From positions 1 through 64,000 of the forward strand of contig NZ_BCRK01000007.1 in assembly GCF_001552555.1 (NCBI RefSeq): DNA of 64,000 nt, written 5' to 3'. The number at the start of each line of letters is the position of its first letter. The first letter of the stretch is position 1. Source of the DNA: Nocardiopsis trehalosi NBRC 14201. Its GTDB lineage: Bacteria; Actinomycetota; Actinomycetes; Streptosporangiales; Streptosporangiaceae. Shown here piece after piece: positions 1 through 64,000 of this stretch. The notes below the pieces were generated by a model that worked only from the letters and a program-made list of their open reading frames with translations, did not search any database and was not told where the DNA came from. A program made the position numbers and the translations under genes.

Positions 1-43
1 GGGCGGGAAGGGGCGGGGCCACCGCCCGCGCCCCTTCCCGCCC
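1..43 (-). terminator. Hairpin terminator after ilvC
   Basis: A perfect 14-bp inverted repeat (arms 1-14 and 30-43) with further G:C pairing inside the loop lies 36 bp beyond the ilvC stop codon. It has no U-tract, as is common for actinomycete terminators. It begins at the first base of the window, so the structure could extend further. Confidence 0.6.
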
Positions 44-79
44 GGAACCGCGGGGTCCCGCGGCGCGCTCCCGTCGGGA

Positions 80-1081
<1,002 letters not shown>

Positions 1082-1167
1082 TTACTCCTTGGATTTTCGG
1101 TGGATCGGTAGAGGTTGCGGTGGCCGGACCCGCCGAGCGCCGCCCCGGTCCGGCCGTCCGCGTCCGG

Positions 1168-1692
1168 TCAGGCGCTGCGCTCGATCGAGCGCAGCGAGCG
1201 GTCGGTGATCGACCGCGGCCCGCGGCCCAGGGCCACCAGACCGGACTTGACCAGTTCCTTGATCCCGAACGGTTCGAGGTTGCGGATCAGCGCGTCGAGC
1301 TTCTCGGGTTTCCCGGTGGCCTCGATGACGACGACGTCGGGGCCGACGTCGACGACGTGCGCCCGGAACAGCTCCGCCGTCTGGATGACGTGCGCGCGGC
1401 TGCCGGCGTCGGCCTTGACCTTGGCGAGCAGGAGTTCCCTGCGCACCGAGGCGTCGTTGTCCATCTCGACGATCTTGATGACGTTGACCAGCTTGTTGAG
1501 CTGCTTGGTCACCTGCTCCAAGGGGTGGCGGTCGCAGTTGACCACGATCGTCATGCGGGACAGGCCCTCGTATTCGGTCGTGCTGACACTGAGGGAGTTG
1601 ATGTTGAATCCGCGGCGGGAGAACAGCGCGGACGCCCGGGCGAGGATACCCGGGGTGTCTTCCACGAGGACGGAGAGCGTGTGCTGGCTCAT
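1168..1692 (-). CDS. ilvN: Acetolactate synthase small (regulatory) subunit
   Basis: Regulatory subunit of acetohydroxyacid synthase; it activates the large subunit and carries valine feedback inhibition. The N-terminal ACT domain (about residues 1-75) starts with HTLSVLVEDTPGILARASALFSRRGFNI, the typical effector-binding region with its glycine-containing turn. A C-terminal ALS_ss_C domain follows. At 174 residues it is the usual bacterial length. It begins 33 bp after the end of ilvB, so the two are almost certainly co-transcribed and made in concert. Regulation is through the shared ilvB attenuator. Confidence 0.96.
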   Translation of the reverse strand: MSQHTLSVLVEDTPGILARASALFSRRGFNINSLSVSTTEYEGLSRMTIVVNCDRHPLEQVTKQLNKLVNVIKIVEMDNDASVRRELLLAKVKADAGSRAHVIQTAELFRAHVVDVGPDVVVIEATGKPEKLDALIRNLEPFGIKELVKSGLVALGRGPRSITDRSLRSIERSA

Positions 1693-1725
1693 CTGGGGTC
1701 GCTGCCTTTCTGCGAAGACGCCGTC

Positions 1726-3486
1726 TTAGTCCTCGTCGTCCCAGTCCGGCGCCATGTCGCGCGCGTACTGGATGTTGTCGTTGCTGATGCCGGGGCCGAC
1801 CATGGGCCACACCATCGCGTCGTGGTTGACCGCGAAGTCGACGACCACGGGCGCGTCGTCGACGGCCATGGCCTTCTCGATGGTGGCGTCGATGTCCTCG
1901 GCGCGCTCGCAGCGCAGGCCGACGCAGCCGTAGGCCTCGGCCAGCCGGACGAAGTCCGGGATGCGGACCTTCTCGTCGCGGGGGGCGGTCTGCAGGTCGG
2001 TGTTGGAGTAGCGGCCCTCGTAGTAGAGGGTCTGCCACTGGCGGACCATGCCCAGGTTGCCGTTGTTGACGACGGCGACCTTGATGGGGATGCCCTCGAT
2101 GGCGCAGGTGGCGAGCTCCTGGTTGGTCATCTGGAAGCAGCCGTCGCCGTCGATCGACCAGACCGCGCGGCCGGGGTCGCCGACCTTGGCGCCGAGCGCG
2201 GCGGGCACGGAGAAGCCCATGGTGCCCAGGCCGCCGGAGTTGACGAAGGCGCCGGGGCGCTCGTAGTCGATGAACTGGGCGGCCCACATCTGGTGCTGGC
2301 CGACGCCCGCGACGTAGGTGGCCTCGGGACCGACGACCTGCCCGAGGCGCTGGATGACGCGCTGCGGCGACAGGCTGCCGTCGTCGGCGTCCTCGTAGCC
2401 CAGGGGGTAGGTCTCGCGCAGCCGGTCGAGCTGGTGCCACCAGGCGGCGTAGTCGCCCTGCCGGCCGGCCTCCTGGTCGTTGCGGACCGCGACGACCAGG
2501 TCGGCGATGACCTCGCGGCAGTCGCCGACGATGGGGACGTCGGCGTGCCGGTTCTTGGAGATCTCGGCCGGGTCGATGTCGGCGTGCACGATCTTGGCGC
2601 CGGGCGCGAAGGTGTCGAGCCGGCCGGTGACCCGGTCGTCGAACCGGGCGCCCAGGGCGACGATGAGGTCGGCCTTCTGCAGGGCGCCGACGGCGGCGAC
2701 CCCGCCGTGCATGCCCGGCATGCCGACGTGCTGGGGGTGGCCGTCGGGGAAGACGCCGCGCGCCATGAGGGTGGTGACGACCGGCAGGCCGGCCAGTTCG
2801 GCCAGGACCCGCAGTTCGCGGGCGGCCCCGGCGCGCAGGACGCCGCCGCCGACGTAGAGGACGGGCCGGCGGGCCTCGGCGATCATCCGCGCCGCCTCGC
2901 GCACCTGCTTGCCGTGCGGCTTGGTGACCGGGCGGTAGCCGGGCAGGTCGAGCCGCGTCGGCCAGGAGAACGCGGTGGAGGTCTGGAGGGCGTCCTTGGC
3001 GATGTCGACGAGCACCGGGCCGGGGCGGCCGGTGGAGGCGATGTGGAAGGCCTCGGCGATGGTGCGGGGGATGTCGGCGGCCTCGCGCACCAGGAAGTTG
3101 TGCTTGGTGATCGGCATGGTGATGCCGCAGATGTCCGCTTCCTGGAACGCGTCGGTCCCGATGGCGGGGGTCGCGACCTGGCCGGTGATGGCGACCATGG
3201 GCACGGAGTCCATGTGGGCGTCGGCGAGTGGGGTCACCAGGTTGGTGGCACCGGGGCCGCTGGTGGCCATGCACACGCCCGGGCGGCCGGTGGCGTAGGC
3301 GTAGCCCTCGGCCGCGTGGCCGGCCCCCTGCTCGTGGCGCATGAGGATGTGGCGCACCGCGGCGGAGTCGTAGAGGGGGTCGTAGGCGGGGAGGATGGCC
3401 CCGCCGGGAATCCCGAAAACCACGTCGACACCGGCGTGCTCCAGTGACCTGATGAGCGACTGGGCTCCGGTCATCTGCTCGGTCAT
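1726..3486 (-). CDS. ilvB: Acetolactate synthase large (catalytic) subunit
   Basis: ThDP- and FAD-dependent enzyme that condenses pyruvate with pyruvate or 2-oxobutyrate, the first common step of branched-chain amino acid synthesis. The order is an N-terminal ThDP (PYR) domain with [15 protein letters not shown], a central FAD/transhydrogenase-like domain, and a C-terminal ThDP-binding domain with the [12 protein letters not shown]...NNGNLGM motif. The chosen ATG at 3486 gives 586 residues starting MTEQMTGAQ and has AAGGA upstream. The frame stays open to 3612, but that extension would translate the attenuator hairpin and is rejected. It is the first structural gene of ilvBNC. Confidence 0.97.
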
Positions 3487-3531
3487 GTCCAAGATCCTTC
3501 GGAGAGGGCTCGTCGTCGGGTGTGTCTGGCA

Positions 3532-3568
3532 ACAAAAAACCCCCCACCGCCGGAATGCGGTTGAGGGG
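3532..3568 (-). terminator. ilvB attenuator terminator
   Basis: In the ilvB leader, read on the minus strand, a GC-rich stem (CCCC..ACCGC / GCGGT..GGGG, loop ATTCCG) is followed directly by six T residues. This is one of the few classic U-tract terminators in the window. It lies between the leader peptide and the ilvB start codon, the right place for a transcription attenuator. Confidence 0.85.
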
Positions 3569-3569
3569 A

Positions 3570-3605
3570 GCGCGCAGCGGATGACTCGATCAGCGGGCTG
3601 CGCGC
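3570..3605 (-). promoter_or_regulatory. ilvB leader pause/anti-terminator hairpin
   Basis: A perfect 9-bp stem (GCGCGCAGC at 3605-3597 pairing with GCTGCGCGC at 3578-3570) overlaps the last codons of the leader peptide and ends 1 bp before the terminator stem. It resembles the 1:2 stem of an amino-acid attenuator. Ribosome stalling on the Leu/Ile/Val codons just upstream would decide whether it forms. The competing 2:3 pairing was not worked out. Confidence 0.7.
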
Positions 3606-3652
3606 CGACCAAGTACGAGAATCAGGAAGTTGCTCTGCACGTTGTCAACCAT
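3590..3652 (-). CDS. ilv leader peptide (20 aa)
   Basis: A 20-codon reading frame starts at ATG 3652 and stops at TGA 3590. It has a run of branched-chain codons in the middle (Leu-Ile-Leu-Val-Leu, peptide core FLILVLGRR), exactly the amino acids whose synthesis the operon serves. The control codons lie just before the 9-bp hairpin and the U-tract terminator. Leader peptides of this kind ahead of ilvB are known in actinobacteria. Scarcity of charged Leu, Ile or Val tRNA would stall the ribosome and allow read-through into ilvBNC. No strong ribosome-binding site is visible ahead of the ATG. Confidence 0.85.
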
Positions 3653-3693
3653 GGCCGAGGGAGCGCCGCCCCGTCAACCGAATCACCGCTTTG

Positions 3694-3708
3694 TCTCATT
3701 GTGTGAGA
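3694..3708. promoter_or_regulatory. Inverted repeat upstream of ilvB leader
   Basis: TCTCA-N5-TGAGA is a perfect 5-bp dyad about 40 bp upstream of the leader-peptide start, in the presumed promoter region of ilvBNC. It could bind a regulator such as the IclR-type NdgR/LtbR proteins that control branched-chain genes in actinobacteria; that assignment is a guess. No convincing -35/-10 pair was found. Confidence 0.35.
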
Positions 3709-3849
3709 TGTGACGCTCAGCATACGAGTGCGTCCCAGCTCACGAATCGGGACGTAATACTCCGTCAACGCGCCGTCGACGCCCCGTCACACGGCCGGCA
3801 CCCGCCCACCGGACCGGCCTCCGGGGCGGCGCGCCCCGGAGGCCGGCCG

Positions 3850-6558
3850 CTACAGCGGGAGGCCGGCCTCGCCGCCGACCAGCGCCTCGACGCCGCCCGC
3901 CACCATGGGCCGGGCCACCAGGTAGCCCTGGCCGTACCCGCAGCCCATGGTGCGCAGCTGCTCCAGTTGCTCGGGGCGCTCGATGCCCTCGGCGATCACC
4001 TGCATGCCGAGGTCCTGGCCGAGCCGGATGATGGTGTGGGTGAGCAGGGTCACCGTGCCGTCGGAGCCCAGGTCGCCGATGAACGAGGGGTCGATCTTGA
4101 TGGCGTCGACCCGCAACTGGCGCAGGTGCGCCAGCGACGCGTAGCCCATGCCGAAGTCGTCGATGGCCAGCCGGACCCCCAGGCGGCGCAGCTCCGCGAG
4201 GCGCTCGACCGCCTCGCCCGGGTTCTCCAGCAGCACCTCCTCGTCGACCTCGACGGTGAGCACGCCCGCCGGCAGCCCGCTCTCGGCCAGCACGCCCGCC
4301 ACCGTCGCGACGAACCCCGGCTGCAGGATCTGCTTGACCGACAGGTTCACCGACAGCGCGATGTCCCACTCCGAGGCCCGCCAGACCGCGACCTTGGCGC
4401 ACGCCTCGCGCAGGATCCACTCGCCCAGCGGGGCGATCAGCCCGGACTCCTCGGCCGGGCCGATGAACGCCTCGGGCATCACCAGCTCGCCGTCGCGCCG
4501 CCAGCGCACCAGCGCCTCGACCGCCGTCACCTGCGAGCTCTCCAGGTCGACCACCGGCTGGTACTCCAGGACGAAGTCGCCGTTGGCGAGCGCCTGGCGC
4601 AACCGGGTCTGCAGCTCCAGCCGGCCCACCACCCGGGCGTGCATGTCGGCGGCGTAGATCTCCAGCCGCCCGCCGCCGCCCTGCTCCTTGGCGCGGGCCA
4701 GGGCCATGTCGGCGTTGCGCAGCAGCTCCCCGCTGTCCATGCCGTGCTCGGCGAACGCCACGCCGGCGCTGGCGGTCAGCACGACCTCGCGGTCGGCCAC
4801 CTGGAACGGCTCGGCGCTGATCACCCGGGCCAGCCGCTCGGCGAGGTCGACCACCTGCTGGGCGTGCGCCCCCTCCTCGATGAGGACGGCGAACTCGTCG
4901 CCGCCCCACCGGGCGAGGGTGACCCCGGAGTCGGTGGTGGCGCGCAGCCGCCGCGCGGCCTGGGCGAGCAGGTAGTCGCCGAAGGTGTGCCCGGCGGAGT
5001 CGTTGACCGCGGTGAAGCCGTCGAGGTCCAGGAAGATCGCCGCGACCTCGCCGGTGGGCGCCCCCTCGGACCGCTCGCGGCGGGCCAGCACCTCGCGGCC
5101 GCGCTCCTCCAGGTAGGCGCGGTTGGGCAGGCCGGTGATGCCGTCGTGGAAGGTCAGGTGGTTGACCTGGTCCTCCAGCGCCACCTGGGCGCTGATGTCG
5201 CGGGTGGTCACCAGCAGCCGGTCGGGCTCGCCGGGCTGCTCGTAGAGCGACGCGGTGGACTCGGTGTGCCGCCAGGTGCCGTCGCCGGAGCGCACCCGGA
5301 CCCGCAGGTGGATGCCCTCGCCCGCGCCCCCCTGGAACGCCGCCATGGCGGCGCCGACCTGCGGCAGGTCCTCGGGGTGCACGATGGCGGTCACCGGTTC
5401 GGCCAGGATGTCGTCGAGGCGGTACCCGAACGCCTCGGCCGCGCCCGGGCTGACGTAGAAGATCCGGCCGTCGTAGTCGAGGATGAGGATGACGTCGCCG
5501 CTGTTGCGCGCCAGCTCGTGGAAGTGCCGCTCACGCGTCGAGACCATGCGGGTCAGGGTGGCGTTCTCCTCCAGCAGCCCGCTCACCCGCACCAGCAGCA
5601 CCAGGACCGCCGAGCCCGCGGCCAGCGGCAGCACCGGCGCGACCCCGTCGAGCCGCAGCCCGCCGATGGTCAGCACCACGGCGGCCACGGCGAGCGCCCC
5701 GGACGCCGCGATCTCCGGCGCGAAGCGGTACAGGCCGCGCCCGGTGATCCGCCGCGGCGGCGCCCCCGCGCGGTCGCGGATCAGCCACGGCAGGCTGCCC
5801 AGCAGCGCGAACCCCAGGAACCGCACCGGGTACTCGATGCCCCCCGCCAGCGCCACCCCGGTCAGCCGGCTGACGGCGCCGATCAGGTCGGCGCCGCAGA
5901 TGATGACGAACGCCCCCATGGCCAGCAGCACCGCGCGCCGCGTGCTGTGCGGCGAGGTGAACACCAGCGGCCCCAGCAGGCAGAGCACCGCGATGTCGGC
6001 CACCGGGTAGACCAGCGCGAACGCGAGGAAGCCCGCGCCCTCGCCGAGGTCGCTGTAGAGCGGGGCGAACAGCAGCAGCCACACCACCGAGAACACCGCG
6101 GCCGCGCACACGTAGCTGTCGGTGAAGTGCCGCATGGCCGTGCGGACCCCGCGCGGCAGCGGCGCGAACCGGACGAACCCCAGGACGAACAGCGGCAGCG
6201 CGAACAGCATGAACAGGTCGCCGAAGGTCAGCGACACCGCCGCGTTGGTGCTCAGCAGCCCGGTGACCGCGTAGGTGACCGCGCCGGCGCACCACGCCAG
6301 GGCGGCGAAGCCGAGGAAGCGCAGGGCGGCGGCGCCGTCGGCGCCGTCGGCGTTGGCCTCGCCGTCGGCGGAGGTGGCCGCGCGCCGCCGGGCGGAGTAG
6401 AGCAGCGACACGGCGGCCGCGCCGGCCGCGAGGGCGGTCGGCCAGCTCCCGAGCCGGGTGGTCAGGGACATCCCCCCGGAGCCGACGAGCGTGCCCAGGG
6501 CGTAGAGCAGGGTCACGACCACGATGGCCGCGGGCCAGAGCCGGGATCCGGGCTTCAT
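3850..6558 (-). CDS. cdgF: Membrane PAS-GGDEF-EAL c-di-GMP protein (CdgF-like)
   Basis: A 902-residue protein with about eight to ten hydrophobic segments in residues 1-335, a PAS domain (about 343-450), a GGDEF diguanylate cyclase domain (motif RWGGDEF near 553) and an EAL phosphodiesterase domain (EALVRW near 682). Both active sites look intact: GGDEF is complete, and the EAL part keeps its Asn (VNLS), Glu (VEVDE), DDFG, Lys (AIKID), AEGIE and QGY elements. The RxxD inhibitory site five residues before GGDEF is absent. Its place next to ilvB matches cdgF of Streptomyces, where c-di-GMP controls development through BldD. The start has GGAGG 7 nt upstream. Whether cyclase or phosphodiesterase activity dominates cannot be told. 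Confidence 0.9.
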   Translation of the reverse strand: MKPGSRLWPAAIVVVTLLYALGTLVGSGGMSLTTRLGSWPTALAAGAAAVSLLYSARRRAATSADGEANADGADGAAALRFLGFAALAWCAGAVTYAVTGLLSTNAAVSLTFGDLFMLFALPLFVLGFVRFAPLPRGVRTAMRHFTDSYVCAAAVFSVVWLLLFAPLYSDLGEGAGFLAFALVYPVADIAVLCLLGPLVFTSPHSTRRAVLLAMGAFVIICGADLIGAVSRLTGVALAGGIEYPVRFLGFALLGSLPWLIRDRAGAPPRRITGRGLYRFAPEIAASGALAVAAVVLTIGGLRLDGVAPVLPLAAGSAVLVLLVRVSGLLEENATLTRMVSTRERHFHELARNSGDVILILDYDGRIFYVSPGAAEAFGYRLDDILAEPVTAIVHPEDLPQVGAAMAAFQGGAGEGIHLRVRVRSGDGTWRHTESTASLYEQPGEPDRLLVTTRDISAQVALEDQVNHLTFHDGITGLPNRAYLEERGREVLARRERSEGAPTGEVAAIFLDLDGFTAVNDSAGHTFGDYLLAQAARRLRATTDSGVTLARWGGDEFAVLIEEGAHAQQVVDLAERLARVISAEPFQVADREVVLTASAGVAFAEHGMDSGELLRNADMALARAKEQGGGGRLEIYAADMHARVVGRLELQTRLRQALANGDFVLEYQPVVDLESSQVTAVEALVRWRRDGELVMPEAFIGPAEESGLIAPLGEWILREACAKVAVWRASEWDIALSVNLSVKQILQPGFVATVAGVLAESGLPAGVLTVEVDEEVLLENPGEAVERLAELRRLGVRLAIDDFGMGYASLAHLRQLRVDAIKIDPSFIGDLGSDGTVTLLTHTIIRLGQDLGMQVIAEGIERPEQLEQLRTMGCGYGQGYLVARPMVAGGVEALVGGEAGLPL

Positions 6559-7110
6559 CGCCGGCCTCCGCTCGATGGGGTGGAGGCGGAGCGGCGGGGG
6601 CGTGCCACCGCGACGACGGCCGTGTTCATCTCGTGTGGGGTGCGGCCGCCTCGGCGCTGGAACCGGGATGGCGGCACCCGCCTCCTTCCGGGGTGGGCTC
6701 CCGGCGCGGGCACGGGCGCGTGCCGGCGGCCGGGGCGGGGCGGGACCGCGCGGCGCGGACGGAGGCGCGGCGGCGGTGCCGCGGCGCCGGGGCCGGGTGC
6801 CGGGCGGTCGGGTGGGCTGTGGCCTTCGACGTGCACCTCCTCCTGCGCGCGGGGCCCGTGGTGGGCGGGCCCGCTGTGCGCCGGCGCACCCCGGTGGCCC
6901 GGGGCCGCCTCGTCGTCGGGGCGGCGGCGGAGCGGACGGCCGGGCGCGGTCCGGGCCGACGGGCCGGTCCGCGCGCGGTGCGCCGGTGGGCCGCCCGCCC
7001 CGGACCGGGGCGCCGGAGCCGTCCGGGGCCCCGCCCGAACAGGCTATTTCGCCAAGGTCACGCGCAGGTAGAGATGCAGCGGAGACATGGTGACGATACG
7101 CTCACCCGCT
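6559..7110. other. Intergenic, no gene supported
   Basis: About 550 bp between the start of the PAS-GGDEF-EAL gene and the end of gatB. Reading frames are open here on both strands, but only because of the base composition; none has a ribosome-binding site or recognisable protein. It must hold the promoter of the c-di-GMP gene; I see no clear -10/-35. Confidence 0.5.
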
Positions 7111-7140
7111 GTGACCGGCGGGGGTCGGACCCCCGGTCAC
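7111..7140 (-). terminator. Hairpin terminator overlapping the gatB stop
   Basis: GTGACCGG...CCGGTCAC, extended by a GGGGT/ACCCC inner stem with a 2-nt bulge and a 3-nt loop. The outer arm contains the gatB stop codon. There is no U-tract. Confidence 0.55.
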
Positions 7141-8684
7141 GCGGCTCCCAGCCGCTCCAGGATCATCTGCCGGGCGCGGCCCGCGTCGGCCTGGCCGCGG
7201 GTGGCCTTCATCACCGCGCCGACGAGCGCCCCGGCCGCGGCGACCTTGCCGCCGCGGATCTTCTCGGCGACGTCGGGGTTGTCGGCGATGGCGCGGTCGA
7301 CGGCGGCGCCGAGGGCGGAGTCGTCGCTGACGACCTTGAGGCCGCGGGCCTCGACCACCTGGTCGGGGTCGCCCTCGCCGTTGAGCACCCCCTCGACCAC
7401 CTGGCGGGCGAGCTTGTTGGTGAGCGTGCCCTCGGCGACCAGCGCCGCGACCCGCGCCACCTGGGCGGGGGTGATGGGCAGGGCGGCGAGTTCGACCTCG
7501 TTCTCGGTGGCCCGGCGCGACAGCTCGTTCAGCCACCACTTGCGGGCGTCGGCCGGCGGCGCGCCGGCGTCGACGGTGGCGGAGACCAGGGCGATGGCGT
7601 CGGCGTTGACGAGGTCGCGCAGCTCCTCGTCGGTCAGCGACCACTCGGCCTTGACGCGGGCGCGCAGGGCGGCGGGCAGCTCGGGCAGGCCGGCGCGCAG
7701 CTCCTCGACCCAGGCGGGGTCGGGCGCGACGGGCACGAGGTCGGGGTCGGGGAAGTAGCGGTAGTCCTGCGCCTCCTCCTTGCTCCGGCCCGCGACCGTG
7801 CCGCCGGTGTTCTCCTGGAAGTGGCGGGTCTCCTGCACGACCCGCTGCCCGGCGTCGAGGACGCCGGCCTGGCGCTCGATCTCGGAGCGCACCGCGCGCT
7901 CGACGGAGCGCAGCGAGTTGACGTTCTTGGTCTCGCTGCGGGTGCCCCACTCGGTGGCGCCGACGGGCATCAGCGAGACGTTGACGTCGCAGCGCAGCGA
8001 GCCCTCCTCCATGCGCACGTCGGAGATGCCGAGGGAGCGGACGAGGTCGCGCAGCTCGCTCACGTAGGCGCGGGCCACGAGCGGGGCGAGGTCGCCGGTG
8101 TGCTCGATGGGCCGGGTGACGATCTCCAGCAGCGGGATGCCGGCCCGGTTGTAGTCGACGATCGAGTACTCCGCGCCGTGGATGCGGCCGGTGGCGCCGC
8201 CCACGTGGGCGGTCTTGCCGGTGTCCTCCTCCATGTGGACGCGCTCGATCTCGACCCGGAACTCGCGGGGGCCGTCGGGGGTGTCGACGGTGACGTCGAG
8301 GTGGCCGTCGCTGCACAGCGGCTCGTCGTACTGGGAGATCTGGTAGTTCTTCGGCATGTCCGGATAGAAGTAGTTCTTCCGGGCGAACCTGCACCATTCA
8401 GCGATCGAGCAGTTGAGCGCCAGCCCGAGCCGCACGGCGCTCTCGACGGCGGTGCCGTTGACCACCGGCAGCGCGCCGGGCAGGGCCAGGCACACCGGGC
8501 ACACCTGGGTGTTGGGGGCGGCGCCGAACACGGTGGCGCAGGAGCAGAACATCTTCGAGGCCGTACCGAGCTCGACGTGGGTCTCCAGCCCGAGCACCGG
8601 CGCGTACCGGCGCATGGCGTCGTCGAAGGCCACCGGAGCGGGGGTCCCGTCCGTGGCAGGGTTCCTCGTTACCGCGCCAACCAT
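7137..8684 (-). CDS. gatB: Asp/Glu-tRNA(Asn/Gln) amidotransferase subunit B
   Basis: Subunit B of GatCAB, which binds the mischarged Glu-tRNA(Gln) or Asp-tRNA(Asn), activates the carboxylate by phosphorylation and receives ammonia from GatA. The signature [16 protein letters not shown] lies near residue 30, with further zinc/catalytic-core residues ([29 protein letters not shown]) and a C-terminal GatB/YqeY helical domain. The 515 residues from ATG 8684 match the family. The frame remains open further upstream, but that extension is low-complexity and has no family match. Unusually, it is 3.3 kb from gatA, with two surface-protein genes between. Confidence 0.95.
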
Positions 8685-9014
8685 CGCCGCACAACCCGTT
8701 TCCGTGTCCGAAGCCCCCGCCGCGCTCTGCCTCGCCGCCGGGGGCGCCCACCAGGATCCGTGCCGCACCGACTCCGGGGGCACCTCCGCAAGCCTACCGA
8801 TGCCGGGGCCGGGGCGGGCACGAACCCGCGCCGGGCCCGCCGTGACGCGGGCCATCCCGGCCCGGTGCGCGCACCAGGTCACAGCACGCACACGATTCGA
8901 CGTCGCTCGGGCGCACCTTCGAGGCGCTGCGGCACCGCGCGGTTACCCTGGAGAACCGGCCGCACGTCCGCGGCCCCATCCCCCATTCCTTCTCCGCCTG
9001 GAGTGCGTCCGCCC
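8685..9014. other. Divergent promoter region gatB / TQXA protein
   Basis: 330 bp between the starts of gatB (minus) and the first TQXA surface-protein gene (plus). A TACCCT hexamer at about 8944-8949 could be a -10 for the plus-strand gene, but no good -35 accompanies it. No gene is supported. Confidence 0.4.
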
Positions 9015-10163
9015 ATGCCCCGTCTTCTGCGGCGCTGCGCCGCGGTGCTGTGCGCCGCGGCCGCCATCGGCGCGGGCGCCGTCCCGGCCTCCGCCGCCGA
9101 GGGCGTCATCCGGGTCGACCCCGCCCCCGTCGCGGGCGCCCCCGTGCGCCTGGCCGACGGCGTGTCCGCCGAGACCGCCCTGTACCGCCTGCTCGTCGAC
9201 GGCGCGGCGTCGGTACCCGCCTACGGCGCGGCCCTCGGTGACGGCGTCGACGTCGGCGCCGCCTACGACGAGACCGCCTGGACCGCGCCGGCCGCACCGA
9301 CCCCCGACCCGGGTCCGCTCACCTGGATCGTGCGCAACTCCTATCCGCGGCTCGACCTGGACCGGCTGCGCGCCGAGAGCGGGGTGCCCGGCCTGACCGA
9401 GGAGGCGGCGATCGCCGGCACCCAGGCCGCCGTCTGGCACTACACCGACGGCACCGACCTGGCCGCCGCGGGCGGCGGCAACGCGCCCGAGGTCCGTGCC
9501 CTCTACGACCACCTCGTGGCCGGCGCGGTCGTCCACGGCGCCGCCACCGCCCCGCCGACGCTGTCGGTCACCCCCGAGCGCGTCGAGGGCGCCGACCCGG
9601 CCGACCCCATCGGTCCGCTGACCGTGCGCACCACCGCGGCCGGCCCGGTGGCGGTGTCGGTGCGGGGCGCCCCGGGGGTGCGGCTGACCGACGCGGAGGG
9701 CGCGGAGGTCACCCGGGTCGCCGACGGGGCGGAGTTCGAGCTGCGCGTCGACCCCTCCGTGCCCGAGGGGGTGGCCACCGTCTACGCCAGCGCCGAGGAC
9801 GCCGCGGTGGCGCCCGGTCTGCTGTTCACCGGCCGCGACGGTGTGCAGACCCGGCCACTGGTGACGGCCGGCTCCGCCGTCGCCGAGGCGACGGTCGCGG
9901 TGACGGTCGACTGGAGCGCCGCCGCGCCCTCACCGCCGCCCGCCGCCGAGGCGCCGTCCCCCTCCCCCGCCGCGCCGACGGAGTCGCCGTCGGCCCGACC
10001 AGAGCCCGCGGCGACGCCGAGCGCCGCCGCGGGCACCGACGGCCGCCGCCCCGAGGGCGGGCTCGCGTTCACCGGCACCTGGGCGGGCGGTCTGCTGGCC
10101 ATCGGGGCGGGGCTCCTGGCGGTCGGCGCCGCGGCGATGTACGCCGGGCGCCGGCGGCGCTGA
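9015..10163 (+). CDS. TQXA-domain cell-surface protein, thioester Cys missing, LAFTG anchor
   Basis: A 382-residue secreted surface protein. It has a signal peptide (residues 1-29, cut near ASA-AEG), a TQXA domain with GTQAAVWHYTDG (Gln near 137), a middle Ig-like region, a Pro/Ser/Ala-rich wall-spanning stretch, and a C-terminal sorting signal LAFTG (near 349-353) followed by a membrane helix and RRRR. LAxTG is the motif used by actinobacterial class E sortases. TQXA domains normally form an internal Cys-Gln thioester that binds host or surface amines. Here the mature protein has no cysteine at all: the YCIDF position of the neighbouring paralog reads RLLVD. Thioester chemistry is therefore not possible as usual. 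GGAG 12 nt upstream supports the ATG. Confidence 0.85.
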   Translation: MPRLLRRCAAVLCAAAAIGAGAVPASAAEGVIRVDPAPVAGAPVRLADGVSAETALYRLLVDGAASVPAYGAALGDGVDVGAAYDETAWTAPAAPTPDPGPLTWIVRNSYPRLDLDRLRAESGVPGLTEEAAIAGTQAAVWHYTDGTDLAAAGGGNAPEVRALYDHLVAGAVVHGAATAPPTLSVTPERVEGADPADPIGPLTVRTTAAGPVAVSVRGAPGVRLTDAEGAEVTRVADGAEFELRVDPSVPEGVATVYASAEDAAVAPGLLFTGRDGVQTRPLVTAGSAVAEATVAVTVDWSAAAPSPPPAAEAPSPSPAAPTESPSARPEPAATPSAAAGTDGRRPEGGLAFTGTWAGGLLAIGAGLLAVGAAAMYAGRRRR

Positions 10164-10570
10164 GGCGCCGGGGCACGTCACCGGGGGTGGCCGCCGTTCG
10201 GTCGGCCCTGCGGAAGGGCGCCGGAGCGGTCCGTAATAGAGTCCGACCGGAATTCGGCGGAGCCCGACAGGGCACCAAGGCCAGAAGGGCAGTGATGCCC
10301 GCAGGGGCGCCCGGAAAACCGACAGTGACGAACTATTCAGTGTCAATTCGCTGAAGCCGGTTGGAAGCCCGGAATCGGGTCGCTAGTATCTGGCGGTGCG
10401 GTAGTTGACCCCACGCCGTCGCGGCCCCCGCTACCGCGACACGGCGATCAACGCATCACGCCCCCTGGCGTCCGAATCACCTCATTGGCCGAAACCGCAC
10501 CGGACCTCGTGGAACACACCGCGCGTTCGCGGATGACCACACCGGACGGCCACAGCCGCACCCGTCCGAC
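10164..10570. other. Intergenic region between the two TQXA genes
   Basis: 407 bp. It begins with a small hairpin around the upstream stop codon (10155-10170, 6-bp stem) and contains the strong promoter listed separately, leaving a long untranslated leader of about 175 nt before the second TQXA gene. No known riboswitch was recognised in this leader. Confidence 0.5.
10361..10389 (+). promoter_or_regulatory. Sigma-70-type promoter of the second TQXA gene
   Basis: TTGGAA at 10361-10366 and TAGTAT at 10384-10389 with a spacer of exactly 17 bp. This is the best housekeeping-type promoter seen in the window. Transcription would start near 10396. Confidence 0.65.
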
Positions 10571-11818
10571 GTGACGGAACGGCATTGTCCGGTTCCCCTA
10601 ACATCACCGGGACACAATTTGATCGACACACGACTCCCCCACTCGCGCCGCGGTCGGCGCGTCCTCGCCGTCGCCGCCGCCTCCACCGCGGCCGCCCTGG
10701 CGTTCGGCTTCACCGCCGGTCCGGCGTTCGCCGACGGCGCCAAGGGCACCTACACGGACAACGCCCTCAACGGCCCCTCGGTCAAGACCGACCAGGGCGA
10801 GGTCAGCACGTCGCTGTTCAACCTCAAGCTCGAAGACGGCACGGTCCTGCAGACCTACTGCATCGACTTCGAGACCGACATCCGCAAGAACGCGGCGTAC
10901 CAGGAGGACGCCTGGGCGAACTACCCGGGCAAGGGCGCCTTCACCGAGCCCGCCAAGGTCCACTGGATCCTGCAGAACAGCTACCCGACGCTGAGCGCCG
11001 CCGACCTCGCGGCGGCCGCCGGTGTCGACGGCCTGAACGACCGGCAGGCCATGGCCGCCACCCAGGCCGCCATCTGGCACTTCAGCAACGGCGTCAACCT
11101 GCTGGACGACAACAACGCGAAGGTCAAGGCGGTCTACGACTACCTGATCGAGAACGCGCAGGACCTCCCGCAGACCAGCGAGCCCGACGCGTCGCTCTCG
11201 ATCACCCCGGCCACCGCCGAGGGCACCGCCGGCAGCACCATCGGCGAGTTCACGATCGAGACCAGCGCCGCGTCCGTGCCGCTGAACGTCGACGCCCCCG
11301 ACGGCGTCGAGCTGGTGGACCTGGAGACCGGCGAGCCGGTCACCGAGGCCTCCAGCGGCGACAAGCTCGGCTTCGAGGTCCCCGCCGACGCCGCGCCGGG
11401 CGAGGCGTCGGTGTCGGCCTCGGTCTCCGCCGAGGTGCACGCCGGCCGCCTGTTCAAGGGCACCGAGGACAAGCCGACCCAGACCCTCATCACCGCCGAG
11501 AGCGGCGAGGCCGAGGTCAGCGCCGCCGCGTCGGTCTCCTGGACCGAGGGCACCCAGCCCTCGCCGTCCCCGAGCCCGAGCACGCCGCCGAGCGAGTCCC
11601 CCTCGCCCAGCCCGACGCCGAGCGAGACCCCCTCGCCCAGCCCGAGCGAGACCCCGGACGACCGGCCGACCCCCGATGACGACGAGGACCTGCCGCTGAC
11701 GGGTGCCGCCATCGGCGGGCTCGTCGCCGCCGGTGTCGCCGCCGTCGGTGCCGGTGCCGCCGCCATGTACCTGAGCCGCAAGCGGCGGGGTGCCAACGGC
11801 GACTCCATCGACGGGTAG
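10571..11818 (+). CDS. TQXA thioester-domain surface protein, LPLTG anchor
   Basis: A 415-residue surface adhesin-like protein. It has a long signal peptide (RRGRR then a hydrophobic stretch, cut near AFA-DG at residues 52-55), a TQXA domain with both thioester partners (Cys97 in QTYCIDFETD and Gln165 in ATQAAIWHF), a repeat-like beta region (about 205-325), a Ser/Pro/Thr-rich spacer of SPSPTPSE type repeats, and the sorting signal LPLTG near residue 374 with membrane helix and basic tail. It is a paralog of the gene upstream. The GTG at 10571 has no clear ribosome-binding site; a TTG at 10619 would still leave a usable signal peptide. Sortase attachment to peptidoglycan is inferred. Confidence 0.88.
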   Translation: MTERHCPVPLTSPGHNLIDTRLPHSRRGRRVLAVAAASTAAALAFGFTAGPAFADGAKGTYTDNALNGPSVKTDQGEVSTSLFNLKLEDGTVLQTYCIDFETDIRKNAAYQEDAWANYPGKGAFTEPAKVHWILQNSYPTLSAADLAAAAGVDGLNDRQAMAATQAAIWHFSNGVNLLDDNNAKVKAVYDYLIENAQDLPQTSEPDASLSITPATAEGTAGSTIGEFTIETSAASVPLNVDAPDGVELVDLETGEPVTEASSGDKLGFEVPADAAPGEASVSASVSAEVHAGRLFKGTEDKPTQTLITAESGEAEVSAAASVSWTEGTQPSPSPSPSTPPSESPSPSPTPSETPSPSPSETPDDRPTPDDDEDLPLTGAAIGGLVAAGVAAVGAGAAAMYLSRKRRGANGDSIDG

Positions 11819-11853
11819 TACCCGCCGGACCCCCGCCTGAGCGGGGGAACGGC

Positions 11854-11886
11854 GACGCCCGCCGCAGCGCTGCTGCGGCGGGCGTC
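11854..11886. terminator. Bidirectional hairpin terminator
   Basis: A perfect 14-bp stem (11854-11867 with 11873-11886, 5-nt loop) between the convergent TQXA gene and gatA. A second smaller GC hairpin sits just before it at about 11830-11847. Confidence 0.75.
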
Positions 11887-11949
11887 GTCATGTCCGGGGC
11901 CCGCGCGGTCGGCCGGCCCGGTCCCCGCGGGGGCCGGGCCGGCCGCCGG

Positions 11950-13452
11950 TCACACCGCCATGGGGCTGCGCGCCAGCAGGGGCCCGCCGTCGCGGTCGGC
12001 GAGCGCCGCCTCGACGGCCGCGCCCACCCGGTAGGCGCGGTCGTCGGCCAGCGCCGGGGCGAGGATCTGCAGCCCCACCGGCAGGCCGTCCTCGGGCGCC
12101 AGCCCGCACGGCACCGACAGCGCGGCGCTCCCCGCCAGGTTGGTCGGGATGGTGCACAGGTCGGCGAGGTACATCGCCATGGGGTCGTCGGTGCGCTCGC
12201 CGATGGGGAACGCCGTGGTGGGCGTCGTGGGCGAGACCAGCACGTCGACGTTGGCGAACGCGGCGTCGAAGTCGCGCTTGATCAGCGTGCGGACCTGCTG
12301 CGCCGACCCGTAGTAGGCGTCGTAGTAGCCGCTCGACAGGGCGTAGGTGCCCAGGATGATGCGCCGCTTGACCTCGGGGCCGAACCCCTCGGCGCGGGTC
12401 AGCGCCATGACCTCCTCGGCGCTGCGCGTGCCGTCGTCGCCCACCCGCAGGCCGTAGCGCATGGCGTCGAACCGGGCCAGGTTGGACGACGCCTCGCTGG
12501 GCGCGATGAGGTAGTAGGCGGCGAGCGCGGCGTCGAAGCTCGGGCACGACACCTCGACCACCTTGGCGCCCAGCGCCTCCAGCAGCTCCACCGCCTCGTG
12601 GAAGCGGCGCAGCACACCGGGCTGGAAGCCCGCGCCGTCGAACTCCCGGATGACGCCGACCCGCATGCCGGCGACGTCGGCGCGCCGGGCGGCCTCGACC
12701 ACCGGCGGGACCGGGGCGTCGACGGAGGTGGAGTCGCGCGGGTCGTGGCCGGAGAACGCCTCGTGCAGCAGGGCGGCGTCGAGGACGTTGCGGGCGAACG
12801 GACCCGGGGTGTCGAGCGACGACGCGAACGCGATCAGGCCGTAGCGCGACGACCCGCCGTAGGTGGGCTTGGCGCCGACGAGCCCGCACACCGCGGCCGG
12901 CTGGCGGATGGACCCGCCGGTGTCGGTGCCGGTGGCCAGCGGCGCCTCGAACGCGGCGACGGCCGCCGAGGAGCCGCCGGAGGACCCGCCGGGGATGCGG
13001 GAGAGGTCCCACGGGTTGCGGGTGGGGCCGTAGGCGGAGTTCTCGGTGGAGGAGCCCATGGCGAACTCGTCCATGTTGGTCTTGCCGAGGATGACCAGGC
13101 CGGCCTCGCGCAGCCGCGCGGTGACGGTGGCGTCGTAGGGGGGCCGCCACCCTTCGAGGATGCGCGACGCGGCCGTGGTGGGCATGTCCTTGGTGCTGAA
13201 CACGTCCTTGTGGGCGACCGGGACGCCCGCGAGGGGGCCCAGCTCGGCGCCGTCGGCGCGGCGGGCGTCGACCGCCCGCGCCTGGTCGAGCGCGGTGTCG
13301 CGGTCGACGTGCAGGAACGCGTTCACCTCGGGGTCGACCTCGGCGATGCGGTCGAGGTAGGCGGTGGTGGCCTCGACGGAGGAGGTGTCGCCGGCGCTGA
13401 TGGCGGCGCCGAGTTCGGCCGCGCTCATGCGGATGAGGTCGGTGGCGGTCAC
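11950..13452 (-). CDS. gatA: Asp/Glu-tRNA(Asn/Gln) amidotransferase subunit A
   Basis: Amidase-signature glutaminase subunit of GatCAB; it releases ammonia from glutamine for transfer by GatB. The Ser-cisSer-Lys triad is visible: Lys in [18 protein letters not shown], the cis-Ser in [11 protein letters not shown], and the nucleophile in [10 protein letters not shown]. The 500 residues match the family. The GTG start overlaps the gatC stop by four bases (GTGA), so translation is coupled to gatC. GatB is not adjacent, but no other GatCAB genes are seen in the window, so these three most likely form one enzyme. Confidence 0.96.
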
Positions 13453-13748
13453 TCCTCCTCCCCCAGGATGCGCGGCACGCGGAAGCGCTGGTCCTCGACC
13501 GCGGGCGCGCCCGCCAGCGCCTCGTCGGGGCTCAGCCCCGGCAGGGCGACGTCGGCGCGGTGGACGTTGGTCAGCGGCAGGGCGTGCGAGGTCGGCGGGA
13601 TGTCGCCCTGGGCGACCTCCTGCACCTTGGCCACAGCCGAGAGGATCTCGTCGAGCTGGGCGGCGAGCCGGTCGAGCTCGTCCTCGGGCAGCGCCAGCCG
13701 CGACAGCCGGGCGAGGTGGGCGACCTCATCGCGGGTGATGGCGGACAT
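13449..13748 (-). CDS. gatC: Asp/Glu-tRNA(Asn/Gln) amidotransferase subunit C
   Basis: The small subunit that wraps around GatA and GatB and stabilises the complex. The 99-residue sequence has the family opening [21 protein letters not shown] and the [13 protein letters not shown]...FRVPRIL end typical of GatC. ATG 13748 is chosen; a TTG three codons upstream (13757) is possible, and neither has a good ribosome-binding site. First gene of gatCA. Confidence 0.94.
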
Positions 13749-13864
13749 GTTCAACAAACCGTTTCTTCGGTGGATGCGGACGCGTCAATCCTATGGCCGC
13801 CCGGTGCGGGGCGTCGTCGGACGCGGGGCGGCGCCCGCCGCCAGCGCCGCCTACACGGCGCCGC

Positions 13865-15922
13865 CTACACGGTGCCGGAGGGCTCCTCGGCGCGGCGGCC
13901 GCGCCCGAGGTTGCGCAGCAGCCAGCCGGAGACCTCGGCGGCCTCCAGCGGCGGGGCGAAGAACCGGCCCTGCGCGGCGTGGCAGCCCATGGCCCGCATG
14001 GCCTCGGCCACGGCCTCGGTCTCGACGCCCTCGGCGACGGCGCGCATGCCCAGCGTGCCGACGAGGTCGACCGCGGACTCCACGATGACCCGGCCGTCGG
14101 GGTCGGCGACGCTGCGGCGGACGAAGGACTCGTCGATCTTGATCTCCTCGACCGGCAGGCCCTTGAGCCGGGCGAGGGTGAAGTAGCCGGTGCCGAAGTC
14201 GTCCAGGGACAGCGACACCCCGAGGTCGGCGAGGGCGAGGATGGTGGGGGTGACGGCGTCGGCCTCGGCCACCATGACGCGCTCGCTGATCTCCAGGCGC
14301 AGGCCCTCGGGGCTGACGCCGTGGCGGCGCAGCCCGGCGGCGACGATGTCGGGCAGGGTGGGGTCGAGGAGTTCGCGCGCCGAGAGGTTGATCGCCACAG
14401 GGATGTGGAACCCCTCGGCCCGCCAGTGGGCGATCCGCGGCAGGGTCTGCTCCATGACCTCGTGGGTGAAGCTGCGCATCAGGTAGGACTGCTCGACCAT
14501 GGGGACGAACTCCTCGGGCGGGAGCACGCCCCGCTGCGGGTGCCGCCAGCGCACCAGCGCCTCCAGGCCCACCGCGCGGCGGTCGGCCAGGCTCACCTTC
14601 GGCTGGTAGAACATCTCGAGCTCGCCCTCGACCAGGGCCCGCCGCAGCTCGCCGAACAGGCTGAGCCGGGCGGTGGAGTTGCGGTCCTTGTGCGGCGCGT
14701 ACAGCTCGACGCCGGTGCGCCGCTCCTTGGCGACGTACATGGCGACGTCGGCCCGCTGCATGAGGAGTTCGAAGTCGGGCGCGTGGTTGGGGTAGAGCGC
14801 GATGCCGACGCTGGCCTCGATGTCGAAGTCCATGCCGTCGAGCCGCATGGGCTCGGCCAGCGACACCCGCAGCCGGGTGGCGACCTCGCGCGCCGACGCG
14901 GCGTCGCGCACCTGCGGGAGCAGGACCGCGAACTCGTCGCCGCCCAGGCGCGCCACCAGGTCGCCGGGGCGGACGCTGTGGGTGAGCCGGCGCGCCACGG
15001 TCTGCAGGAGGCGGTCGCCGGTGGGATGGCCGAGGGTGTCGTTGACCTCCTTGAACCGGTCGAGGTCGAGCAGCAGCAGGCCGACGCGCTGCTTGCGCTG
15101 CTCGGCGTCGGCCAGCGCCTCCTGGGTGCGCACGATGAGCAGTTTTCGGTTGGCCAGCCCGGTGAGCTCGTCGTGGTTGGCCTGGTGCTCGCGCTTCACC
15201 GACAGGGTGGCGCTGGTGTAGAGGGCGACCAGGGGCAGCGAGAACAGCGGGACCAGCCACACGGAGTGGGCCATGGCGACCACGACGAGCGGGGCGAGGC
15301 TGAGCAGCACCCCGTTGACGAAGAGCCGCTGGCCGAGGTCCTTGCCGAGCACGGTGTGCAGCGGCGCCCGTTCGTGCATGGCGATCGCGCACTCGACCAG
15401 CACCAGGTTGGTGATGAAGTAGGCGGCGGTGGCGAGGGCGACGACGAGGAGTTCGGGGCCCTGCGGCACCCACGGGACCGGGACGGGGCCGGGGGTGAGC
15501 ACGCGCAGGACGAAGTCGGCGCCGCCGAAGGCGAGCACGTACTGGGCGATGTTGAACGCGGTGCGGTGCGGCGCGTGGCCGCGCGCGATGCCCGCGATGA
15601 CCGTGGCGACGGCCTGCACCACCCCGGCGACCGGCAGGCCGTAGGAGATGAGCAGCGCGAAGGAGAACGGCAGCGAGGTGGGGGCGCCGCCCTCGGAACC
15701 GGTGTGGGGGGTGGCGATGGGGCGGAGTTCGCCGAGGATGACCATGCACAGGGTGACCCAGACCAGCGGCTCGCGGGCCAGCTGCTCCAGCCGGCCGACG
15801 CCGAAGACGTAGACGGACACGCCGAGGAGCGCGCAGCCCGCCACGGTGGTGCTGGCGAGGTAGAGCCACAGCGGTGTCCCGATCCGGGGTCCCAGGTCCC
15901 TGGTGCTGGTGGCATCCAACAT
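13865..15922 (-). CDS. rmdB: Membrane GGDEF-EAL c-di-GMP protein (RmdB-like)
   Basis: A 685-residue protein with about six membrane segments in the first 230 residues, then a GGDEF domain (RLGGDEF near 327, preceded by the RPGD inhibitory I-site) and an EAL domain (EALVRW near 452; INLSARE, LEISE, DDFGTGY, EIKID, AEGVE all kept). Both activities could be intact, with cyclase feedback control through the I-site. Location beside ligA fits Streptomyces rmdB, a c-di-GMP phosphodiesterase influencing development. ATG 15922 has GAGGA 6 nt upstream; a longer start at 16033 would add 37 low-complexity residues. It lacks the PAS domain of the paralog at 3850-6558. Confidence 0.9.
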   Translation of the reverse strand: MLDATSTRDLGPRIGTPLWLYLASTTVAGCALLGVSVYVFGVGRLEQLAREPLVWVTLCMVILGELRPIATPHTGSEGGAPTSLPFSFALLISYGLPVAGVVQAVATVIAGIARGHAPHRTAFNIAQYVLAFGGADFVLRVLTPGPVPVPWVPQGPELLVVALATAAYFITNLVLVECAIAMHERAPLHTVLGKDLGQRLFVNGVLLSLAPLVVVAMAHSVWLVPLFSLPLVALYTSATLSVKREHQANHDELTGLANRKLLIVRTQEALADAEQRKQRVGLLLLDLDRFKEVNDTLGHPTGDRLLQTVARRLTHSVRPGDLVARLGGDEFAVLLPQVRDAASAREVATRLRVSLAEPMRLDGMDFDIEASVGIALYPNHAPDFELLMQRADVAMYVAKERRTGVELYAPHKDRNSTARLSLFGELRRALVEGELEMFYQPKVSLADRRAVGLEALVRWRHPQRGVLPPEEFVPMVEQSYLMRSFTHEVMEQTLPRIAHWRAEGFHIPVAINLSARELLDPTLPDIVAAGLRRHGVSPEGLRLEISERVMVAEADAVTPTILALADLGVSLSLDDFGTGYFTLARLKGLPVEEIKIDESFVRRSVADPDGRVIVESAVDLVGTLGMRAVAEGVETEAVAEAMRAMGCHAAQGRFFAPPLEAAEVSGWLLRNLGRGRRAEEPSGTV

Positions 15923-16231
15923 AGACGTCCTCAGGGGGTGCTCATGGGAGTCGGCACCGGGCGGGGACGTCCCCCTCCCGGTGCCGCTCCGCGCGAGATC
16001 TTCGTTCACGGTCACCGCTCCGGTCACCCCCATGACCGTCGCGGCTCGGCTGCGAGTGTGCGGTGCGCCCGGCCGGCCCTCGATTCAGCTTACGTGGCTT
16101 CATCACCGGGTGTCGCCGAACGGGAACTATAAGTGAGGCGCCCGTCGCCTGGGAGAATCGCCCGATTCGATCCAGAATACTGCGACAGGTAGCCTAGTGA
16201 TCGCACATCGTAGAGGCCAGAGGGCGCGGTT
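15923..16231. other. Promoter region of the RmdB-like gene
   Basis: About 310 bp without a supported gene. On the minus strand TATAGT (16131-16126) could be the -10 of the GGDEF-EAL gene, though the -35 is poor. Confidence 0.35.
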
Positions 16232-16276
16232 GACCAGCGGCGGGGCCCGGCACCGTGGACCGGGCCCCGCCGCTGG

Positions 16277-16278
<2 letters not shown>
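16232..16278 (-). terminator. Strong hairpin terminator of ligA
   Basis: A perfect 19-bp inverted repeat (16232-16250 with 16260-16278) around a 9-nt loop. The outer arm includes part of the ligA stop codon. This is the longest perfect stem seen in the window. Confidence 0.8.
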
Positions 16279-19511
<3,233 letters not shown>

Positions 19512-19562
19512 GAGGCCCAAGGTTAGAGCACCCCCGGCGGCCGCCCGCCCCGCCCGCGCCGG

Positions 19563-20366
19563 TCAGCCGCGCGCGGCCGCCCCGCTGCCCCCGCCGCCGG
19601 GCGCGCGGCCGACGGTGAGCAGGAACGTCACCACGGTGAGGAACCGGCCGGTGCGCGCCCGCTCCTGCTGCTCGGCGGTCCACGCCGCGGCCTCCGCGTC
19701 GGTCACCGCACCGGTGGCGCGGGCGGCCGCCGCCGCGCCCGTGGCGACCGGCAGCAGCTCCGGCTCGGTGAACACGGTGCTGTGCGCCTCGACCCGCACG
19801 TCCGTGAAGCCGGCGTCGAGCAGCAGCCGGCGGGACGCGCGGGCCGCCCACGGCGCCGCGGTGGACTCGGCGTGGGCGCGCAGCACGCGCAGCGTCAGGT
19901 CGCGGTCGGCGGCGTCCATCGCCGTCAGGTCCCAGTCCTGCCCGACGAGGACGGCCGTGCCGCCGGGCGCGAGGACCCGGCGGGCCTCGGCGACGGCGGC
20001 GGCCGGGTCGGCCAGCGCGTGCAGGAGGCGCTCGGCGCGGTAGCCGGCCGCGGTCCCGTCGGGCAGGGGCAGGCGGGCGGCGTCGCCGGCGCGGAACTCG
20101 GCGCGGGGGGCGCGGGCACGGGCGACGGCCAGCATGTCCTCGTCGGTGTCGACGCCGATCACGCGGACGCCGCGGTCGGTCAGCTCCCGGGCCGCCGTGC
20201 CGGGGCCGCAGCCCGCGTCGACCACGAGGTCGCCGGGGCCGGCGGCGAGGAGGTCGTGGCCGCGGGCGCGCAGCGCCGCGGTGTCGGGGCGGGCGTCGAC
20301 CATGTCGAGCAGGGCCGCGAGCGGGGGCACGGTCGGGTCGGCGGGGTGGGACGTGTCGGGTGCCAT
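19563..20366 (-). CDS. Class I SAM-dependent methyltransferase
   Basis: A 267-residue Rossmann-fold methyltransferase. Motif I is VVDAGCGPGTAARELTDRG, the acidic residue binding the SAM ribose is in VIGVDTDEDML, and the post-motif RRVLAPGGTAVLVGQDWD is typical of the Methyltransf_11/25 groups. The substrate is unknown. The start at ATG 20366 has a strong GGAGG 6 nt upstream; longer frames lack this. It is transcribed away from the MerR gene, with only 79 bp between the starts, so MerR is a likely regulator. Confidence 0.85.
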   Translation of the reverse strand: MAPDTSHPADPTVPPLAALLDMVDARPDTAALRARGHDLLAAGPGDLVVDAGCGPGTAARELTDRGVRVIGVDTDEDMLAVARARAPRAEFRAGDAARLPLPDGTAAGYRAERLLHALADPAAAVAEARRVLAPGGTAVLVGQDWDLTAMDAADRDLTLRVLRAHAESTAAPWAARASRRLLLDAGFTDVRVEAHSTVFTEPELLPVATGAAAAARATGAVTDAEAAAWTAEQQERARTGRFLTVVTFLLTVGRAPGGGGSGAAARG

Positions 20367-20410
20367 GGGGCCTCCACGGGTCGGGCGGCGGCCGCGCGGG
20401 CCGCCGGGGC

Positions 20411-20459
20411 TTGCCGTCGCGGACAGCCTGCGGCTTAATGTCGACGTGAAGTCAACTTC
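20411..20459 (+). promoter_or_regulatory. Promoter and dyad at the MerR gene start
   Basis: TTGCCG at 20411-20416 and CTTAAT at 20434-20439 (17-bp spacer) would place the transcript start at or next to the GTG start codon at 20446, giving a leaderless mRNA. A 12-bp dyad GAAGT-CA-ACTTC lies at 20448-20459, over the first codons, and may be a MerR operator for the divergent pair. Confidence 0.4.
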
Positions 20460-20919
20460 GGACGGGGACCTGTCCATCGGCGAGGTGGCCGCCCGGTTCG
20501 GCGTGGCCGCCCACGTGCTGCGGCACTGGGAGTCCGTGGGCCTGCTGGCGCCGCGCCGCGTCGGGGGCCGGCGCCGCTACACGGCCGACGACACCGTGCG
20601 CGTGGCGGTGATCCTGCGCGGCAAGGAGGCCGGGTTCGGCCTGGACCGGCTGCGGGCGGTCCTGGCGGCCGACTGCGCCGAGGCCCGGCGCGCGGTCATG
20701 GCGGAGCACCTGGCCGAACTGGACGCGCGGATCGAGCGCGCGCGCACGGCACGGGACCTGCTCGCCCGCGCCCTCGACTGCGACCACGCCGACGTGGCCG
20801 ACTGCCCGCACTTCCGGGAGTTCATCGAGGGGCGGGACGCGGCGGCCGCGCGGGCGTCCGCCGAGGGGCGCGGGCAGGCGCCGCTGTTCGCGCCGCTGGG
20901 GGCGGCGGGGTCAGGCTGA
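20446..20919 (+). CDS. MerR-family transcriptional regulator
   Basis: A 157-residue regulator. The winged helix-turn-helix at the N-terminus reads LSIGEVAARFGVAAHVLRHWESVGLLAP...GRRRYTADD, followed by a coiled-coil dimerisation helix (EARRAVMAEHLAELDARIERARTARDLLARAL). A C-terminal DCDHADVADCPHF stretch with two Cys and two His could bind a metal or other ligand. GTG 20446 is the only sensible start and appears leaderless. It faces a methyltransferase gene. Its last nine bases overlap the end of the convergent DedA-like gene. Confidence 0.88.
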   Translation: MKSTSDGDLSIGEVAARFGVAAHVLRHWESVGLLAPRRVGGRRRYTADDTVRVAVILRGKEAGFGLDRLRAVLAADCAEARRAVMAEHLAELDARIERARTARDLLARALDCDHADVADCPHFREFIEGRDAAAARASAEGRGQAPLFAPLGAAGSG

Positions 20920-21411
20920 GGGGACCCGGTCGCCGCGGGGGGCGGAGCGGGCGCGGCGGCGGCGCAGCACGGCGACGGCCGCGAGGACCGCGAGCACGAC
21001 GGCCGCGGCGCCCGCCGCCAGGGCCGGCGACTCCAGGAACAGGCGCCACCAGACGGCGACGACCGCCAGCCCGCCGAGGCTGTAGATGGCGGCCCACAGG
21101 GCGCAGCCCGGGAGCATGGCGGCGAGGTAGCGGGGGAAGGACATGCGCATGGCGCCGGCGGCGGCGTGCACCGCGGTCTGGATGCCCACCGTGGCGTAGG
21201 AGAGCGTGACCACCGGCGGGCCGAACCGGTTGATCAGCCGTTCGGCGCGCCGCAGCCGGTCGCCCAGCCGGGCGCCGAGCCGCGAGCGGTGCAGACCCGC
21301 GCCCACCCCGCGGCCGATCCAGTACGTGGCCTGGGTGCGCAGCAGCACGATCACGAAGAGGACGGCGTAGACGATCCAGAAGGGCTGCCCCCTCAGGAAC
21401 TCGTACTCCAT
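20911..21411 (-). CDS. Small DedA/VTT-like membrane protein
   Basis: A 166-residue membrane protein with three to four hydrophobic segments: WIVYAVLFVIVLL near the start, a central segment (VVTLSYATVGIQTAVHAAAGAMRMSFPRYLAAMLPGCALWA), a segment around IYSLGGLAVVAVWW, and a C-terminal AAGAAAVVLAVLAAVAVL. It ends with a basic tail. The central re-entrant-like RYLAAMLPGC...W element resembles the VTT (SNARE-associated/DedA) fold, shorter than classic DedA. ATG 21411 has GGAGG 7 nt upstream. A DtxR-type iron box lies 29 bp upstream, which would make it iron-responsive. The transported substrate, if any, is unknown. Confidence 0.75.
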   Translation of the reverse strand: MEYEFLRGQPFWIVYAVLFVIVLLRTQATYWIGRGVGAGLHRSRLGARLGDRLRRAERLINRFGPPVVTLSYATVGIQTAVHAAAGAMRMSFPRYLAAMLPGCALWAAIYSLGGLAVVAVWWRLFLESPALAAGAAAVVLAVLAAVAVLRRRRARSAPRGDRVPSA

Positions 21412-21439
21412 CGCGCCCTCCGCTCCCCGGTCCGGCAAC

Positions 21440-21458
21440 TATGTTATGCCTAACCTAA
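21440..21458 (-). promoter_or_regulatory. DtxR/IdeR-type iron box
   Basis: On the minus strand the 19-mer TTAGGTTAGGCATAACATA matches the IdeR/DmdR consensus TTAGGTTAGGCTAACCTAA at 14 of 19 positions, with the first 11 bases identical. It lies 29 bp upstream of the DedA-like start codon, in promoter position. The second half-site is degenerate. Confidence 0.5.
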
Positions 21459-21551
21459 CTTCGGCGACAGGGGAGGTGGGCCGCCCAGCGGGTCGGCCGC
21501 GCCACACCCGCCCGGCCGGGCCGGCGCGTGTCGACGCGGACCGGCGCGGCC

Positions 21552-22646
21552 TCAGCCCGCCGCGGCCCCCTCGGACAGCCGCGCCGTCGCGGAGATGGTG
21601 GCCGACCCCAGCACGGTGTCGCCGTCGTAGAGCACGGCCGCCTGGCCGGCCGCCACGCCCGCGGCGGGGGTGTCGAGCCGGAGGGTGAGCACGCCGTCGC
21701 GCTCCCAGGCGCGGCACGGGTGGACCTCGCCGTGCGCGCGGAGCTGCACCGCGCAGGCGGTGGGCTCGGTCAGCGGGGCGCAGCCGCTCCAGACCGGGCG
21801 CTCGGCGGTGATCTCGTCGACCCGCAGCGACTCCCGCGGCCCCACGGTGACGCTGTTGTCGACCGGCTCGATCGACAGCACGTAGCGCCGGTCGGGCGCC
21901 CCGCCGAGGTTCAGCCCCTTGCGCTGGCCCACCGTGAAGCGGTGCGCGCCGTCGTGCGTGCCCAGCACCGCGCCGGACTCGTCCTTGATGGGGCCGGGGG
22001 TGGCGCCGAGGCGCCCGGAGAGGAAGCCGGAGGTGTCGCCGTCGGCGATGAAGCAGATGTCGTGGCTGTCGGGCTTGTCGGCCACCGCCAGGCCGCGGCG
22101 CTCGGCCTCGGCCCGGACCTCGGCCTTGGTGCAGTCGCCCAGCGGGAACATGGCGTGGTCGAGCTGGTCGCGGCGCAGGACCGCGAGCACGTAGGACTGG
22201 TCCTTGGCGAGGTCGACGCTGCGCCGCAGCCGGCCGTCGACCAGCCGGACGTGGTGGCCGGTGCACACCGCGTCGAAGCCCAGCGCGACCGCCCGGTCGA
22301 GCACCGCCGCGAACTTGATCTTCTCGTTGCACCGCAGGCACGGGTTGGGGGTGCGCCCCGCCGCGTACTCGGCGACGAAGTCCTGCACCACGTCGCGGTC
22401 GAACTCCTCGGCCATGTCCCAGACGTAGAACGGGATGCCGATGACGTCCGCGGCGCGGCGGGCGTCGCGGGAGTCCTCGACCGTGCAGCACCCGCGGGCG
22501 CCCGTGCGGTAGGAGCGCGGGTTGGCGGACAGGGCGAGGTGCACCCCGGTCACGTCGTGGCCGGCCTCGGCCGCGCGCGCGGCCGCCACAGCGGAGTCGA
22601 CGCCGCCCGACATGGCGGCCAGTACACGGAGTCTCTGAGCGGTCAT
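21552..22646 (-). CDS. mnmA: tRNA-specific 2-thiouridylase
   Basis: Thiolates U34 of the Lys, Glu and Gln tRNAs, using ATP and sulfur relayed from a cysteine desulfurase. It has the PP-loop [10 protein letters not shown] near residue 12, the first catalytic Cys in TPNPCLRCN and the persulfide Cys in [11 protein letters not shown], then the [23 protein letters not shown] region and a C-terminal beta barrel. 364 residues, normal. A cysteine desulfurase gene lies 1.3 kb upstream on the same strand, separated here by one oppositely oriented gene. Confidence 0.96.
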
Positions 22647-22744
22647 AGCCCTCCCAGCCTATGCGCTCGGGCGACCCGCCGAGGACCGCCGCGCACCCCG
22701 CCACCGGTGGCGCGGCCACCGCCGCGCTCTGCGAAAATCGGTGC

Positions 22745-23923
22745 ATGGCTCTGTTCCGTCGCCGTCGATCCCCGCAGTCCGAGTACGCCGTGGCCGTGGA
22801 CGAGTTCTGGGCCGCGTGGCCCGAACTCCGCGGGCCGCTGGCCGCCGCCGTCGACGCGGGGACCCCCGTCGCCGGCGCGGCCGCCGACCGGCTCACCGAG
22901 CGGGTGACCCGCATCCACCCCGCGCTGACGTGGGAGGTGGCGCCCGCCCCCGAGCCCGGCCCGGGGCCGCTCGACGACCTCGGTGACCTCGGCGACGGAT
23001 CCGACGACCCCGACGTGCTCATGGCGCGCATGGCGGAACTGGACGACCCGCTGGCCTCGCTGGGCGGCTCCCCCGCCTACACGCTCACCCTCAGCGCCGG
23101 CCGCGACGACGACGCCCGGGTCCTGGCCGAGCGGTGGGTGCGCGCCGCCCCCGACGAGCCCGGCTGGCGGTTCCGGCCCGCGGTGCCCGCCGACCACGAC
23201 CGGCTGGGCCGCCCCTACACCTGGGACGGCCACGAGCTGGACCTGGCGCACTGCACGGTCGCGCTCCGGGTCGACCAGCGCCAGGGCCGGATCGAGGCCG
23301 GCGTCTACCACCCCGACTTCATGTTCCTGCCCGAGGACGCCCGCGCCGGCGTGGCCGAGCATGTCGTGATGCTCGCCCTGGGCGAGGACGACTACGTGCG
23401 CTGGATCGGCGCGGTCGCCCCGCTGGTGGAGAAGCCGCTCGACCCGCTGCCGCCCACCTCCATCCCGGCGGTGGTGCACCAGCTCGGCGGGGCGCTCGGC
23501 GGCGGCTGGGTGACCCTCCAGGGGCGGGTGCCGCTGCGCGGCGCCATCCGGATCGCGGTCCGCCGGCCGCTGCACCGGCGCGACTTCCCCGCGCTGAGCC
23601 TGTACGTGCACGTGGTCCTGCCCTACACCCACGCCGACGACGACCGGCTGCCCGCCGAGCCCTCGGCGTCGGCGCTGGAGGCGTTCACCGAGCGCCTGCG
23701 CGACCTGCTGGGCGACGACGGCGCGCTGTTCGCCCACCAGACCGTCGGCGGGCAGCGGCGGCTGCACTTCTACCTCGACCCCGACTCCGGGGTGCTGCCC
23801 GAGCTGGAGGAGGCGGTCCGCTCCTGGTCCGAGGGGCGCGCCGCCCTCCAGAGCCGGCTCGACCCCGAGTGGACGGTCATCACCCAGGTGCTGCGCCCCA
23901 TCGAGCGCCAGCTCGGCCAGTAG
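22745..23923 (+). CDS. Unknown protein, DUF695-like N-terminal half
   Basis: A 392-residue soluble protein without a signal peptide or membrane segment. Residues 1-180 (acidic FWAAWPELRG, RIHPALTWEV, TLTLSAG, RWVRAAPDEPGWRFRPA) resemble the DUF695 family of unknown function. The C-terminal half has LGDDGALFAHQTVGGQRRLHFYLD, which looks like a second related module. I do not recognise a catalytic motif. ATG 22745 follows directly after an AT-rich GAAAATCGGTGC stretch and has no evident ribosome-binding site, so it may be leaderless. It is divergent from mnmA and sits between mnmA and the cysteine desulfurase, but no functional link to thiolation is visible. Confidence 0.7.
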   Translation: MALFRRRRSPQSEYAVAVDEFWAAWPELRGPLAAAVDAGTPVAGAAADRLTERVTRIHPALTWEVAPAPEPGPGPLDDLGDLGDGSDDPDVLMARMAELDDPLASLGGSPAYTLTLSAGRDDDARVLAERWVRAAPDEPGWRFRPAVPADHDRLGRPYTWDGHELDLAHCTVALRVDQRQGRIEAGVYHPDFMFLPEDARAGVAEHVVMLALGEDDYVRWIGAVAPLVEKPLDPLPPTSIPAVVHQLGGALGGGWVTLQGRVPLRGAIRIAVRRPLHRRDFPALSLYVHVVLPYTHADDDRLPAEPSASALEAFTERLRDLLGDDGALFAHQTVGGQRRLHFYLDPDSGVLPELEEAVRSWSEGRAALQSRLDPEWTVITQVLRPIERQLGQ

Positions 23924-23930
23924 CCGCACC

Positions 23931-23955
23931 GGCGGCCCGCCCCAGGCGGGCCGCC
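23931..23955. terminator. Bidirectional hairpin terminator
   Basis: A perfect 11-bp stem (23931-23941 with 23945-23955, 3-nt loop) between two convergent genes. Confidence 0.65.
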
Positions 23956-23978
23956 CGGGCCGCCCCGGCCGCCCGGTT

Positions 23979-25148
23979 CTAGCGGCGCCGTTCGCGCGCG
24001 GCGCGCGCCCGCGCCACGGCCGGGCCGATCGCCTCGCCCAGCGCGGCGGCGTCGCCGTCGGTCGACCCGCGGCCCAGGGAGAACCGCAGGGAGCTGCGGG
24101 CGGTGTCGGGGTCGGCGCCCATGGCCAGCAGCACGTGGCTGGCCCGCGCCACGCCCGCCGAACACGCCGACCCGGTGGAGCACTCGATCCCCCGGGCGTC
24201 GAGCAGCATCAGCAGTGCGTCGCCCTCGCACCCGGGGAAGGACAGGTGGGAGATCCCGGGCAGGCGGTGCTCCGGGTCGCCGTTGACCACGACATCGGGG
24301 ACGGCGGCGCGCACGGCCGCCTCCAGGCCGTCGCGCAGCCCGGCCAGCCGGGCGGCGTGCCCGGCGCGCTCGGCGACCGCCAGCCGCACCGCCGTGGCGA
24401 ACCCGCGCAGCAGCGGGACGGCGAGGGTGCCCGACCGCACCTCGCGCTCCTGGCCGCCGCCGTGCAGCACGGGCACCGGGTCGACGCCGCGCGCCAGCAG
24501 CAGCGCGCCCGCGCCCACGGGCCCGCCCAGCTTGTGCCCGGAGACGGTCAGCGCGGCGGCCCCGGTGGCCGCGAAGTCGACGGGTTCGACGCCGACGGCC
24601 TGCACGGCGTCGGTGTGCAGGGGGATGCCGTACTCACGCGCGACGGCGGCCAGTTCGGCGACCGGCTGCACGGTGCCGACCTCGTTGTTGGCCCACATGA
24701 CCGACACCAGGGCGACGCCGCCGGGGTCGCGTTCGATGGCGGCGCGCAGCACGTCGGGGTGGACGCGGCCGAGCCGGTCGACCGGGAGCTCCTCGTACAC
24801 GGCGCCCTGGTGGTCGGCGGTCCACTTCGCGGGGTCGAGGACCGCGTGGTGCTCGACCGCGCCGACGAGGACGCGCCGCCGGGCGGGGTCGGCGCGGTGC
24901 CGCGCCCAGTACAGCCCCTTGACGGCGAGGTTGTCGGCCTCGGTGCCGCCCGCGGTGAACACCACCTCGTGCGGGGTGGCGCCGAGCGCGTCGGCGACGG
25001 CCTCGCGCGCCTCCTCGACCACCCGGCGGGCGCGGCGGCCCGAGCCGTGCAGCGACGACGCGTTCCCGAGCCGCCCGAACTCCTCGGTCATGTCCGCGAG
25101 CGCCTCGGCGCGGACCGGGGTCGTGGCTGCGTGATCCAGATACACCAT
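23979..25148 (-). CDS. Cysteine desulfurase (IscS/NifS family)
   Basis: PLP enzyme that takes sulfur from cysteine and passes it as persulfide to MnmA and Fe-S cluster assembly. It opens with YLDHAATTPVR; the PLP Lys is in TVSGHKLGGPVG (near 205) and the sulfur-accepting Cys is in CSTGSACSAG (near 325), the long-loop IscS-type arrangement. 389 residues, typical. ATG 25148. The gene is on the same strand as mnmA and upstream of it, consistent with the usual sulfur-donor pairing in actinomycetes. Confidence 0.94.
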   Translation of the reverse strand: MVYLDHAATTPVRAEALADMTEEFGRLGNASSLHGSGRRARRVVEEAREAVADALGATPHEVVFTAGGTEADNLAVKGLYWARHRADPARRRVLVGAVEHHAVLDPAKWTADHQGAVYEELPVDRLGRVHPDVLRAAIERDPGGVALVSVMWANNEVGTVQPVAELAAVAREYGIPLHTDAVQAVGVEPVDFAATGAAALTVSGHKLGGPVGAGALLLARGVDPVPVLHGGGQEREVRSGTLAVPLLRGFATAVRLAVAERAGHAARLAGLRDGLEAAVRAAVPDVVVNGDPEHRLPGISHLSFPGCEGDALLMLLDARGIECSTGSACSAGVARASHVLLAMGADPDTARSSLRFSLGRGSTDGDAAALGEAIGPAVARARAARERRR

Positions 25149-25293
25149 GGCCCCCCAAGGATAGGCGGCCCCCGCCCCCGCCCGGCCCGCCGCCCCGGCC
25201 GACGGAGAAGTCCGGCGGCACGTGCAACGCCGGGGGCGGCGCCGGACATGTAGTGGCGAACCCCTCCCCCATCCGACGACGAAAGGGACCCCC

Positions 25294-25857
25294 GTGGAAT
25301 TCGAGGTCCCCCCGCCCGACCCCCGCCTCCGCGGCTTCGAGCGGATCTACCTCCGCCACCGCGACGACCTCCTGCGCTACGCGCTGCGCCGCACCGGTGG
25401 AGCCGACGAGGCGGCGGACGTGGTGGCCGACACCTTCCTGGTCGCGTGGAACCGCGCGGCCGAGCTTCCCGACGACGACTCCCTGCGGCCGTGGCTCTTC
25501 GGCGTCGCCCGCAACGTGCTCGCCAACCGGGCGCGGGGCGAGCGGCGCCGCACCCGGCTGGCCGAGCGGCTGCGCGGCGAGCTCGCCGTCACCGAGGCCG
25601 TGCCGCCCGCCGATCCCGGCATGGTCGACATCGGCCGGGTCTTCCGCACCCTCCCCGACCTCGACCGCGAGGTGCTCGCCCTCACCGCCTGGGAGGGCCT
25701 CGACCCCGCGGGTGTCGCCCGCGCGCTCGGCTGCTCCCGCGCCACCGCCCGGGTCCGGCTGCACCGGGCGCGGCGCCGCTTCGCCCGTGCGCTCCGCGCC
25801 GCCGGGCTCACCCCCGCCGGAACCGTTCTCACCCCCGCCCACGCGACGGCCGATTAG
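25294..25857 (+). CDS. ECF-type RNA polymerase sigma factor
   Basis: A 187-residue sigma factor. Region 2 is YLRHRDDLLRYALRRTGGADEAADVVADTFLVAWNRAAEL...LRPWLFGVARNVLANR. Region 4 is FRTLPDLDREVLALTAWEGLDPAGVARALGCSRATARVRLHRARRRF, with the DNA-recognition helix. It lacks the extra C-terminal domains of ECF41 or ECF42 types. GTG 25294 has GAAAGG 7-8 nt upstream. The membrane protein gene 11 bp downstream is its likely partner or anti-sigma. A possible autoregulatory promoter could lie in the 145 bp upstream, but no consensus could be assigned. Confidence 0.9.
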   Translation: MEFEVPPPDPRLRGFERIYLRHRDDLLRYALRRTGGADEAADVVADTFLVAWNRAAELPDDDSLRPWLFGVARNVLANRARGERRRTRLAERLRGELAVTEAVPPADPGMVDIGRVFRTLPDLDREVLALTAWEGLDPAGVARALGCSRATARVRLHRARRRFARALRAAGLTPAGTVLTPAHATAD

Positions 25858-25868
25858 AAAGGCCCACC

Positions 25869-26825
25869 ATGACCGCGCCCGAGAAGCTCGACCACACACT
25901 GCGCGCCCTGGCCCCCCGGATCGACCGGCTGCCCCCCGCCGACCCCGCCACCGCCGCCGACGCCGTCGCCCTGCTGGCCCGCGACGCCGGCGCCGCCGCC
26001 CCCGCACCGCGCCGCGACCGGGTCCGCGCGCGCTCCGGCGCCCGTCGCCGCATCCTGATCGGCACCCCGCTGGTGGCGGCGGCCGTGGCGGCCTCCGTGC
26101 TCGGCGGCGCCGTCCTGTCGCCGGACTCCCTCTTCGGCCCCGACCCGGCCGGCGCCCTGGAGATCACCGAGGACGGCGACTACGTCGTCGCCGAGGTCGT
26201 CGACCCCCGGGCCGACGTCGAGACCTACGCCGCCGAACTCGCCGAGTACGGCCTGGACGTCCGGCTCGACCTGCTGCCCACCCTCGACCCCGCCCTCGCC
26301 AACACGCTGCTCGGCGGCTCCTGGGAGGGCCGGCCGGAGGGGGAGCCCCAGGTCGACATCGCACCCGCCGACTGCAACGCCGACCCCGCCGACCGGTCCG
26401 GCTGCCCCACGGTGATCCGCATCCCCAGGGACCAGCCCGGCACCGTCGAGATCTACGTCTACCGCGCGGCCGAGCCCGGGGAGGTGTGGGACGCCACGCA
26501 CGTGCCCGCCGACCCCGAGGACATCGGGCTGATCGACGAGGGCGTGCTGGAGGGCGGCACGGTGGCCGACGCCCGTCGGCTCCTCGACGCCACCGGCGTC
26601 TCCGCGGACTTCTACGCCGGCCACCCGGACGAGGAGACCGGCGAGGTCCACATCGTGTCCGACTCCCGCCTCGACCCGGCCGAGATCCCGGGCGACCAGT
26701 ACGTGGCGGCCGTCACCTACCGGCACCACACCGGGCACGTCGACCTGGCGGTCACCCCCGACCCGCCGCACGAGGTCGAGGACTGGCGCTTCAACGGCAT
26801 GATCGTCGGCCAAGCGGACGGCTGA
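25869..26825 (+). CDS. Membrane partner of the ECF sigma factor, unknown function
   Basis: A 318-residue protein with a cytoplasmic N-terminus (about 55 residues with a basic RDRVRARSGARRR end), one membrane helix (ILIGTPLVAAAVAASVLGGAVL, near 58-80) and a large extracytoplasmic acidic domain. That domain has two cysteines (ADCNADPADRSGCP) that may form a disulfide. The layout is that of a single-pass anti-sigma factor or sensor, but the zinc-binding anti-sigma motif HxxxCxxC is absent. It has GAAAGG 7 nt upstream and is spaced 11 bp from the sigma gene, so the two are surely co-transcribed. Function is inferred from context only. Confidence 0.7.
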   Translation: MTAPEKLDHTLRALAPRIDRLPPADPATAADAVALLARDAGAAAPAPRRDRVRARSGARRRILIGTPLVAAAVAASVLGGAVLSPDSLFGPDPAGALEITEDGDYVVAEVVDPRADVETYAAELAEYGLDVRLDLLPTLDPALANTLLGGSWEGRPEGEPQVDIAPADCNADPADRSGCPTVIRIPRDQPGTVEIYVYRAAEPGEVWDATHVPADPEDIGLIDEGVLEGGTVADARRLLDATGVSADFYAGHPDEETGEVHIVSDSRLDPAEIPGDQYVAAVTYRHHTGHVDLAVTPDPPHEVEDWRFNGMIVGQADG

Positions 26826-26833
26826 GGACCGAC

Positions 26834-26881
26834 GCCGGAGCGCCGCGGTCCGGGGGCGTGCCCCGGCCGCGGCGCTCCGGC
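26834..26881. terminator. Bidirectional hairpin terminator
   Basis: A perfect 15-bp stem (26834-26848 with 26867-26881), with a second CCGGGG/CCCCGG stem inside the loop, between the convergent sigma-partner gene and etfA. Confidence 0.75.
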
Positions 26882-26894
26882 CGTGCGCGTCGCG

Positions 26895-27839
26895 CTACTT
26901 GCGCTTGGTGATCTCCTCGGTGAGGCGGGGGGCCACCGTGTGCAGGTCGCCCACCACACCGAAGTCGGCCAGCTCGAAGATCGGCGCCTCGGGGTCCTTG
27001 TTGACCGCGAGGATGTTCTTCGAGGTCTGCATGCCCGCGCGGTGCTGGATGGCACCGGAGATGCCGAGCGCCACGTACAGGTTCGGGCTGACCGTCTTGC
27101 CGGTCTGGCCCACCTGGAACTGGTTGGGGTACCAGCCGGAGTCGACGGCGGCGCGCGAGGCGCCCACGGCCGCGCCCAGGGCGTCGGCCAGGTTCTCCAC
27201 CACCGAGAAGTCGTCGGAGCCCACGCCGCGGCCGCCGGAGACCACGATCGCGGCCTCGGTCAGCTCGGGGCGCTCGCCCTTCTCCTCGGCGACGCGCTCG
27301 ACGACCTTCGCGCCCTTGGCGGCGTCGGAGACCTCCACCGCCACGTCCTCCTGGGCGGCGGCGCCCTCGGCGGGCTCGGGGGTCACGGCGTTGGGCCGCA
27401 CGGCGATGACCGGGACGCCCGTGCGCACCTTGGCGTGGGTGATCGTGGAGCCGCCGAACACGCTGTGCTCGGCCACCAGCTCGGCGGTGACGTCGACCAC
27501 GTCGGTCAGGACGCCGGAGCCCAGCTTGACGGCGGTGCGCCCGGCGATCTCCTTGTTCTCGGCCGTGGCCGACACCAGGACGGCGGCGGCCGACGTGTCG
27601 CCGACCAGCTTCGCGAGCAGCTCGGCCTTGGGCGCCACGACGTAGTCGCCCAGCTCGGCCGGTGCGACGTAGACCTTGGCGGCGCCGTACTCGGCGAGCC
27701 GGGCGCGGCCCGCGTCGGCGCCGTCGCCGATCCACACGGCCGCGGGCTCGCCGATGCGGCGGGCGACCGTGAGCAGCTCGGTGGTGACCTTCTTGACCTC
27801 TCCGTCGACGTGGTCGACGAGGACGAGGACCTCAGCCAT
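26895..27839 (-). CDS. etfA: Electron transfer flavoprotein alpha subunit
   Basis: FAD-binding subunit of ETF, which takes electrons from acyl-CoA dehydrogenases and similar enzymes to the quinone pool. The C-terminal FAD domain is clear: VSGGRGVGSDDFSVVENLADALGAAVGASRAAVDSGW, then NLYVALGISGAIQHRAGM and NILAVNKDPEAPIFELADFGVVGDL. 314 residues, normal. It follows etfB after 36 bp and shares its promoter. Confidence 0.96.
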   Translation of the reverse strand: MAEVLVLVDHVDGEVKKVTTELLTVARRIGEPAAVWIGDGADAGRARLAEYGAAKVYVAPAELGDYVVAPKAELLAKLVGDTSAAAVLVSATAENKEIAGRTAVKLGSGVLTDVVDVTAELVAEHSVFGGSTITHAKVRTGVPVIAVRPNAVTPEPAEGAAAQEDVAVEVSDAAKGAKVVERVAEEKGERPELTEAAIVVSGGRGVGSDDFSVVENLADALGAAVGASRAAVDSGWYPNQFQVGQTGKTVSPNLYVALGISGAIQHRAGMQTSKNILAVNKDPEAPIFELADFGVVGDLHTVAPRLTEEITKRK

Positions 27840-27875
27840 GTTGTGAATCCCTACTTTCGTTCCCCGCTCGCGGAC

Positions 27876-28655
27876 CTAGATGAACTTCTTCTCGGCGAGG
27901 AAGTCGGCGGCCTTGACCCCGCCGTCGCCCTCGTCCTTGACGACGGTCCCCGCGGCACGCGGCGGCGCGGCGGTGAAGTCGAGGGTCTCGGTCGTGGCGG
28001 CGGCCAGGCCGACCTTGCCCGTGTCGATGCCGGCGTCGGCGGCGGACAGCTTCTGCACCGGCTTCTTCTTCGCCTGCATGATGAGCTTGAACGACGGGTA
28101 GCGCGGCTCGTTGATCTTCTCGACCACCGACACCACGGCCGGCAGCTGCGCCTGCACGACGTCGTAGCCGTGGTCGGTCTGGCGGTGGATGGTGATGGCG
28201 GAGCCGTCCACCTCGACCTTGCGCGCGAAGGTGAGCTGCGGCAGGCCGAGGTACTCGGCCAGGGCCGCGCCGACGACGCCGGTGCGGGCGTCGGTGGACT
28301 CCGAGCCCAGGACGACCAGGTCGTAGGAGACCGTGCCGAGGGCCTGGGCGAGCGCGTAGGCGGTCTGCAGGGAGTCCGACCCGTGCAGGGCGTCGTCGAC
28401 GAGGTGCACCGCCTTGTCGGCGCCCATGGACAGCGCCTTGCGGATGGAGTCGGTGGCCTGGTCGGGGCCCATCGTGAGGATGGTGACCTCGCCGCCGTGC
28501 TTCTCCTTGAGGAGCAGCGCCTCCTCGATCGCGTACTCGTCGAGCTCGTTGATGACGCCGTCGGACGCGGCGCGGTCCAGCGTGTTGTCGTCCGACGAGA
28601 GTTTCCGCTCGGTCGCCGTGTCCGGGACCTGCTTGACCAAAACGACGATATCCAT
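27876..28655 (-). CDS. etfB: Electron transfer flavoprotein beta subunit
   Basis: AMP-binding partner of EtfA in the ETF heterodimer. It begins MDIVVLVKQVPDT and carries the ETF beta signature VLGSESTDARTGVVGAALAEYLGLPQLTFARKVE with the adenine-nucleotide region KEKHGGEVTILTMGPDQATDSIRKALSMGADKAV. 259 residues from ATG 28655; GGGAGG lies about 14 nt upstream. First gene of etfBA; a 17-bp palindromic operator lies 93 bp upstream. Confidence 0.96.
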   Translation of the reverse strand: MDIVVLVKQVPDTATERKLSSDDNTLDRAASDGVINELDEYAIEEALLLKEKHGGEVTILTMGPDQATDSIRKALSMGADKAVHLVDDALHGSDSLQTAYALAQALGTVSYDLVVLGSESTDARTGVVGAALAEYLGLPQLTFARKVEVDGSAITIHRQTDHGYDVVQAQLPAVVSVVEKINEPRYPSFKLIMQAKKKPVQKLSAADAGIDTGKVGLAAATTETLDFTAAPPRAAGTVVKDEGDGGVKAADFLAEKKFI

Positions 28656-28747
28656 GGCCGGTGGCCGACCTCCCTGCGCTCCCATGCCCCGTCCGCTCGG
28701 ACGGCGCGGACGCCTCGCGCGCCCGTGGCCCCTAAGGGTGCCAGTTG

Positions 28748-28764
28748 ACCGAATGTCATTCGGT
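28748..28764. promoter_or_regulatory. Palindromic operator upstream of etfBA
   Basis: ACCGAATG-T-CATTCGGT is a perfect 8-bp inverted repeat with a 1-nt centre. It overlaps an ATGACA hexamer on the minus strand that could be the -35 of etfB (about 17-18 bp before TTAGGG). The form is typical of TetR-family fatty-acid regulators; the regulator itself is not in the neighbourhood. Confidence 0.6.
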
Positions 28765-28856
28765 AGCGGGGTCGGCGTTCACGTCACGCCGCCCGCACTT
28801 CGATGGTTACGGCTTCCCCTCCGATGTTACTGACTGGTAGCACCAGGGCAAGCGAA

Positions 28857-28872
28857 ACCCCGCGTCCGGGGT
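28857..28872 (-). terminator. Possible terminator of the kinase gene
   Basis: ACCCCG-CGTC-CGGGGT, a perfect 6-bp hairpin about 40 bp beyond the kinase stop codon. It is short and has no U-tract. Confidence 0.3.
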
Positions 28873-28912
28873 GTGGGACACGTCTCGTCGCTGGTCCCGG
28901 ACGCGGCGCGCG

Positions 28913-31003
<2,091 letters not shown>

Positions 31004-31329
31004 AGCGAATTCATCCCCTCAAACCCCGCATACCACCTCAGCCTATCGGCCGCGGCCGGTCGGGTTCCGCGCCGGAACGCGGCCCTCGGCCGGTCCGTAC
31101 GCCTCGTGATCTCCACAGCAACCAAAGTCCGGGGCCCGCAGGGGTACGGAGGACCACCGCGGCGCGCTCCGGATGCGAGCCGGCCGAACCGCCCATCGGC
31201 GGGAGGCCGACGGCTTCCCGGATCGCGCTCCGGACGGCGTTTCGAGCGACCACACGAGTATGACGGAAAAAGCGGCGGCGCGGTTCCGCGCGGGCGCCCG
31301 GCGGCGGCCTGTTCCGGCCGTGGCGGGCC
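31004..31329. other. Intergenic, no gene supported
   Basis: About 330 bp between the kinase start and the YbaK-type gene terminator. It is less GC-biased in places (around 31255-31270 with GACGGAAAAAG) and presumably holds the kinase promoter, but no good hexamers were found. Confidence 0.4.
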
Positions 31330-31364
31330 CCCGCCGCCCGCCGCGGCGCGGGGCGGGCGGCGGG
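31330..31364 (-). terminator. Hairpin terminator after the YbaK-like gene
   Basis: A perfect 13-bp stem (31330-31342 with 31352-31364, 9-nt loop), 5 bp beyond the stop codon of the YbaK-type gene. Confidence 0.65.
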
Positions 31365-31369
31365 CACCG

Positions 31370-31915
31370 TCACTCCGCGGGGACGCCCAGCCCGTCGATC
31401 ACCTCGGCGCCGGGCAGCTCCGCGAGCACCGCGCCCGGCACCACGAGCTTGGACGCCCGCAGCCCGCTGCCCACCACGACGTGCGCGGCCTCCACCACAG
31501 CGCTGTCGACGAGCACCGGCCAGTCGGCGGGCAGCCCGATCGGCGTGATGCCGCCGTACTCCATCCCGGCGGCCTCGACCGCGTCCTCCTGGCGGGCGAA
31601 CGACGCCTTGCGCGCCCCGAGGTGCCGGCGGGCGACCCCGTTCACGTCGGCGCGGGTGGTGGCCAACACCACGCACGCCGCCATGCGCGTCTGCCCGCCG
31701 CGCTTGGCCGCGACGATCACGCAGTTGGCCGACGCCCCCATGGGGATGCCGTAGGCGTCGCAGCAGGCCGCGGTGTCGGCGAGCCCGGGGTCGATCTCGG
31801 CGACGAGCAGCTCGCTCACCGGGGTGGCGTGCTTCCACCCCTCGACCGCGGCCGCCACGGGCGCCGCCAGCAGGTCGCCGCGCTCGGCGGCCGGTCGGGT
31901 CTGCAATCCCCACAT
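31370..31915 (-). CDS. YbaK/ProX-type aminoacyl-tRNA deacylase
   Basis: A 181-residue trans-editing protein that hydrolyses mischarged tRNA, of the YbaK/EbsC fold. The conserved Lys is in RRHLGARKASFARQ, and GGITPIGLP and VGSGLRASKL match the substrate-pocket loops of the family. Which misacylated tRNA it clears (Cys-, Ala- or Ser-tRNA(Pro)) cannot be decided. ATG 31915 has AGGA 9 nt upstream. It lies downstream of the enoyl-CoA hydratase gene on the same strand, with 62 bp between; no functional link is evident. Confidence 0.85.
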   Translation of the reverse strand: MWGLQTRPAAERGDLLAAPVAAAVEGWKHATPVSELLVAEIDPGLADTAACCDAYGIPMGASANCVIVAAKRGGQTRMAACVVLATTRADVNGVARRHLGARKASFARQEDAVEAAGMEYGGITPIGLPADWPVLVDSAVVEAAHVVVGSGLRASKLVVPGAVLAELPGAEVIDGLGVPAE

Positions 31916-31977
31916 GGCCGGTGTCCTCCGTCTGATGATGGTCGGGTGTCGCTGGTGGTCGGGTGTCGCGGTGGCCG

Positions 31978-32766
31978 TCAGCGGCCGGTGAAGCGGGCCT
32001 TGCCGGGCCCCTCCTCGGCGAAGGAGCGCATGCCCTCCTTCTGGTCCTCGGTGGCGAACAGCGACGCGAAGTGCAGCCGCTCGATCTCCAGCCCGGTGGC
32101 GAGGTCGGTCTCCAGCCCGCTGTCGACGGCCTGCTTGGCCGCGCGAAGGGCCAGGGCCGGGCCTTCGGCGTAGCGGGCCGCCATGGCCACCGCTGCTGCG
32201 TAGACCTCGCCCGCCGGGACGACGGAGTCGACCAGGCCGATCGCCAGCGCCTCCTCGGCGCCCACGTGCCGCCCGGTGAAGATGAGGTCCTTGGCGCGCG
32301 CCGGGCCGACCAGGCGCGGCAGCCGCTGGGTGCCCCCCGCGCCGGGGATGACGCCGAGCAGGATCTCCGGCTGGCCGAGCCGGGCGTCGTCGGCGGCCAC
32401 CCGGAAGTCGGCGCACAGCGCCAGTTCCAGCCCGCCGCCCAGCGCGTAGCCGGTGACGGCGGCGACGACCGGCTTGGGGATGCGGGCCACGGCGGTGAAC
32501 GACTCCTGGAGGGTGCGGGAGTGGGCGGCCATCTCGGCGTAGCCCATCGCCGCCATCTCCTTGACGTCGGCGCCGGCGGCGAACACCCGCTCGCCGCCGT
32601 AGAGCACCACGGCCCGCACCGCGTCGTCGGCCGCGACGGCCTCGGCCGCCGCGCCGATCTCCCGCTGCATCCGCGCGTCCAGCGCGTTCATCTTCGGCCG
32701 GTCGAGCCGGATCACCGCCACAGCGGGGGTGTCCGGATCGGCCGTCACCCGCACGAGTTCGCCCAC
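31978..32766 (-). CDS. Enoyl-CoA hydratase/isomerase family protein
   Basis: A 262-residue crotonase-fold enzyme. The two oxyanion-hole regions are FAAGADVKEMAAMG and ALGGGLELALCADFRVA. The conserved catalytic Glu residues of true hydratases are in GGGLELAL and in GQPEILLGVIPGAGGTQRLPRLVG, both present, so 2-enoyl-CoA hydration in beta-oxidation is likely. Usual length. GTG 32766 has GAGAGG about 9 nt upstream; longer frames have no support. It is near etfBA, consistent with fatty-acid catabolism in this area, though not in the same operon. Confidence 0.9.
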   Translation of the reverse strand: MGELVRVTADPDTPAVAVIRLDRPKMNALDARMQREIGAAAEAVAADDAVRAVVLYGGERVFAAGADVKEMAAMGYAEMAAHSRTLQESFTAVARIPKPVVAAVTGYALGGGLELALCADFRVAADDARLGQPEILLGVIPGAGGTQRLPRLVGPARAKDLIFTGRHVGAEEALAIGLVDSVVPAGEVYAAAVAMAARYAEGPALALRAAKQAVDSGLETDLATGLEIERLHFASLFATEDQKEGMRSFAEEGPGKARFTGR

Positions 32767-32834
32767 GTTCGCCCGCCTCTCACGCGCAACTGTCGTCCCC
32801 CGGTGTCTACCACGGCGGGGGCCCCGCGCGCGCT

Positions 32835-33608
32835 CTAGGCCAGCAGCGGGGTCCAGGTGCCGAGCGCGAGGGAGAGGCCGTGGGCGGCGGCGAGGACGGC
32901 CGCCGTCCCGGCGACCAGCGCGGTGTCGGCGGGCCGCCACGGGCTGGTGCGCGCGTGGCCGCGGGGCTGCCCGCCGCCGAACCCGCGGGCGTCCATCGCC
33001 ATCGCCAGCAGGGTCCCGGTCCGGATCGACCGCACGAGCAGCGCGAACACCTTGCCCGCCGAGATCGTGACGGCCGCGACCGGGTTGCGCCCGGCCTCCA
33101 GGCCGCGGGCCCGCCGCGCCCGGCCGAGCGTCCGCCACTGCCCGGCGAGCAGCGGGACGAGCCGCAGCGCCGCCAGCACCCCCATGGCCGGCCGCTCGGG
33201 GACGCGCAGTCGCTGCACCAGCGCGTCGGCGAGGTCGGTGGGGTCGCTGGTCAGCCCGACGAGCATGCCCGGCAGCGCGATGGCCGGCAGCCGCAGGGCG
33301 GCCCCCAGCGCCTCCTGCGGCCCGCCCTCGCCGAACAGGAGGGTGACCAGTCCGACCGACGCCGACATGAGCAGCAGCGGCAGGCCGAGGCCGAGCAGCA
33401 GCCGCCCGGGCAGCCGGGCGAACGGCACCGCGGCGAGTCCGGCGGCCAGGACGGCGCCCGCGGTGACCGCGTCGACGACCGGCACCAGCGCCACGGCCAC
33501 CAGCAGCGCGGCGACCACCTTGGCCGCCGGGTTGGCGCGCGGCAGCCCGGCGGGGGCCGGCGCCGACGGTCCGCGGCCCGCCTCCGGGCCGGCGGCGGGC
33601 GCGGTCAC
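32835..33608 (-). CDS. ykoC: ECF transporter T component (YkoC-like)
   Basis: A 257-residue integral membrane coupling protein of an energy-coupling-factor transporter. It opens with NPAAKVVAALLVAVALVPVVDAVTAG and has five to six membrane segments; the [23 protein letters not shown] motif (the coupling helix with the Ala-Arg-Gly signature) is followed by a second such motif AMAMDARGFGGG. These contact the ATPase. GTG 33608 overlaps the stop of the ATPase gene (GTGA). Together with ykoE and ykoD it forms a thiamine-precursor (HMP/thiamine) importer. Confidence 0.9.
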   Translation of the reverse strand: MTAPAAGPEAGRGPSAPAPAGLPRANPAAKVVAALLVAVALVPVVDAVTAGAVLAAGLAAVPFARLPGRLLLGLGLPLLLMSASVGLVTLLFGEGGPQEALGAALRLPAIALPGMLVGLTSDPTDLADALVQRLRVPERPAMGVLAALRLVPLLAGQWRTLGRARRARGLEAGRNPVAAVTISAGKVFALLVRSIRTGTLLAMAMDARGFGGGQPRGHARTSPWRPADTALVAGTAAVLAAAHGLSLALGTWTPLLA

Positions 33609-35173
33609 GGGGTCCCCCCTGCGGCCGGGCGCGGCCCGGAGGCGGCGGCCGGGGCCACCCGGCCGGCGCGGACCCGCAGCTCGACGTCCGCCAGCGCCCG
33701 CAGCAGGGGCGCGTCGTGGGTGGCCAGGACGAGCGCGCGCCCCTCGGCGCGCAGCTCGGCCAGCAGCTCCACCAGCTCGGTCCAGGTGGTGGTGTCCTGG
33801 CCGAACGTCGGCTCGTCCAGCAGCAGCGCGTCGGGCGCGTGCCGCGGCCCGGAGCTGAGCGCCGTGGCCACCGACAGCCGCCGCTTCTCCCCGCCGGAGA
33901 GCGTGAACGGGTGGACGTCGGCGAGGCGGTCCAGGCGCAGCCGCTGGAGCAGGGCGTCGGCGCGCGCGTCGGCCTCCTCGCGGGTGCGCCCCGCGCGCAG
34001 CGGGGCGAACCGCAGCTCGTCGCGGACGGTGCCGGTGACGAACTGGTCCTCGGCGTGCTGGAACACCGTGCCGACGTGCCGGGCCAGCAGGCGGGCCGGC
34101 CAGCGCGCCAGGGGGCGGGCGTCGGCGGCGGCGAGCGGCCCGCGCGGGACGACGGCGCCCTGGTCGGGCCGGGCCAGCCCGGCGAGCAGGGTCAGCAGGG
34201 TGGACTTCCCGGCCCCGTTGGGCCCGGTGAGCGCGGTGGCCGTACCGGCCGCGACGGAGGCGTCGGCGGCGTCCAGCAGGGGCCGGTCGGGGCCGGCGGC
34301 GGCGTGCACGCCGAGCCGGGCGGGCGGGCGGACCGTGCAGGCGGCGGCGCTGATCAGCTCGGGGCCGCCCGGGGCGGGCGAGACGGCCGGCGCCGGTTCG
34401 CGGCCGGGGATCCACACCCCGCGCGCCGCCAGGCGGGCGCCGTGCGCGGCGAACACCTCGGCGGGCGGGCCGTCGGCGGCCACCCCGCCGCCGGGCTCCA
34501 GCACGACGACCCGGTCGACCAGGCCGCGCCCGTCCGCGCCGCCGGCGCCGACCACGTCGGCCACCCGGTGCTCGACGAGGATGAGGGTGGCCTCGGTGGA
34601 CGCGGCCAGGTCCGCCAGGACGCGGCGGACCAGCGCGGCGCCCTCGGGGTCGAGGTTGGCGGTCGGCTCGTCCAGCAGCAGCAGGCGCGGCCGCAGCGCC
34701 AGGGCGCCGGCCAGCGCCAGGCGCTGCTTCTCGCCGCCCGACAGCGCGGCCGTCGGCCGGTCGGGGCCGTAGGGGAACCCGACCCCGTCGAGGGCGGCGC
34801 GCACCCGCGCCCAGATCTCGGCGCGCGGCAGCCCGAGGTTCTCCGGGCCGAACGCGACGTCGTCGCCGGCCCGCGCCATGACGAGCTGGGTCTCGGGGTC
34901 CTGGCCGACCAGGCCGGTGCGGCCGCCGTCCGGACGGGCGCCGTCGACCGCCAGCCGCCCCTCCTCCTCGCCGGTGACGGCGCGGCCCTCGCCCACCAGC
35001 CCGGCGAGGGCGTGCAGCAGGGTGCTCTTGCCGGCGCCCGACGCGCCCAGCAGCAGCACGCGCTCGCCGGGCTCGACCACCAGGTCGACCCCGCGCAGCG
35101 CCCATTCGGCGCGCCCGGAGTGGCGCCACCCCCAGCCGGACAGGTCGACGCGCGCGCCCCCGCCGCCGCTCAC
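33605..35173 (-). CDS. ykoD: ECF transporter duplicated ATPase (YkoD-like)
   Basis: A 522-residue protein with two ABC ATPase domains in tandem. Domain 1 (about 10-240) has Walker A GASGAGKSTLLHAL, signature LSGGEKQRLALAGAL and Walker B LLLLDEPTANLDP. Domain 2 (about 280-515) has GPNGAGKSTLLTLL, LSGGEKRRLSVATAL and LLLDEPTFGQD. Such a fused pair replaces separate EcfA1/EcfA2. It energises vitamin uptake through YkoE and YkoC. The GTG at 35173 overlaps the ykoE stop (GTGA) and the C-terminus overlaps ykoC the same way. Confidence 0.94.
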   Translation of the reverse strand: MSGGGGARVDLSGWGWRHSGRAEWALRGVDLVVEPGERVLLLGASGAGKSTLLHALAGLVGEGRAVTGEEEGRLAVDGARPDGGRTGLVGQDPETQLVMARAGDDVAFGPENLGLPRAEIWARVRAALDGVGFPYGPDRPTAALSGGEKQRLALAGALALRPRLLLLDEPTANLDPEGAALVRRVLADLAASTEATLILVEHRVADVVGAGGADGRGLVDRVVVLEPGGGVAADGPPAEVFAAHGARLAARGVWIPGREPAPAVSPAPGGPELISAAACTVRPPARLGVHAAAGPDRPLLDAADASVAAGTATALTGPNGAGKSTLLTLLAGLARPDQGAVVPRGPLAAADARPLARWPARLLARHVGTVFQHAEDQFVTGTVRDELRFAPLRAGRTREEADARADALLQRLRLDRLADVHPFTLSGGEKRRLSVATALSSGPRHAPDALLLDEPTFGQDTTTWTELVELLAELRAEGRALVLATHDAPLLRALADVELRVRAGRVAPAAASGPRPAAGGTP

Positions 35174-35763
35174 CCCGCGGCCGACGGGAACGGGGCGAGC
35201 GCGCCGGTGCGCGCCAGGGCCGTGGTCAGCAGCCGCCCGCCGACACCGGCGATGACGGCGGCGCTGGCGATCACGATGACGCCGTAGGCGACCTGGAAGG
35301 ACAGCGGCAGCGCGTAGTAGTACTGCACGTTGTCCCAGATGGCCGGGGAGACGCCGGCCGCCGCTGCGGCGAGGACGGCCCAGCCCATCCCCCAGCGGCG
35401 GTAGCGCCCGGCGGCGAACACCAGCTCGGGCAGCGCCCCCTGGGCGACGCCGGCCAGCACCACGAGCACGCCCCACTGGGTGCCCAGCACCATGGACACG
35501 CACGCGGCGGCGGTGGAGGTGAGCACGGCGGCACCCGGCTTGCGGATGATCAGCCCGCCGAGCACGCCGGGCAGCAGCCACACGCCGTAGAGCACGGCCT
35601 GGGCGGGCGGGAAGAAGACGAACAGCGGTTCGGTGGCCGACCAGACCAGGTTCCACAGCCAGAACACGACGCCGATGGCGACGCCGAGGACGGCGGCGAC
35701 GACGGTGTCGACCGTGCGGAACCGGTGCCCCCGCCCGGTGGTGGTGGGCGGTGTGTACTTCAA
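35170..35763 (-). CDS. ykoE: ECF transporter substrate-binding subunit YkoE (thiamine precursor)
   Basis: A 197-residue membrane S component with five to six helices (AAVLGVAIGVVFWLWNLVW, LFVFFPPAQAVLYGVWLLPGVLGGLIIRKPGAAVL, LVVLAGVAQGALPELVFA, SPAIWDNVQYYYALPL, AYGVIVIASAAVIAGVGG). The family supplies thiamine or its hydroxymethylpyrimidine moiety. A TPP riboswitch directly upstream supports this. The start is TTG at 35763, with GGGA 8 nt upstream; a further in-frame TTG at 35805 has no ribosome-binding site. First gene of ykoEDC. Confidence 0.92.
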   Translation of the reverse strand: MKYTPPTTTGRGHRFRTVDTVVAAVLGVAIGVVFWLWNLVWSATEPLFVFFPPAQAVLYGVWLLPGVLGGLIIRKPGAAVLTSTAAACVSMVLGTQWGVLVVLAGVAQGALPELVFAAGRYRRWGMGWAVLAAAAAGVSPAIWDNVQYYYALPLSFQVAYGVIVIASAAVIAGVGGRLLTTALARTGALAPFPSAAG

Positions 35764-35867
35764 CGGGTGTCCCTTCGCGTCGTTCGGACGGAGGGCCCAG
35801 GCCAAGAGCGCCGCCGGCCGCGGCGGTGTGCGCGCACACCACGGCGGGATCCGGTGGCGGGTCCACG

Positions 35868-35956
35868 ACTTCCTTCGCTGGCATGACCCAGATCAGGTGT
35901 GTGAGGGTCTGCGGCCGGGGCCGCACTCTCAGCGCCGTAGCGCTCCCCTGTCGGTT
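35868..35956 (-). promoter_or_regulatory. TPP (THI-box) riboswitch
   Basis: On the minus strand the RNA contains the two hallmark TPP elements: CUGAGAGUGCGG and the P4/P5 motif ACCUGAUCUGGGUCAUGCCAGCG. GACCCU and the 5' GGGG / 3' GAAGG pairing elements sit where expected. It precedes the ykoE start by about 105 nt. A hairpin GGTGTGCG/CGCACACC (35825-35840) between aptamer and start is a possible expression platform. Thiamine pyrophosphate should switch the transporter off. Confidence 0.95.
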
Positions 35957-35963
35957 TCCCCCC

Positions 35964-35994
35964 ATTATGGGGGCCCGTGGCCGCATCCGGTCAA
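35964..35994 (-). promoter_or_regulatory. Promoter of the TPP-riboswitch transcript
   Basis: On the minus strand TTGACC (35994-35989) and CATAAT (35969-35964), a 19-bp spacer, put the transcript start just upstream of the riboswitch. The spacer is long by 1-2 bp. Confidence 0.5.
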
Positions 35995-36001
35995 GCGCGC
36001 G

Positions 36002-36033
36002 GCGCCCCGCCCGGCGGCGGCCGGACGGGGCGC
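36002..36033 (-). terminator. Hairpin terminator of glgP
   Basis: A 13-bp stem with one mismatch (36002-36014 with 36021-36033, 6-nt loop), 19 bp beyond the glgP stop and immediately before the next promoter. Confidence 0.6.
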
Positions 36034-36052
36034 GGGTGCGTAACGGTCCCGG

Positions 36053-38677
36053 TCAGCGCAGCGGCATCGCGGTACCGGTGGCGTCGGGCGGCGCCGGGAC
36101 CACGACCAGGCCCACCTCGGCGGGGTCGGCCAGCAGCGGGTGGCGCGGCAGGATGCGCACCGTGTAACCGCAGGTGCCGGCGCGCGCCAGCGGCACGGTG
36201 CCGCGGTAGCGCACCAGCGGGCCCTCGCCCGACTCGGGGGTGAGGGCGGTCACCGCCGGGTCGACGATCCGGTCGTCGGCGGAGACCCGGCCGATGGCGA
36301 CCTGCACGTCGACGTCGGCGGGGGTGAGGTCGCCCAGCACCACGGTGGCGCCCACCGCGAACTCCCCGCCGACCTGCGGCGGGCCGGCGCCGTCGGCGAC
36401 CTCGACGTGCTCGATGCGCACCCCCGGCCAGGCGCGCCGCACCCGCCGCTTCCACGCGGCCAGCTCGCGGGCGCCGTCCATGTCGGAGGCGAGCAGCGCG
36501 CGCGAGGACAGCGCGGCGGGCCGGTACAGCCGGGTGACGTAGTCCTGCACCATCCGGGTGGCGAGCACCTTGGGGCCGAGGGAGACGACGGTGTGCTTGA
36601 CCATCTCCAGCCACCGCTTGGGCAGGCCGCCCTCGTCGTGGTCGTAGAACAGCGGCGCGACCTGCTCGTCGACGAGGTCGTAGAGCGCCGCGGCCTCCAG
36701 CGCGTCGCGCCGGTCGGTGTCGGCGACCCCGTCGGCGGTGGGGATGGCCCACCCGTTGGAGCCGTCGAACCACTCGTCCCACCAGCCGTCGCGCACCGAC
36801 AGGTTCAGCCCGCCGTTGAGGGCCGACTTCATGCCCGAGGTGCCGCACGCCTCCAGCGGGCGCAGCGGGTTGTTCAGCCACACGTCGCAGCCCTGCACCA
36901 GCGACCCGGCGAGCGCCATGTCGTAGTCGGGCAGGAAGACGATGCGGTGGCGCACCCGGGGGTCGTCGGTGAACCGGACGATCTCCTGGATGAGCCGCTT
37001 GCCGCCCTCGTCGGCGGGGTGCGCCTTGCCGGCGATGACGATCTGGATCGGCCGCTCCGGGTGCAGCAGCATCCGGGTCAGGCGCTCGCGGTCGCGCAGC
37101 ATGAGGGTGAGGCGCTTGTAGGACGGCACCCGGCGGGCGAAGCCGATGGTGAGCACGTCGGGGTCGAGCACGTCGTCGACCCAGCCCAGTTCGGCCTCGC
37201 TCGCCCCCCGCTGCCGCCAGGACCGCCGCAGCCGGGCGCGCACGTCGTCGACGAGCCGGCGGCGCAGGGTGCGCCGCATCTCCCACAGCTCGGCCTCGGA
37301 GCCGTCGGTGACCTTGCGCCAGCCGTCGGCGGCGGCGAACTCCCCGGAGTCGGGGACCAGCCGCCGGGCGAGCTCCTGGGCCTCCTCTGCCACCCAGGTG
37401 CGCGCGTGCACGCCGTTGGTGATGGAGGTGATGGGCACCTCGGCGCTGTCGAAACCCGGCCACAGCCCGCGGAACATGCCGCGGCTGACCGCGCCGTGCA
37501 GCCGGCTCACGCCGTTGACCCGCTGGGCCAGCCGCATGCCCATGACCGCCATGTTGAACACGGCGGGGTCGCCGTCCGGGTAGTCCTCGGCGCCCAGTTC
37601 GAGCACCCGGTGGGCGGGCAGCCCGGACACCACCGACGCGTCGCCGGAGAAGTGCCGCTCGACCAGTTCGCGGGGGAAGCGGTCGATGCCCGCGGGCACG
37701 GGGGTGTGGGTGGTGAAGACGGTGCCGGCGCGGGTGGCCTCGACGGCCTCGCCGAACGCCAGCCCGCCCTCGCCCATGTACTCGCGGACCCGCTCCAGGC
37801 CGAGGAACCCGGCGTGGCCCTCGTTCATGTGGAACACCTCGGGCTCGGGGTGGCCGGTGGCCGCGCAGAACGCGCGCACGGCGCGCACCCCGCCGACGCC
37901 CAGGAGCAGTTCCTGGCGCAGGCGGTGCTCGGTCGTCCCGCCGTAGAGGCGGTCGGTGACGCCGCGGAGTTCGGGCGGGTTGCCCTCGTGGTGGGCGTCG
38001 AGGAGCAGCAGCGGCACCCGGCCGACGTCGACCACCCACACGTGGGCGGCGAGCACCAGGCCGCCGGGGAGTTCGAGGCCGATGCGCACGGGCTCGCCGC
38101 CGGGCCCGCGCAGCTGGGTCATGGGCAGCCCCCGCGGGTCGATGGCCGGGTACTCCTCCAGCTGCCAGCCCTCGGGCGAGAGGGTCTGCGAGAAGTACCC
38201 GTGCTGGTAGAGCAGGCCGACGCCGATGAGCGGCACGCCGAGGTCGCTGGCGCTCTTGAGGTGGTCGCCGGCCAGGATGCCGAGGCCGCCGGAGTACTGC
38301 GGCAGGGCGGAGGTCAGGCCGTACTCGGCGGAGAAGTAGGCGACGGCGGCGGGCGGCGGCGCGCCGGGGTCGGCGTCGCGGTGCTCGTCGTACCAGCGGC
38401 GGCCGGTGAGGTAGCCGTCGAGGTCGGCCTCGGCGGCCCGGAGCCGGGCCAGGAAGTCGGGGTCGGCGGAGAGTTCGGCGAGGCGGTCGGTGTCGACCTC
38501 GCCGAGCATGCGGTACGGGTCGTGCCCGGAGGCCGCCCACACGTCGGGGTCGACCGCGGCGAAGACCTCGCGGGTGGCCCGGTGCCACGCCCAGCGGAGG
38601 TTGGCCGCGAGACGGCCCAGGGGGGCCAGCTCGTCGGGGAGGACGGTACGGACGGTGAACCTGCGAATGGCCTTCAC
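36053..38677 (-). CDS. glgP: Alpha-glucan (glycogen) phosphorylase
   Basis: Phosphorolysis of alpha-1,4-glucan to glucose-1-phosphate. The 874-residue size is that of the actinobacterial/archaeal type. It opens with KAIRRFTVRTVLPDELAPLGRLAANLRWAWH, has ISYFSAEYGL-like AVAYFSAEYGLTSALPQYSGGLGILAGDH, FHMNEGHAGFL, the phosphate/PLP-region sequences EGGKRLIQEIVRF and DYDMALAGSLVQGCDVWLNNPLRPLEACGTSGMKSALNGGLNLSV. A carbohydrate-binding-like C-terminus (about 780-874) follows. GTG 38677 begins the conserved part; no ribosome-binding site is evident. It is divergent from glgE, 524 bp away, with a CRP-type site between. Confidence 0.93.
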   Translation of the reverse strand: MKAIRRFTVRTVLPDELAPLGRLAANLRWAWHRATREVFAAVDPDVWAASGHDPYRMLGEVDTDRLAELSADPDFLARLRAAEADLDGYLTGRRWYDEHRDADPGAPPPAAVAYFSAEYGLTSALPQYSGGLGILAGDHLKSASDLGVPLIGVGLLYQHGYFSQTLSPEGWQLEEYPAIDPRGLPMTQLRGPGGEPVRIGLELPGGLVLAAHVWVVDVGRVPLLLLDAHHEGNPPELRGVTDRLYGGTTEHRLRQELLLGVGGVRAVRAFCAATGHPEPEVFHMNEGHAGFLGLERVREYMGEGGLAFGEAVEATRAGTVFTTHTPVPAGIDRFPRELVERHFSGDASVVSGLPAHRVLELGAEDYPDGDPAVFNMAVMGMRLAQRVNGVSRLHGAVSRGMFRGLWPGFDSAEVPITSITNGVHARTWVAEEAQELARRLVPDSGEFAAADGWRKVTDGSEAELWEMRRTLRRRLVDDVRARLRRSWRQRGASEAELGWVDDVLDPDVLTIGFARRVPSYKRLTLMLRDRERLTRMLLHPERPIQIVIAGKAHPADEGGKRLIQEIVRFTDDPRVRHRIVFLPDYDMALAGSLVQGCDVWLNNPLRPLEACGTSGMKSALNGGLNLSVRDGWWDEWFDGSNGWAIPTADGVADTDRRDALEAAALYDLVDEQVAPLFYDHDEGGLPKRWLEMVKHTVVSLGPKVLATRMVQDYVTRLYRPAALSSRALLASDMDGARELAAWKRRVRRAWPGVRIEHVEVADGAGPPQVGGEFAVGATVVLGDLTPADVDVQVAIGRVSADDRIVDPAVTALTPESGEGPLVRYRGTVPLARAGTCGYTVRILPRHPLLADPAEVGLVVVPAPPDATGTAMPLR

Positions 38678-39201
38678 GCAGCGTGAGGCTAGCCAATGCG
38701 GGGCCGCCGCGCGAGCCCCCGGAGCGGGTTTCGGCGAGATGCGCCGCGAAAGGACCCGATACCGCAGGGGGAGACGGCGGCATAACCCGGTACCACTATC
38801 CGGCGCGTCGCCCGCTAAACACGCGATGTCCATCCGGGAACGCTCCCACCCCGCGTGAACACCGAGAACGCCGCACAATATTTACCTGGCCGAAACCACG
38901 GAGTCTTTGAGGCCGGTGAGACTCGCGTCCGATATGCGAGGAACGACCTTGTTGCGGGCATCCCTGCAGGCCAGTACGGCCCAGGGCAAGTGTGACGACT
39001 CTCACAAAAATATCGGCGCCCGGACTGTCGGAGAGTGCCGGTTCGGGCATGACGATAGACAGAAGAGCGCGTCGTATCCGGACGTCCGGAAGTCCCCGTG
39101 TGCGGCTTTTCGGGCGCACACGACCGTCCTCCCCAATTGTCGGCGCGCGGACAACCGGAATACCCCGATTCACCCGAACCGCGACATTTTTGGTGCCACT
39201 T
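38678..39201. other. glgP/glgE divergent control region
   Basis: A 524-bp region, clearly less GC-rich than its surroundings around 38870-39230. It contains a perfect CRP-type palindrome (listed separately) but no convincing -35/-10. The glgE reading frame remains open through part of it (an ATG at 39049), so the glgE start may be earlier than chosen. Confidence 0.55.
38991..39006. promoter_or_regulatory. CRP/GlxR-type binding site
   Basis: TGTGA-CGACTC-TCACA, a perfect match to the TGTGA-N6-TCACA consensus of cAMP receptor proteins, including those of actinobacteria. It lies between the divergent glgP and glgE genes, so both directions could respond to cAMP and carbon status. Confidence 0.7.
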
Positions 39202-41190
<1,989 letters not shown>

Positions 41191-41238
41191 CCGCAGCCCG
41201 CCCGCCAAGCGCTGGAACAGTCCACAGGTGGAGTAGTC

Positions 41239-43170
41239 GTGACCACACCCGAGCCGGTACCAGGCATCCGTCCCACGCCCTCTGCTGCCGTGCCCGACAC
41301 GTTCACCCACGAGAAGCCACGCGATCCCTACTGGTACAAGCACGCCGTGTTCTACGAGGTGCTCGCCCGCGGCTTCTACGACTCCAACGGCGACGGCACC
41401 GGTGACCTCCGGGGCCTCATCGAGAAGCTCGACTACCTGGAGTGGCTGGGCATCGACTGTATCTGGCTACTCCCGCTGTACGAGTCCCCCCTGCGCGACG
41501 GCGGCTACGACATCTCCGACTACATGAAGATCCTGCCCGAGTTCGGGCAGATCGCCGATTTCGTGGAGCTGGTGGACGAGGCCCACCAGCGCGGCATCCG
41601 GGTCATCGCCGACCTGGTCATGAACCACACCAGCGACCAGCACCCGTGGTTCACCGCCTCCCGCGAGGACCCCGACGGACCCTACGGCGACTTCTACGTC
41701 TGGTCCGACACCACCGACCGCTACACCGACGCCCGCATCATCTTCGTCGACACCGAGCAGTCCAACTGGACCTACGACGAGGTGCGCGGCCAGTACTACT
41801 GGCACCGGTTCTTCTCCCACCAGCCCGACCTCAACTTCGAGAACCCGGCGGTGCAGGAGGCCATCCTGGAGGTGCTGCGGTTCTGGCTGGACCTCGGCAT
41901 CGACGGGTTCCGCCTGGACGCCGTGCCCTACCTCTACGAGCGCGAGGGCACCAACTGCGAGAACCTCAAGGAGACCCACGAGTTCCTCAAGCGGGTCCGC
42001 GCCGAGGTCGACCGCCTCTACCCCGACCGGGTGCTGCTGAGCGAGGCCAACCAGTGGCCGGCCGACGTGGTCGACTACTTCGGCGACTTCGACTCCGGCG
42101 GCGACGAGTGCCACATGAACTTCCACTTCCCGCTGATGCCGCGGATGTTCATGGCGGTGCGCCGCGAGCAGCGCTACCCGATCTCGGAGATCCTCGCCCA
42201 GACCCCGAAGGTCCCCGACAACTGCCAGTGGGCGATCTTCCTGCGCAACCACGACGAGCTGACCCTGGAGATGGTCACCGACGAGGAGCGCGACTACATG
42301 TACGCCGAGTACGCCAAGGACCCCCGGATGCGCGCCAACGTGGGCATCCGGCGGCGGCTCGCGCCCCTGCTCGACAACGACAAGAACCAGATCGAGCTGT
42401 TCACCGCCCTGCTGCTGTCCCTGCCCGGGTCGCCGGTGCTGTACTACGGCGACGAGATCGGGATGGGCGACAACATCTGGCTCGGCGACCGCGACGCGGT
42501 GCGCACGCCCATGCAGTGGACGTCCGACCGCAACGCCGGTTTCTCCCGCTGCGACCCCGCCCGCCTCTACCTGCCGCTGATCATGGACCCGATCCACGGC
42601 TACCAGGCGCTCAACGTCGAGGCGCAGCGCGACGACCCCGGGTCGCTGCTCAACTGGACCCGCAAGATGATCCAGATCCGCAAGCGCCACCCGGTGTTCG
42701 GCACCGGCGACTTCACCGAACTGCACGCCAGCAACCCGAGCGTCTTCGCGTTCGTCCGCGAGTACGGCGACGACCGGATGCTGTGCGTCAACAACCTCTC
42801 GCGCTTCGCGCAGCCCGTCGAACTCGACCTGCGCCGGTTCCGCGACGTCACCCCCATCGAGTGCATGGGCGGCGTGCGCTTCCCCGCCATCGGGGAGCTG
42901 CCGTACCTGCTGACCCTGCCCGGGCACGGCTTCTACTGGTTCCAGCTGCCGCCCGTGGAGGAGGCGGACGGTCCGGCGACCGACGACCGCAATCCGCAAA
43001 CGACGCCGAAACCCGCGACGGCCATCCGCGCGCGGTCCGCGGCCGACCGGGCGGAGGCCGCGGCGAGCGGCGTGGCCGCCGCGGGCGCGGACCACCGCAC
43101 CAGGGCGGCGGGCACCGCGTCCGCCGCCGACGCGGCGGGCCTCGGCGAGAAGGGGAACAGGCCACTCTGA
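41239..43170 (+). CDS. treS: Trehalose synthase (maltose alpha-D-glucosyltransferase)
   Basis: Interconverts trehalose and maltose, GH13_16. [30 protein letters not shown] opens the catalytic barrel. The nucleophile Asp is in [12 protein letters not shown] (near 227), the acid Glu in LLSEANQWP (near 270) and the third Asp in [11 protein letters not shown] (near 339). C-terminal beta domain ends near residue 575. A tail of about 65 Ala/Arg-rich residues follows that is not part of the usual enzyme. GTG 41239 has GGAG 7 nt upstream. Only 1 bp separates it from mak, consistent with the TreS-maltokinase complex known in actinobacteria. Confidence 0.96.
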
Positions 43171-43171
43171 C

Positions 43172-44542
<1,371 letters not shown>

Positions 44543-44644
44543 CCACCCCCGGGCGCCGGTCCGCCGCCGGCGCCCCGGCGGCGCCGGGCCGTGCCCCGCC
44601 CGCGGCCGCGCGGCCCCGTCAAGCCCACGACCACCGGGAACACC

Positions 44645-46816
44645 ATGAGTGACGACCTCCACGACCGGATCGACCGCATCGTCTCCGGACACCACCACGA
44701 CCCGCACGCCGTCCTCGGCGCCCACCCGACCGCGGACGGGGTGGCCCTGCGCGCCCTGCGCCCGCTGGCGGAGTCGGTGCACGCGGTGCTCGACGACGGC
44801 CGCCGCGTCGAACTGCGGCACGTGCGCGCCGGCGTGTTCGCCGCGCTGCTCCCGGGGACCGAGGTCCCCGGCTACCGGATCGCCGCCCGCTACGCCCCCG
44901 ACGGCCCCGAGGTCGTCACCGACGACCCCTACCGCCACCTGCCCACCCTGGGCGAGCTCGACCTGCACCTCATCGGGGAGGGCCGCCACGAGGAGCTGTG
45001 GCGGGTCCTCGGCGCGCACACCCGCACCTACCCGTCGCCGCGGGGCGACGTCAGCGGGACGGCGTTCGCGGTGTGGGCGCCCGGCGCCCAGGGCGTGCGG
45101 GTCATCGGCGACTTCAACCACTGGGACGGCACCGCCCACCCCATGCGCTCCCTGGGCTCCTCGGGCGTGTGGGAGCTGTTCGTGCCCGGCGTCGGCGACG
45201 GCGCCCTGTACAAGTACCAGGTGCTGGGCCGCGACGGCGTGTGGCGCGACAAGGCCGACCCGCTCGCCTTCTCCGCGCAGGTGCCGCCCGCGACCGCCTC
45301 GGTCGTGTTCACCTCCGGCCACACCTGGACCGACGACGCCTGGCTGGCCGAGCGCAAGACCCAGGAGTGGACCCGCCGCCCGATGAGCGTCTACGAGGTC
45401 CACCTGGGCTCGTGGCGGCCCGGGCTGAGCTACCGCGAACTCGCCGTCGAGCTGGTCGACTACGTCCGCGAGACCGGGTTCACCCACGTGGAGTTCCTGC
45501 CCGTCGCCGAGCACCCGTTCGGCGGGTCCTGGGGCTACCAGGTGACCTCCTACTACGCGCCCACGTCGCGGTTCGGCTCCCCCGACGACTTCCGGGCGCT
45601 GATCGACGCCCTGCACCGGGCCGGGATCGGCGTCCTGCTCGACTGGGTGCCGGCCCACTTCCCCAAGGACGCGTGGGCCCTGGCCCGCTTCGACGGCGGC
45701 CCCACCTACGAGCACCCCGACCCGCGCCGCGGCGAGCACCCCGACTGGGGGACGCTGGTGTTCGACTACGGGCGCCCCGAGGTGCGCAACTTCCTCGTCG
45801 CCAACGCCCTGTTCTGGCTGGAGGAGTTCCACGTCGACGGGCTGCGGGTGGACGCCGTGGCGTCCATGCTCTACCTCGACTACTCGCGCGCCTCCGGCGC
45901 CTGGGAGCCCAACCGGTACGGGGGCCGGGAGAACCTGGAGGCGCTGGAGTTCATCAAGGAGCTGAACGCCACCGCCTACCGCCGCAACCCCGGCATCACC
46001 ATGATCGCCGAGGAGTCCACCGCCTGGCCCGGGGTGTCGCGCCCCACCGACGGCGGCGGCCTGGGGTTCGGGTTCAAGTGGAACATGGGGTGGATGCACG
46101 ACACCCTGGAGTACCTCGGCCGCGACCCCGTGTACCGGGGGTACCACCACAACGAGATCACGTTCTCCATGGTCTACGCCTACAGCGAGAACTACCTGCT
46201 GCCGCTGTCGCACGACGAGGTCGTCCACGGCAAGCGGTCGCTGCTGTACAAGATGCCCGGCGACGCGTGGCGGCGGTTCGCCGGGCTGCGCACGCTCCTC
46301 GGCTACATGTGGGCCCACCCCGGCAAGCAGCTGCTGTTCATGGGCGGCGAGATCGGCCACGGCGACGAGTGGTCGCACGAGGACGGCGTCCAGTGGTGGC
46401 TGCTCGACCACGCCCCCCACCGCGGGGTGCGGGCGCTGGTGGCCGACCTCAACCGCGTCTACCGCGAGCGCCCCGCCCTGTGGGAGCTGGACTGCGCGCC
46501 CTCCGGGTTCACCTGGATCGACGGCGGCGACGCGGCCGGGAACACGCTGTCGTTCCTGCGGCACGGCGACGACGGCTCGGTGCTGGCGTGCCTGGTGAAC
46601 TTCTCCCCCGAGCCGCACCGCGACCGGCGGGTGGGGCTGCCCGTGGCCGGCCCGTGGCGGGAGGTCCTCAACACCGACGCCGCCGCCTACGGCGGCAGCG
46701 GGGTGGCCAACCCCGCCGTCGTCGAGGCCACCCCCGACCCGTGGAACGGCCAGCCCGCGTCGGCCGTGGTGACCTTCCCGCCGCTGGCCACCGTCTGGCT
46801 GGAACGCGCCGGGTAG
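44645..46816 (+). CDS. glgB: 1,4-alpha-glucan branching enzyme
   Basis: Introduces alpha-1,6 branches into the glucan made by GlgE. N-terminal domain with [13 protein letters not shown], a CBM48 module ([31 protein letters not shown]), GH13_9 barrel with nucleophile Asp in [17 protein letters not shown], acid Glu in [10 protein letters not shown] and [14 protein letters not shown], then a C-terminal beta domain. 723 residues from ATG 44645, which has GGGA 9 nt upstream; a frame opening earlier at 44591 is not needed. Last gene of the glgE cluster. Confidence 0.96.
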
Positions 46817-46889
46817 CGCCGGGTGGCACCGCGCCGCCGCCCCGCCGCCGGGGCCCGCCCGGGGGCGGGACGGCGCGCGGGGCGCGCCG

Positions 46890-46895
46890 TAGGCT
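46890..46895 (+). promoter_or_regulatory. Possible -10 of the SIMPL gene
   Basis: TAGGCT, a common actinomycete -10, 33 bp before the start of the SIMPL gene. GGACGG about 17-18 bp upstream is a weak -35. Confidence 0.3.
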
Positions 46896-46928
46896 GGGGC
46901 GGCACCGTCCGCGTCGAAGGGAGGCCCC

Positions 46929-47594
46929 ATGGCCGAACCCGCCCGGGCGCCCGTGGTCCGCGTCAGCGGCGCGGCGTCCCGCTCCGTCCCGCCCGAGATC
47001 GCGCACTTCACCGTCGCGGTGTCGGTGGCCGACCGCGACCGCGGCGCCGCGCTGCGCCGGCTCGCCGAGCGGGCGGCGGAGCTGCGCGCGGAGATCACGG
47101 CGGCCGGCGACACCGTCGAGGAGGTCGCCACCGGGCCGATGAGCGCCCGCCCGCAGCAGGACCAGCGCGGCCGCGACCGGGCGTTCCGCGCCGGGGTCGC
47201 CCTGCACGCCACCGCCGCCGCCGACCCCGAGGCGCTGGGCCGGCTCCTGCCGCGCCTGGCGGCCCGCGCCGAGACCACGGTGACCGGGCCGTACTGGGCG
47301 CTGCGCCCGGACTCCGCCGTCCACCGCCGGGTCCGGACCGAGGCCGTGGCCGCCGCCGTCGAGCGGGCCCGCGACTACGCGGCCGCCCTGGGCGCCCGGC
47401 TCACCGGGGTGCTGGAGGTCGCCGACCCCGGCACCGGCGGCACCCGGCCGTCCCCGGCGATGTTCCGCAACGAGGCGGCCCGGGGCGGCCCGGGGCCCGA
47501 GGAGACCGCGCTGGAGCTGGAGCCCCGCCCGGTCGAGGTCTCCGCCGAGGTCGAGGCCGCGTTCACCATGTCCGAACCCGACCTCGGCGGCTGA
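46929..47594 (+). CDS. SIMPL (DUF541) domain protein
   Basis: A 221-residue protein with the SIMPL fold: VVRVSGAASRSVPPEIAHFTVAVSVADRDRGAALRRLAERAAELRAEITAAGDTVEEVATGPMSARPQQD, then RTEAVAAAVERARDYAAALGARLTGVLEVADPG. This family includes oxidative-stress proteins and periplasmic proteins, but the function is poorly defined. No signal peptide is seen, so it should be cytoplasmic here. ATG 46929 with GAAGGGAGG 5 nt upstream. Convergent with the lipoprotein gene, 12 bp apart at their ends. Confidence 0.8.
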   Translation: MAEPARAPVVRVSGAASRSVPPEIAHFTVAVSVADRDRGAALRRLAERAAELRAEITAAGDTVEEVATGPMSARPQQDQRGRDRAFRAGVALHATAAADPEALGRLLPRLAARAETTVTGPYWALRPDSAVHRRVRTEAVAAAVERARDYAAALGARLTGVLEVADPGTGGTRPSPAMFRNEAARGGPGPEETALELEPRPVEVSAEVEAAFTMSEPDLGG

Positions 47595-47606
47595 GCCGGC
47601 CGGCGG

Positions 47607-48299
47607 CTACTTCTTGTACTCGGAGATGTCCATGGACGCCGCGATCTCGTCGTAGACCGCGGAGTAGCGGGTGTCGGCCGACCACACGTAGACCGCCACG
47701 TCGCTCGTGGGCAGGAACCACAGCCGCACCTCGAACGTGTCGTCGTTCTCGCAGGTCACCTCCCACACCCGGTGGTGGGACTTGAGGCCGTCGGCGTGCG
47801 TGGTGAGCGCGTTGGGCTCGGAGGTGATGCGCGCCCCGCTGACCCCCACCCCGCCGTCGGCGGCGGTCGCGGCGCTGCGGCAGGCGTCGGGCTCGGCCGC
47901 CCACCCGTCCTCGGCGTTGAACGCGTCGCCCTTCTTCGGCCAGTCGGCCGGGTCGCGGTCGGCGGCGTGCGGGAGGACCTGGACCGCGCCGTAGGCGCAG
48001 TCGTTCTGGCCGGGCGGGCGCATGCACAGCCGGCCGTCGGCGTTGTCGACCGCCCAGTCCTCCGGCGCGTTGATCCGGACGCCCTCGACGTCCACCCCGG
48101 AGAACCCCTCGGGCGCGGGCGCCTGCGCCGCGGGGACGGCCTCGCTGTAGCCGCCCTCCAGGCCGGCCGCCTCGCCGCCCTCGGGGGCGCCGCCGCCCCC
48201 GCACGCGGCCGCGGCCAGGGCGACCGCGGCGGCGGCCGCGCCCGCTCGGACACTGGCCGCGCCCCTGCTGAACCGCACTCGACCGGACGTCCCGGGCAT
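47607..48299 (-). CDS. Putative secreted lipoprotein, unknown function
   Basis: A 230-residue protein with a basic N-terminus (MPGTSGRVRFSR), a hydrophobic signal ending in ALAAAAC-GGGG (Cys near 33, a loose lipobox), a low-complexity spacer and a domain of about 170 residues. That domain carries GVRINAPEDW, four to five cysteines (LCMRPPGQNDCAYGAV, DACRS, VTCENDD) and a C-terminal VYVWSADTRYSAVYDEIAASMDI. I do not recognise the family. The cysteines may form disulfides outside the cell. ATG 48299 has GAAGGGA 6 nt upstream, a strong ribosome-binding site. Divergent from sppA. Confidence 0.72.
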   Translation of the reverse strand: MPGTSGRVRFSRGAASVRAGAAAAAVALAAAACGGGGAPEGGEAAGLEGGYSEAVPAAQAPAPEGFSGVDVEGVRINAPEDWAVDNADGRLCMRPPGQNDCAYGAVQVLPHAADRDPADWPKKGDAFNAEDGWAAEPDACRSAATAADGGVGVSGARITSEPNALTTHADGLKSHHRVWEVTCENDDTFEVRLWFLPTSDVAVYVWSADTRYSAVYDEIAASMDISEYKK

Positions 48300-48401
48300 G
48301 GGATTCCCTTCTGAGTCCACGATGACCTCACCGACGATAGCGGGAGAAACCGGCCACACGCGCCATCCCCCGGGGCGCGGGCGAACCACTAGCCTGAGGA
48401 C

Positions 48402-50108
48402 ATGGTGGATGTCGCGAAGCTGCTCGAACCCGTGTCCCAGGCCCGCCGCCGGCGCACCGCGCCGCTCGTCCTCGAACTCGACCTCACCGACGGACTCGCC
48501 GACGAGGCCCCCGCCGACCCGGTGGGCCGACTCCTCGCCAAGCGGCACCAGCGGCTCACCGACGTCGTGCAGGCCATCCGCCGCGGCGCCCACGACGACC
48601 GGGTCGCCGCGCTCGTCGCCCGCATCGACGGCCGCCCCCTGGGCTTCGCCCGGGTGCAGGAGCTGCGGGCGGCCGTCGCCGCCTTCCGCGCCGCCGGCAA
48701 GCCCGCCGTGGCCTACAGCGAGTCGTTCGGCGACTTCGGCCCCGGCACCGTCCCCTACTACCTGGCCACCGCCTTCGGCGAGATCGCGCTGATGCCCACC
48801 GGCACCCTCGGCCTGACCGGGCTCGGCATCACCACCACGTTCGTGCGCGGCGCCATCGACCGGCTCGGGCTCGACTACGAGGTCGGCGCCCGCCACGAGT
48901 ACAAGAACGCCGTCAACACCCTGACCGAGCGCGGCTACACCGAACCCCACCGCGAGGCCACCGGCCGCATCGTCGCCTCCCTCACCGAGCAGGTCGTCGA
49001 GGGGATCGCCGAGGGGCGCGGGCTCACCCCCGAGCGGGTGCGCGAGCTCACCGCACGCGGCCCCCTGCTGGCCGGCGAGGCGCTGGAGGCCGGCCTGGTC
49101 GACCGGCTCGCCTACCGCGACGAGGTCTACGGCGACCTCCTCGGCCGCTTCGGCGGCGACGACGGCGCCCGGCTCCAGTTCGCCACCCGCTACCACCACC
49201 GCCGCTCCGCCGCCGCCCGGCTGCCCGCCGCGAGGCGCGGTGGGCACATCGCGCTCATCTCCGGCGTCGGCACCATCAGCAGCGGGCGCAGCCGCCGCTC
49301 CCCGCTGGGCGGCGGCGCCACCATGGGCGCCGACACCGTCGCCGCCGCCTTCCGCGCCGCGCGCCGCGACCGCGACGTGCGCGCCGTGGTCTTCCGCGTC
49401 GACAGCCGCGGCGGTTCGGCCGTCGCCTCCGACGCCATCCGCCGCGAGGTCGCCCTCACCAGCGAGGCCGGCACCCCGGTCGTGGTGTCCATGGGCGACG
49501 TCGCCGGGTCCGGCGGCTACTACATCGCCCTGGGCGCCGACGCGATCGTCGCCCAGCCCGGCACCCTGACCGGGTCCATCGGCGTGCTCCTCGCCAAGCC
49601 CGTGCTCGGCGGGATGCTGGGCCGGGTCGGCATCACCAGCGACTCCGTCGAGGGCGCCCCGCACGCGGGCATGTTCGGCACCGACCGGAAGTTCACCGAC
49701 GACGAGTGGGCGCGCGTGGACGCCCTGCTCGACGCCGTCTACGACGACTTCACCGCCAAGGTCGCCGCCGCCCGCGGCATGACCCGCGACCAGGTCCACG
49801 AGGTCGCCCGGGGCCGGGTGTGGACCGGCCGCGACGCCCGGGACAACGGGCTGGTCGACGAGCTCGGCGGCCTGGAGACCGCTGTGCGGCTGGCCCGCGA
49901 ACGCGCCGGGGCGCCCGGCGCTCGGCTGCGCCACTACCCGGCCGCGGGGCCACTGGACCGCCTGGTGCCCAGCGAGTCCAGCGAGGACCGGGCCGCCGCG
50001 CCCGGCACCGCGTTCGACGCGTGGGGTCCGCTGGCCGGTGCCGCGGCCCGGCTGGGCCTGCCGTCCGCGGGCCCGCTGGCCATGCCCGGCGCCTGGGAGA
50101 TCGGGTGA
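48402..50108 (+). CDS. sppA: SppA-type serine peptidase (S49), no membrane anchor
   Basis: A 568-residue double-domain S49 protease of the 67K SppA type. The catalytic Lys is in HEYKNAVNTLTERGYTEPHRE (near 167) in the N-terminal half and the nucleophile Ser in MGDVAGSGGYYIALGADAIVAQPGTLTGSIGV (near 370) in the second half. E. coli SppA has an N-terminal membrane helix; none is visible here, so the enzyme is probably cytoplasmic. TAGCCT at 48390-48395 sits about 7 bp before the ATG, which suggests a leaderless transcript, although GAGGA also lies close. It overlaps the flavin reductase gene by four bases. Confidence 0.88.
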   Translation: MVDVAKLLEPVSQARRRRTAPLVLELDLTDGLADEAPADPVGRLLAKRHQRLTDVVQAIRRGAHDDRVAALVARIDGRPLGFARVQELRAAVAAFRAAGKPAVAYSESFGDFGPGTVPYYLATAFGEIALMPTGTLGLTGLGITTTFVRGAIDRLGLDYEVGARHEYKNAVNTLTERGYTEPHREATGRIVASLTEQVVEGIAEGRGLTPERVRELTARGPLLAGEALEAGLVDRLAYRDEVYGDLLGRFGGDDGARLQFATRYHHRRSAAARLPAARRGGHIALISGVGTISSGRSRRSPLGGGATMGADTVAAAFRAARRDRDVRAVVFRVDSRGGSAVASDAIRREVALTSEAGTPVVVSMGDVAGSGGYYIALGADAIVAQPGTLTGSIGVLLAKPVLGGMLGRVGITSDSVEGAPHAGMFGTDRKFTDDEWARVDALLDAVYDDFTAKVAAARGMTRDQVHEVARGRVWTGRDARDNGLVDELGGLETAVRLARERAGAPGARLRHYPAAGPLDRLVPSESSEDRAAAPGTAFDAWGPLAGAAARLGLPSAGPLAMPGAWEIG

Positions 50109-50593
50109 GCGCGTTCACCGAGGCCATGTCCCGGTTCGCCACCGGGGTGGCCGTGGTCACGGTGCGCGACGGCCGCGACGACATCGGCAGCACCGTCAGC
50201 TCGGTGGCGTCGGTGTCGGCCGACCCGCCCACGGTCATGGTGGGCGTGCTGGCGTCGAGCTATCTGGCCGAGGTCATCGACGCCACCGGCGGGTTCGCGG
50301 TGAACGTCCTCGGCGCCCGGCACCGGGCCCTGGCCGGGCGGTTCGCCGCCGAGGGGCGGCCCAGCGCCCGGCTGCTGCTGGCCGCCGAACCGCACCGCCG
50401 GGGGGAGCGCACGGGCGCGCTGGTGCTCGACACCGCGGTCGCGGCCCTGGAGTGCGCGGTGCGCACCCGGGTCGACTCCGGCGACCACGCGGTCTACCTG
50501 GCGGCGGCCGAGCCGGTGCCGGGCGTGGGCGCGGCGGACGACGGCGACGGGCCGCTCGTCCGGTTCAACGGGCGCTACCGCACGCTGGGCTGA
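50105..50593 (+). CDS. Flavin reductase-like (split-barrel) protein
   Basis: A 162-residue FMN-binding split-barrel protein. FTEAMSRFATGVAVVTVRDGRDDIGSTVSSVASVSADPPTVMVGVLASSY is the typical opening of flavin reductases of the HpaC/FRP type. It reduces free FMN or FAD with NAD(P)H, often to supply a partner monooxygenase. No monooxygenase gene is next to it. The GTG start overlaps the sppA stop (GTGA), so the two are translated together; why a peptidase and a flavin reductase are coupled is not known. Confidence 0.86.
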   Translation: MSAFTEAMSRFATGVAVVTVRDGRDDIGSTVSSVASVSADPPTVMVGVLASSYLAEVIDATGGFAVNVLGARHRALAGRFAAEGRPSARLLLAAEPHRRGERTGALVLDTAVAALECAVRTRVDSGDHAVYLAAAEPVPGVGAADDGDGPLVRFNGRYRTLG

Positions 50594-50599
50594 ACGCAA

Positions 50600-50611
50600 C
50601 TCTCTAGAGAG
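50600..50611. promoter_or_regulatory. 12-bp perfect palindrome
   Basis: CTCTCTAGAGAG, 6 bp after the flavin reductase stop and about 85 bp ahead of the small membrane-peptide gene. It is likely an operator for the downstream small gene, or a small structural element in mRNA; no hairpin loop is available without melting the centre. Confidence 0.35.
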
Positions 50612-50695
50612 GTCGCGGTCGGGTATCCGCGGGTGAGCCAAGTGTGCCCGCGCGCGCTAGTGCCGCGGGCGGCCGAGCGCGCGTCCAATGGAGCC

Positions 50696-50761
50696 ATGGA
50701 CGGCTTCTACACGGTTCTGGGGATCCTCGCGGTCGGGCTCGTCCTGGCCATGATCCTGTGA
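50696..50761 (+). CDS. 21-residue hydrophobic membrane peptide
   Basis: A 21-codon frame from ATG 50696 to TGA 50761. The peptide begins MDGFYTVLGI and continues as one uninterrupted hydrophobic helix (about 15 residues, ending VLAMIL), so it is a single-pass membrane peptide. GGAG lies 2 nt before the ATG, too close for a good ribosome-binding site. It resembles KdpF in size and character, but no kdpABC follows. It lies alone between a palindrome and two terminators, which supports a transcript of its own. Coding status is a proposal. Confidence 0.45.
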   Translation: MDGFYTVLGILAVGLVLAMIL

Positions 50762-50798
50762 CCCACGCGCCCCTCGTCGGACGGACCGCACACGGAAG

Positions 50799-50858
50799 CC
50801 GAGCACCCGCGGTGCTCGGACGGCGGAGGTCCGGGGGCCCGTTCGACCGGGCCCCCGG
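50799..50858. terminator. Tandem hairpin terminators
   Basis: Two perfect hairpins: 50799-50819 (9-bp stem, 3-nt loop) and 50831-50858 (11-bp stem, 6-nt loop). They separate the plus-strand sppA/flavin reductase/small-peptide stretch from the convergent osmolyte transporter operon and would stop transcription from both sides. Confidence 0.7.
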
Positions 50859-50882
50859 CTCCCCGTCCCGGCACGGCGGAGG

Positions 50883-51791
50883 CTAGGCCAGTCCGGCCTG
50901 CTGGAGCCAGTCGGCGGCCACGTCGTCGGCCTCCTCGTGGTCGACCTCCACCCGCTCGTCCAGCTCGGTGAGGTCCTCGGTGGTCAGCTCCGCCGACACC
51001 GCGTTCAGCGCGGCGCGGGCGGTCTCGTCCACGGCGTCGCCGTAGATCAGCGGGGTGACGTTCTGCGACCCGAACAGGTTCTCCGGGTCCTCCAGCGCGA
51101 CGAAGTCGCCGGTGGTGAACACCGCGTTGGTGGTGAACAGGTTCGCGGCCTGCACGTCGCCGTTGGTCAGGCCCTCCACGAGCAGGTTGCCCTCCAGCGG
51201 GGTGAAGTCGCCGAACTCGACCCCGTACACCTCGGCCAGGCCGGGCACGCCCTGGGTGCGGGTCTCGAACTCGGCGGGCGCCCCGAGGGTGAGGTCGCCG
51301 GCCACGTCGGCGAGGTCGGCGAGCGTCCGCAGGCCGTGGGCCTCGGCGGTCTCGCGGGTGACCGTGACGGTGTCCTTGCTCTCCGCCTCGGCCGAGTCGA
51401 GGATCTCCAGCCCCTCGGGCAGGGCGGCGCGGATCGCCTCGTTGGTGGCCTCGGTGTCGCCGGAGGAGGCATCGGGGTCGAGGTGGAACAGGATCGCCCC
51501 GTTGTACTCGGGGAACACCGACAGGTTGCCGGACTCGATCTGGTCGTAGTAGACCTCCCGGCTGCCGATGTCGAACTGCTTCTCCACCTCCACCCCCTGG
51601 GCCTCCATGGCCTGGGCGTAGATCTCGGCGAGCAGGATGCTCTCGGGGAAGTTGGCGGAGCCGACGACCACGGCGCCGTCGCCCCCGCCCTCCCCACCGC
51701 CGCCGTCCTGGTAGGGGTCGCCCCCGCCGCAGGCGGTGGCCGCCAGGATCAGGGGGACTCCGGCGATCGCCAGCCGCTTCGCTGTGCGCAT
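50883..51791 (-). CDS. Glycine betaine/choline ABC transporter substrate-binding lipoprotein
   Basis: A 302-residue OpuAC/OpuBC-type binding protein. The signal ends in LILAATAC-GGG (lipobox, Cys near 21). Mature domain has VVVGSANFPESILLAEIYAQAMEAQGVEVEKQF, VYYDQIESGNLSVFPEYNGAIL and the closing ELTTEDLTELDERVEVDHEEADDVAADWLQQ typical of OpuCC/OsmF proteins. It captures betaine, choline or a similar quaternary ammonium solute. AAGGAAGG 8 nt upstream of ATG 51791. Last gene of a four-gene operon. Confidence 0.93.
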   Translation of the reverse strand: MRTAKRLAIAGVPLILAATACGGGDPYQDGGGGEGGGDGAVVVGSANFPESILLAEIYAQAMEAQGVEVEKQFDIGSREVYYDQIESGNLSVFPEYNGAILFHLDPDASSGDTEATNEAIRAALPEGLEILDSAEAESKDTVTVTRETAEAHGLRTLADLADVAGDLTLGAPAEFETRTQGVPGLAEVYGVEFGDFTPLEGNLLVEGLTNGDVQAANLFTTNAVFTTGDFVALEDPENLFGSQNVTPLIYGDAVDETARAALNAVSAELTTEDLTELDERVEVDHEEADDVAADWLQQAGLA

Positions 51792-51836
51792 GACGTACCT
51801 TCCTTGCAGTGAGCGGTGGAACCTCCGCCGACCGGG

Positions 51837-52511
51837 TCAGCCGGTGGCGGCCGGGCGCGCCCGCAGCCCCCGCGCCACCACGAGGCGGCGGAGCAGCGCG
51901 AACAGCCCGGTGACGACGAGGGCGAGCAGGACCACGAGCAGCGAACCGCCGAGGATCATCTCGATCTCCCGGCGGGACTGGCCGTCGACGATGAACCGGC
52001 CCAGCCCGCCGATCCCCACGTAGGCGGCGATGGTCGCGGTCGACACCACCTGGATGGCGGCGGTGCGCATGCCCAGCAGGATGAGCGGCAGGGCGAGCGG
52101 CAGCTCCAGCCGGAGCAGCACCTGGGCGCCGCGCATGCCCATGCCCTGCGCGGCGTCGCGCAGCAGCGGGTCGACGCCGCGCACGCCCTCGTAGGTGTTG
52201 ACCAGGATCGGCGGCACGGCCAGCGCGACCAGCGCCACCTCGACGGGGAACAGGCCCAGCCCCATGCCGAGGACGACCAGGGTCAGCACGCCGATGGTGG
52301 GCAGCGCCCGGCCGACGTTGGCGACGGTGATGGCGGCGAAGCCGCCGCGTCCGGTGTGCCCGGTGACCAGGCCGACGGGCACCGCGATCAGCGCGGACAC
52401 CACCAGCGCGAGGACCGAGTACAGCACGTGCTCGCCGAACCGGACGGGGATGCCGCCCGATCCGGTCCACTGCTCGGACCGGGTGAACCAGTCGAGGACG
52501 TCGAGGATCAC
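51837..52511 (-). CDS. Osmolyte ABC transporter permease, second subunit
   Basis: A 224-residue membrane permease with about five to six helices. The EAA-like loop for ATPase contact is RDAAQGMGMRGAQVLLRLELPLALPLILLGMRTAAIQVV, followed by AAYVGIGGLGRFIVDGQ, the classic signature of OpuB/OpuC permeases. GTG 52511 overlaps the stop of the first permease gene (GTGA). Confidence 0.93.
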   Translation of the reverse strand: MILDVLDWFTRSEQWTGSGGIPVRFGEHVLYSVLALVVSALIAVPVGLVTGHTGRGGFAAITVANVGRALPTIGVLTLVVLGMGLGLFPVEVALVALAVPPILVNTYEGVRGVDPLLRDAAQGMGMRGAQVLLRLELPLALPLILLGMRTAAIQVVSTATIAAYVGIGGLGRFIVDGQSRREIEMILGGSLLVVLLALVVTGLFALLRRLVVARGLRARPAATG

Positions 52512-53320
52512 GCGTCCTCCCCTCGGGCGGCGGGCGCGGCCGGCGGCGCGGCGCTCCCGGTGTCGGGTGCGGTCGGCGGCGCGTCGCGCCGGGCTGCCCG
52601 GCGCGACCGGGAGGTCGCCCCGGTCTCGCGGCCGCGCGTCCAGGGGGTGAGCCACCGCTGCAGCAGCACCAGCAGCCCGTCGGCGAGGAAGGCCAGGGCG
52701 ACCGACAGCAGCACCCCGACCACCACGGGCGCCGCGAAGTTGCGGCGGAACCCGTCGGTGAGGATGATCTGCCCGAGCCCGCCCAGGCCGACCAGGGAGG
52801 CGACGCTGACCATGCTGATGGTGGCGACCGTGGCCACCCGCAGCCCGGCGATGATGACCGGCAGCGCCACGGGCAGCTCCACCCGCACCAGCCGGCGCAT
52901 CGGCGAGAACCCCATGGCGGTGGCCGCCTGGCGCACGTGGTCGGGCACCTGGTCGAGGCCGTCGACCACGTTGGGCACCAGGATGGCCAGCGTGTACAGC
53001 GCCAGCGGGATGATCGCCGTCCACGGGCTGAACCCGGTGTAGGGCAGGAGCAGGAAGAACAGCGCCAGCGACGGCAGCGCGTAGAGCACGTTGACGCCGG
53101 TGAGCACCGCCGGGTACCAGCGGGGCCAGCGCGCGGCGGCGACGCCGAGCGGCAGCGCGACGGCCAGCCCCAGCAGCACCGGCGCCACCGACAGCTGCAC
53201 GTGCTCCAGCAGGCGGGGGGCGATGGGGTCGTCGATGTTGGACAGCGCCCAGTCGGCGACCTCGCCCACCTGGCCGGCGAACCGCGGGGGCAGGCCGATC
53301 GGGCCGGCGGCGTCAGGCAC
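52508..53320 (-). CDS. Osmolyte ABC transporter permease, first subunit
   Basis: A 270-residue membrane permease with about six helices. The coupling loop reads VRQAATAMGFSPMRRLVRVELPVALPVIIAGLRVATVATISMV, and ASLVGLGGLGQIILTDGF matches the family. A Pro/Ala/Arg-rich cytoplasmic tail of about 45 residues at the C-terminus is extra. GTG 53320 overlaps the ATPase gene end by 8 bases. Confidence 0.93.
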   Translation of the reverse strand: MPDAAGPIGLPPRFAGQVGEVADWALSNIDDPIAPRLLEHVQLSVAPVLLGLAVALPLGVAAARWPRWYPAVLTGVNVLYALPSLALFFLLLPYTGFSPWTAIIPLALYTLAILVPNVVDGLDQVPDHVRQAATAMGFSPMRRLVRVELPVALPVIIAGLRVATVATISMVSVASLVGLGGLGQIILTDGFRRNFAAPVVVGVLLSVALAFLADGLLVLLQRWLTPWTRGRETGATSRSRRAARRDAPPTAPDTGSAAPPAAPAARGEDA

Positions 53321-54461
53321 GGCCGTCCACCGCCGCCCGGCCGTCGGCCTCGCCGACCGCCCAGATGGCGGTGCCGAGGTCGGTCTGCGCGACCGCGCCG
53401 ACGACCGTGCCGTCGGCGTCGACCCCGACCGCGCGGCCGGCGGGCGAGAGCACCGCGGCGTCCAGCGCGGCGCGCAGGGAGTCGGTCGGGACGGAGAAGG
53501 TGTGGCCGTAGCCGACCAGGTCCAGGTCGGCCACCGGGCGGTCGCCGTCGGCGCCGGCGAGGACGTCGGCGGCCACCCAGCCGAGCGGGCGGCGGTCGGC
53601 GTCGATGGCGAGCAGCCAGGGTTCGCCGGTGGCGGCGGCGGTCTCGCGCGCCCGGCGGGCGGGCGCGGCGGCCTCCACCAGGACGTCGCTGCGCAGCGAC
53701 AGGGCGCTGGCGGGGAAGAACGACAGGCGCCGCACCCCGCGGTCGTAGCCGATGAACTCCTCCACGAACGCGTCGGCCGGTTCGGAGAGCAGGCGTTCGG
53801 GCGGGGCCACCTGGGCGAGCCGCCCGCCGGGGCGGAACACCGCGATGGCGTCGCCGAGCTTGACGGCCTCGTCGATGTCGTGGGTGACGAAGACGATGGT
53901 CTTGTGCAGTTCCTTCTGCAGGCGCACCAGTTCGTCCTGCAGGCCGGCCCGCACCAGCGGGTCGACGGCGCTGAACGGCTCGTCCATGAGCAGGATGGGC
54001 GGGTCGGCGGCCAGGGCGCGGGCCACGCCCACGCGCTGCTGCTGGCCGCCGGAGAGCTGGTGCGGGTAGCGGCGGGCGTGCTCGGGCGGCAGGCCGACCA
54101 GCTCCAGGAGTTCGCGGGCGCGGCCGCGGGCCTCGCCGCGCGACCTGCCCAGAAGCAGCGGGACCGTGGCGATGTTGTCCTCGACGGTGCGGTGCGGGAA
54201 CAGCCCGGCCTGCTGGATGACGTAGCCGATGGAGCGGCGCAGCGCGGCGGGTTCGCGGGCGCGGACGTCCTCGCCGTCGATGGCGATGGTGCCGCCGGTG
54301 GGCTCCACCATGCGGTTGATCATGCGCAGCGCGGTGGTCTTGCCGCTGCCCGAGGACCCGACCAGGACGGTGGTCCGCCCGGTGGGGACCTCCAGGTCCA
54401 GGTGGTCGACGGCGACGGTGCCGTCGGGATACCGCTTGCTGACGCCCTCGAAGGTGATCAT
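53313..54461 (-). CDS. Osmolyte ABC transporter ATPase with CBS domains
   Basis: A 382-residue OpuCA/ProV-type ATPase. Walker A VGSSGSGKTTALRMINRM, signature LSGGQQQRVGVARALA, Walker B ILLMDEPFSAVDP and the H-loop THDIDEAVKLGD. Residues from about 260 form two CBS modules (RRPLGWVAADVLAG, SLRAALDAAVLSPAGRAVGVDADGTVVGAVAQTDL), which in OpuA sense ionic strength. ATG 54461 is chosen; a GTG four codons upstream (54473) is also possible. First gene of the operon. Confidence 0.94.
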   Translation of the reverse strand: MITFEGVSKRYPDGTVAVDHLDLEVPTGRTTVLVGSSGSGKTTALRMINRMVEPTGGTIAIDGEDVRAREPAALRRSIGYVIQQAGLFPHRTVEDNIATVPLLLGRSRGEARGRARELLELVGLPPEHARRYPHQLSGGQQQRVGVARALAADPPILLMDEPFSAVDPLVRAGLQDELVRLQKELHKTIVFVTHDIDEAVKLGDAIAVFRPGGRLAQVAPPERLLSEPADAFVEEFIGYDRGVRRLSFFPASALSLRSDVLVEAAAPARRARETAAATGEPWLLAIDADRRPLGWVAADVLAGADGDRPVADLDLVGYGHTFSVPTDSLRAALDAAVLSPAGRAVGVDADGTVVGAVAQTDLGTAIWAVGEADGRAAVDGRA

Positions 54462-54633
54462 GGGGCCGGTCACGTCTCCGTTCAGGGCGTCGTGCGCCGC
54501 TCGGTCATGAGGTCGCTTTTTCCCGGGTTCTCCGGGGGGTAAACACGGAATTTTCCGGACACCCGCCGACCGTCGCAGCAGCGTACCGGGCCGGGGCGGC
54601 GAACGCACCGTCCACCGCGGCGCGGCGCCCGGC

Positions 54634-55290
54634 CTACCGGTGCGCGGCCACCCAGGCCGGCAGCTCGGCCAGTCCGTCGAGGACGGCGTCGGCGCGGGCG
54701 GCCTCGGGGCGCTCGGCGTGCAGGTGGCCGAGGATGCCGCGGCGCAGCAGGACGGTCCGCATCCCGGCCTCCCGGGCGGGGAGCACGTCGTTGTCGACGC
54801 GGTCGCCGACGTAGAGGATCTCCTCGGGGCGGGTGCCGCAGACCTCGCGTACACGCGTGAAGAACGCGGGGTCGGGCTTGGCCACCCCCCAGTCGTCGGA
54901 GACGTGGATCTGGTCGACCGGCAGGTCCATGGCGCGCAGCGCCGGCCCGGCGGCGGTGGGCTGGTTGCCCGCGACGACGAGGGCCAGGCCCATGGCGCGC
55001 AGTTCGGCCAGCGCGGGGCGCACGTCGGGGTAGAGGTCGTCGGCGTCGAAGTTCTCGCGCAGCGACTCGGGCTCCTCGGCGAGCCAGGCGGCGGACTCGG
55101 CGTCGAGGCGGAACCCGGGCCGCACCAGGTGGAACGCGTCGACGAGCGGGCGTCCCTCGGCGAGGACGGCGCCCAGCAGCCCGAAGAAGGCGAGCCGCGG
55201 CACGCCGAGCCGGTCGGCCCACCGGCCGAAGATGCGGGTCTCGTCCACCAGGGTCTCGCCGACGTCGAACACCACACTGGAAATCGTCAC
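54634..55290 (-). CDS. HAD-superfamily hydrolase
   Basis: A 218-residue HAD hydrolase. Motif I is VVFDVGETLVDE, where the second Asp of DxD is replaced by Glu (VGE instead of DGT/DxD). Motif II is LVVAGNQP, motif III the Lys of GVAKPDPAFF, and motif IV ILYVGDRVDNDVLPAREAGM. The nucleophilic Asp remains, but the altered DxE could change the acid/base step. The substrate is unknown. GTG 55290; no ribosome-binding site, possibly leaderless or coupled to the NrtR-like gene 10 bp upstream. Being downstream of that gene, it may belong to NAD metabolism. Confidence 0.82.
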   Translation of the reverse strand: MTISSVVFDVGETLVDETRIFGRWADRLGVPRLAFFGLLGAVLAEGRPLVDAFHLVRPGFRLDAESAAWLAEEPESLRENFDADDLYPDVRPALAELRAMGLALVVAGNQPTAAGPALRAMDLPVDQIHVSDDWGVAKPDPAFFTRVREVCGTRPEEILYVGDRVDNDVLPAREAGMRTVLLRRGILGHLHAERPEAARADAVLDGLAELPAWVAAHR

Positions 55291-55300
55291 AAAGTGGACG

Positions 55301-56116
55301 CTAACACGGTTCGGCGGGGCTGATCGGGACGGCGCCGGTGTGGACGTCGTCACGGCCGCCCGGCGCCGCGGGCGGGCGCAGGACGGCGAACGCGTCGGTG
55401 ATCTCCAGGCGCCGGGCGCGGAAGCGGAAGAGGGCGGCGGGGCGGCCGCCGGAGCGGCCGGAGGGCACCGAGCGGCCGGTCTCCTCGATCTGGCCGCGGC
55501 GCAGCAGCACCCGGCGCAGGTTGGTGGCGGCGACGTCGTGGCCGAGCGCGGCGCGGTAGTGGCGCGACAGCTCCGACATGGTGAACTCCGGCGGCGCCAG
55601 GGCGAAGCCGATGTTGGTGTAGGAGAGCTTGGCGCGCAGCCGGCGGCGGCCGGAGTCGACCATGGCGGCGTGGTCGAACCCCATGGGCGGCAGGTCGGCG
55701 GCCGGGTGCCAGGCGGTGTCGGCGGGGATGACCGGGTCGACGTCGGCGGGCACCAGGCCGAGGTAGGCGGTGGCCAGGACGCGTCCCTGGGGGTGGCGGT
55801 CGGGGGCGCCGCGGGTCTCCAGCTGCTCCAGGTGGGCGAGGTCGCGGACGTCGACCTTCTGCGCGAGCTGGCGGCGGACGGATTCGCCCAGCCCCTCGGC
55901 CGGGCCCAGCCGCCCGCCCGGCAGCGCCCAGGCGCCCTCGAACGGCGGCAGCGCGCGGCGCCACAGCAGCACGGCGAGCCGGCCGGCGCGGATCTGCAGG
56001 ACCACGGCCAGCACCTCGTGGGAGGCCATGGCCGGGAGCGGCGCGACCCCGGGTCCGGCCGGGATGCGCCCGATGTCGCCGTCGATGTCTGCCCCTGTCC
56101 CTCCCATGAAGACCAT
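55301..56116 (-). CDS. nrtR: NrtR-type Nudix-like transcriptional regulator
   Basis: A 271-residue protein with a Nudix fold (about 25-165) fused to a winged helix (about 180-240: [38 protein letters not shown]). This is the NrtR architecture, a repressor of NAD synthesis that senses ADP-ribose. The Nudix box [24 protein letters not shown] has RQLAQK in place of the REUxEE catalytic Glu residues, so pyrophosphatase activity should be lost, as in NrtR. ATG 56116 has GGAAAG 7 nt upstream; another ATG lies at 56107. It faces nadA, with a quasi-palindrome between. Related to the HAD gene by a 10-bp gap. Confidence 0.85.
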
Positions 56117-56130
56117 GTTAGGCTTTCCCG

Positions 56131-56155
56131 AGTTTTGGCCTGCAAGGCATAAACT
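56131..56155. promoter_or_regulatory. Candidate NrtR operator
   Basis: A 25-bp quasi-palindrome of form AGTTT-N2-GCCT-N3-AGGC-N2-AAACT in which 9 of 12 base pairs are symmetric. It is centred about 27 bp from the nrtR-like start and about 92 bp from nadA. It is the only extended dyad in this divergent region. Confidence 0.5.
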
Positions 56156-56234
56156 GGGTGCGGACGTTCCGCCGCAACCACGAGGCCGCCGACGGGCTCC
56201 CCCCGCCGGCGACACGCCGAAAGAAGACACTGAC

Positions 56235-57233
56235 ATGGCAACGGTCACCGCTCCGGCGGACAGCATGACCATGGACGCGTGGGCCGCCGAGGTCCGCCGC
56301 CTGGCGAAGGCGCGCGACGCCGTGATCCTCGCCCACAACTACCAGCGCCCCGAGATCCAGGACGTCGCCGACCACACCGGCGACTCGCTCGCCCTCTCCC
56401 GGCTGGCGGCGACGGTCGACGCCGGCACGATCGTGTTCTGCGGCGTGCACTTCATGGCCGAGACCGCCAAGATCCTCGCGCCGGAGAAGACGGTGCTGCT
56501 CCCCGAGCCGCGCGCGGGCTGCTCGCTGGCCGACACCATCACCGCCGAGGACGTGCGCGCCTGGCGCGCCGAGCACCCCGACGCGGTCGTGGTGGCCTAC
56601 GTCAACACCTCGGCCGCGGTGAAGGCCGAGACCGACGTCTGCTGCACCTCCTCCAACGCCGCCGACGTCGTCCGGTCGATCCCCGAGGACCGCGAGATCC
56701 TGTTCCTGCCCGACCAGTTCCTCGGCGCCCACGTCAAGCGGGTCACCGGCCGCGACAACATCCGCGTGTGGATGGGCGAGTGCCACGTCCACGCCGGCAT
56801 CGACGGCGGCACCCTGCGCGAGCGGGCGGCGGCCGACCCCGACGCCGAGCTGTACGTCCACCCCGAGTGCGGCTGCGCCACCTCGGCGCTCTACCTGGTC
56901 GGCGCCGGCACGGTGCCCGCCGAGCGGGTCAAGGTGCTGTCGACCGGCGGCATGCTCAGCGCCGCCGAGCGCACCACGGCCGGCAAGGTCCTGGTCGCCA
57001 CCGAGACGGGCATGCTGCACCAGCTGCGCGCGGCCAACCCGACCACCGTGTTCGAGCCGGTCAACCCGCGCGCCGAGTGCCACTACATGAAGATGATCAC
57101 CGCCGACCGGCTGCTCACCGCGCTGCGCGACGGCACGACCGAGATCACCGTCGACCCGGCGACCGCCGCGCGGGCCCGCCGGTCGGTGGAGCGCATGGTC
57201 GCGATCGGCGCCCCCTCGCGGGGCGGCGAGTGA
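56235..57233 (+). CDS. nadA: Quinolinate synthase A
   Basis: Condenses iminoaspartate with dihydroxyacetone phosphate to quinolinate in de novo NAD synthesis; a 4Fe-4S enzyme. Conserved [23 protein letters not shown] near the start, [25 protein letters not shown] and [17 protein letters not shown], giving the three cluster cysteines. 332 residues, normal. ATG 56235 with AAAGAAG 9 nt upstream. nadB and nadC are not adjacent, unlike in many actinobacteria. Probably repressed by the facing NrtR-like protein. Confidence 0.96.
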
Positions 57234-57372
57234 TGAGGTAACAGGAATCTCACCTTCCCGCCACAGCTCGCCCGGCGGCCGGACAGGACGGCCTCCACCT
57301 CGCTAGCGTGATCCGGACAACTCCGGCTTATCGCCACGCCGGAGCACGCGTGTCGCGCTTGGGGGAGGGGAC

Positions 57373-58782
57373 GTGACCACGCACGCCGACACCGGGCGTC
57401 ACCATGCCGATTCCGGGGCGGAGGTCGCGGCGCTGCTGCGCGCCGGCGGCGGCCACGGCCGCTGCTACGACGACTTCGCCCCGGACCTCTACCGCTACTG
57501 CTGGACCCTGACCGGCCCCGCCGGGCCCGAGGGCGAGGACCCCGCGGCCGATGCCGTCCACCAGGCGCTGCTCGCCGCCGCGCACCTCGTGGGCGACCTC
57601 GCCGACCCCGCGGAGCTGCGCCCGTGGCTGTTCGCGCTGGCCCGCGCCGCCGCCCGGCGGCGCGGGTTCGCCACCCGGTCGCCCTACACCGCGCTGGCCA
57701 CCGCGCCCGCCGAGCGGCCCGCCGCCGACCTGTGGCGGCGGCTGCCGCCCAGCCACCGCGAACTGCTCGAACTGCACCTGCGGCACGGCGTCGCCCCCGC
57801 GCACACCGCCAAGATCCTCGGCCTGGCCCCCGGCACCGCCGCGGAGCTGTGCCGGGCGGCCGTCGCGCGCGCCGCCGAGGCTGCGGCCGCCGCCGGACCG
57901 GCCGAGCCGCCCGCCGAGCGCACCGAACCCGAGCGGCGGGTCCGCGCCCGCCTCGCCGCGCTGGAACCGCCCGGCCCCCCGGCCGGGCTGCGGGCGCGCA
58001 CCGTCCACGACTGCGCGTCCCCGCTGCGCGTGGCCACCCGCCGCGCCGCCGCCGAGGACCTGCTCCCCCTCGGCGCCGACGGGTTCCCCCTGCACCGCGC
58101 CGAACCCGAGGTGGCGGCGCTGCTGGCCGCCGCCCCCGCCGCGGGGGAACCGCCGGCCGGGCCGGGCCCCGAGGAGGTGGCGCTGCCGCCGCAGGACCGG
58201 GTCACCACGGCCGACGTCGCCGCGCCCGCCGCCGAGCAGGTCGCCGGGCCCGCGCCGTCCGGCGGCGGCCGGACGCGCCGCCGCCTCCCCCTGGTCGCGG
58301 GGTCGCTCGCCGCCGCGGCCGTCGCGGCCGCTCTGGGCGCGGCGCTGCTCCTCGGCGGCGCGGACGCCCCGGACACCGTCGGCCCCGGGCCGGCCGACCG
58401 GGCGGTGCCCCCGGCCGCCGGCGGCGCCGCCTCGCCGGTGCCCGACCCCGCGCACACCCCCCACCACGGCTCCCCCTCCGCACCGGCCGCCGCGCAGGGG
58501 CCGGCGGGCGCGGCGGCCACCCCCGCGCCCTCGGCCGACGGCGCCCCCGCGCACGACGCGCCTCCGCCGCCCGCCGCCGAGGACCCCGGGGACGCCACCC
58601 CGTCGCCGCCCCCGGCCGGCGGCGCCCCCGAGGCGCCGCGCGAGCCCGACGACCCCGGCGCCCCCGGGGAGCAGCCGACCGCGCCCGCGCCACCGGGGGA
58701 CGGCGGGGACGGCGAGGACCGCCGCGGCCCGGTCGGCCGGCTGCTGGAAGGGCTGGTCGGGCTGCTCACCCCGGGCGACTGA
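57373..58782 (+). CDS. Sigma-factor-like protein fused to a membrane anchor
   Basis: A 469-residue protein. The N-terminal 170 residues look like an ECF sigma factor: a region 2 remnant (YDDFAPDLYRYCWTLTGPAGP...AVHQALLAAAHL...LRPWLFALARAAARRR) and a region 4 helix-turn-helix (LWRRLPPSHRELLELHLRHGVAPAHTAKILGLAPGTAAELCRAAVARA). Then an Ala/Pro-rich linker, one membrane helix (near 305-328: LPLVAGSLAAAAVAAALGAALLLGG) and about 140 Pro/Ala-rich outside residues. A sigma-like domain tethered to the membrane could sequester or release a transcription factor. GTG 57373 has GGGGGAGGGG 2 nt upstream. No defined family name is certain. Confidence 0.72.
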   Translation: MTTHADTGRHHADSGAEVAALLRAGGGHGRCYDDFAPDLYRYCWTLTGPAGPEGEDPAADAVHQALLAAAHLVGDLADPAELRPWLFALARAAARRRGFATRSPYTALATAPAERPAADLWRRLPPSHRELLELHLRHGVAPAHTAKILGLAPGTAAELCRAAVARAAEAAAAAGPAEPPAERTEPERRVRARLAALEPPGPPAGLRARTVHDCASPLRVATRRAAAEDLLPLGADGFPLHRAEPEVAALLAAAPAAGEPPAGPGPEEVALPPQDRVTTADVAAPAAEQVAGPAPSGGGRTRRRLPLVAGSLAAAAVAAALGAALLLGGADAPDTVGPGPADRAVPPAAGGAASPVPDPAHTPHHGSPSAPAAAQGPAGAAATPAPSADGAPAHDAPPPPAAEDPGDATPSPPPAGGAPEAPREPDDPGAPGEQPTAPAPPGDGGDGEDRRGPVGRLLEGLVGLLTPGD

Positions 58783-59302
58783 GCGGCCTGAGCGCCGCGA
58801 CATGGGGTGAGAGAGAACCGGTTCTCCCCTGCCCCGGGGCGGCGGGGCGGGACACGGCCACCGCCCCTGGCCGCGCCCCTTCCGGCCGACCGGAACCCGC
58901 CGGCCGGAGCGTCCACCGGGCGCGCCCCCGCCGGTCCGGCGGGCGGCCACCCGGCCCGCGGCGGTGCGGCACCGGGTGGGCGGGGGCTGCGCGGACCGGA
59001 GACCGCCGAGCGCTCCGGGCCGCCGCCACGCGGCCGCGCGCGCCGCCGACGCCCGGGGACGCGGCGCGGCCGCCTCGGCACCGGGATGGGGGAAGGCCTG
59101 CGGATCAGGGAGCAGTCTCGCCCCGGCCGTGCCCGCTGCGCAGGCCGGCACAGCGGGGCCCCGGGCGGCGCCCACAAGCCGATTCGCTGTATCCGGCCTG
59201 GCCGTGCCGTTCGAGCCGATCGGCGCGGCGGGCACGGCCGGGTACCGGTGGCACGACCGGCCGTCGACGGTCGACGGCCAGGGCATCGGCCCCGGCGGTG
59301 TT
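58783..59302. other. Intergenic, no gene supported
   Basis: 520 bp between the sigma-like gene and the end of the tetR gene (both oriented toward it). The only marked element is a 14-bp palindrome at 58813-58826. Open frames here have no start signals or recognisable protein. Confidence 0.5.
58813..58826. promoter_or_regulatory. Palindrome GAGAACCGGTTCTC
   Basis: A perfect 14-bp palindrome 31 bp beyond the sigma-like gene stop. Its AGAA-N4-TTCT core is shared with the presumed TetR operator at 60178-60193. It may be a second TetR site, though its position downstream of two convergent genes is odd for an operator. Confidence 0.35.
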
Positions 59303-59923
59303 CTAGGCGTCGGCGGACTCGAACGAGGCGAGGAGGGGGACCGCGGCGGTCTCCAGCCGGGCGCGCACCTGGTCGGTGTCGCGGCGGCCCTTGAGGTTCT
59401 CCAGCAGTTCGAAGATCCAGATGCTGGCCAGCGAGCCGACGAGCACGTAGCCGCGGTCGTCGCGGTCGGGGGCCGCCGCGCCCTCGCCCGACAGCGGGGT
59501 ACGGGTGGCCACGTGCCAGAGCAGGTCGGTGATGCGCGTACCCAGCTCGGTCTGGACCTCGGCCAGGATCAGCGAGCGCACCAGGGCGTCGGCGAGTTCG
59601 GGCTCGCGCATCAGGCCGCGCGTGGCCCGCATCAGCACGTCCACGGTCCGCCCGGCGGCGGTCTCGTGGGTGGGCGGGCGGCGGCCGATGCTGGTCTCCA
59701 GCAGGTCCAGCTCCTCGGTGACCACCGCGACGACCAAGTCCATCTTGGACGGGAAGTAGCGGTAGAGGGTGCCCAGCGCGACCCCGGCGCGCTCGGCGAC
59801 CGCGCGCATCTGCATGGCCTCGACGCCGCCGCGCAGCGCCAGGGCCGCCGCCGTCTGCACGATCCGCTTCCGGCGCTGGTTCTGGCTTCGTGACCGCATT
59901 CCGATCGGCGCCTGGACCGCCAC
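59303..59923 (-). CDS. TetR-family transcriptional regulator
   Basis: A 206-residue regulator. N-terminal helix-turn-helix: RRKRIVQTAAALALRGGVEAMQMRAVAERAGVALGTLYRYFPSKMDLVVAVV. The C-terminal ligand/dimer domain (ADALVRSLILAEVQTELGTRITDLLWHVATRTPL) resembles KstR-like regulators of lipid or sterol genes. GTG 59923 has GGGAG 8 nt upstream; an ATG eight codons later (59899) is less well supplied. Divergent from the MBL-fold gene, with a TAGAA-TGTG-TTCTA operator between. Confidence 0.9.
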   Translation of the reverse strand: MAVQAPIGMRSRSQNQRRKRIVQTAAALALRGGVEAMQMRAVAERAGVALGTLYRYFPSKMDLVVAVVTEELDLLETSIGRRPPTHETAAGRTVDVLMRATRGLMREPELADALVRSLILAEVQTELGTRITDLLWHVATRTPLSGEGAAAPDRDDRGYVLVGSLASIWIFELLENLKGRRDTDQVRARLETAAVPLLASFESADA

Positions 59924-60311
59924 GGTGCGTCTCCCATCGTCTGAGGTCCGCGGGCGCGCTGGCCCCCGGCTGCTCCACCGCGGCCGGCCGGGCCGCATCG
60001 GACCGCGCCCCCGCTCGCCCGCGCCCGGGGCACCCGTCCGGTCCGCGCAAGAACACGTTATCCAAGGATCGCCTACGGCATCCGTGTTCGACAACTGTGC
60101 GGCGACCCTCATTACGCGATGTTGGAGTGGCGGGAGCCACGGCCGCCCGCTCCCCCGGGGGCCCGCCGCCCGCCCGGGTAGAATGTGTTCTACTTCACCG
60201 GCCGGGCGCGTCGCCCCGACGATCCGCCCCGCCCGCCCGGGACCCGCGGGCCCGCGGACCGTACGCTAGAACGGCATTCGGTTCCTGTCGGTCCGCGTCG
60301 GAAGGCCGCGC
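59924..60311. other. Divergent region tetR / MBL-fold gene
   Basis: 388 bp. It contains the operator at 60178-60193, a related half-match AGAACACGTTATC near 60050-60062, and TAGAACGGCATTC near 60267. Promoter hexamers are not clear. Confidence 0.45.
60178..60193. promoter_or_regulatory. TetR-type operator
   Basis: GTAGAA-TGTG-TTCTAC, a perfect 6-bp inverted repeat with a 4-bp centre, between the divergent tetR gene and the MBL-fold gene. It has the form of KstR/FadR-like operators (TAGAAC..GTTCTA). The neighbouring TetR protein is the natural candidate to bind it. Confidence 0.6.
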
Positions 60312-61352
60312 ATGCGCACCACCCCACCCGTGGAGGACCTCGGCGGCGGAGTCTGGAGCATCCCCGTCCCCATCCCGGACAACCCCCTCGGCCACACCCT
60401 GGTCTACGCCCTGGACACCCCACGCGGCCCCGTCCTCATCGACACCGGCTGGGACCACCCCGACTCCTGGCGGGCCCTCACCGACGGCCTCACCCGCATC
60501 GGCACCGGCGTCCGCGAGGTCCACGGCGCCGTCCTCACCCACTTCCACCCCGACCACACCGGGCTCGTCGCGCGCCTGCGCGCGGCCTCCGGCGCCTGGA
60601 CCGCCCTGCACCCCGCCGACACCGCCGTCGTCGACCGGATCACCGCCGCCCACCCCGACACCCACCGCGCCGCCGAACGCGCCCGCCTGCGCCGGGCCGG
60701 CGCCCCGCCCGGCGACGCCGACGCCGCCACCGCGTGGCGCCCCCTGCCCCCCGTCGCGGTCGACCGCCCCCTCGCCGACGGCGACACCATCGACCTCGGC
60801 GGCCGCGACCTGCGCGTCCTGTGGACCCCCGGCCACTCCCCCGGCCACGTCTGCCTGCACCTGCCCGACACCGGGCGCGTCTTCACCGGCGACCACGTCC
60901 TGCCCCGCATCACCCCCCACATCGGCCTGCACCCCCTGGACGACACCGCGGCCGACCCCCTCGGCGCCTACCTCGCCTCCCTGGAGCGCCTCACCGCCAC
61001 CGCCGCCACCGAGGTCCTGCCCGCCCACGAACACCGCTTCACCGGCCTCGCCGACCGCGCCGCCGCCATCGCCGCCCACCACGAGGAGAAGCTCGACCTG
61101 CTCGCCGACGCCCTCGCCGGCGGCCCCGCACCCCTGTGGCGGCTGGCCGCCGCCCTGCCCTGGCGCCGCCCTTGGGCCGACCTCGCCCCCGGCGCCCGCC
61201 GCCTCGCCGCCGCCGAGACGGCCGCCCACCTGCGCACCCTGCAGCGCCGCGGCCGCGCCCGCAGCACCACCGGGCCCGACGGCGCCCCGTTGTGGGCCCC
61301 ACCGCAGGCCCCCGCGCCCGCACCCGCCCCCCGGTCACGCGACCCCGCATAG
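60312..61352 (+). CDS. MBL-fold metallo-hydrolase
   Basis: A 346-residue metallo-beta-lactamase-fold enzyme. The metal motif is THFHPDHTG (near 76), with later ligands in TPGHSPGHV, TGDHVLP and LPAHEHRF. Together these bind two zinc or iron ions. The C-terminal 90 residues (HHEEKLDLLADALAG...AHLRTLQRRGRARSTTG) look like a helical or winged-helix extension as in LACTB2-type proteins, which cleave RNA or thioesters. The true substrate is not evident. ATG 60312 follows GTCGGAAGGCCGCGC. Likely controlled by the divergent TetR. Confidence 0.85.
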   Translation: MRTTPPVEDLGGGVWSIPVPIPDNPLGHTLVYALDTPRGPVLIDTGWDHPDSWRALTDGLTRIGTGVREVHGAVLTHFHPDHTGLVARLRAASGAWTALHPADTAVVDRITAAHPDTHRAAERARLRRAGAPPGDADAATAWRPLPPVAVDRPLADGDTIDLGGRDLRVLWTPGHSPGHVCLHLPDTGRVFTGDHVLPRITPHIGLHPLDDTAADPLGAYLASLERLTATAATEVLPAHEHRFTGLADRAAAIAAHHEEKLDLLADALAGGPAPLWRLAAALPWRRPWADLAPGARRLAAAETAAHLRTLQRRGRARSTTGPDGAPLWAPPQAPAPAPAPRSRDPA

Positions 61353-61496
61353 GATCCTGATGGGCGCAATCAGGCCGCAACGGCCACACACTAAACTGCG
61401 GAGTAACATTCCGGGCGCCGCGCGCGGACGGCCCCGCCCGGCCCCGGCCCGGTGGCCCGCGGCCGCGGAGACCGCGAGCGACGAGCGAGGTGACGA

Positions 61497-61643
61497 GTGA
61501 CCCAGCCGGCCCGAACCGCGCCGCCCCTCCGCACCACCGCCCGCCCCGCGCCCGGCACCCCGCCCCCGGCGGCGCCCACCCCGCCGCCCGGACCCCACGC
61601 GCCCGCGCCCCGCCCCCACCACCACACGCCGCCGATGGGTTAG
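61497..61643 (+). CDS. Possible 48-residue Pro/His-rich peptide
   Basis: A GTG at 61497 (AGGTGA 4 nt upstream) opens a 48-codon frame that ends at TAG 61641-61643, 4 bp before the glycosyltransferase ATG. The predicted peptide is mostly Pro, Ala, Thr and His with no hydrophobic segment. It could be a translational-coupling leader for the glycosyltransferase gene, which has no good ribosome-binding site of its own, or simply a chance frame in GC-rich DNA. The coding evidence is weak. Confidence 0.2.
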   Translation: MTQPARTAPPLRTTARPAPGTPPPAAPTPPPGPHAPAPRPHHHTPPMG

Positions 61644-61647
61644 CCAC

Positions 61648-62931
61648 ATGCCGCACACCGACCGTCCACTGCGCGTCGCCCTCCTCTCCTACCGCAGCAA
61701 ACCCCATTGCGGCGGCCAAGGCGTCTACGTCCGCCACCTCTCCCGCGAACTCGCCGCCCTCGGCCACCGGGTCAGCGTCTTCTCCGGCCAGCCCTACCCC
61801 GACCTGGACGACGGCGTGATCCTGGAGAAGGTCCCCAGCCTCGACCTCTACAACGACGACGACCCGTTCACCGCCCCGCCCCTGCGCGAATGGCGCGACT
61901 GGATCGACGCCCTGGAGGTCGGCACCATGTGGACCGCCGGCTTCCCCGAACCCCTCACGTTCTCCCTGCGCGCCCTGCGCGAACTCCGCCGCCGCCGCGC
62001 CGAGTTCGACGTCCTCCACGACAACCAGACCCTCGGCTACGGCCAGCTCGGCCTCCAGGCGTCCGGGTTCCCCCTGGTCACCACCATCCACCACCCCATC
62101 ACCGTGGACCGGCGCATCGAACTGGAGGAGGCCACCGGCTGGCAGCGGCTCTCCAAGCGCCGCTGGTACGGCTTCGTCAACATGCAGGGCCGCGTCGCCC
62201 GCCGGCTCCGCCCCATCCTCGTCCCGTCCCGCTCCTCCGCCGACGACATCGTCCGCGAGTTCGGGGTCGACCGCTCCACCGTCGACGTGGTCCCCCTCGG
62301 CGTCGACACCCGCTTCTTCCACCCGCGCCCCGACGTCGACCGCGTCCCCGGCCGCATCGTCTGCGTCGCCAGCGCCGACAGCCCCCTCAAGGGCGTCGCC
62401 ACCCTGCTGCGCGCCGCCGCCAAGCTCGCCACCGAGCGCGAGGTCGAGCTGACCATCGTCAGCCGCCCCCGCCCCGGCGGCCCCACCGACCGCCTCGTCG
62501 ACGAGCTGAGCCTGCGCGACCGCGTCACCTTCACCAGCGGCATCGACGACACCGCGCTCGCCCGCCTCCTCGCCTCCGCCCAGGTCGCGGTCGTCCCGTC
62601 CTTCTACGAGGGCTTCTCCCTGCCCGCCGTCGAGGCGATGGCCTGCGCCACCCCCCTGGTCGCCAGCCGCGCCGGCGCCATCCCCGAGGTCGTCGGCACC
62701 GACGGCGCCGCCGGCCGCCTCACCACCCCCGGCGACCCCGAGGAACTGGCCGCCGCCATCGGCGCCCTCCTGGACGACCCCGCCGAACGCGCCCGCATGG
62801 GCGCCGCCGCCTGGACCCGCGTCCAGGAGCGGTTCACCTGGCGCGCGGTCGCCGAGGCCACCGCCCGCCGCTACGCCGAGACGATCGACGCCGTCCGCCC
62901 CCGCACCCGCGGCGCCGCCCGGCGCCCGTGA
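61648..62931 (+). CDS. GT4-family glycosyltransferase
   Basis: A 427-residue GT-B fold enzyme of family GT4. The N-terminal acceptor domain starts LRVALLSYRSKPHCGGQGVYVRHLSRELAALGHRVSVFSG, the Gly-rich donor loop. The C-terminal nucleotide-sugar domain has VVPLGVDTRFFHP, VASADSPLKGVATLLRAAAKL and the EX7E motif in VPSFYEGFSLPAVEAMACATPLVAS. Which sugar and acceptor are used is unknown. It starts a tight run with a methyltransferase and a prenyltransferase-like gene, which suggests a shared lipid or surface glycoconjugate. ATG 61648 lacks a clear ribosome-binding site. Confidence 0.9.
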   Translation: MPHTDRPLRVALLSYRSKPHCGGQGVYVRHLSRELAALGHRVSVFSGQPYPDLDDGVILEKVPSLDLYNDDDPFTAPPLREWRDWIDALEVGTMWTAGFPEPLTFSLRALRELRRRRAEFDVLHDNQTLGYGQLGLQASGFPLVTTIHHPITVDRRIELEEATGWQRLSKRRWYGFVNMQGRVARRLRPILVPSRSSADDIVREFGVDRSTVDVVPLGVDTRFFHPRPDVDRVPGRIVCVASADSPLKGVATLLRAAAKLATEREVELTIVSRPRPGGPTDRLVDELSLRDRVTFTSGIDDTALARLLASAQVAVVPSFYEGFSLPAVEAMACATPLVASRAGAIPEVVGTDGAAGRLTTPGDPEELAAAIGALLDDPAERARMGAAAWTRVQERFTWRAVAEATARRYAETIDAVRPRTRGAARRP

Positions 62932-62965
62932 CCCGCCCCACCCGCCCGACCCGAAGGAGCCACCA

Positions 62966-63700
62966 CTGATCACCGTCGACTTCACCCTCTTCCCCGTCGG
63001 CCCGGGGCGGCGCGTCCTCGACCTGGGCTGCGGCGGCGGGCGGCACGCGTTCGAGGCCTACCGGCGCGGCGCCGACGTCGTCGCCTTCGACCAGAACGAG
63101 AACGACCTCGCCGACGTCGCCGCCATGTTCGCCGCCATGCGCGCCGAGGGCGAGGCCCCCTCCGGAGCCGAGGCCGACACCGTCAAGGGCGACGCCTTGG
63201 ACCTGCCGTTCGACGACGGCTCCTTCGACCGCGTCATCGCCGCCGAGATCTTCGAGCACCTGCCGAACGACACCGCCGCCATGGCCGAGCTGTACCGGGT
63301 GCTGCGGCCCGGCGGCATCGCCGCGGTCACCGTGCCGAGCTGGCTCCCCGAACGCCTGTGCTGGGCGCTGTCGGAGGAGTACCACACCGTCGAGGGCGGC
63401 CACGTCCGCATCTACACCCGCGCCGAACTGGAGGCCAAGCTCAAGGCCACCGGGTTCCACATCGGGCCGCACCACCACGCGCACGCCCTGCACGCCCCCT
63501 ACTGGTGGCTCAAGTGCGCCGTCGGCACCGACAACGACACCCACCCCGCCGTCGCCGCCTACCACCGCATGCTCGTCTGGGACATCCTCAAGGCGCCCCG
63601 GCTCACCCGCACCGCCGAACGCGTCCTCAACCCCCTCATCGGCAAGAGCGTCGTCGTCTACCTGCGCAAGCCGCTCGACCGCGCAGGGGACGGCGTATGA
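62966..63700 (+). CDS. Class I SAM-dependent methyltransferase, CTG start
   Basis: A 244-residue methyltransferase. Motif I RVLDLGCGGGRHAFEAYRRG lies near residue 15, the acidic DQNENDLADV after it, then DALDLPFDDGSFDRVIAAEIFEHLPND and YRVLRPGGIAAVTVPSW. The first ATG in frame (63125) would remove motif I. The only start that keeps it is CTG 62966, with AGGAG 6 nt upstream, giving MITVDFTLF. Relatives I recall from streptomycetes start MLTVDF. This is therefore a rare CTG start. It overlaps the next gene by ATGA and follows the glycosyltransferase by 34 bp. Confidence 0.88.
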   Translation: MITVDFTLFPVGPGRRVLDLGCGGGRHAFEAYRRGADVVAFDQNENDLADVAAMFAAMRAEGEAPSGAEADTVKGDALDLPFDDGSFDRVIAAEIFEHLPNDTAAMAELYRVLRPGGIAAVTVPSWLPERLCWALSEEYHTVEGGHVRIYTRAELEAKLKATGFHIGPHHHAHALHAPYWWLKCAVGTDNDTHPAVAAYHRMLVWDILKAPRLTRTAERVLNPLIGKSVVVYLRKPLDRAGDGV

Positions 63701-64000
63701 GGACACCCGACCTGCCCGAACTCCCCGGTGTCCTCAGCGGCGACGACATCGCCCGCTCCGCCCGCTACCTGCTGCACTGCCAGACCCCCGCCGGCGCCAT
63801 CCCCTGGTTCCCCGGCGGGCACATCGACGTGTGGGACCACGTGGAGTGCGCCATGGCGCTCACCGCGGCCGGCCACCACGGCGCCGCCGCGCGCGCCTAC
63901 CGGTGGCTGGCCTCGGCGCAGTCCCCCGACGGCTCCTGGCCGGCCAAGCTCTCCCAGCACGGGGTCGCCAACCCCCTGCGCGAGGCCAACCACGCCGCCT
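63697..64000 (+). CDS. Prenyltransferase/squalene-oxidase-repeat protein, 3' truncated by the window
   Basis: Only the first 101 codons are present. The ATG overlaps the methyltransferase stop (ATGA). The sequence LLHCQTPAGAIPWFPGGHIDVWDHVECAMALTAAGHHGAAARAYRWLASAQSPDGSWPAKL shows alpha/alpha-barrel repeats with the QxPDGSW-type signature of terpene cyclase and prenyltransferase-like proteins. Whether it is a true cyclase cannot be judged from this part. It continues the glycosyltransferase-methyltransferase operon and may act on the same lipid. Confidence 0.8.
   Translation, partial: MRTPDLPELPGVLSGDDIARSARYLLHCQTPAGAIPWFPGGHIDVWDHVECAMALTAAGHHGAAARAYRWLASAQSPDGSWPAKLSQHGVANPLREANHAA

Follow-up and report, generated by a model that had tools for sequence, protein, structure and literature searches.

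A surface TED lacking its thioester residues lies beside a probably reactive paralogue in Nocardiopsis trehalosi

We analyzed a pair of adjacent genes in a 64,000-nucleotide stretch of DNA from Nocardiopsis trehalosi NBRC 14201 (contig NZ_BCRK01000007.1), hereafter the window. The two genes, TED1 and TED2, are neighboring paralogues on the plus strand (9015-10163 and 10571-11818), flanked by gatB on the TED1 side (7137-8891, minus strand) and by gatA-gatC on the TED2 side (11950-13757, minus strand). They would form a tandem of class II thioester-domain (TED, or TQXA) surface proteins in a Nocardiopsaceae-type soil actinomycete. The features of the locus are as follows, with residue assignments based on alignment and domain boundaries on modeling or translation.

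7137-8891, minus strand: gatB; annotated start uncertain; divergent from TED1, and adjoining TED1 in all syntenic relatives
9015-10163, plus strand: TED1, 382 aa (P0001); predicted to be secreted and anchored by sortase; a class II TED paralogue that lacks the bond residues
9015-9101, plus strand: TED1 signal peptide region, MPRLLRRCAAVLCAAAAIGAGAVPASA/AE, read from the translation; contains the sole two Cys of TED1
9102-9920, plus strand: TED1 class II TED fold (head and beta-sandwich), modeled, mean pLDDT 95.1
9225-9227, plus strand: TED1 Gly71 codon, in the thioester-Cys column by alignment, in the context VPAYGAAL
9423-9425, plus strand: TED1 Gln137 of TQAAVW, helix motif, not a bond residue
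9852-9854, plus strand: TED1 Arg280 codon (GVQTRPLV), in the acyl-donor Gln column by alignment
10062-10076, plus strand: TED1 LAFTG sorting motif, then a hydrophobic stretch and RRRR
10571-11818, plus strand: TED2, a class II TED that has both bond residues; 415 aa when started at GTG 10571
10859-10861, plus strand: TED2 Cys97 (TYCIDF), thioester Cys, an invariant column in the profile of TED2 relatives
11063-11065, plus strand: TED2 Gln165 (TQAAIW), helix motif, not the bond residue
11480-11482, plus strand: TED2 Gln304 (KPTQTLIT), predicted acyl-donor Gln, an invariant column
11690-11704, plus strand: TED2 LPLTG sorting motif
11950-13452, minus strand: gatA, convergent with TED2
13449-13757, minus strand: gatC, beside gatA

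Both proteins match PF08341 (49.7 bits for TED1, 73.6 bits for TED2) and the NCBIfam TQXA_dom model (TIGR03934, 63 bits for TED2), both contain TQAAxWH, and in both the TED is followed by a Pro/Ser-rich stalk and then the sorting signal. These results agree with the original prediction for this locus, made from the sequence alone, of neighboring paralogues with a signal peptide, a TQ-A-x-W-H motif and a sorting signal. The start of TED2 is uncertain (GTG 10571 or TTG near 10620), and the mature protein is the same either way.

The TED cluster interrupts a gatCAB operon (7137-13757). In most of the TED-less relatives that we examined gatA and gatB are contiguous, and in every TED-bearing relative of the clade the TED genes sit between them in the opposite orientation. 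Syntenic relatives carry members of the TED1 clade (TED-A) on the gatB side and TED2-type genes on the gatA side. Several relatives have a single TED at this locus. In many species of the main Nocardiopsis genus of our set (g76), the tandem array has expanded to 3 or 4 genes, and the gatA-side copy of these larger arrays often ends in LAxTG rather than LPVTG. We note that two GGDEF-EAL proteins, of the cyclic di-GMP type by their motifs, are encoded on either side of the gat/TED block (3850-6558 and 13865-16033, both minus strand); a link between these genes and the control of surface attachment is possible.

Walden 2015 and Miller 2018 named the bond Cys and Gln as the sole fully conserved residues of TEDs (PMC4450167, PMC6194298). 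In the same work the acyl-donor Gln belongs to a weak motif of its own, on a strand well C-terminal of the helices, and in class II TEDs it comes from a beta-sandwich hairpin (the BaTIE pair is Cys71-Gln266); the TQ Gln and the Trp are described as adjoining the bond but non-essential (PMC4450167, PMC6194298). TED2 fits the motif [YFL]C-hydrophobic-hydrophilic as YCID, which contains the bond Cys97. The original prediction had named this Cys correctly, but had paired it with Gln165, the helix Gln of TQxxxW. Gln165, and likewise Gln137 of TED1, were excluded as thioester Gln both by the literature (PMC4450167, PMC6194298) and by their invariance in Cys-less proteins. The bond Gln of TED2 is instead predicted to be Gln304, by homology and conservation: a profile of TED2 relatives aligns to 6FWV and 6FWY, both class II structures, over a span that includes the sandwich, and Gln304 is the residue of TED2 that answers to an acyl-donor Gln on a distant strand. 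In the profile alignment to 6FWV, Gln304 falls three residues from BaTIE Gln266; because of this offset we base the assignment on conservation and coupled loss, and regard the register of the hairpin relative to Gln266 as provisional. With Cys97 and Gln304 both in place, TED2 is very probably able to form a Cys-Gln thioester.

TED1 differs from TED2 at both positions. Its cysteines are residues 8 and 13 only, both within the signal peptide, so that the mature protein has none, as had been claimed. The stretch that aligns with YCIDF is YGAAL (Tyr70-Gly71-Ala72-Ala73-Leu74), and not RLLVD as first read, which lies about 10 residues upstream; the Asp found at +2 from the Cys column is Ala73 in TED1. 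The Gln noted earlier near residue 137 is present, but it is the TQ Gln, and the true bond column is occupied by Arg280. TED1 is therefore a class II TED by its fold and its TQxxxW motif, with Gly71 and Arg280 standing where the bond Cys and the bond Gln would be. Because both bond residues are gone, TED1 cannot form a Cys-Gln thioester.

We also observed that the TED1 domain (9102-9920) is entirely without lysine, and that Lys counts are lower in TED1-type than in TED2-type proteins. We considered Lys avoidance as a shield of TED1 from the TED2 harpoon and dropped the idea, because Lys-free proteins are common in this genome and a Lys-free TED1 is thus not evidence of protection.

The original prediction had suggested that the structures of both proteins be predicted. 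AlphaFold gave a class II TED fold for each, with pLDDT values of 95.1 for TED1 and 94.5 for TED2, the confidence for TED1 being partly family-derived because its alignment includes Cys-positive relatives. The best PDB fold matches of both models were the class II TEDs 6FWV and 6FWY, and a profile of TED1 relatives matches 6FWV over the head and the sandwich; the class II fold is accordingly predicted to be intact in TED1. With the class II TEDs BaTIE (6FWV), EfmTIE86 (6FWY) and SaTIE (6FX6), both proteins share the helical head with TQxxxW and the beta-sandwich insert. TED2 also shares the distant strand Gln with them, whereas TED1 lacks the Cys and the Gln. A further difference is that the actinomycete proteins have a short Pro/Ser-rich stalk after the TED, in which no isopeptide domains were seen.

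A TED fold without its bond is known from engineered Cys-to-Ala proteins (CpTIE Cys138Ala, 5A0D; Cpa Cys426Ala, 4BUG; SfbI Cys109Ala), which TED1 resembles in this respect. That a Cys-to-Ala TED structure has been solved (5A0D) indicates that the fold outlasts loss of the bond, and in SfbI the change to Ala abolished the covalent adduct (PMC4450167). Many Nocardiopsis orthologues of TED1 carry the same Cys-to-Ala change naturally. In contrast to the engineered proteins, TED1 is a natural protein, its loss is conserved across genera, and the acyl-donor Gln has gone as well.

An alignment of both proteins with family members, also put forward with the original prediction, was run on 175 TEDs, drawn from same-family genomes and two outside genomes, and gave Gly71 and Arg280 as the bond positions of TED1. 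When genome contigs were queried with the single TED1 sequence there was no match, whereas an alignment-based query gave matches. A profile search in which the TQ Gln was not required added 5 proteins to the set, all 5 of which have TQ. The Cys column holds Cys in 127/175 TEDs. The remaining 48 are all the gatB-side orthologue and come from 47 genomes in three genera. Every Cys-positive TED (127/127) has Gln in the strand-Gln column; the 48 Cys-less TEDs divide into 23 with Gln, 24 with another residue (13 R, 6 L, 2 A, 2 T and 1 E) and 1 in which the column is not covered. We inferred 5 losses of this Gln. All fall on Cys-less branches, whose share of total tree length is 24%; a simple argument from branch lengths gives p ~8e-4. 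The Asp at +2 of the Cys was likewise lost solely in Cys-less proteins. The Gln of TQxxxW, by comparison, is present in 175/175 TEDs, and the Cys-less TEDs keep this Gln fixed along with the Trp, the Tyr that precedes the Cys column (47/47) and the Thr that precedes the Gln column. The Cys column itself varies among A, T, G, P, S and R in Cys-less TEDs, with Ala the commonest across the clade. At the level of aligned columns, then, the bond chemistry is lost site-specifically and the scaffold is retained.

TED1 belongs to the TED-A clade beside gatB (100/100 support). Members of this clade have the Cys in Streptomonospora, Thermobifida, Actinorugispora, Marinactinospora, Marinitenerispora and others. 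They lack it in 40/40 sampled species of g76 (nearly all titled Nocardiopsis), in the window genome and in six N. halophila/N. potens group species. Copies in 47 genomes are highly diverged, with 38-58% identity to TED1 within the clade. Parsimony on the clade tree requires a minimum of two Cys losses, and a single clade of Cys-less copies, reflecting one loss, was not rejected (p 0.47); a GatA+GatB tree, with modest support, places the window genome away from the other two Cys-less genera. Since 47 genomes share the absence of Cys, with changes in the Asp and Gln columns too, we can rule out a sequencing error hiding a Cys in TED1, a concern raised with the original prediction. We note that the TED loci in records titled Glycomyces fuscus TRM 49117 and Streptomonospora nanhaiensis 12A09 group with the Nocardiopsis genus, and these titles may be wrong or outdated.

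A phylum sample contained further TED genes whose match misses the Cys. Several Streptomyces genomes have YG or YS replacing YC, with TQVAIW or TQVAVW retained; such genes include 2/39 readable genes of an evenly spaced sample drawn from the better-scoring part of the list. The strand Gln is present in 50/50 Cys-positive genes of the Streptomyces set, and three Streptomyces TEDs have Ser at the Cys column with the Gln kept. Two Streptomyces TEDs without the bond Cys are also without the strand Gln, which is Glu. The existence of a Streptomyces YGVG group alongside scattered YG/YS cases suggests, from the residues in these columns, that loss was repeated. In a genus with a mycobacterial look, all readable proteins have AYSLDF, TQAA[IV]W and TP[VI]AL; here Ser stands at the Cys position and the strand Gln has apparently become Pro, the register being judged by eye in a divergent group. 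The TED sequences of this genus stop after the sandwich, and no sorting signal was seen in them. These mycobacteria-like TQxxxW proteins constitute a second family of bond-less TEDs.

At this locus, both bond residues of TED1 are lost, the fold signature and the anchor are retained, and this state is conserved across genera. Because the bond is lost while the fold and the anchor are kept, and because the loss is common to whole genera, TED1 probably works without a covalent bond. Our reading, to which we assign a probability of roughly 0.62, is that TED1 is a naturally bond-less TED beside a reactive TED2, and that it is anchored in the wall, where it serves as a non-covalent binding or structural domain. 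TED2 would be an ordinary reactive TED, whose Cys97-Gln304 thioester could form a covalent link with an amine of a partner surface. TED1 would be a member of an old sister clade adjoining gatB, in whose Cys-less lineages the Cys and the neighboring Asp would have been lost first and the strand Gln afterwards in many lineages, with the fold, the TQxxxW core, the stalk and a sortase-E-type anchor being kept; its most likely present role would be that of a module on the wall next to TED2. We infer that TED1 binds non-covalently, that it would have a ligand, and that it may cooperate with TED2. The link to host binding made in the original prediction did not hold up: nothing we found ties TED1 or TED2 to an animal host, and the relatives include genera such as Thermobifida, whose members are known from compost and soil.

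The proposal of a covalent adhesin with a non-covalent decoy or scaffold fared better in part, as one protein is bond-less and the other very probably bonding; the bond-less half of it is stronger than first proposed, both bond residues being absent from TED1. In its strict form, TED1 would exist only to partner TED2, as a scaffold, a decoy or one half of a heteromer, and would have no independent binding role. A search of relatives for the same pair, as had been suggested, showed that the adjacency and order of the two genes are kept wherever the TED-A clade occurs, and every sampled genome with a Cys-less TED1 and complete flanks has at least one Cys-positive TED. However, the Cys-less TEDs of Streptomyces and of the mycobacteria-like genus are unpaired and usually the only TED of their genome, so bond loss needs no active partner alongside, and in Thermobifida, Streptomonospora and other genera both copies are Cys-positive. 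These observations weaken the idea of a decoy or scaffold, and we consider a dedicated partner unlikely.

Alternatively, TED1 could be a decaying gene under relaxed selection, with bond loss as the first step of pseudogenization. The free variation at the bond residues (A, T, G, P, S or R at the Cys column) and the relatives with one TED only at the locus would be compatible with decay, but the core positions around the bond are fixed, and 47 genomes retain the gene at 38-58% identity. Nearly all Cys-less TED1-type frames are complete from the signal peptide to an anchor-like end, apart from one with an N gap and one at a contig end. Median dN/dS estimates (NG86, unreliable at this GC content) were 0.47 for the main Cys-less genus, Nocardiopsis, and 0.50 for orthologues that have the Cys, so that the main genus is not above the Cys-positive level; the smaller Cys-less g9 group was higher, at 0.70 by the same unreliable measure over ten pairs. 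On balance we judge decay to be improbable.

The sorting signals offer another way of setting the two proteins apart. The anchors do differ as originally noted, LAFTG in TED1 (10062-10076) versus LPLTG in TED2 (11690-11704), and the genome encodes one class F sortase and one class E sortase, the latter with a profile score of 190.7 bits (cut-off 160). Class E sortases favor LAXTG (PMC5148588), and TED1 is a predicted class E substrate by its LAFTG, hydrophobic stretch and RRRR, with a class E sortase encoded. LAxTG is found in 41/47 Cys-less TED1-type proteins and LPxTG in 84/102 TED2-type proteins, the latter being TED2-type neighbors that may not be strict orthologues. On this basis LAFTG and LPLTG could route TED1 and TED2 to different sortases and hence to different places. 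Both motifs nevertheless occur inside each orthologous group (49 LA and 11 LP in the TED1 clade; 13 LA and 84 LP in other TEDs), and the motif does not track the Cys state. With each TED group containing both motifs, the anchors alone are no proof of separate sorting, and with the motifs swapping within one orthologous group we regard the different-sortases idea of the original prediction as highly improbable.

A replacement of the TED1 thioester by another covalent bond, such as a Ser/Thr-Gln ester, is extremely improbable: TIE proteins do contain intramolecular ester domains (PMC4450167) and Thr or Ser occurs with Gln in relatives (3 TQ and 1 SQ in the Nocardiopsis genus, and the three Streptomyces TEDs with Ser and Gln), but the Gly and Arg at the TED1 positions are unable to bond, Ala is the commonest residue in the clade, and Thr pairs mostly with Arg (11 TR versus 3 TQ).

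Like TED1, some of the Streptomyces and mycobacteria-like TQXA/TED proteins lack the Cys and keep TQxxxW; unlike TED1, which is paired, they are usually encoded by single genes. A more distant parallel is found in the complement/TEP superfamily, in which C5 and some insect TEPs are thioester-less and have known non-covalent roles. As with TED1, a paralogue has lost its internal thioester and is still used beside reactive relatives, although fold and kingdom are unrelated. Our literature search, covering papers available without subscription, turned up no previous description of TEDs in Nocardiopsis or of TEDs that naturally lack the Cys.

The reactive bond is what defines a TED, yet whole actinomycete lineages retain a TED without the bond residues. 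The role of the scaffold and its TQxxxW core is thereby separable from that of the bond. For annotation, a "TQXA domain" or PF08341 match does not mean that a thioester is present, and both the Cys and the strand Gln should be checked. Bond-less TEDs that occur naturally, in cells that also encode a reactive paralogue, provide a test system for how TEDs act before, or without, covalent capture. We tentatively raise the broader possibility, for now a doubtful one, that bond-less TEDs are a recurrent functional class in Actinobacteria, in which the scaffold and TQxxxW core have repeatedly been turned into a non-covalent surface binding module, here beside a covalent one. If this is true, adhesion might begin with a reversible capture and be completed by a covalent lock.

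Follow-up and report, generated by a model that had tools for sequence, protein, structure and literature searches.

The window analyzed here, a stretch of 64,000 nucleotides from Nocardiopsis trehalosi NBRC 14201, carries a gene for a membrane-tethered sigma-like protein downstream of the quinolinate synthase gene nadA (Table 1). A stretch lying 3 to 12 nucleotides upstream of the GTG start, GGGGGAGGGG, has a counterpart 5' of the start in most family members. Two conserved noncoding blocks sit between nadA and the sigma-like gene. The first, GTAACA-N5-CTYACCTT, was seen in the consensus of the members' upstream regions, with some rows lacking it; allowing up to one mismatch, it occurs at a single site in the genome, and the reversed pattern used as a control occurs at none. 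The second, TCGCTAGCGTNNNCCGGACAACTCCGGC, is faint or missing in some rows (e.g., L062 and L105). It contains TAGCGT, a putative -10 element that resembles TANNNT, and a short inverted repeat, CCGGACAACTCCGG, was also noted inside it. Neither block could be matched to a known regulator site.

Table 1. Features of the sigma-like gene, its surroundings and related proteins (window positions unless a locus is named)
Feature	Position	Strand	Basis
NUDIX-type regulator beside nadA	55304-56098	-	weak NtrR match, 83 bits against a cut-off of 400
nadA (quinolinate synthase), constant upstream neighbor	56232..57233	+	region comparison
Upstream block GTAACA-N5-CTYACCTT, directly 3' of nadA	57238..57256	+	consensus of members' upstream regions
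Second upstream block, TCGCTAGCGTNNNCCGGACAACTCCGGC	57300..57331	+	consensus of upstream regions
Whole gene, membrane-tethered sigma-like protein, GTG start, 469 aa	57373..58782	+	ORF list, homologues
Sigma2-like domain, residues 25-101	57445..57675	+	NCBIfam, structure matches, alignments to BldN and SigL
Sigma4-like helix-turn-helix, residues 108-174	57694..57894	+	structure matches, alignment
Post-sigma4 helical segment, residues 186-240, ending PLGADGFP	57928..58092	+	AlphaFold, profile match
Cytoplasmic motif DRVTTAD (DR[VIAL]TTxD)	58195..58215	+	motif count in members
Single membrane helix, about residues 308-330	58294..58362	+	hydropathy
Outer low-complexity Pro/Ala/Gly-rich segment, without Pfam domain	58363..58725	+	Pfam scan, composition
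Conserved C-terminal amphipathic tail (GPVGRLLEGLVGLLTPGD)	58726..58779	+	shuffling of outer segment
TetR-type regulator, usual downstream neighbor	59303..59908	-	KstR-like, 127 bits against a cut-off of 280
Tail-anchored sigma-like proteins in other genera	L131:14206-15987, L135:12941-14386, L138:15467-16771, seven others		

The original prediction described an ECF-like helix-turn-helix protein that runs into one membrane helix and about 140 outer residues, and this architecture was borne out: NCBIfam sigma-70 models matched the protein (best 2.8e-6, weakly ECF, all under the curated cut-offs), hydropathy located the helix, and 139 residues follow it. The Pfam scan of the window protein gave no match, and the gene is absent from the 69 sigma4 (PF08281) matches in its own genome, so that both Pfam sigma domains become visible only in other members. 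Among 31 family members, Pfam recognized sigma2 in 10 and sigma4_2 in 15, the Thermobifida fusca member lying above the cut-offs for both; at the level of the family, the pairing of sigma2 with sigma4 that marks an ECF (group 4) sigma factor is thus present. PF22554 (Chap-C) also matched 5 of the 31, and in the two examined singly the match fell in the sigma4 region, under the cut-off.

When 60 genomes were searched, seven further genera of the GTDB family gave long matches (E <= 6.4e-52); matches elsewhere were weaker and for the most part partial. Counting its own genome, 32 of the 60 had a match at E <= 1e-3. A profile built from eight members matched 69 of the 297 genomes available for the GTDB family, spread over 17 genera, at E <= 1.8e-52, the next being G026 at 3.2e-44 and all others standing at 2.4e-36 or weaker. 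Sixteen of the 17 named records matched at E <= 1.8e-52 bear Nocardiopsaceae-type names (among them Streptomonospora, Nocardiopsis, Thermobifida, Marinactinospora and Murinocardiopsis), one is an unclassified actinomycete MAG, and the tree labels displayed for named members read Nocardiopsidaceae. We defined the finger-less family as 32 nonidentical members, which form one clade (support 99-100), and set apart 35 weaker relatives as the zinc-finger group.

Long antisense and out-of-frame reading frames overlap the gene, the window copy has no Pfam match and 1 of the 32 members is frameshifted, all of which might be expected of a spurious or decaying frame in GC-rich DNA. Such an origin is refuted for practical purposes by the conservation among members, which retain the start signal, sigma part, linker, membrane helix and tail at only 36 to 48% full-length identity, and by the dN/dS values, which for the sigma part stayed below 1 in nine of nine close pairs (0.23 to 0.57). 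The corresponding ranges were 0.23 to 0.64 for the linker and 0.37 to 1.07 for the disordered cytoplasmic part; those of the tail (0 to 0.82) are too noisy for use. The frameshifted member comes from Allosalinactinospora lopnorensis (L050), where the frame shifts before the membrane helix through either sequencing error or decay.

The locus around the gene is constant. Conserved neighbors had been proposed as a check on the prediction, and they were found: in 24 family regions, which represent 20 distinct genomes besides that of the window (L050 included), the upstream side always has the genes for a HAD protein, the NUDIX regulator and NadA, arranged as in the window, with nadA closest to the sigma-like gene and reading the same way. 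Downstream, the TetR gene follows in 22 of the 24 regions and is missing from two named Thermobifida regions, and an MBL gene was seen in 13, several slices ending before its place. Identity to the window's proteins was 84 to 90% for NadA, 67 to 79% for HAD and 54 to 63% for MBL and, over the aligned parts, 38 to 58% for the sigma-like protein. The gene is thus a real one: its locus is constant, and the protein, though it diverges fast, is under selection. The NUDIX-type regulator, which weakly resembles the ADPR-responsive repressor NtrR, may control the NAD genes.

The absence of a zinc finger distinguishes the family from its closest relatives. The zinc-finger group consists of 35 proteins from other Streptosporangiaceae, among loci L009-L030 and L064-L078, and is like the family in its homologous sigma2, sigma4 and post-finger helices, most of its proteins also having a membrane helix and a Pro-rich outer part. 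The HxxxCxxC motif was found in 33 of these 35 but in none of the 32 family members, and zf-HC2 in 13 of 30 but in 0 of 31 (L050 and five zinc-finger-group rows being excluded). The family profile matched the zinc-finger group at E 3.6e-38 over sigma2, sigma4 and the post-finger helices, leaving the finger region gapped. That match could be read as the mark of an ordinary zinc-finger-type fusion whose finger has diverged beyond recognition, but with neither motif nor domain detected in any member and a gap where the finger should align, we consider this very improbable. As part of what we regard as the best explanation, the family would instead be a derived relative of the actinobacterial fusions of sigma factor, zinc finger and membrane helix.

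The two groups also occupy different loci: of the 24 zinc-finger-group regions examined, including one (L046) around the finger-less L029, none had nadA or TetR. We therefore rejected a simple loss of the finger in place, also because three genomes (G108, G063 and G065; loci L109-L111) carry a zinc-finger-type sigma fusion besides their family member. In other actinobacterial families, we noted zinc-finger sigma fusions with an outer BACON-like domain (Pfam PF19190; L112, L116, L118 and L119). An assignment of L112-L116 to the Streptomyces ECF52 group was not upheld, the two that were scanned having the BACON-like outer domain and no match to a carbohydrate-binding module.

The place of the finger is taken by a short helical segment whose structure was predicted with confidence. 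AlphaFold modeled residues 1-244 (18 rows) at a mean pLDDT of 89.9 and a pTM of 0.88. Behind sigma4, residues 181-190 averaged 75 and residues 191-240 reached 90 to 98; by block means, the helix at 186-195 scored 75 to 90, and those at 206-215 and 217-229, which precede PLGADGFP, scored 97 to 98. All 31 members compared share P200, P203, L206, P232, G237 and P239 within this linker. In the model, these helices are predicted to fold back onto a closed sigma2/sigma4 pair. A protein of the zinc-finger group was modeled similarly well (pLDDT 88.2, pTM 0.85), and its structural matches behave alike.

The model is matched best by solved sigma factors in complex with an anti-sigma partner, namely CnrH with CnrY (4cxf_A; Z 13.4, rmsd 2.8 over 150 residues) and SigW with RsiW (5wuq_A; Z 12.8, rmsd 3.1 over 148 residues), although a Z near 13, as the structure tool itself notes, can reflect a common helical arrangement. 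Chains labeled as ECF sigma factors in RNA polymerase complexes fitted at an rmsd of 26.6 to 27.5 over 127 to 145 residues or on one domain only, as would be expected if the sigma domains lie apart in those chains. Not every inhibited sigma factor fitted well: SigmaE/RseA, AlgU/MucA and BldN/RsbN matched on one domain only and SigK/RskA had an rmsd of 7.3. SigG1, a sigma factor crystallized without a named anti-sigma partner, also matched, with an rmsd of 3.7 over 152 residues. Foldseek against the PDB returned nothing at E <= 0.001, the best matches being SigL (0.013, an RNA polymerase-bound chain) and CnrH (0.014). Since the structural matches mainly span residues 13-182, the post-sigma4 helices themselves were matched to no solved chain. 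Helix 4 of class I anti-sigma domains lies over the RNA polymerase-binding surface of sigma2, and about half of the membrane-bound domains are described as having no zinc motif (PMC7406223); a finger-less fusion that retains the following helices fits this published picture. The state at rest is thus predicted to be closed and may be an inhibited one, although a closed form does not by itself prove inhibition.

Between these helices and the membrane lies the motif DR[VIAL]TTxD, present in 24 of 32 family members against 0 of 30 zinc-finger-group proteins; the other 8 members do not have the strict pattern. Its threonines might be phosphorylated. The membrane helix (best 19-residue hydropathy 2.11, with RTRRR on its N-terminal side) is kept in 31 of the 32 members including the window's, the exception being L050, frameshifted upstream of it. 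The claim that a sigma-like domain is held at the membrane is well supported, and by the positive-inside rule the sigma part would face the cytoplasm.

The outer segment was likewise rightly called Pro-rich, proline making up 25% of the 139 residues in the window protein and 9 to 27% across 31 members (L050 excluded). Outside the sigma part, no Pfam match was obtained for the window protein and 11 members scanned singly, and no family named as a carbohydrate-binding module appeared in the Pfam scan of 31 members; that scan contained one DUF2332 match, whose position in the protein was not located. The segment ends in a conserved amphipathic tail, which in the window protein holds VGRLLEGLVGL. 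When the outer segment of each protein was shuffled 500 times, the hydrophobic run in the last 25 residues stood out at p<0.01 in 30 of the 31 family members but in just 1 of 30 zinc-finger-group proteins (L050 and five zinc-finger-group rows excluded). The missing zinc finger, this tail, the DRxTTxD motif and the constant locus all go beyond the original prediction.

Whether such a protein would act at promoters is less clear. Region 2 had been called diverged, with a caution that the protein may not be an active sigma factor, and the alignments justify both statements, region 2 and the sigma4 recognition helix departing from positions shared by BldN and SigL, the only two reference segments on which this comparison rests. 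Residues 92 and 96, which we take to belong to region 2.4, are N and D in the references; in the 32 members, residue 92 is A, T or S throughout and residue 96 is mostly R (23/32). The change at these residues is not peculiar to the finger-less family, since they are altered in the zinc-finger sets too, N standing at position 92 in just 4 of 9 proteins of one set and 4 of 32 of the other and, among the letters shown, never D at position 96. In the recognition helix, the K found at 157 in BldN and SigL is replaced, and position 158 is acidic, in all 32 members; the RH pair at 137-138 of the sigma4-like domain is invariant (32/32). The changed positions are presumably among those of regions 2.4 and 4.2 that contact the promoter. 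Because the sigma2 and sigma4 parts have lost residues that BldN and SigL share, promoter activity is uncertain.

The same changes could indicate that the protein is no longer a sigma factor at all but a membrane-held mimic or decoy, which would bind one of the cell's anti-sigma factors, or core polymerase, and let go on a signal. The sigma-like domain of PhyR acts in this way as a mimic for NepR. PhyR chains are among the structural matches of the model, PhyR_sigma2 was matched in 1 of 31 members (2.3e-4) and PhyR_sigma-like in two of the tail-anchored proteins described below (0.0037 and 0.013), all under the Pfam cut-offs, and even the RH pair is gone from the tail-anchored proteins. Against this stand the Thermobifida fusca member, which clears the Pfam cut-offs for both sigma domains, and the eight named neighbors, none of which is anti-sigma-like; in the model, moreover, the protein's own post-sigma4 helices would pack where such a partner is expected. 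We consider a mimic or decoy possible, if rather unlikely. PhyR itself is like the window protein in its sigma fold and possible mimic use and differs from it in being a response regulator, its sequence matches to the family being weak.

In other genera, the corresponding locus can be recognized by its TetR homologue. Seventeen genomes without a strong family match have TetR at E <= 1e-45, and we examined 13 regions in 13 genera plus G026. A diverged sigma-like reading frame was found adjoining a proV-like gene in 9 of the 13 regions, and a tenth lies at a slice edge. The remaining three have no sigma-like frame within the slice; in two of them (G028 and G009), a later profile found a sigma-like protein about 10 to 12 kb from TetR, and in G016 the profile found no tail-anchored sigma-like protein. 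The ten proteins, like the family, have a sigma-like part, a long disordered linker and a membrane anchor without a zinc finger (no HxxxCxxC). They are unlike it in that their sigma part is more diverged and their strongest membrane helix lies at the extreme C terminus, in the last ~25 residues, leaving almost no residues outside the membrane. Their genes lie between the proV-like ABC genes, which adjoin in nine regions, and TetR, and a HEATTEPMP-like motif was noted in the linker of the proteins. Since these proteins have no outer part, sensing on the outside cannot be a rule for the whole locus.

A profile built on the N-terminal part of nine tail-anchored proteins matched 64 of 150 genomes of the GTDB family, at one place each and in 25 of 68 genera; none of these 64 genomes is among the 33 family-positive genomes compared. 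The G026 protein is intermediate, with no zinc finger, an internal membrane helix and a hydrophobic tail (p=0.01); TetR, MBL, GT and MT lie on the same contig as its gene, where no nadA or proV-like match was found. Position and mutual exclusivity suggest that the family and the tail-anchored proteins are one diverged gene. One quick tree, for which rows L122, L121, L029 and L019 were dropped beforehand, joined the two at a support of 89-90, but long branches meet in it, and a test does not distinguish this grouping from one with the zinc-finger proteins (p-AU 0.515 for the latter).

Staying at the membrane for good would suit the tail-anchored proteins, which like the family could remain anchored while acting. 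CadC is a membrane-bound DNA-binding regulator that works without release, and a sigma4-type helix-turn-helix could in the same manner bind DNA while anchored. The helix-turn-helix domain is indeed conserved, but the closed, self-packed model and the acidic residue at position 158 speak against this, and we hold it to be improbable.

Our preferred reading, to which we give a probability of roughly 0.45, is a self-inhibited, membrane-held ECF-type regulator. In favor of such a regulator count the selected protein in its constant locus, the sigma2 and sigma4 domains recognizable across members, the profile match to the zinc-finger group, the confidently modeled post-sigma4 helices, the matches to anti-sigma complexes, the conserved tail, membrane helix and Thr-Thr motif, and the precedent of SCO4117. 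Against it count the altered sigma2 and sigma4 residues, the anti-sigma complexes that fit on one domain only, the match to SigG1, the tail-anchored proteins with no outer part and the members without the strict DRxTTxD pattern. Closed and tethered, the sigma part would be kept from core RNA polymerase. A signal from the envelope or membrane might be read via the outer tip, via modified threonines in the cytoplasmic linker motif, or both; cleavage at the membrane, or else a conformational change, would then open or free the sigma part, and the protein would act at a few promoters. Proteolytic release is plausible by analogy with related fusions; our analysis found no protease site, signal or target gene for the sigma-like protein.

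A wider proposal, which we regard as speculative and on the whole doubtful, is that in much of the family this one locus encodes an anchored sigma-fold protein that is no ordinary sigma factor, having shed the zinc-finger lock and being held by its own anti-sigma-like helices. It would come in two anatomies, one tail-anchored and the other, of the Nocardiopsaceae type, with an outer disordered arm and an amphipathic tip, and it would be controlled not by zinc or a sensor domain but by the cytoplasmic Thr-Thr motif together with contact with the membrane.

By architecture and homology, the nearest published kind is the actinobacterial fusion of sigma factor, zinc finger and membrane part represented by ECF48, ECF52 and ECF53. 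In the literature searched, which did not extend to the main ECF classification paper, no paper was found on a finger-less fused ECF member or its tail; nor was one found on tail-anchored sigma-like proteins, which is thin evidence of absence. SCO4117 of Streptomyces coelicolor (ECF52) likewise has an N-terminal ECF part, one membrane helix and a proline-rich outer segment; it differs, by its description, in a zinc finger before the membrane helix and a terminal carbohydrate-binding module (PMC5826349). These are two defining features of ECF52, and the finger-less family shows neither, the window protein ending instead in its amphipathic tail. For SCO4117, a truncation phenotype and phosphorylation at Ser15 and Thr231 are described (PMC5826349). 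ECF48 and ECF53 similarly join sigma to a membrane part with a long extension and are, in the description on which this comparison rests, unlike the window protein in having a zinc-finger (ZAS) domain (PMC8999054). Proteolytic release is expected for the ECF48, ECF52 and ECF53 fusions, and opening of fused sigma/anti-sigma proteins has been proposed to occur through inactivation of the zinc finger or through proteolysis after sensing on the outside (PMC8999054; PMC5826349). IutY of Pseudomonas putida (ECF243) also combines a sigma factor and a membrane anti-sigma part in one polypeptide, which is reported to be processed by Prc and RseP (PMC8999054); as described, it belongs to another ECF group and has another signaling partner. 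Set beside these systems, a lineage without a zinc finger or a recognizable outer sensor offers a pared-down case for testing what the anchor and the remaining helices do, and its occurrence in cultured Thermobifida fusca makes the finger-less protein accessible to experiment.
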